From: a virus
Strand: one strand, 5' to 3'
IMG/VR virus record: IMGVR_UViG_3300037137_000261
Coordinates: 1 to 20,024 of that record
DNA: 20,024 nt
Below, one piece after another: positions 1-20,024 of this stretch. The notes under the pieces were generated by a model. That model was not told the origin of the DNA and ran no database searches. It was given only the letters and a program-made list of their open reading frames with translations. The translations under genes were made by a program, and so were the position numbers. The number at the start of each line of letters is the position of its first letter. Position 1 is the first letter of the stretch.

Positions 1-150
1 ACGTTCGCCATCCCGACGACGCTCGATCAGAGCAAGCAGGTAGCACTCCTGGCGGGTGCCGCTCTGGCGGGTGCACTGATCGCTGCCGCACGACGCGCCT
101 TCCCCGAGGCGATCGTCTGGCTCAAGGGCAAGCTGGGCACCGATGCCTGA
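1..150 (+). CDS. C-terminal part of a small membrane protein (5' end outside window)
   Basis: The first base opens an uninterrupted frame of 49 codons ending at TGA 148-150; no start codon is visible, so the gene begins upstream. The visible part has one strongly hydrophobic Ala/Leu/Gly-rich stretch (about residues 18-34) followed by a basic, amphipathic tail ending in LKGKLGTDA. This could be a single membrane span of a holin-like or other small membrane protein, but nothing identifies the family. The next gene starts at 143 and overlaps its last codons, so the two are probably co-translated. Confidence 0.55.
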   Translation, partial: TFAIPTTLDQSKQVALLAGAALAGALIAAARRAFPEAIVWLKGKLGTDA

Positions 151-385
151 CGCGACGCGCTGGGTCAAGTTCCGCGACGATCTGCGCCTCTCGTGGCACG
201 TCGCCCCGCCGGCGATCGCTCCTTGGATCCGGACGCGCTGTGGGCGCTGGGCCGGGGAGTCGCCTCTGACCGCCGACGATCTGCCGCTGGGGGCCAAGTC
301 ATGCGAGACGTGCCTCCGACTGGTGGCGCACGATGCTGAGCGCGCCGAGTGGGCAGAGGTGCTGTTGCACCCGGTGGCTGGATGA
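143..385 (+). CDS. Small putative zinc-binding protein, 80 aa
   Basis: An 80-residue ORF starts with ATG at 143 inside the end of the upstream gene and ends with a TGA that overlaps the ATG of the following HNH gene (ATGA, 382-385). The spacing of His19, Cys33 (TRCGR) and the Cys54-x2-Cys57 pair resembles the small H/C-C-C zinc-ligand proteins common in phages of high-GC bacteria. The function of such proteins is not known; a nucleic-acid or protein-interaction role is inference. The tight overlap on both sides and codon use like that of its neighbours support a real gene. The zinc-site assignment is from pattern only. Confidence 0.65.
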   Translation: MPDATRWVKFRDDLRLSWHVAPPAIAPWIRTRCGRWAGESPLTADDLPLGAKSCETCLRLVAHDAERAEWAEVLLHPVAG

Positions 386-732
386 AGCTCTGCACGGTCT
401 GCGGCCATCTCGCGTCGCAGGGGAGCCGCTGCCTCAAGCATCCGCGAACATCGGGCATCGGCTCCAGTCGTGCCGTGCACACCGATCCGCGCTGGACGCG
501 GCTCTCCCGGCGTGAGATCGCGCGTCACGTCGGGCAGTACGGCTGGGTCTGCCCGGGCGATGGTACCGAGCATCCGGCGCATCCGACTACCCCAGGCACG
601 CTGACGCTCGATCACGTGATCCCGGTGTCCGAGGGCGGCGAGCCGTTCGATCGGGCCAACACGCGCGTGCTCTGCCGCTCGAGGAACAGCGAGCTCGGGG
701 CACGTCTCGTGAACGCGAGGCGGAGTGCATAA
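382..732 (+). CDS. HNH endonuclease next to the terminase genes
   Basis: The protein is 116 residues if started at ATG 382, which gives an ATGA overlap with the preceding gene and begins MKLCTVCGHL; in-frame codons further upstream would lie inside that gene. It has an N-terminal C-x2-C pair (Cys4, Cys7) with Cys17/His20, a central WVCPGDG, then LDHVIPVSEGG (Asp77-His78), Asn93 and LCRSRN around residues 97-102. This is the beta-beta-alpha metal (HNH) nuclease pattern. HNH proteins encoded beside small and large terminase act with terminase in DNA packaging in HK97-like phages (established for that family), and the position here fits. The usual second Cys-x2-Cys/His knuckle is incomplete: only Cys98 remains and Arg101 stands where Cys is common. 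A free-standing selfish nuclease is the alternative. Confidence 0.85.
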   Translation: MKLCTVCGHLASQGSRCLKHPRTSGIGSSRAVHTDPRWTRLSRREIARHVGQYGWVCPGDGTEHPAHPTTPGTLTLDHVIPVSEGGEPFDRANTRVLCRSRNSELGARLVNARRSA

Positions 733-748
733 CATGCAGCGAGTGCAT
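723..748 (+). repeat. Short direct repeat plus small palindrome at the HNH/terminase gap
   Basis: GAGTGCAT occurs at 723-730 and again at 741-748. Between them TGCAT-AAC-ATGCA (726-738) forms a perfect 5-bp inverted repeat across the HNH stop codon. The arrangement resembles an operator or other protein-binding site at the start of the packaging genes, but no binding protein is identified and short repeats can arise by chance. Confidence 0.35.
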
Positions 749-910
749 ACACCCCGCTTTACAGGTAGTGGTGTCGGCGTGCGCACCACTACGGGTGGGG
801 TACCCACACGAGCGGACCTCACGATTGCTGGCCGCGCCTACCGTTTTCACGCGCCGAAGGGGTATTCCAACCCCCTGTATGCAGTCCAGCGGGTGATTAT
901 GCAGTGGTAG
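734..910 (+). CDS. Doubtful small ORF between HNH and small terminase, 58 aa
   Basis: An open frame runs from ATG 734 (or GTG 725) to TAG 908-910, overlapping the GTG start of the small terminase gene. A weak purine-rich AGGCGGAG lies at about 718-725. The product is basic with no family I recognise; its end reads RVIMQW. Third codon positions are less G/C-biased than in neighbouring genes and two perfect inverted repeats fall inside it, so the stretch may instead be regulatory DNA that happens to be open. It is listed because the window otherwise has no gene between 733 and 903. Confidence 0.28.
   Translation: MQRVHTPRFTGSGVGVRTTTGGVPTRADLTIAGRAYRFHAPKGYSNPLYAVQRVIMQW
765..807 (+). promoter_or_regulatory. 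Two adjacent inverted repeats upstream of the terminase genes
   Basis: GTAGTGGTG (765-773) and CACCACTAC (784-792) are perfect 9-nt arms around a 10-nt loop. Immediately after, GTGGG (795-799) and CCCAC (803-807) form a 5-bp stem around a 3-nt loop. No U-tract follows either one, so a classical intrinsic terminator is unlikely. They may be operator half-sites, an RNA structure ahead of terminase or a weak terminator. No convincing -35/-10 pair is seen here. Confidence 0.45.
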
Positions 911-1383
911 TCGGACGCAAGCCCATCCCCGCCGAGATGCGGAAGGCCCGCGGTGAGCGTGGTCGCCCTCTCCCGGTCGTCATCGGTGGCCGGGCGGCCC
1001 CCGCGATGCCCCGCGGCCTCACCGCGCGCATGAAGGTCTGCTGGCGCGCCATCGTCACCGACCTCTCGCGGGCCGACGCCATCGATCACGCCGACGCCGG
1101 GATCATCGAAGCCGCAGCGGTCGCCTGGGCACGAGCTCGCGAAGCCCGCGCCGCCATGAATGGCCAGCCGCTCATCATCGCGACACCCCAGGGTCAGGTC
1201 CCGAACCGACTGCTCGACATGGAGCGCGCCTCTTGGAAGGAGTTCCGCGCCCTCGCCGAGTCCCTGCCGCTGTCGCCCTGGGGCCGCGCCCGCCTGGGCC
1301 TCAAGAACGCTGCGCTCGCCGACCAGGTGTCGCAGGACATCGGCCTCCCACCGCGACTCCGGGCGGTCGGCGATGGCGACTGA
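904..1383 (+). CDS. terS: Phage terminase small subunit, P27 family
   Basis: A 159-residue protein starts with GTG at 904. The start VVGRKPIPAEMRKARGERG matches the basic 'GRxPxPxxxKxxxG' opening of P27-type small terminases, which favours GTG 904 over the in-frame ATG at 937. The middle part (about residues 40-90) is helical, with W-x2-I-V-x2-L and repeated Ala/Arg-rich helices, followed by the family's conserved region NRLLDMERASWKEFRALAES. This subunit recognises the viral DNA and recruits the large subunit to start packaging. No good Shine-Dalgarno sequence precedes the start; coupling to the small upstream ORF is possible. The large terminase gene starts three bases after its stop. Confidence 0.88.
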   Translation: MVVGRKPIPAEMRKARGERGRPLPVVIGGRAAPAMPRGLTARMKVCWRAIVTDLSRADAIDHADAGIIEAAAVAWARAREARAAMNGQPLIIATPQGQVPNRLLDMERASWKEFRALAESLPLSPWGRARLGLKNAALADQVSQDIGLPPRLRAVGDGD

Positions 1384-1386
1384 GAC

Positions 1387-2919
1387 GTGGACCGCATCCC
1401 CGACGCCCTCTCCGGCGGCCCCCACTTCGCCGCCTACTGCGAGCGCTATGTCCGGCACACCAAGGGACGGTGGGCCGGCCAGCCGCTCATCTTCGAGGAC
1501 TGGCAGAAGGATTTCTGGTGGGAGGCGCTCGAGTTCGATCCTGGGACCGGCCTCCGGATCTATAACGAGGTCGGGCTCGGCATCCCGCGCAAGAACACCA
1601 AGTCCACGATGGCCAGCGCCGGCGGCATCTACATGCTCGACGCCGACGGCGAGAACGAGCCCGAGGTCTACGTCGCAGCTGCCGCTCGCGCCCAGGCCGG
1701 CGTCGTCATGGGCCAGTCGATCAGCATGGTCCGGCGCTCGCCCCTCCTGCTCGATCGCCTCAAGCCATACCGCTACCGGATCGAGTGCCCGCGCAATGGC
1801 GGCGTCATGCGATCGCTGTCCAGCGAGGGCGCCCTCCAGCACGGCCTCAGCCCATCGGCCAACATCATCGACGAGCTCGAGGCCCATAAGGACGGCGGCG
1901 AGCTGTACACCGCCCTCACGACCGGCACGGGCGCCCGAGAGCAGCCGTTCACCCTCTGGATCAGCACCGCCGGCGTGGCCGGAGCGGGCATCCTGGCCGA
2001 CCTTTACGAGTCGATGTTCTCCGGGACGGGCACCCTCGAGGTTCGCGGCTCGCTCCTCATCTACCGCGACCGGGTCAACGGGACGCTCATCTGCTGGTAC
2101 GGCGCCCCGCGCGACGCGGACATCGAGGACCCCCGGGTCTGGTTCGCCTGCAACCCGATCTCCTGGCTTCACGACGGGAAGTACCTCTCCGGCCAGTTCG
2201 CGAAGCTCAAGGCCCGCGGCGCGCTCCTCGAATGGCGGCGCTACCACCTCAACCAGTTCCTCGGCACCGAGGACACGTGGCTCCGCGGCGGCGCCTGGGG
2301 CGCGTGCAAGGGCGACCTTCCGCTCAACGTGGCGCTGCCCATCGGTGTCGGGATCGACCGGAGCCCGGACGGCGAGCATGCCGCGATCGTCGTGGCGCAG
2401 CGTCAAGGCGACCGTGTCGTGGTGAGGAGCCAGGTGTTCGCGCCCGAGTCCGCCACGGGGATCGTGTCCACCGAGGCGATGCGCGCCGTCTGCCGCAACC
2501 TCCGGCTCACCTACCCGCTGCCGATGACGGCCGACGAGAAGACGCACCGCGCCATCCCCGGACCCGCGTTCGGGTTCGATCGCGTCGCCTTCGGGGAGTC
2601 GGCCGAGATGCTCGAGGGGGACGGGCTGAACATGGTCGACATGCCGATGACGGCCTCGGTCATGGCGCCGCCCTCGACCACGACCTACGAGCTCATCACG
2701 ACCGGCCGCCTCGTCCATGACGGCGACCCGATCCTCGCCGAGCACGTCGCCAACACGACCGCGATCCTCACCGACCGCGGCATGAAGGTCACCCGCTCCA
2801 AGCACGGCTCCACCAGGCCGAACGTGGCCGCCGTGGCGATGGTTCGGGCCATCCCGCTGGCCCTCCAGGAGCCGCCCAAGGTGTTCATTCGCCAGCCCCG
2901 GAAGGCGGTGGGGTTCTGA
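1387..2919 (+). CDS. terL: Phage terminase large subunit (packaging ATPase and nuclease)
   Basis: The 510-residue protein starts at GTG 1387; an in-frame TGA at 1381-1383 excludes an earlier start. The ATPase domain has an adenine-contact region QPLIFEDWQ (32-40), a deviant Walker A GIPRKNTKST (65-74), as usual in HK97-type large terminases, and a Walker B with catalytic carboxylate IIDELE (160-165). The RNase H-like nuclease domain starts at GVGIDRSPDGEHAAIVV (Asp324), with a second acidic site at FDRVAF (Asp398). The third metal-binding acidic residue, expected near the C-terminal 'D-x3-A' helix, is not seen: the equivalent stretch reads RPNVAAVAM (around 477-485). The enzyme drives ATP-powered DNA translocation into the prohead and cuts the concatemer. 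Its TGA overlaps the next ATG (TGATG). Confidence 0.95.
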   Translation: MDRIPDALSGGPHFAAYCERYVRHTKGRWAGQPLIFEDWQKDFWWEALEFDPGTGLRIYNEVGLGIPRKNTKSTMASAGGIYMLDADGENEPEVYVAAAARAQAGVVMGQSISMVRRSPLLLDRLKPYRYRIECPRNGGVMRSLSSEGALQHGLSPSANIIDELEAHKDGGELYTALTTGTGAREQPFTLWISTAGVAGAGILADLYESMFSGTGTLEVRGSLLIYRDRVNGTLICWYGAPRDADIEDPRVWFACNPISWLHDGKYLSGQFAKLKARGALLEWRRYHLNQFLGTEDTWLRGGAWGACKGDLPLNVALPIGVGIDRSPDGEHAAIVVAQRQGDRVVVRSQVFAPESATGIVSTEAMRAVCRNLRLTYPLPMTADEKTHRAIPGPAFGFDRVAFGESAEMLEGDGLNMVDMPMTASVMAPPSTTTYELITTGRLVHDGDPILAEHVANTTAILTDRGMKVTRSKHGSTRPNVAAVAMVRAIPLALQEPPKVFIRQPRKAVGF

Positions 2920-3440
2920 TGATCGACCCGACGCAGCCCCGCCAGCCCTTCCGCCTCGGCGATGTCTTCGGGCGATTGACCATCGTCGAACTGCCCCCGA
3001 ATACGCACGATGTCCCTGCCCTTGCCCGCGTTCACTGTGAGTGCGGGACGGAGCGGATCGTCCAGCGGAGCAACCTGCGCGCCGGCGTCACTCGCTCCTG
3101 CGGCTGTCTGCATCGGGAGCAACTCCGGGAACGCGCCACGACTCACGGGGCGGCCGGGGCCAATAAGACGCCCGAATACGTCGCGTGGAAGAGCGCGAAA
3201 CGCCGTGCTACATGTCCGACCGGGCAGACGTGGAAGTACTACGGCGGACGCGGCATCGGCATGGCGGCCGAATGGCTCGACGACTTCCCGGCGTTCCTCG
3301 CGCACATCGGCCCGCGGCCCGGCCCGGGCTACTCGGTTGACCGGATCGACGTCGACGGTGACTACGCGCCCGGCAACGTTCGCTGGGCCACGGTCCTAGG
3401 GCAGGCGCGCAACCGGCGCAACAGTCGGAGGGCCGCCTGA
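2919..3440 (+). CDS. HNH homing-type endonuclease inserted between terminase and portal
   Basis: A 173-residue protein. Residues 13-63 match the N-terminal zinc-ribbon module seen in many free-standing phage HNH enzymes: FGRLTIVEL, then CEC (40-42) and SCGC (60-63). Next come EYVAWKSAKRR and YYGGRGI (107-113), EWLDDFPAFLAHIG, and the nuclease core SVDRIDVDGDYAPGNVRWAT (139-157). Such enzymes cut a DNA target and promote copying of their own gene. It is joined to both neighbours by TGATG overlaps (2917-2921 and 3438-3442), and its last codons hold the GGAGGG (3426-3431) that can serve as ribosome binding site for the portal. Its first residues, MIDPTQPR, resemble the portal start MLDPNQPR, which suggests a duplicated junction. 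The gene is probably selfish and dispensable for virion assembly. Confidence 0.88.
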   Translation: MIDPTQPRQPFRLGDVFGRLTIVELPPNTHDVPALARVHCECGTERIVQRSNLRAGVTRSCGCLHREQLRERATTHGAAGANKTPEYVAWKSAKRRATCPTGQTWKYYGGRGIGMAAEWLDDFPAFLAHIGPRPGPGYSVDRIDVDGDYAPGNVRWATVLGQARNRRNSRRAA

Positions 3441-4951
3441 TGCTCGATCCCAACCAGCCCCGGACCCTGACGGTCGGCTCCCTAGAGTGGTGGCTGACGC
3501 GCTTGGGGGCACGTCTCGACTCGCGCCGTGATCGGATGGAAAGGTTCGAATCCTACTATTCGGGGAGGCAGCCGCTCGCGTTCGTCTCCGACACCTTCCG
3601 CGCCGCCTTCGGCGACCGCTTCCGCGAGTTCAGCAGCAACTTCATGAGCCTCGTCGTGGACGCCCACCGCGAGCGGCTCCAGGTGCAGGGCATCCGGATC
3701 GGCGACAACCGCGAAGGCGACGAGGACGCCTGGCGCTGGTGGCAGGCCAATCGGCTCGACGCGGAGTCGCAGATCGCGCACACGGAGTCGCTCGTCAAGG
3801 GCCTCGCCTACGTGCTCGTCTGGCCCGATCCGATCAGCGGCGAGCCCGAAGCGACGATCGAGTCTCCCCTCCAGGTCGTCGTCGAGACGGAGCCCGGCAA
3901 GAGCTGGAAGCGCCGCGCCGCGCTGAAGCGGTGGCTCGCCGATGACGGCCGCTACCGCGCCGAGCTGTACCTCCCCGACGGCATCTACAAGTTCCGCTCC
4001 GCGCAGTCATCGAACGACTTCAGCGCCGCGACGTGGAGCCAGGTCGCGCAGTGGACCCGCGAAGAGGGCCCGGGCTCGTTCGTGCGCAACCCGCTCGGCA
4101 TCATCCCGATCGTCCCGCTCGTCAACCGTCCTCGCCTCACGGGCCAGGCCGTGAACGCCTACGGCCGGCCGGTGTCCGGGGTCGTCGGCCCTGACGACGG
4201 GCAGTCCGAGATCGCGATGGTCATGTCCAACCAGGACGCGATCAACAAGCTCCGCGCCGACACGATCAACGCCTCCGACCTCGCCGCCTTCCGCCAGCGC
4301 TGGCTGAAGAACTGGCAGGTGGAGATCGACGAGAAGACGGGCCAGCCGGTCGAGCCGTTCAGGGCAGCCGTCGACCGCTTGTGGATCCTGCCCCCGCCCG
4401 ACCCCGAGGACCCCACGGGCGATGCCCATCAGCCCGAGTTCGGCGAGTTCGAGCAGACGGACCTCGCGCCGATGGTCGCCACCATCCAGATGGAGGTCCA
4501 GGCGCTCGGGGCCATCAGCCGGACGCCGTACCACTACCTCCTGCCGCAGAGCGGCCAGCCGCCGTCCGGCGAGAGCCTCAAGAGCGCCGAGACCGGCCTC
4601 GTCGCCAAGGTCCGCGACTCGATGCTGCACAAGGGAGAGGGCTGGGAAGAGGTCTTCCGGCTGAACTTCCTCTTCCGTGGCGACGCCCGCGGCCGGGACC
4701 TCGGGGCCGAGGTCATCTGGAAGGACCCGGAGAGCCGAACCGAGGCCACGCACACCGACGCGATGACGAAGTGGAAGGCGCTCGGCATCGATGACGAGAC
4801 GATCTGGGAATCCCTCGGCCTCTCGCCGCGCCAGATCATCCTGGTCAAAGAGCGGCTCGCCGCGGCCCCGCCGCCCACCCCGGACCAACCCCCACCTGCG
4901 ACCGAACCCGATGCACGGGCGCCGTTCGCACCTACGGTAAGCCCCCGTTGA
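3440..4951 (+). CDS. Phage portal protein, SPP1 Gp6-like family
   Basis: A 503-residue protein, a normal length for this family. The N-terminal part has RMERFESYYSGRQPL and NFMSLVVDAHRERLQVQGIRI, the typical opening of SPP1-type portals. Later parts include LVVWPDP-like beta segments, a long helical stem region SNQDAINKLRADTINASDLAAFRQRWLKNW (too long to be membrane-related) and a clip/crown region ending in a Pro-rich tail (about residues 475-503). Twelve copies form the ring at one capsid vertex through which terminase packages DNA and to which connectors bind. The start is set by the TGATG overlap with the HNH gene and the GGAGGG nine bases upstream. The stop TGA sits in the loop of a 6-bp hairpin. 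Confidence 0.93.
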   Translation: MLDPNQPRTLTVGSLEWWLTRLGARLDSRRDRMERFESYYSGRQPLAFVSDTFRAAFGDRFREFSSNFMSLVVDAHRERLQVQGIRIGDNREGDEDAWRWWQANRLDAESQIAHTESLVKGLAYVLVWPDPISGEPEATIESPLQVVVETEPGKSWKRRAALKRWLADDGRYRAELYLPDGIYKFRSAQSSNDFSAATWSQVAQWTREEGPGSFVRNPLGIIPIVPLVNRPRLTGQAVNAYGRPVSGVVGPDDGQSEIAMVMSNQDAINKLRADTINASDLAAFRQRWLKNWQVEIDEKTGQPVEPFRAAVDRLWILPPPDPEDPTGDAHQPEFGEFEQTDLAPMVATIQMEVQALGAISRTPYHYLLPQSGQPPSGESLKSAETGLVAKVRDSMLHKGEGWEEVFRLNFLFRGDARGRDLGAEVIWKDPESRTEATHTDAMTKWKALGIDDETIWESLGLSPRQIILVKERLAAAPPPTPDQPPPATEPDARAPFAPTVSPR

Positions 4952-4958
4952 CACGGGG
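4943..4958 (+). promoter_or_regulatory. Stem-loop at the portal/scaffold junction
   Basis: CCCCGT (4943-4948) and ACGGGG (4953-4958) form a perfect 6-bp stem with the tetraloop TGAC, which contains the portal stop codon. It is the first of several GC-rich stem-loops in the gaps of the head and tube genes. No U-run follows. It may be an RNA processing, stabilising or attenuating element; that role is inference. Confidence 0.45.
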
Positions 4959-4977
4959 AGAAAGGGCGCTACGCTAG

Positions 4978-5574
4978 ATGCCTGATCCGACCACTCCCGG
5001 GGGCGCGATGCCCCCCGCGGCTGGTGCGACGCCAGCCCAGACCACGCCGGTCAGCCCGGCACCCGACCCCACGACGACTCCGCCGCCCGCGACGGGCGAG
5101 CCCGAGATCGGAGAGGCCGGCAAGAAGGCCATCGCCGCCGAGCGGACGGCCGCCAAGGAAGCCACGAAGCGAGCCGAGACGGCCGAGCGCGAGCTCGAGA
5201 CCCTCCGCACCGCGGGCCAGACCGACCAGGAGAAGGCGCTCACCACGGCCAAGCGCGAAGCCGCGGCCGAGGAACGCGCCAAGTTCGAGACGATGCTCCG
5301 CCGCGCGGGCGTCCGATCGGAGCTCCGGGCCAAGGGCCTGAGCGAGTCCCTCGCCGAGCTGGCCCTCAAGGATGACCGTTTCGCGGTCCTCAAGGTCGAC
5401 GACGGCGGCCGCGTCACGGACGTGGACAAGGCCGTCGAGGCGTTCCTGAAGGACTTCCCGGAGATGGTCGCACCGGCCCACCCAGGCACCGTCACCGCTG
5501 GCGCACAGACCGGCGCACCGGCGCAGCCGGCGAACCTCGAAGCGGCCATCGCCGCGCACTACACGAAGCACTAG
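4978..5574 (+). CDS. Head scaffolding protein
   Basis: A 198-residue protein with a Pro/Thr/Ala-rich disordered N-terminus (residues 1-40). A long charged coiled coil follows (about residues 43-110, rich in Ala, Glu, Lys and Arg), then a short alpha/beta part (RSELRAKGLSESLAELALKDDRFAVLKVDDGGRV) and a low-complexity tail ending AAIAAHYTKH. This layout, together with the place between portal and major capsid genes, is typical of Gp20-like phage scaffolding proteins. They line the inside of the prohead during assembly and leave before or during packaging. The ATG is preceded by GGGGAGAAAGGG. No protease domain is visible, so scaffold exit or cleavage must rely on something else. Confidence 0.85.
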   Translation: MPDPTTPGGAMPPAAGATPAQTTPVSPAPDPTTTPPPATGEPEIGEAGKKAIAAERTAAKEATKRAETAERELETLRTAGQTDQEKALTTAKREAAAEERAKFETMLRRAGVRSELRAKGLSESLAELALKDDRFAVLKVDDGGRVTDVDKAVEAFLKDFPEMVAPAHPGTVTAGAQTGAPAQPANLEAAIAAHYTKH

Positions 5575-5590
5575 GCCCAGCAACCTGGGC
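5575..5590 (+). promoter_or_regulatory. Stem-loop between scaffold and major capsid genes
   Basis: GCCCAG (5575-5580) and CTGGGC (5585-5590) form a perfect 6-bp stem with the tetraloop CAAC, starting on the base after the scaffold stop codon. The capsid gene's Shine-Dalgarno AAGGAAAGGA (5592-5601) follows directly. It may act in mRNA processing or stabilisation of the capsid message. It lacks the U-tract of an intrinsic terminator. Confidence 0.5.
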
Positions 5591-5611
5591 GAAGGAAAGG
5601 ACTGACGCACA

Positions 5612-6898
5612 ATGGCTGTCACTCTCGCCCAGGCGTCACTGAACGCCGCGAGCGCCATCGATCGCAACATCATCGACGAGTTCCGCAAGTCGAGCTTCCT
5701 GCTCGACCAGATGCCGTTTGACCAGTCGGTCAACCCGGCCGGCGGCGGCTCCACCCTCGTCTACGGCTACACCCGCCAGACCACGCAGCGCGCCGCGGCC
5801 TTCCGCACGATCAACGCCGAGTACACCCCGACGCAGGTCGAGAAGGCGCAGTACACGGTCAACCTGCGGCCGCTCGGCGGCGCGTTCGAGATCGACCGCG
5901 TGCTCACCGGCATCGGCGCGATCTCCGAGGTGGGCTTCCAGCTCGCCCAGCTGGTCAAGGCGACGAAGGCGTACTTCGCCGACCAGGTCATCAACGGCAA
6001 CGACGCCGTGACGACCAACGGCTTCGACGGGCTCAACCAGGCGCTCATCGGGTCCTCGACCGAAGTGGCCGGGCCGATCCTGGACCTGACCGCCGTCAAC
6101 TCGACGGCGACCGCCCTGACCGCGGTCCAGCGGATCAATGCCTGGCTCGCCAGAATGGACGGCACGCCGCACGCGCTCCTGATGAACGGCGTGGCCAAGT
6201 CCATGATCTCGATGGTCGCCGGCTTCACCGGCCAACTCCGGTCCACGGTCGACGCCTTCGGCGTGGAGCAGGAGTACTTCCGCGGCATCCCGCTCATCGA
6301 CCTGGGCGAGAAGGCCGGCGTCTCCGACCGGGTGATCGGGAACTTCGGAGTCGGCACGAACGAGGTCCAGACGATCACCGCCAGCGGCACCTGGACCAGC
6401 GGCACGTTCCGGCTGGGCTTCCAAGGCGAGTGGACTGCGCCGATCTCCTACGCCGCGACGGCCGCGGCCTGCGTGACCGCGCTCAACCTGCTGTCCAACA
6501 TCGACTCGGGCGACGTAACGGCCACCGGCGCGAACCCGCTCGGCTCGACCCCGCTCGTCATCACCTTCGCCGACGGCGGGCGCTACGACGGCGTGGACGT
6601 GCCGCTGATGCAGATCGACGTGACCAGCATCGTCGGTGCCGACCACGCGGCCGTCGTGACCACGGTCGATGGCGTGCCCAGCACGGACCCGGGCGGGATC
6701 ACCGATCTCTACGCGGTCCGCTTCGGCCTGGACGGGTTCCACGGCGTCGCCGTCCCCGGCCAGCTGATCCAGACCTGGATGCCCGACTTCTCGACCGCCG
6801 GCGCGGTCAAGAAGGGCGAGGTCGAGATGGGACCGGTGGCCGTCGTGCTCAAGTCGAGCAAGGCTGCCGCGGTGCTCCGCAACGTGAAGGTCGCCTGA
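5612..6898 (+). CDS. Major capsid protein, HK97 fold, with an inserted beta domain
   Basis: A 428-residue protein with a strong ribosome binding site (GAAGGAAAGGA). The N-arm region (1-75) ends in FRTINAEYTPTQVEKAQYTVNLRPLGGAFEIDR, a hallmark of HK97-fold capsid proteins of this type. LKAT-like helix segments (110-130), NGVAKSMISMV (192-202) and YFRGIPLIDLGEK (222-233) follow. The fold resumes at TDLYAVRFGLDGFHGVAVPG (364-383) and ends with a typical VGPVAVVLKSSKAAAVLRNVKVA-like strand. Between them, about residues 249-360, lies an extra domain of the type TFxLxFxGxxTxxIxYxATAAxCxxALxxLxNIxxGDVxATG, known as an accessory module in other phage and surface proteins. Without it the protein is of ordinary length. 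Several hundred copies would form the shell, so the insert should decorate every subunit. Confidence 0.93.
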   Translation: MAVTLAQASLNAASAIDRNIIDEFRKSSFLLDQMPFDQSVNPAGGGSTLVYGYTRQTTQRAAAFRTINAEYTPTQVEKAQYTVNLRPLGGAFEIDRVLTGIGAISEVGFQLAQLVKATKAYFADQVINGNDAVTTNGFDGLNQALIGSSTEVAGPILDLTAVNSTATALTAVQRINAWLARMDGTPHALLMNGVAKSMISMVAGFTGQLRSTVDAFGVEQEYFRGIPLIDLGEKAGVSDRVIGNFGVGTNEVQTITASGTWTSGTFRLGFQGEWTAPISYAATAAACVTALNLLSNIDSGDVTATGANPLGSTPLVITFADGGRYDGVDVPLMQIDVTSIVGADHAAVVTTVDGVPSTDPGGITDLYAVRFGLDGFHGVAVPGQLIQTWMPDFSTAGAVKKGEVEMGPVAVVLKSSKAAAVLRNVKVA

Positions 6899-6911
6899 CC
6901 GATCCGATGAG

Positions 6912-6941
6912 TCGGCCGCTGCCCGCGACGGCGGCGGCCGA
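6912..6941 (+). terminator. Strong hairpin after the major capsid gene
   Basis: Arms TCGGCCGCTGCC (6912-6923) and GGCGGCGGCCGA (6930-6941) pair over 12 positions with one G-U wobble and a 6-nt loop. It lies 14 bases after the capsid stop and before the next gene's GAAAGGAC ribosome site. There is no U-tract, so it may be a partial (attenuating) or U-less terminator, or a 3'-end stabiliser that sets capsid messages above downstream ones. It is the strongest stem-loop I found in the window. Confidence 0.55.
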
Positions 6942-6975
6942 ACATCGACGGACAGGCTGAAAGGACGCTGACCCA

Positions 6976-7419
6976 ATGGCCGCCGATCCCTGGACCCTGA
7001 CCAACGGGGCCGCCAAGCTCATTGCCGACGGCACCATCCCCATCGACTCGGGCTCGTTCAAGGTAGCCCTGTTCACCGTCTGGAACCAGATCACCGCCGC
7101 GTCGGTGAACTACGCGGCGACCAACGAGGTTGGCGTCACAAACACCGGCTACACGGCCGGTGGCGCGGCCGTCGACCTCGCGAGCGCGACGGTCACCACC
7201 AACGACGTCGCCATCACGCAGGCGGCCGTGGTCGAGTGGACGGCCGGTACCGCCAACCTCGTGGCCAAGCAGGCCGTCATCTACCTTGCCTCGGGGGCGA
7301 ACCCGATCCTGTGCTTCGCGGCGCTCGACACGGGCCACGGCGACGTGACCGCGACGAACGGCAACAAGCTCCAGATCGGCGGCACCGCCGCGGCCGTCAT
7401 CAACGTCACCGTCACCTAG
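6976..7419 (+). CDS. Small virion structural protein, possibly capsid decoration
   Basis: A 147-residue, beta-rich protein lacking charged clusters. It starts MAADPWTLTNGAAKLIADGTIPIDSGSFKVALF and contains NYAATNEVGVTNTGYTAGGAAVDL and a C-terminal GNKLQIGGTAAAVINVTVT. I recognise this as a recurring phage protein type with the pattern 'dG.id.dsg.fkv.Lf......YA.tnEv...GYt.GG', but I cannot attach a proven role. The place directly after the capsid gene and the good GAAAGGAC ribosome site argue for an abundant head protein such as a decoration protein. A minor structural protein is the alternative. Start ATG 6976 is the only sensible one. Confidence 0.7.
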   Translation: MAADPWTLTNGAAKLIADGTIPIDSGSFKVALFTVWNQITAASVNYAATNEVGVTNTGYTAGGAAVDLASATVTTNDVAITQAAVVEWTAGTANLVAKQAVIYLASGANPILCFAALDTGHGDVTATNGNKLQIGGTAAAVINVTVT

Positions 7420-7442
7420 GTCCGGGGAGAGAGTAACTTCCC

Positions 7443-9158
7443 GTGGCGACCGCAACCAAGGCTGCCAACGCCAACGCCGTCGTCAGTTCGCCGGGCTGGA
7501 CAACCCCGGCGAACGCCTATGCCGACGACGGGACGGTCGCTGCCTTCTCCGGGGCGAATGGCGTCACGTGGTCAAACGACTACGGCTTCGCTGACTTCTC
7601 GACCTCCGACATCCCCGACGGCTCGACGATCGGCGGCGTCACGATGTCCGCCAACGTGTGGCAGAGCAATGCCACCCGTGGCCTGACGGGCGTTCTGTGC
7701 CGCGATAACGGGGCCGATAGCGGGTCGGAGGCCACCTCGACCTCGACCTCCACCAGCAACGTCGTAACGGCGACTTCGGCGGCCGGGGGGATCACCCTAA
7801 CTGATCTGCGCTCCGCCTCAACCGTGGTCAAGGCCCGCGTCCGCTGCACTCGATCATCGTCTTCCGCGTTCACGGGCTCGCTTGATTACGTCTACATCAC
7901 CGTCACCTATACGGCGCCAACGCTCATCCAGCCTGGCGCCGCCGCTATCACGGTCGGCATGGCTACGCCGACCGTCTTCGCACAGACAACCACCCTGATC
8001 CAACCTGCGGCGGCGGCCTTCTCCATCGCAGGCGCCACGCCGACTATCGGAACGCCGACCACCATCGCGCCGAGCGCAGCCGCTATCACGGTCGGCACCG
8101 CGACGCCTGCGCTCGTCGCCCAGAACTGGCCCAAGGCCGAGCCGGCCGCCGTCGCGGTCACGGTGGCCGGCGCGACCCCGGCGATCGTCGCCCAGAACTG
8201 GCCGATGGTCCAGCCCGCAGCGGCCGCCATCACCGTCGGGACTTCCACGCCGGCAGTCGCCCTGCCGGTGTCCGTGGCCCCAGCCGCCGCAGCGATGGAC
8301 GTGGCGGCCGCGACGCCTGCCGTCTGGCTCCCGGTCTCTCTTGCGCCCGGAGCGGTAGCTGTAGGGATCACGGGCGCGACTCCGACGGTCATGACGTGGA
8401 CGCTCGCCCAGCCCGCGGCCGCGGAGGTCGCCGTCACGACCGCGACCCCGGCGGTCAGCGCCGTGGCGACGACGCTCGTGCAGCCGGGAGCGGCGGAAGT
8501 CACCATCGGGACAGCCACGCCCGCCCTCGCGGCCACGCAGACCTACGTGCCCGCTGCCGCTGCCGTCGCGGTCGCAGGCGCGACACCGTCGGTCGTCGTG
8601 TGGGCGATCGCTCAGCCGGCTGCTGCGGACGTCACCGTCACGGGCGCGACCCCCGCCGTCGCCACGCACCAGCTCGTGCAGCCCGCCGCAGCGGCCGTCA
8701 CCGTCGATACGGCCACGCCCGCCCTGTCCGCCACGCAGACCTATGTCCCGGCGGCTGCGGCCCTGACCATCGGCACGGCCACGCCGACCGTCAACGCCGT
8801 CGCCGTCAGCCTGGTGCAGCCGGCCGCCGCGACCGTGGCCATCGGGACGGCGGCCCCGTCCGTCACGACTACCGATCACCGGGTCCTCCAGATGGCCGCC
8901 GCCGCGGTCATGTTCGCGGGGATGGCCCCGGACGTGGCGGCTACTGAGAACGTGTTCATCGTGCCTGGCCCGCTGGGGCTGACGATCGAGGGCGCGACCC
9001 CCGATGTCACGCTCCCGGTGCCCCCGCCCGGCCTCGCCGCCCGGATGCGACTCTCGGCGGCCTCCGCCGGCCGGGCGTCGATCGACGGGCAACCGTCCAT
9101 GTCGGTCGTCTCCGTCTCCGATGCCCCGGTCATCACGAGCGCGAGGTTCATCCCATGA
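7443..9158 (+). CDS. Repeat-rich virion protein, probable head fibre, 571 aa
   Basis: The start is GTG 7443 with GGGGAGAG upstream. Residues 15-158 form a beta-sandwich-like domain (WTTPANAYADDG, YGFADFSTSDIPDGSTIGGVTMSANVW, and a final SLDYVYITVTYTAP) of the kind found in phage virion proteins with sugar- or lipid-binding-like folds. Residues 161-527 are about 16 degenerate units of 21-24 residues with consensus (L/I)xxPAAAxVTVxxATPxVxA, then a 44-residue tail. Short strands alternating with Ala/Pro turns suggest an elongated beta fibre or solenoid (inference). It sits between the capsid/decoration genes and the head-tail connector, an unusual place for a tail fibre, which suggests attachment to the head. 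A stem-loop overlaps its ribosome site (7423-7443). ATGA overlap with the next gene. Confidence 0.8.
   Translation: MATATKAANANAVVSSPGWTTPANAYADDGTVAAFSGANGVTWSNDYGFADFSTSDIPDGSTIGGVTMSANVWQSNATRGLTGVLCRDNGADSGSEATSTSTSTSNVVTATSAAGGITLTDLRSASTVVKARVRCTRSSSSAFTGSLDYVYITVTYTAPTLIQPGAAAITVGMATPTVFAQTTTLIQPAAAAFSIAGATPTIGTPTTIAPSAAAITVGTATPALVAQNWPKAEPAAVAVTVAGATPAIVAQNWPMVQPAAAAITVGTSTPAVALPVSVAPAAAAMDVAAATPAVWLPVSLAPGAVAVGITGATPTVMTWTLAQPAAAEVAVTTATPAVSAVATTLVQPGAAEVTIGTATPALAATQTYVPAAAAVAVAGATPSVVVWAIAQPAAADVTVTGATPAVATHQLVQPAAAAVTVDTATPALSATQTYVPAAAALTIGTATPTVNAVAVSLVQPAAATVAIGTAAPSVTTTDHRVLQMAAAAVMFAGMAPDVAATENVFIVPGPLGLTIEGATPDVTLPVPPPGLAARMRLSAASAGRASIDGQPSMSVVSVSDAPVITSARFIP
7923..9023 (+). 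repeat. Degenerate in-frame tandem repeats, about 16 units of 63-72 bp
   Basis: The repeats encode units with the core PAAAxVTVxxATP. At DNA level they are mostly diverged, but some blocks stay identical: a 17-nt block at 8115-8131 recurs at 8187-8203 (72 bp apart), and CCACGCAGACCTA at 8533-8545 recurs at 8731-8743. That pattern points to growth by unequal recombination with higher-order units. Copy number may vary between relatives. Confidence 0.85.
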
Positions 9159-9988
9159 GGCACCTCGAGATCGAGGTCACGAACGCCGACGAGCTGCTCG
9201 CCACGGAGGCCTACGGCGCTGGGGCCCTGCTCCGCTGGGAGTCGTCGGCCACAGAGGGCGGCACCTACGCCGAGGGCGGGACGGAGGCGCTCGTCTCCGG
9301 CACCACGCTCTACGACGTCTGGGACGCGGCGGGCATCGAGACGACCTGGTACCGGACGCGGATCAGCGACGCCGGCGGCACGACGTTCTCGGCCTATTCC
9401 GCGCCCCGGTCGCCCGTGACGTCCCTCGTCACGATCGCCGAGGTCCGCGCGCTCATCAACTCCCGCCTCAGCGACGTCGACCTCCAGGCCGTGATCGACC
9501 GCGAGGAGGCGTGGCTCGCCGGGAGGGTCGGTCTCCTCAAAGGAGAGCGAACCGACACCTTCACGCCTGGGATCGGCGACACGCCGCTCTATCTCCGGCG
9601 GCGTGCCGAGTCCGTCGTGCTCACCGACGCCGGCCGGACGCTGGCCGCCTCGGAGTTCCTGTTCACGCCCTCGACCGGCCAGATCCGGCGCATCTGGACC
9701 CCGGACCTGACGAACGAGCCGCCCTGGCGGCAGCTCTACCTCGGCTGGCAGGGCACTGTGACCGCCACATACACCCCCGCCGACGAAGCGGCGGTCAAGC
9801 GCGCAGTGATCGAGCTGGTGCGGATCGCTCTCAATGAGAGCGGCTACCAGTCCGAGCAGATCGGCGACTACGCCTACACGAAGGGCACCGGAGCCGATCG
9901 GCCGAGCCGTGCCGGGTTGGCGCGCTCGATCCTGGTGCGAAGGCCGGCCTACAGCATGCGGATTCACTCCGCGATGGAACCCTCGTGA
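9155..9988 (+). CDS. Head-tail connector protein with N-terminal Fn3-like domain
   Basis: A 277-residue protein. Residues 18-84 look like a fibronectin type III-like module (ALLRWESSATEGGTYAEGG, then TTWYRTRISDAGGTTFSAYS). From residue 91 on, VTIAEVRALINSRLSDVDLQAVIDREEAWLAGRVG is the helical start of a phage head-tail connector (HK97 gp6/SPP1 gp15-like adaptor). It is followed by LYLRRRAESVVLTDAGRTL, WRQLYLGWQGTVTATYTPAD and a closing helix VKRAVIELVRIALNESGYQSEQIGDYAYT. Adaptors form a ring below the portal. Most are about half to two thirds this length, so the Fn3-like part is an addition. The start ATG 9155 overlaps the previous stop (ATGA), and its end overlaps the next gene (GTGA). Confidence 0.82.
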   Translation: MRHLEIEVTNADELLATEAYGAGALLRWESSATEGGTYAEGGTEALVSGTTLYDVWDAAGIETTWYRTRISDAGGTTFSAYSAPRSPVTSLVTIAEVRALINSRLSDVDLQAVIDREEAWLAGRVGLLKGERTDTFTPGIGDTPLYLRRRAESVVLTDAGRTLAASEFLFTPSTGQIRRIWTPDLTNEPPWRQLYLGWQGTVTATYTPADEAAVKRAVIELVRIALNESGYQSEQIGDYAYTKGTGADRPSRAGLARSILVRRPAYSMRIHSAMEPS

Positions 9989-10377
9989 ATACGGTCCTGG
10001 ACACGAACCACCGCTGGCTCGTGTGGTTCCAGCCGATCGCCGGCGACCCCCGCGTGGTGGGCGCCTTCGACGACCGCCGGATCGCAGAGGTATGGGCGTC
10101 CGGCAACTCGCGGCGAACGGCGCGCGAACATCTCGCCTGGCTGCCCACGACGATGGTTCGCGTGATGCGTGCAGGCATCGACGTCCGGCCCGGCCAGGTC
10201 TACCCGGCGAGCGACGAGCTGCTCGTCTGCGGGCCAGAGGTCGTCGGACGCGGGATCGTCGTCGACGTGAGCCAGGATGAGTTTACTGTCGCTGTGCCCG
10301 TCATTCCGCCCGGACTTGCCGATGGACCCTCGCTCTGGGAGATCGGCCACTGTCTCGGACAGCCGGTGCAGGCGTGA
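9985..10377 (+). CDS. Unknown small protein in the connector cluster, 130 aa
   Basis: The start is GTG 9985, overlapping the previous stop as GTGA, and the end overlaps the next GTG the same way, so it is clearly part of the operon. The sequence has WLVWFQPIAGDPRVVGAFDDRRIAEVWASG, a basic helix RRTAREHLAWL and a beta-rich C-terminal half (LLVCGPEVVGRGIVVDVSQDEFTVAVPVI). I do not recognise the family. Its place between connector and head-closure genes suggests a neck or assembly role, but no motif proves it. Confidence 0.7.
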   Translation: MNTVLDTNHRWLVWFQPIAGDPRVVGAFDDRRIAEVWASGNSRRTAREHLAWLPTTMVRVMRAGIDVRPGQVYPASDELLVCGPEVVGRGIVVDVSQDEFTVAVPVIPPGLADGPSLWEIGHCLGQPVQA

Positions 10378-10964
10378 GCTTCGACGACCTGCTCATCCAC
10401 GAGCTCGTCATCTACCGGATGGCCGCGGCCACCTCCGGCGGCGCGGAGACGGCCGGAGGCGCGAACACAACCCTAACGGCCGACACCACGGCAGGGGCGA
10501 CCTCCGTCCATGTCGCATCCGCCGCGGCGATCGCCGCAGGCAACTGGCTCCGGGTCGGGGATACCGGCGAGCGAGAAGCCAGGCAGGTGGCGGTCGGCGG
10601 CGTGGCCGCGCTCGTCGTGACGCTCACCGCACCCCTGGCGCTCGCCCATGACTCCGGCGACCAGGTGCGCGAAGTGGACGACGCCGGCGACGTGACGCTC
10701 GACGAGTACGGGCAGGCGGTCCTCGCGCCAGTGGTCCTAGCCACGGTGGACGGGCGCATCCGGCCGATCACGTCCCGCGAGGTGCCCCTGACGAGTGAGG
10801 CGGGCGCTGCGATCTCGACCCACATCGCCGACATCTACCCGGTGACCTCGCTCACGACGGCGTGCTGGATCGAGTCAGGCGGAGTGCGGTACGACATCCA
10901 CGGCATCAGGGACGCGGCCGGTGCTGGTCATCACCTGACGCTCAATCTCGTGGCGGTGAGCTGA
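10374..10964 (+). CDS. Head closure protein with an inserted beta domain
   Basis: A 196-residue protein from GTG 10374. The N-terminal MSFDDLLIHELVIYR and the part from residue 103 on (GDVTLDEYGQAVLAPVVLATVDGRIRPITSREVPLTSEAG, then TTACWIESGGVRYDIHGIRDAAGAGHHLTLNLVAV) match phage head-closure/head-tail joining proteins (SPP1 gp16-like), including the final 'HH' beta strand. Residues 30-102 are not part of that fold: they form a module GATSVHVASAAAIAAGNWLRVGDTGEREARQV with a final APLALAHDSGDQVREV. The same module appears twice in the tail tube protein of this window. The protein seals the portal channel and joins the tail. It overlaps both neighbours (GTGA, TGATG). Confidence 0.8.
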   Translation: MSFDDLLIHELVIYRMAAATSGGAETAGGANTTLTADTTAGATSVHVASAAAIAAGNWLRVGDTGEREARQVAVGGVAALVVTLTAPLALAHDSGDQVREVDDAGDVTLDEYGQAVLAPVVLATVDGRIRPITSREVPLTSEAGAAISTHIADIYPVTSLTTACWIESGGVRYDIHGIRDAAGAGHHLTLNLVAVS

Positions 10965-11500
10965 TGCCTTCGCCCAAGGCTCCGTCCGAGAAGCTCCTCG
11001 CCCGTCGTGCCGCCAAGGTCGTGCTGAACCACGCCGCGCTCGACGCGATCACGATGGCCGTCGCCGATGGAGCGTTCGACCTGGCACGGGCGGTCATCTT
11101 CGGGGCCGATGCGCCGGACGCGACGCCCTACGGCGAGGGCCTCATCAGAAGCGGCGGCGTGATCGCCTACGTTGATCGGAAGCTCGTCGCCACCGCCGCG
11201 ACGGGACCGGGCATTGACGGCGACCCGACGGTCAAGAAGCCGAGGGCGGCCAAGCTCGGACCGGGGATCGTGGTGATCGGCGGATACGGCTTCCCGGCAA
11301 GGTTCCAGGAGGCCGGCACGATTCACCAGCCGGCACGCCCGTTCGTGACGCCGGAACTCATGTCGACGCTGCCCGATGCCGAAGGGTTCATCCGTTTGGC
11401 CTGCGTCAACCGCAAGGTCATCTCGGCTGGACGCGCCGCCCGGGGCGACACGTTCGCCGCATCGAAGGCGCGGCAGGCTGCGAAGGCGGCCGCCGGATGA
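10964..11500 (+). CDS. HK97 gp10-like neck / tail completion protein
   Basis: The start ATG 10964 is set by a TGATG overlap; it gives 178 residues. An N-terminal helix (LLARRAAKVVLNHAALDAITMAVADGAFDLARAVI) is followed by GGVIAYVDRKLVAT and the family signature GYGFPARFQEAGTIHQPARPFVTPEL (107-132), then a basic Ala-rich C-terminus. HK97 gp10-type proteins lie between head closure and tail terminator genes and help complete the neck or tail. The order here is the usual one. It ends with an ATGA overlap with the next gene. Confidence 0.85.
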   Translation: MPSPKAPSEKLLARRAAKVVLNHAALDAITMAVADGAFDLARAVIFGADAPDATPYGEGLIRSGGVIAYVDRKLVATAATGPGIDGDPTVKKPRAAKLGPGIVVIGGYGFPARFQEAGTIHQPARPFVTPELMSTLPDAEGFIRLACVNRKVISAGRAARGDTFAASKARQAAKAAAG

Positions 11501-11919
11501 GCCTCGTAGACCCCTTGGGCCGCCTCCTCACCGAGATCCGAGACGACGCGACCGTGGCCGCGATCACGACCCGCATCCGTGGCGGCGAGCCGGCCCCGGG
11601 CGACGCGCTGGGCGCTGGCGGCTACCTGCCGTTCGTGGTCCTCACCCGGCTCGGCGGTGCGCGGCTCAAGCGGTGCCCGATCCAGGAGGTCCGCCTGCTG
11701 GCCAAGTGCTACGCGACGACAGCTCCGAACGCGGCGATCCTCGCGGGCGCCGTGTCCGATGCGATCCACGCCAAGGGTCACCGGATCACGGCGGCCGGCG
11801 TGGCGATCTTCGGCTCGTTCGACGACGGCGGGCAGGGTGCGACGCGGGATCCCGACACCCAGCAGTGGCATGAGGACCTCGTGATCCAGGTCAACGCCGG
11901 AACCGAGTTGCTGACATGA
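11497..11919 (+). CDS. Putative tail terminator protein
   Basis: A 140-residue protein. It opens with VDPLGRLLTEIRDDATVAAITTRIRGGEPAPGDALGAGGYLPFVVLTRLGG, has a central LLAKCYATTAPNAAILAGAVSDAIHAKGHRI and ends with WHEDLVIQVNAGTELL. The layout (helix, strand, helix, strands; about 140 aa) and the slot between the gp10-like and tail tube genes are those of siphovirus tail terminators, which form a ring at the head-proximal end of the tail and stop tube growth. The assignment is by gene order and overall pattern rather than a specific motif. ATGA overlaps on both sides. Confidence 0.7.
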   Translation: MSLVDPLGRLLTEIRDDATVAAITTRIRGGEPAPGDALGAGGYLPFVVLTRLGGARLKRCPIQEVRLLAKCYATTAPNAAILAGAVSDAIHAKGHRITAAGVAIFGSFDDGGQGATRDPDTQQWHEDLVIQVNAGTELLT

Positions 11920-12068
11920 GACCGCCGCTCTGGCTCCATGTCGAGATCCTGCCGAAGGTCGCCGGCGAGGACCTGATGATGCGCATCCGGGTCCGCCGCT
12001 GGGCATGGCTCTGGCCGCCCTTCTGGATCGCATTCCTCCGCTGGCGGCGCGAGACGCCTATCGAGTAG
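11916..12068 (+). CDS. Short Trp-rich basic ORF, 50 aa
   Basis: ATG 11916 overlaps the previous stop as ATGA and the frame ends at TAG 12066-12068, giving 50 residues. The product has MRIRVRRWAWLWPPFWIAFLRWRRETP near its end: a Trp-rich hydrophobic stretch of about a dozen residues (30-41) flanked by arginines. It could sit at a membrane or be a small assembly factor. I do not recognise a family. The overlap and the clean frame up to the structured gap 12069-12150 favour a real gene. Codon use matches the neighbours. Confidence 0.6.
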   Translation: MRPPLWLHVEILPKVAGEDLMMRIRVRRWAWLWPPFWIAFLRWRRETPIE

Positions 12069-12083
12069 CCCACCTTCCACCGC

Positions 12084-12130
12084 TCCCGCCCAGGCGGGAA
12101 CGAAACAGTCAACCGGGGCCATGACCCCGG
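12084..12130 (+). promoter_or_regulatory. Two stem-loops upstream of the tail tube gene
   Basis: TCCCGCC (12084-12090) and GGCGGGA (12093-12099) form one stem-loop; CCGGGG (12113-12118) and CCCCGG (12125-12130) form a second with a 6-nt loop. They fill the largest gap of the tail region (12069-12150) just before the ribosome site of the tail tube gene. No U-tract is present. They may process or stabilise the message of this abundant protein, or partly terminate upstream transcription. Confidence 0.5.
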
Positions 12131-12150
12131 GCAGCGAAAGGACAGGAACA

Positions 12151-13179
12151 ATGGCAACCACAGTCGACCCCAATGCCGTCTGGAGCGGCGCTCCCGTAAG
12201 CGTGACCTACGGCGGCGTGGAGATGGGCGCCACCACGAGCAACCCGAAGATCACGCTCGATGTCGAGGCGGGCGCGCCCGCGTTCACAAACGCCGGTGGG
12301 CCGGTCAAGGGCACCCGCGGCATCCGCAAGATCATCCCCTCCATCGAGATCACCCTCAACGAGATTGACGCGCAGCGTTTCGCGTGGGCACTGCCGGGCG
12401 CAACCGCCACCTCGTCTCAGTCTGTTGGCGTGCTCGTCGCCGGACTCGCCACCACGCTCGGGGCCGATCCGATCCTCGGTGCGACGACCATCTGGCTCGC
12501 CAGCGTCGCCACGGTCAATGTCGGCAACTTCATTCGCATCGGGGACACACTGACCGAAGCCCTCTCCGAAGTGGTCCGGGTCGTGACCAAAGGTGCCGGT
12601 GGGTCGGCCGATACAGTCATCGAGAACAGCGCGGGCGGCGGCCTGCTGATCGATCACGGCAACGGCGAGGCGGTCGTCACCTGCCTCGGTACGATCATGG
12701 CGGCTCCGTCTGTGGCTGGCGCCACGAACATCAAGGTAGACGCGGTGACGGGCCTCAGCCTGCTCGCCCCCGGTGACTATGTGCGTATCGGCTACGTCGG
12801 CCATTACGAGACGCGCCTCCTCACCGCGGTCGGCTCCATCGGCCCGTCGGGCACCGGCATCACCTTTGCAACCCCCCTCACCCGCGACCACGGCCTCGAT
12901 GAGTGGGTCGTCAGGGTCGCGGCCATCGGCGGCACCACGATCCGCCCGGTCATTGGTCGGCTCGGAGATGCGACGTACCAGTCGCTCGTCCTGACCGACG
13001 TCGGCGCCGACGGCCGGACGATGATCGTCACCCTGGACAACGCCGCGAGTGCGGAGACACAGGCGCTGGAGTTCAGCGACGACCCGGCCAACCCGCTCGG
13101 GCTGGCACTCAAGCTCACGGGGCACTACGGGGCGGCTACGCCGACCACCGTCCCGATCTCGTTCGTGATCTCGGCTTGA
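12151..13179 (+). CDS. Major tail tube protein with two tandem inserted beta domains
   Basis: The start ATG 12151 is preceded by GCGAAAGGAC; the in-frame ATG at 12121 lies in a hairpin loop and would translate the ribosome site, so it is rejected. The protein has 342 residues. The tube fold is seen in residues 1-95 (VSVTYGGVEMGATTSNPKITLDVEA, RKIIPSIEITLNEIDAQRFAWALPG) and resumes at about 260 (TIRPVIGRLGDATYQSLVLTDVGADGRTMIVTLDNA; final PLGLALKLTGHYG). Between them are two related modules (about 98-178 and 180-258) with GAT(T/N)I near the start, (I/V)RIG in the middle and a DHG near the end. They are similar to each other and to the insert in head closure. Many hexameric rings would stack, so the modules should coat the tail surface (inference). 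Confidence 0.85.
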   Translation: MATTVDPNAVWSGAPVSVTYGGVEMGATTSNPKITLDVEAGAPAFTNAGGPVKGTRGIRKIIPSIEITLNEIDAQRFAWALPGATATSSQSVGVLVAGLATTLGADPILGATTIWLASVATVNVGNFIRIGDTLTEALSEVVRVVTKGAGGSADTVIENSAGGGLLIDHGNGEAVVTCLGTIMAAPSVAGATNIKVDAVTGLSLLAPGDYVRIGYVGHYETRLLTAVGSIGPSGTGITFATPLTRDHGLDEWVVRVAAIGGTTIRPVIGRLGDATYQSLVLTDVGADGRTMIVTLDNAASAETQALEFSDDPANPLGLALKLTGHYGAATPTTVPISFVISA

Positions 13180-13180
13180 G

Positions 13181-13657
13181 ATGGCTGAGCGATCCGTGGA
13201 GGATGTCGTAACTGGCATCCTTCACGTCTCGGTTGGGGGCGTCGTCAAGGAATTGCCGACGCTCAAGGCCAAGTACATCGCCGAATGGGGACGCCTGCTC
13301 GGCGCGTCCGGCGACTCCTCGAAACCAATCAGTGACTGGACGATGCAGGATGTCGCGGGGCTGGCGGGCCAGACCGTCGAACGGCTCCTTGATCTCGTGG
13401 TCGCCTATGATCGGTCGGCTGCGCTCGGGGGTCGGGAATGGCTCGCGGAGAACGCCGACCCGACCGAACTCCACGGCGCCCTCGTGGCGATGGCAGGCAA
13501 CGCCTTCCCTTTAGCCGACGACCCGGCGGCACTGGTCGGGCTGATGATCGTGCAGTCGGCCGTCGCGTTGAAGCCCCCGAACTCTACGAATGGTGCCTCT
13601 CCGAATGGGGCCTCGACCCGGAAGCGGTCCGCTCGCGCTTCGATCCGGAGCAGTTGA
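13181..13657 (+). CDS. Tail assembly chaperone, short form (gpG-like)
   Basis: A 158-residue product of the zero frame, ATG 13181, two bases after the tail tube stop. It opens with SVEDVVTGILHVSVGGVVKELPTLKAKYIAEWGRLLG and has a helical core (WTMQDVAGLAGQTVERLLDLVVAYDRS). The end (LKPPNSTNGASPNGASTRKRSARASIRSS) is low-complexity. In siphoviruses two chaperone forms, the short one and a frameshifted long one, bind the tape measure protein during tail assembly. The place between tail tube and tape measure and the overlapping downstream frame fit exactly. The long form would share the first 133 residues. Confidence 0.83.
   Translation: MAERSVEDVVTGILHVSVGGVVKELPTLKAKYIAEWGRLLGASGDSSKPISDWTMQDVAGLAGQTVERLLDLVVAYDRSAALGGREWLAENADPTELHGALVAMAGNAFPLADDPAALVGLMIVQSAVALKPPNSTNGASPNGASTRKRSARASIRSS
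13573..13579 (+). other. Candidate -1 ribosomal frameshift site (G CCC CCG)
   Basis: Zero-frame codons AAG CCC CCG AAC run through this heptamer. Slipping back one base after CCC-CCG makes the next codon GAA at 13579, which continues as ELYEWCLSEWGLDPEAV in the -1 frame. That frame has no plausible start codon of its own just upstream, and its convincing coding part begins here. The heptamer is not a textbook A/U-rich slippery site, so the exact slip point is inferred. Confidence 0.55.
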
Positions 13658-13917
13658 AGATGCTCTGGCAGGCCGGACAGAAACGTCTCGCTCGGGAAGG
13701 CCGTGAGCGGCTCACCGAGTTGTTCGTCGCTGCCCGAGATGCCGGACTTGACGTGCTAGTGAGCACCGGTCAGGCCAAGCCCAAGGGAGCCTGGCGGCTG
13801 CCGCCCTATGCCCGCCCGGAATCCACGCCGAGCGTCAGGAACCCTGCCGTTCGTGACGCAACCCTCGCGAAGCTCGGGATGATGTTCCCCGGGATGGTCC
13901 GGAGGGGCGACTCGTGA
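13579..13917 (+). CDS. Tail assembly chaperone, frameshift extension (gpT-like part)
   Basis: This -1 frame runs from the proposed slip site to TGA 13915-13917, adding 112 residues to the first 133 of the upstream ORF for a fused product of about 245 residues. It reads ELYEWCLSEWGLDPEAVRSRFDPEQLKMLWQAGQKRLAREGRERLTELF, then KPKGAWRLPPYARPESTPSVRNP and a final MMFPGMVRRGDS. The charged helical character is usual for gpT-like parts. The frame stays open upstream to 13438, but that part is Arg/Pro-rich out-of-frame noise. The stop overlaps the next gene's GTG. Confidence 0.75.
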   Translation, partial: ELYEWCLSEWGLDPEAVRSRFDPEQLKMLWQAGQKRLAREGRERLTELFVAARDAGLDVLVSTGQAKPKGAWRLPPYARPESTPSVRNPAVRDATLAKLGMMFPGMVRRGDS

Positions 13918-14594
13918 GCGGGAGGAAACACGTTGATCTGGATGTCGAGGCCCTGCGCGCCCGCTGGGAGGGTGGCGAGATGCTGGCCGCTCTTGCTGCC
14001 GAGGTCAGCGTGAGTCGGCCCACGCTCTGGAGGCGGATCGGGCGCCCGGACGCGCCCCCCGTGGACTTCGTCACGCGGTCGGCGTTCGGAACGATCGTGC
14101 CGGAACCCGATGTCGCATTCGTGGCATGGGCAGCCGGTTTCTTTGACGGCGAGGGTTGCATCCACGCCGGTTTCGAGACCGCCCCGAAGTACGGACTTCG
14201 AACGCACCTGATGGTGGTTGTGGGACAGACAGTGCCGGGTCCGCTCGTCGCCATCCAAAGTCGCTGGGGCGGATCGCTCAGGGACCAACCGGCGCGCAAC
14301 CCGCGCCACCAGCACCAATGGCACTGGCGACTCATCGGGAAGAACGCCGCCCCGTTCCTCACGGATGTGCTCCCGTATCTGCGCGTCAAGCGCAGGGCGG
14401 CGCTCCTCGCCCTTGACTACATCGCACTCATCCACCCGCATAGCGTGCGCCTGACTGAGGAGGATCATGCGCGCCGCCGTCCGATTGTCGAGGCCCTCCA
14501 GGCCCTGAATGCTGGTACGCCAGCCGCCCGAGAAGCCCGCCGCGTCCGCGCCATTCTGCGCGCCCAGCGGACCACGATCAGGAAGGAGGCCTAG
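13914..14594 (+). CDS. LAGLIDADG-type homing endonuclease
   Basis: A 226-residue protein from GTG 13914 (GTGA overlap; GGAGGGG upstream). Residues 22-42 look like a helix-turn-helix (LAALAAEVSVSRPTLWRRIG). Residues 71-83, AWAAGFFDGEGCI, are a LAGLIDADG motif variant; HLMVVVGQTVPGPL and a second half GKNAAPFLTDVLPYLRVKRRAALLALDYIALI follow the family pattern. With a single motif the active enzyme would be a homodimer. It probably cuts a specific DNA target and spreads its own gene. It interrupts the usual adjacency of chaperone and tape measure genes, and its last codons carry the AAGGAGG that precedes the tape measure frame. Not expected to be part of the virion. Confidence 0.85.
   Translation: MSGRKHVDLDVEALRARWEGGEMLAALAAEVSVSRPTLWRRIGRPDAPPVDFVTRSAFGTIVPEPDVAFVAWAAGFFDGEGCIHAGFETAPKYGLRTHLMVVVGQTVPGPLVAIQSRWGGSLRDQPARNPRHQHQWHWRLIGKNAAPFLTDVLPYLRVKRRAALLALDYIALIHPHSVRLTEEDHARRRPIVEALQALNAGTPAAREARRVRAILRAQRTTIRKEA
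14583..14589 (+). promoter_or_regulatory. Strong Shine-Dalgarno AAGGAGG before the tape measure frame
   Basis: AAGGAGG at 14583-14589 lies inside the last codons of the endonuclease gene. Its ideal 7-nt spacing points at 14597, which is GTC in the tape measure frame, not a standard start. The first standard in-frame start, GTG 14612, is 22 bases from the motif. It therefore bears on which start is used. Confidence 0.6.
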
Positions 14595-14611
14595 CCGTCA
14601 ATATTGGGGAC

Positions 14612-16999
14612 GTGTTCTTCATGCTGCGCGGTGACGGTGGACCGCTTCAGGTCGACGCCCAGAAAGCCGCCGAGGCAGCGGCCGGTGCCGCCGGCGCGAC
14701 GTTCAGCCAGAAGTTCAGCGCCACTGTCAAACGGGCCGCGGGTTCGGCGATCGGCGCCGCGGCCGGCGCCGCCTTCAGCGTTGCCCTCAAAGGGGCGGCC
14801 GATCTCGATGCCGCGACGCGCAAGCTCCAGGCGGACACCGGGATGACCGCATCAGAGGCGAAGGTCGCCGAGAAGTCACTGGCGGGGATGTACCGCAACA
14901 ACCTCCAGGGCTTCGACGCGATCGGCGCCGCGATGGCGAAGGTCCACAACGACCTCGGGCTGGTCGGCCCGGCGGCGGATGTGGCCACCGAGGCGTTCCT
15001 GCGATTCAGCACTGCGACGGGGATCGATGCCGCGCTCGCCGTCTCCCTCTTCGACGACGCCCTCGGCACATGGGGCCTCACCGCCGCGGACACCCAGATG
15101 ATCATGGACAAGGTCATCCTGAGTCACCAGAAGTGGGGCGGGGAGATCGACAAGAACCTCGTCACGCTCGCGAAGGTGGCCCCGGCGATGACCGCCGCCA
15201 ACTTCACGATCGACGACGGGATAGCGCTCCTCGGCCTCTTCGGCGCCAAGGGTCTTGATGCTGAGCGCGCCGCTGCTGCGTTCTCGAAGGCGCTCACGAA
15301 GGTCAAGAGTCCCGCCGAGCTGCAACAGCTCATCACGGACATCTCGAACACGAAGGACCCGTTCGAGCGTGCGGGGAAGGCCGCGGACCTGTTCGGCGCG
15401 AAGGCCGGCGCCCAACTCGCGAATGCTCTCGGCGGCGTGGCAATCTCCGAATTCACGGTCAGCATGACGGAGGCCGCCGGCGCCACGGACACGGCAGCCG
15501 CTGCGATCGAGTCAGGCTTCGGGGCCAAGTTCAAACTCCTGCTGAAACAGGCATCCGGCGCCCTCGCGGAGTTCGGTCTGAACTTCGGTGAGCTCGCGAT
15601 GGTCGCCGCGGCATTCGGGCCGAAGTTCACCACCGCCCTCCTCGCCGGTCTCGGGGGACTGGCAGGCTTGATCGTTCCGAAGATCGTGGGAGCTATCGTG
15701 GCCGCTCAGGCCCCGGCGGTGATCGCCGGCGCGGAGATCGGTACCGTGACGGGCACCGCGATCGGGGTGGCGATCGGCCCGGCGCTTGCCCTCGCCATCC
15801 CGGCCGCCATCCTGTTGGGGCTCCAGGCGATCAAGCCGAACATCCAGAAGTGGCTCTCGGACAACGGCCTCAGCCGCCTGCCCAACCTATTCGAGGGCCA
15901 GGGTCCGCTTGCGCCGTCGGCAGGGTTGACGCCCGGAACTTGGGAAACAAGTCCAGCTGGCGTCGCGGCGGCTGAGGCGCGTGCTGCGGGTAAGGCGCTC
16001 ACCGATGCCCTCGCTGCCGGCGTCGATGATGGCGCGCCGAGTCTGGCCCGCCAGGTGCTCGCGACGCTTGGGTCGGTGATGTTCGCCGGGATCGCGTCCA
16101 CTGAAACGCGGGCGAGGACGTCTGCGGCGTTTGACAAGCTCTACGAGGAGATCCGATCCAAGCAACAGGCGGCTGCGCGCCAGACGATCGCGATGCTCGG
16201 GTCAATAATGGCCAGCGGGTTCGCCGCCATGCCGGTCGCCGCGGACAAGGTCGTCGCCATGTTCGGCACGACGCTCGTCGCCGGGGTCAAGAAGGCGGCG
16301 ACGCGGACGGGGATCGAGGGGATGCTCGCGCTCGCTGCCGGGATTACCTCTGCCCGCCAGGCTCCCGTCGACGCGTTCAACGCGATGCTGGAGATGCTCA
16401 AGACGCCGGAGACGTCAACGCAGGAGGCGGCGCGGTTGGCTGGGGGCCTCACGAGCAAGGCGCTCGCGGACGGGCTTCGGTCCCACGATCCCGCGATCCG
16501 CGCCCAGGCGATCGCCGTCAAACGGATGATCCTCGATCGCCTCGAGGAGCTCCGGACAGCGAAGGGCATCGGCGCCGCGGCGATGGATGAACTCGCGGAC
16601 GGGATCAAGAGCAAGGATCACGAAATCCGGACAGCTGCCCAGACCGCGCTCGACACTGTCCTCTCTGGCCTGGAGGCGGACGCGAAAGCGCGCGCGGCCG
16701 GAGTCCGCGTCGGCTCGCTGTTCGCTGACGGAGTCGGATCGACGAGTTACGCCCGCTTCAAGTCGCTCGAGTACCCCGGGCAGGAGGCAGGCGGTCCCGT
16801 CCGGGCCGGGATGCCCTACATCGTCGGCGAGCATCGCCCCGAACTGTTCGTGCCGCAGACGAACGGTTACATCCTGCCGAGTGTCCCGGCGGGAGCCGGC
16901 CAGACCTTCAACTTCAACGGGCCGATCACATTGGGCGACAGCCACGACGAGTTCAGCCTGACCCAGAGCCTCCGGTTCCTCGCGGCGGTGCAGGGATGA
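14612..16999 (+). CDS. Tail tape measure protein
   Basis: A 795-residue protein from the first standard start, GTG 14612. An upstream in-frame stretch reads VNIGD from 14597 and looks like the true N-terminus, so 800 residues is possible. Residues 65-150 (DLDAATRKLQADTGMTASEAKVAEKSLAGMY, RFSTATGIDAALAVSLFDDALGTWGL) match TP901-type tape measure domains. A hydrophobic Ala/Gly/Ile-rich region spans about 327-407, and Ala-rich helices follow. Near the C-terminus, GGPVRAGMPYIVGEHRPELFVP (from about 727) is the common tape measure closing motif. The protein sets tail length, roughly 1.5 angstrom per residue in studied phages, hence a tail near 120 nm (inference). No peptidase or lysozyme motif is evident. 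ATGA overlap with the next gene. Confidence 0.92.
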   Translation: MFFMLRGDGGPLQVDAQKAAEAAAGAAGATFSQKFSATVKRAAGSAIGAAAGAAFSVALKGAADLDAATRKLQADTGMTASEAKVAEKSLAGMYRNNLQGFDAIGAAMAKVHNDLGLVGPAADVATEAFLRFSTATGIDAALAVSLFDDALGTWGLTAADTQMIMDKVILSHQKWGGEIDKNLVTLAKVAPAMTAANFTIDDGIALLGLFGAKGLDAERAAAAFSKALTKVKSPAELQQLITDISNTKDPFERAGKAADLFGAKAGAQLANALGGVAISEFTVSMTEAAGATDTAAAAIESGFGAKFKLLLKQASGALAEFGLNFGELAMVAAAFGPKFTTALLAGLGGLAGLIVPKIVGAIVAAQAPAVIAGAEIGTVTGTAIGVAIGPALALAIPAAILLGLQAIKPNIQKWLSDNGLSRLPNLFEGQGPLAPSAGLTPGTWETSPAGVAAAEARAAGKALTDALAAGVDDGAPSLARQVLATLGSVMFAGIASTETRARTSAAFDKLYEEIRSKQQAAARQTIAMLGSIMASGFAAMPVAADKVVAMFGTTLVAGVKKAATRTGIEGMLALAAGITSARQAPVDAFNAMLEMLKTPETSTQEAARLAGGLTSKALADGLRSHDPAIRAQAIAVKRMILDRLEELRTAKGIGAAAMDELADGIKSKDHEIRTAAQTALDTVLSGLEADAKARAAGVRVGSLFADGVGSTSYARFKSLEYPGQEAGGPVRAGMPYIVGEHRPELFVPQTNGYILPSVPAGAGQTFNFNGPITLGDSHDEFSLTQSLRFLAAVQG

Positions 17000-17403
17000 C
17001 CGTCGCGACGCGCTGGATCCACAAGATTGACGGGACCGAACTCAACGACGCCAGCCTGTTCGTCTGCACCGTCCCCGAGGCCGAGGCCGACTTCGGGGCG
17101 GCCGTGCTCCTGACCGACATGCAGGCGCGGACGCCGGTGTTCAACCGCCAGCAGCCGACGCCCGGCCGGTTCACGTTCCTAATCACGTCGCTCAACTTCA
17201 TGGACCCGACACTCGGCCCGGCCAACCTCGCGACCCTCAAGGCCCTCGTCGCGCCAGGGGTCCACACGTACACCCGGGCGCGCCCCGGCGAGACGGATAC
17301 CGGCAAGAGCGTCGCGGTGTACTTCGATGCCGGCCTCGTCGTCGACACCGAGACCGGACACTGCACCGCCAAGGCCATCGCCCCCGATCCCACCTGGACC
17401 TGA
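16996..17403 (+). CDS. Putative distal tail (Dit-like) protein, 135 aa
   Basis: It follows the tape measure gene by an ATGA overlap. The beta-rich sequence includes ATRWIHKIDGTELNDASLFVCTVPEAEAD, RTPVFNRQQPTPGRFTFLITSLNF, a central LATLKALVAPGVHTYTRARPG and a final TAKAIAPDPTWT. Gene order and the 'dP.W' ending resemble the N-terminal barrel of Dit-like proteins, which form the hub joining tail tube and baseplate. It is much shorter than two-domain Dit proteins, so only the core barrel would be present. Any minor tail protein with a similar fold is an alternative. Confidence 0.6.
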   Translation: MTVATRWIHKIDGTELNDASLFVCTVPEAEADFGAAVLLTDMQARTPVFNRQQPTPGRFTFLITSLNFMDPTLGPANLATLKALVAPGVHTYTRARPGETDTGKSVAVYFDAGLVVDTETGHCTAKAIAPDPTWT

Positions 17404-17414
17404 AAGGAGCCCGC

Positions 17415-18125
17415 ATGGACGGCACGGATCTGCATTTCTATCTCTCTGCAACGGGCGCGTCCGAAGGCGGCGCCACGAGCGCGACGCCGATCGTCGATGC
17501 CGTGGACAACAATGTCTTCTCCGACGTGTCCAGCTCGTCACGGATCGCCGGCGGGACGGAGGTCCGGAAGATCTTCATGGCGAACGAACACGCCACCGAC
17601 ACCTACGCTGCGCATTCGATCTGGATCTCGACCGACCCGAGTCACTCGGACGGCTACATCGGGCTCGGCTTCGACGACGCGGACGACGACGAGTCGACCG
17701 GCGGCAACCTGGTTGCCTGGTCGGCGGGCGCCAAGGTCGCGCTGATCTCCGACGCCGCGGACACACGCGACGTCGATGTCTACGGGCTCGTCGGCAGCAC
17801 GCCGACGAAAGAAACAGTGACCCTCAACGGGGCCGCCGAAGTTCTGACGTCGGCGACCTTCGCGGCCGTCCTAGCCTTCCATACCACCGTCTCGGGCAGC
17901 CGGACAATCACCATCAAGCAGGGCACCGGCGGCACGACGCGCGGGACCATCGGCATCGGCCACACCAACTGCTTCCTGTGGCTCACGGCCGCGTCGAAGT
18001 CGGTCGGCCTCCGGCTGCCGGCGCTCGTCGCCGGGGCGAATGTCGGCATCTGGGAGAAGGTCGTCTGGGCCGCCTCTGCGGTCGCTGGTGAGCAGGATCT
18101 CCCGCTCGCGACGGAGGCACTCTGA
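17415..18125 (+). CDS. Virion structural protein of the tail tip region, 236 aa
   Basis: ATG 17415 has a good AAAGGAG nearby. The start DLHFYLSATGASEGGATSATPIVDAVDNNVFSDVSSSSRIAGGTEVRKIFMANEHATDTYAAHSIWIS is a pattern I recognise from conserved tail-end structural proteins of many phages ('N.fddVs..es..G.teyR..yv.N'). The middle is acidic (GFDDADDDEST), and the C-terminal half is beta-rich with GVTLNG-like and HTTVSGSRTITIKQGTGGTTRG segments. Role in the baseplate or in holding fibres is inferred from position. TGATG overlap with the next gene. Confidence 0.72.
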   Translation: MDGTDLHFYLSATGASEGGATSATPIVDAVDNNVFSDVSSSSRIAGGTEVRKIFMANEHATDTYAAHSIWISTDPSHSDGYIGLGFDDADDDESTGGNLVAWSAGAKVALISDAADTRDVDVYGLVGSTPTKETVTLNGAAEVLTSATFAAVLAFHTTVSGSRTITIKQGTGGTTRGTIGIGHTNCFLWLTAASKSVGLRLPALVAGANVGIWEKVVWAASAVAGEQDLPLATEAL

Positions 18126-18934
18126 TGCCGTTCACCATTCAGTCTAATGACCTGGCAGGCGTCCCGGCTCGCCAGAGCGTGTGGTACACGACCGACATTG
18201 CCATCCTCGTCGCCGGTGAGGCCGGGACTGGCGTCCTGACCGGCTGCGAGGTCACGGCGCAGGGCTCGCCAGACATGACGCTCGCGGTTGCATCGGGGAC
18301 GATCCAGCCGTCCGCCGGAGTCGGCGCCGTCACCGTGACCGCCGGCAACGTCGCGATCGGCACCGCCCACGCCACGCTCCCTCGCATCGATCTCGTCACC
18401 GCCAGCGCGGCCGGGGTCAAGACGGTCACCGCCGGGACGGCATCCGCCGAGCCCAAGCCGCCCGATTTGCCGTCGGGTCATATCGGCCTCGCGATGGTCG
18501 ACGTGCCGGCGGCCGATACGGCGATCCAGACGGCGCAGATCACGAGCAAGCGCGTGGTCGTGTTCGCGGCTGGCGCCGGCGGGCTCTCTGATCAGGGCAT
18601 CATCACCTACCTGGACAGCACGGTCGCTGTGGCACCGGGGACGCCCGCCTCCGGCGCGCTGCGCATCTACGCGAAGACGGGCAAAGTGCTCGCCGTCAAG
18701 GATGACGCGGGGGCCGAGACGATCCTCGGGGCGGCCGGAGGAGCCACAATCACCACCCAGGAGGAAGGCGGCACGCTCTCCACCACCGTTACGACGATCG
18801 ACTTCGTGGGGGCCGGCGTGACGGCAAGCGGTGCCGGCGCGACGACTACCGTGACGATCCCAGGCGGCGGTGGAGCCGGCACGCCCGCCGACGCTGCCGC
18901 ATCGCTCATCACGGCCTATTCCCTATTCCGCTGA
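18125..18934 (+). CDS. Tail fibre / baseplate protein, 269 aa
   Basis: The N-terminal 125 residues (GVLTGCEVTAQGSPDMTLAVASGTIQPSAG, LPRIDLVTASAAGVKTVTAGTASAEPKPPDLPSGHIGLAMVDVPA) resemble the shoulder domain found at the start of baseplate and receptor-binding proteins. LRIYAKTGKVLAVKDDAGAETILG (about 181-204) is a repeat common in fibre shafts. The end (EEGGTLSTTVTTIDFVGAGVTASGAGATTTVTIPGGGG) matches a recurring fibre motif, 'eeG..l....t.idFvGagvTat'. It probably joins the tail tip to adhesion proteins. ATG 18125 follows from TGATG coupling. Confidence 0.75.
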   Translation: MPFTIQSNDLAGVPARQSVWYTTDIAILVAGEAGTGVLTGCEVTAQGSPDMTLAVASGTIQPSAGVGAVTVTAGNVAIGTAHATLPRIDLVTASAAGVKTVTAGTASAEPKPPDLPSGHIGLAMVDVPAADTAIQTAQITSKRVVVFAAGAGGLSDQGIITYLDSTVAVAPGTPASGALRIYAKTGKVLAVKDDAGAETILGAAGGATITTQEEGGTLSTTVTTIDFVGAGVTASGAGATTTVTIPGGGGAGTPADAAASLITAYSLFR

Positions 18935-18944
18935 GGAGTATGAC

Positions 18945-19337
18945 ATGGCAGCCAACACCAGCCCGATCTTCGAACTCGCACCCTTCCTCAAGGGTGACAC
19001 CCTCACCGACGCCGACACCACGGTTGCCAAGATCCTCGTCACCGGCGGGGCGAGTGGGACGCGCATCGATTCGCTCATGTGCAGCACCAACGACACGGCG
19101 GCTGTGAACCTCCGCTTCTACGTGGACAACGGCGCCGCGGACCTCTACCTCGGCGTGGTGGCGCTCGCCATCGGCTCCGGCTACACGACGGTTGCGCGCG
19201 TCGAGGGCATGACCACGCTTTCGCCGTCACTCGGTTACCTCGTGCTGCCGAGCGCGTCCGAACTGAAGGTGAGCTGCCTTGCGACGATGACCAACGCCAA
19301 GGTCACGACTGTCGTGGCGCAGGGCGGGGACTATTGA
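18945..19337 (+). CDS. Small virion protein of the fibre module, 130 aa
   Basis: The start ATG 18945 is chosen because GAGGAG (18933-18938) lies just upstream; the frame is open further upstream but that part reads as noise inside the previous gene. The protein MAANTSPIFELAPFLKGDTLTDADTTVAKILVTGGASGTRIDSLMC, with a final VVAQGGDY, matches a type common in phage fibre clusters ('nt.piF...P......GasGtrId.l....lrfyv.....GGDY'). Its exact role is unknown; it is beta-rich and could be a small tip or collar subunit. TGATG overlap with the next gene. Confidence 0.72.
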   Translation: MAANTSPIFELAPFLKGDTLTDADTTVAKILVTGGASGTRIDSLMCSTNDTAAVNLRFYVDNGAADLYLGVVALAIGSGYTTVARVEGMTTLSPSLGYLVLPSASELKVSCLATMTNAKVTTVVAQGGDY

Positions 19338-19861
19338 TGGCTACCATTGCGGTGGGGTCCGAGCCCGTCTACGGTCTGCCCCGCGCGATGATCCCTGGTG
19401 GCTCTGTAATGCCCGTCATGACCAGCGCGACGACGCCGGGTGGATGGGCAGTTACGGCATCAACCGAATACAATAGCGGCGCGGCCGGGTGGTATGCCGT
19501 GAGAACACCACTCGCCTACAACGGGTGGCTTACCGATGGAAGCGCTCTGCCGCAATGGCTCGCCGTATCCCTCCCCCGCCCCTACGTCGTGGCCGCCTAT
19601 CAACTCATCCCGTGGTGGGCCGATAACTTCCCCGGACGGACGCCGACTGCCTGGACATTGGAGGGGTCGAACGACGGCACCACCTGGTATGTGCTCGATA
19701 CTCGCACGGGCATCACCTGGGGATCAGCGACCGCCATCCGCGGCTTCCCGGTCGCGTCTCCGGTCACTCCATATACCCGGTTCCGCATCTATATCAGCGC
19801 GAACGGCGGCAACGCCTACACCGGGCTGGGCTGGTTCCAGTTGATCGGCCGCCGGTTCTAG
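19337..19861 (+). CDS. F5/8 type C (discoidin-like) adhesin, candidate receptor-binding protein
   Basis: ATG 19337 comes from a TGATG overlap, giving 174 residues. After a short N-terminus the rest is a galactose-binding-like (F5/8 type C) domain: WLTDGSALPQWLAVSLPRPYVVAAYQLIPW (64-93), RTPTAWTLEGSNDGTTWYVLD (101-121, with the typical W-x-L-x-G-S-N-D-G-x-x-W), and RFRIYISANGGNAYTGLGWFQLIG (148-171). Such domains bind sugars or phospholipids; in phage fibres they are candidates for host recognition. The middle of the gene shows slightly less extreme G+C than its neighbours, compatible with exchange. The ligand cannot be told from sequence. Confidence 0.8.
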   Translation: MATIAVGSEPVYGLPRAMIPGGSVMPVMTSATTPGGWAVTASTEYNSGAAGWYAVRTPLAYNGWLTDGSALPQWLAVSLPRPYVVAAYQLIPWWADNFPGRTPTAWTLEGSNDGTTWYVLDTRTGITWGSATAIRGFPVASPVTPYTRFRIYISANGGNAYTGLGWFQLIGRRF

Positions 19862-19864
19862 GGC

Positions 19865-20024
19865 ATGGCTCGGGCGATCGTCGGACCGGGCGGCGGGCTG
19901 GTCGGTCCGGGTGGCGGGCTGGTCGGACCAGCCGTCCCGGTCACCGCGTTCGCGACGCTCAGCCAGCCGTGGTACCTCGGCTCGGTCTACGCCACGCTCA
20001 GCCAGCCGTTCGACCTCCTTGCCC
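19865..20024 (+). CDS. Start of a repeat-containing structural protein (cut by window end)
   Basis: ATG 19865 follows the previous stop by three bases; the frame stays open to the window end, 53 complete codons. It opens MARAIVGPGGGLVGPGGGLVGPAVPV with a seven-residue GPGGGLV repeat, then two copies of (F/Y)ATLSQP(W/F). The upstream ribosome site is weak. It probably belongs to the tail fibre or tip module; nothing more can be said of the missing part. Confidence 0.6.
   Translation, partial: MARAIVGPGGGLVGPGGGLVGPAVPVTAFATLSQPWYLGSVYATLSQPFDLLA
19880..19921 (+). repeat. Two adjacent 21-bp direct repeats at the start of the last gene
   Basis: The 21-nt unit at 19880-19900 is repeated at 19901-19921 with two differences (GTCGGACC.. 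versus GTCGGTCC.., and C versus T at the join), and a third partial copy begins at 19922. In protein this is (V)GPGGGL. A further short repeat, ACGCTCAGCCAGCCG, occurs at 19957-19971 and 19993-20007. Confidence 0.8.

Follow-up and report, generated by a model that had tools for sequence, protein, structure and literature searches.

Related optional modules in the head closure and tail tube proteins of an uncultured siphovirus-type phage

The locus, its genes and the probable host

The window analyzed here is the whole stretch of 20,024 bases of an uncultured virus record, and its morphogenesis genes are in siphovirus-type order. Putative terminase and portal genes, named from position and sequence, and then the major capsid protein gene precede the adaptor gene (start at 9155), which is followed by the genes for the head closure protein (HCP; 10374), neck (10862), terminator (11497), tail tube (12151), tape measure (14612) and a post-tape-measure protein (16996). 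Two further ORFs were recorded: one of 571 aa (7443–9158), mostly built from short repeats with the pattern QPAAAAVTVGTATPAV and without a PHROG match, and one directly before the tape measure gene (13914–14594) that by eye is a homing-endonuclease-type candidate.

The HCP (10374–10964, plus strand, 196 aa, GTG start) is a stopper of the SPP1 gp16 type, as indicated by Phage_HCP homologues and by its predicted model, which matched SPP1 gp16 (7z4w_1, TMt 0.65). Its host fold comprises residues 1–19 and ~108–196, and is interrupted after the first strand, in the beta1-beta2 loop, by a module here called M1, with a core at residues ~31–107 (nt 10464–10694) and, linkers included (ETAGGANTTL...REVDDAG), an extent of 10446–10694 on the plus strand. 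The HCPs of four relatives (L001, L004, L006 and L009) are 109–115 aa long and are without exactly the M1 stretch. An earlier note on this DNA had proposed that the host folds continue normally around the module, and this was borne out for the HCP by L004, which shares 70% identity with the window HCP outside the module and has a gap exactly at the module. The L004 protein (109 aa) also matched Pfam Phage_HCP (PF05521) across positions 12–102 of 106, and both it and L028, another module-free homologue, exceeded the family cut-off of 25 bits (31.1 and 28.7 bits, respectively); the window HCP scored 21.7 bits, with a match that begins past the insertion.

The tail tube protein (12151–13179, plus strand, 342 aa; phrog_885 major tail protein) carries two modules in tandem, M2 just past helix alpha1 (12448–12681, plus strand; 68.5 bits in hmmsearch) and M3 (12688–12936, plus strand; 103.9 bits), with the host fold lying before and after them. 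Its ORF is open from 12121, and a start there would add 10 residues; the residue numbers given in the earlier note are correct with a start at 12151 (MATTVDPN), as in homologues. The predicted model, poor within the modules and fair for the host fold, has a helix at residues 84–90 followed by the insertion, and its top matches were the tail tubes of Mystique (9n71, first) and YSD1 (6xgr, second). The module-free tail tube of the relative L050 matched the major tail protein family unbroken through the same site. A profile search of the window ORFs detected the module in none beyond the HCP and the tail tube.

Two other proteins of the cluster also contain separate domains. The N-terminal ~90 residues of the adaptor (9155–9424 of 9155–9988) form a distinct optional domain, 92% identical in L024, where the core is 38% identical, and absent from L008, L011, L023 and L051, where the core is 77–81% identical; this domain was judged FN3-like by eye, for which Pfam and PDB searches gave no confirmation. 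In the major capsid protein (5612–6898), C-terminal residues ~252–346 (6365–6668) matched phrog_10909 and phrog_2839 (tail tube and tail sheath), which points to a further domain that capsid and tail proteins have in common, distinct from the module studied here.

Given that a contig from a Chloroflexi genome bin (L075; JAGXHP010000174.1) encodes a tail tube 75% identical to that of the window, also with two modules, the bacterial host of the phage is probably a member of the Chloroflexota, a binning error of this contig being possible. The same contig encodes a close HCP relative without the module.

Homology and predicted fold of the module

The order of motifs that the earlier note had read in the HCP and in two tail tube segments was present in all three copies, with GATSV, GATTI and GATNI as motif 1 of M1, M2 and M3, respectively, GNWLRVG, GNFIRIG and GDYVRIG as motif 2, and AHD, IDH and RDH as motif 3. 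Four columns were invariant across 24 modules, two of them being the motif-3 H and an E before it. In BLASTP, M1 matched M2 (E = 4e-9) and M3 (E = 2e-6), and the M2–M3 pair had no detectable similarity. Profile-profile alignment with hhalign, which the earlier note had suggested as a check, gave probabilities of 97.2–97.7% for all three pairs. Cross-profile tests, in which the tested class was left out of the profile, gave 70.2 bits for the HCP module against a profile built from tail tube modules only (best of 1000 shuffles, 6.1 bits), and 25.8 and 26.7 bits for the tail tube modules against an HCP-only profile (shuffle maximum, 10.4 bits). A chance resemblance of low-complexity beta segments rich in Ala, Gly, Val and Thr would fit the high-GC, Ala-rich coding of the window and the failure of M2 and M3 to match pairwise, but it is contradicted by the excess of the cross-profile score over its shuffle maximum and by the hhalign probabilities, and we give it almost no credence. 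We conclude from these sequence comparisons that M1, M2 and M3 are homologous, well beyond chance.

The module is predicted to be an all-beta domain of about 75 residues. The model of M1 has six strands, with pLDDT of about 80–93, and those of M2 and M3 have pLDDT of 25–57, so that the fold is confidently predicted for M1 only. The best PDB match of the M1 model was the Mystique tail tube (9n71, rank 1 of the fold search), and the same protein gave the sole significant match when the module profile was run against PDB sequences (9n71_B, E = 3e-4, residues 108–143), a match that is weak and of partial length. Judging by the position of the match, these residues probably belong to domain D1. In sequence searches, no homology of YSD1 to the module was detected. 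Weaker relatives of the module were found in several tail PHROGs, and weak module-like segments of about 22 bits in the head-tail adaptor of an Alicyclobacillus phage (L055:2081–2872, residues 141–206) and in the major capsid protein of a podophage (L054:1254–2453, residues 249–330). A Klebsiella phage major tail protein was also considered as a carrier and rejected, as the module profile did not confirm the match.

Optional presence and movement among relatives

The earlier note had envisaged homologues of both host proteins without the module, and both were found: in the HCPs of 29 non-redundant contigs, the module is present in 14 and absent from 15, and among 25 tail tubes, 15 have two copies, nine have one and one (L050) has none. 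Full-length tail tube and HCP queries gave no matches among 50,697 phage records. On the tree of HCP host sequences, six gains or losses of the module are needed, of which well-supported branches force only two, and two changes of module state are needed on the tail tube tree. The earlier note had called the two carriers unrelated virion proteins, which is incorrect in that gp16-type HCPs share a tail-tube-like fold (PMC9701221), and this common fold would favor the alternative that the segments are universal parts of both families, retained from a common ancestor. Such an ancestry fails to account for the shared module, because the insertion points differ, being located after the first strand in the HCP and after helix alpha1 in the tail tube, and because many relatives are without the module; the module-free forms, in addition, match their family profiles unbroken. 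We hold this alternative, already contradicted by these observations, to be very improbable, and the distribution indicates that the module is a genuine interchangeable accessory part and not a universal part of either the HCP or the tail tube.

Presence of the module in the HCP was independent of copy number in the tail tube (Fisher p = 0.40), and the suggestion of a shared partner for the two proteins is unsupported for that reason. The same independence, together with the six inferred gains or losses, would suit a module that is a recombination hitchhiker of little function, a foldable, boundary-tolerant domain whose spread is due to its acceptance by loops. We regard such a hitchhiker as rather doubtful, given that tail tube modules were on average better conserved than their hosts (57 vs 49% for the first copy, 65 vs 49% for the second) and that in YSD1 the tail tube slot serves for bracing (PMC7385642).

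In the module tree, window copies clustered by host protein and slot and not by genome: M1 grouped with HCP modules, and M2 and M3 with their respective slot clades. Because of this placement, no recent intragenomic copying is visible in the window, and the exchange within this genome that the earlier note had suggested did not find support. Relatives carry the module in further tail proteins encoded after the tape measure gene (L007, L005 and L063). One such protein (L007:10055–10927) has two modules at its end, which group with the tail tube slot-1 and slot-2 clades (support 100/99 and 100/96). Two genes thus have the two-copy array with an identical order of slots, for which copying from the tail tube would be the simplest reading. 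Two different post-tape-measure proteins, L005:10207–10839 and a distal-tail-like protein of L063, each have an HCP-type copy that keeps the HCP linkers, ETxGGA(N/D)TTL...REVD(D/S)AG. The origin pattern of these extra copies is mixed, as far as identities tell: that of L005 is 70% like the HCP module of L008 and 53% like that of its own genome, and that of L063 is closest to the module of its own genome (68%). At the level of sequence, transfer of the module between genes is demonstrated in these relatives.

Movement between phages was approached by comparing module and host identities, which were uncorrelated over 66 tail tube pairs (Spearman −0.03). Modules were 83% identical and hosts 44% in the tail tubes of L002 and L006, and 97% and 64%, respectively, in the HCPs of L019 and L064. 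Such decoupling could partly reflect uniform constraint on the module, and four-fold sites revealed no overall difference (p = 0.49 for the tail tube, 0.14 for the HCP). Exchange is likelier than constraint, with the reservation that synonymous sites do not separate the two overall.

Possible roles and comparison with known systems

The reading that we favor, and consider somewhat probable, is that of a mobile optional module in loops of ring proteins that serves as a peripheral latch bracing hexameric rings and spreads by cassette recombination. The homology of the copies, their insertion at sites that are empty in relatives, the variation in copy number, the further hosts among tail proteins and the similarity to Mystique D1 support it directly, and a surface position, a latch function and recombination as the route are what we infer beyond them. 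Copies of the module would have been grafted into loops of ring proteins along the six-fold axis of head and tail. The tandem copies of the tail tube occupy the loop past helix alpha1, the slot of YSD1 domain 2 and Mystique D1, and because of this slot and the precedent of these two phages they would most likely lie outside the tube as a latch-like brace between neighboring hexamer subunits, a brace that the second copy may widen. The HCP copy sits in the beta1-beta2 loop, a loop that points to the tail in SPP1 gp16 (PMC9701221), and would most likely be an external brace of the stopper ring or head-tail joint; no direct structural precedent was found for a latch role in an HCP, which counts against the latch reading. 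The module and its linkers would travel as a cassette between genes and phages via recombination. Of the earlier note's proposal of a common function on the particle surface, the surface part is plausible, given that Mystique D1, to which the tail tube copies are homologous, is external; the part concerning a shared partner fell away as described above. A more far-reaching form of this reading, in which a single interchangeable brace domain would serve all types of hexameric ring along this axis (stopper, tube and distal tail) and form an outer sleeve, its copy number being adjusted as genes and phages exchange cassettes, seems quite unlikely to us.

Adhesion is the main rival to the brace reading. 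The modules would then be flexible surface adhesins for host or environmental glycans, as has been proposed for the Ig-like domains of tails and capsids, and their number and position would not be structural. Peripheral tail tube domains have been speculated to help adsorption (PMC9022992), optional presence and swapping suit an accessory adhesin, and the Pfam model nearest to the module (best E = 2.9e-4) describes a capsule lyase rider, a domain involved in polysaccharide binding (PMC8822698). However, the rider also stabilizes its enzyme (PMC8822698), the module's closest structural relatives in this tail tube slot act as braces (PMC7385642), and the beta1-beta2 loop of the stopper, at about six copies per particle, is a poor site for an adhesin, so that we view adhesion as possible but on balance unlikely. 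The field has yet to settle the role of peripheral tail tube domains (PMC9022992), and the natural empty-site, one-copy and two-copy variants described here are ready-made tests of it.

Among known systems, ubiquitin E1 enzymes gave weak fold matches to the module (E 0.13–0.28), presumably through their FCCH part, and no Pfam or sequence match to FCCH was obtained. The Rider domain of the Klebsiella phage K1 capsule lyase (PF24149) is a small beta-barrel-like insertion with two three-stranded sheets, and has weak sequence and fold similarity to the module, but sits in a tailspike beta-helix; the module stayed below its gathering cut-off of 27 bits, with 15.5 bits for the window M1 and a best E of 2.9e-4 among 24 modules.

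Promiscuous Ig-like domains of phages were reportedly described by Fraser and colleagues in 2006. These domains (Big_1, Big_2, I-set and FN3) are, as the module is, optional and common to several virion proteins, and they are peripheral, as the module probably is, but the module sits internally in loops in most of its hosts, and no Ig-like family was among its Pfam matches. Ig-like domains occur in five classes of virion protein (PMC9022992), and the stopper ring, in which the module is found, is not among the five given there. Domain promiscuity on phage particles has mainly been known for Ig-like domains; with our results it includes another kind of beta domain and reaches the stopper, the ring by which the portal is closed.

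The closest parallel is with domain 2 of the YSD1 and chi tail tubes and D1 of the Acinetobacter phage Mystique (6xgr, 9n71), which occupy the same slot past helix alpha1 as the tail tube modules and are all-beta and of similar size. YSD1 domain 2 has been placed between alpha1 and beta4 (PMC8718954) and between strands 4 and 5 (PMC7385642), and acts as a latch that wraps and locks adjacent subunits, burying 950 Å2 (PMC7385642); the Mystique tail tube, with its external D1 and core D2, is closely similar in structure to that of YSD1 (PMC12013898). A domain of this type would have two three-stranded sheets; the M1 model has six strands, and the models of M2 and M3 are of low confidence. While YSD1 and Mystique have one fixed copy of the domain, relatives of the window phage have zero, one or two copies there, and the module also occurs in the HCP and in distal tail proteins.
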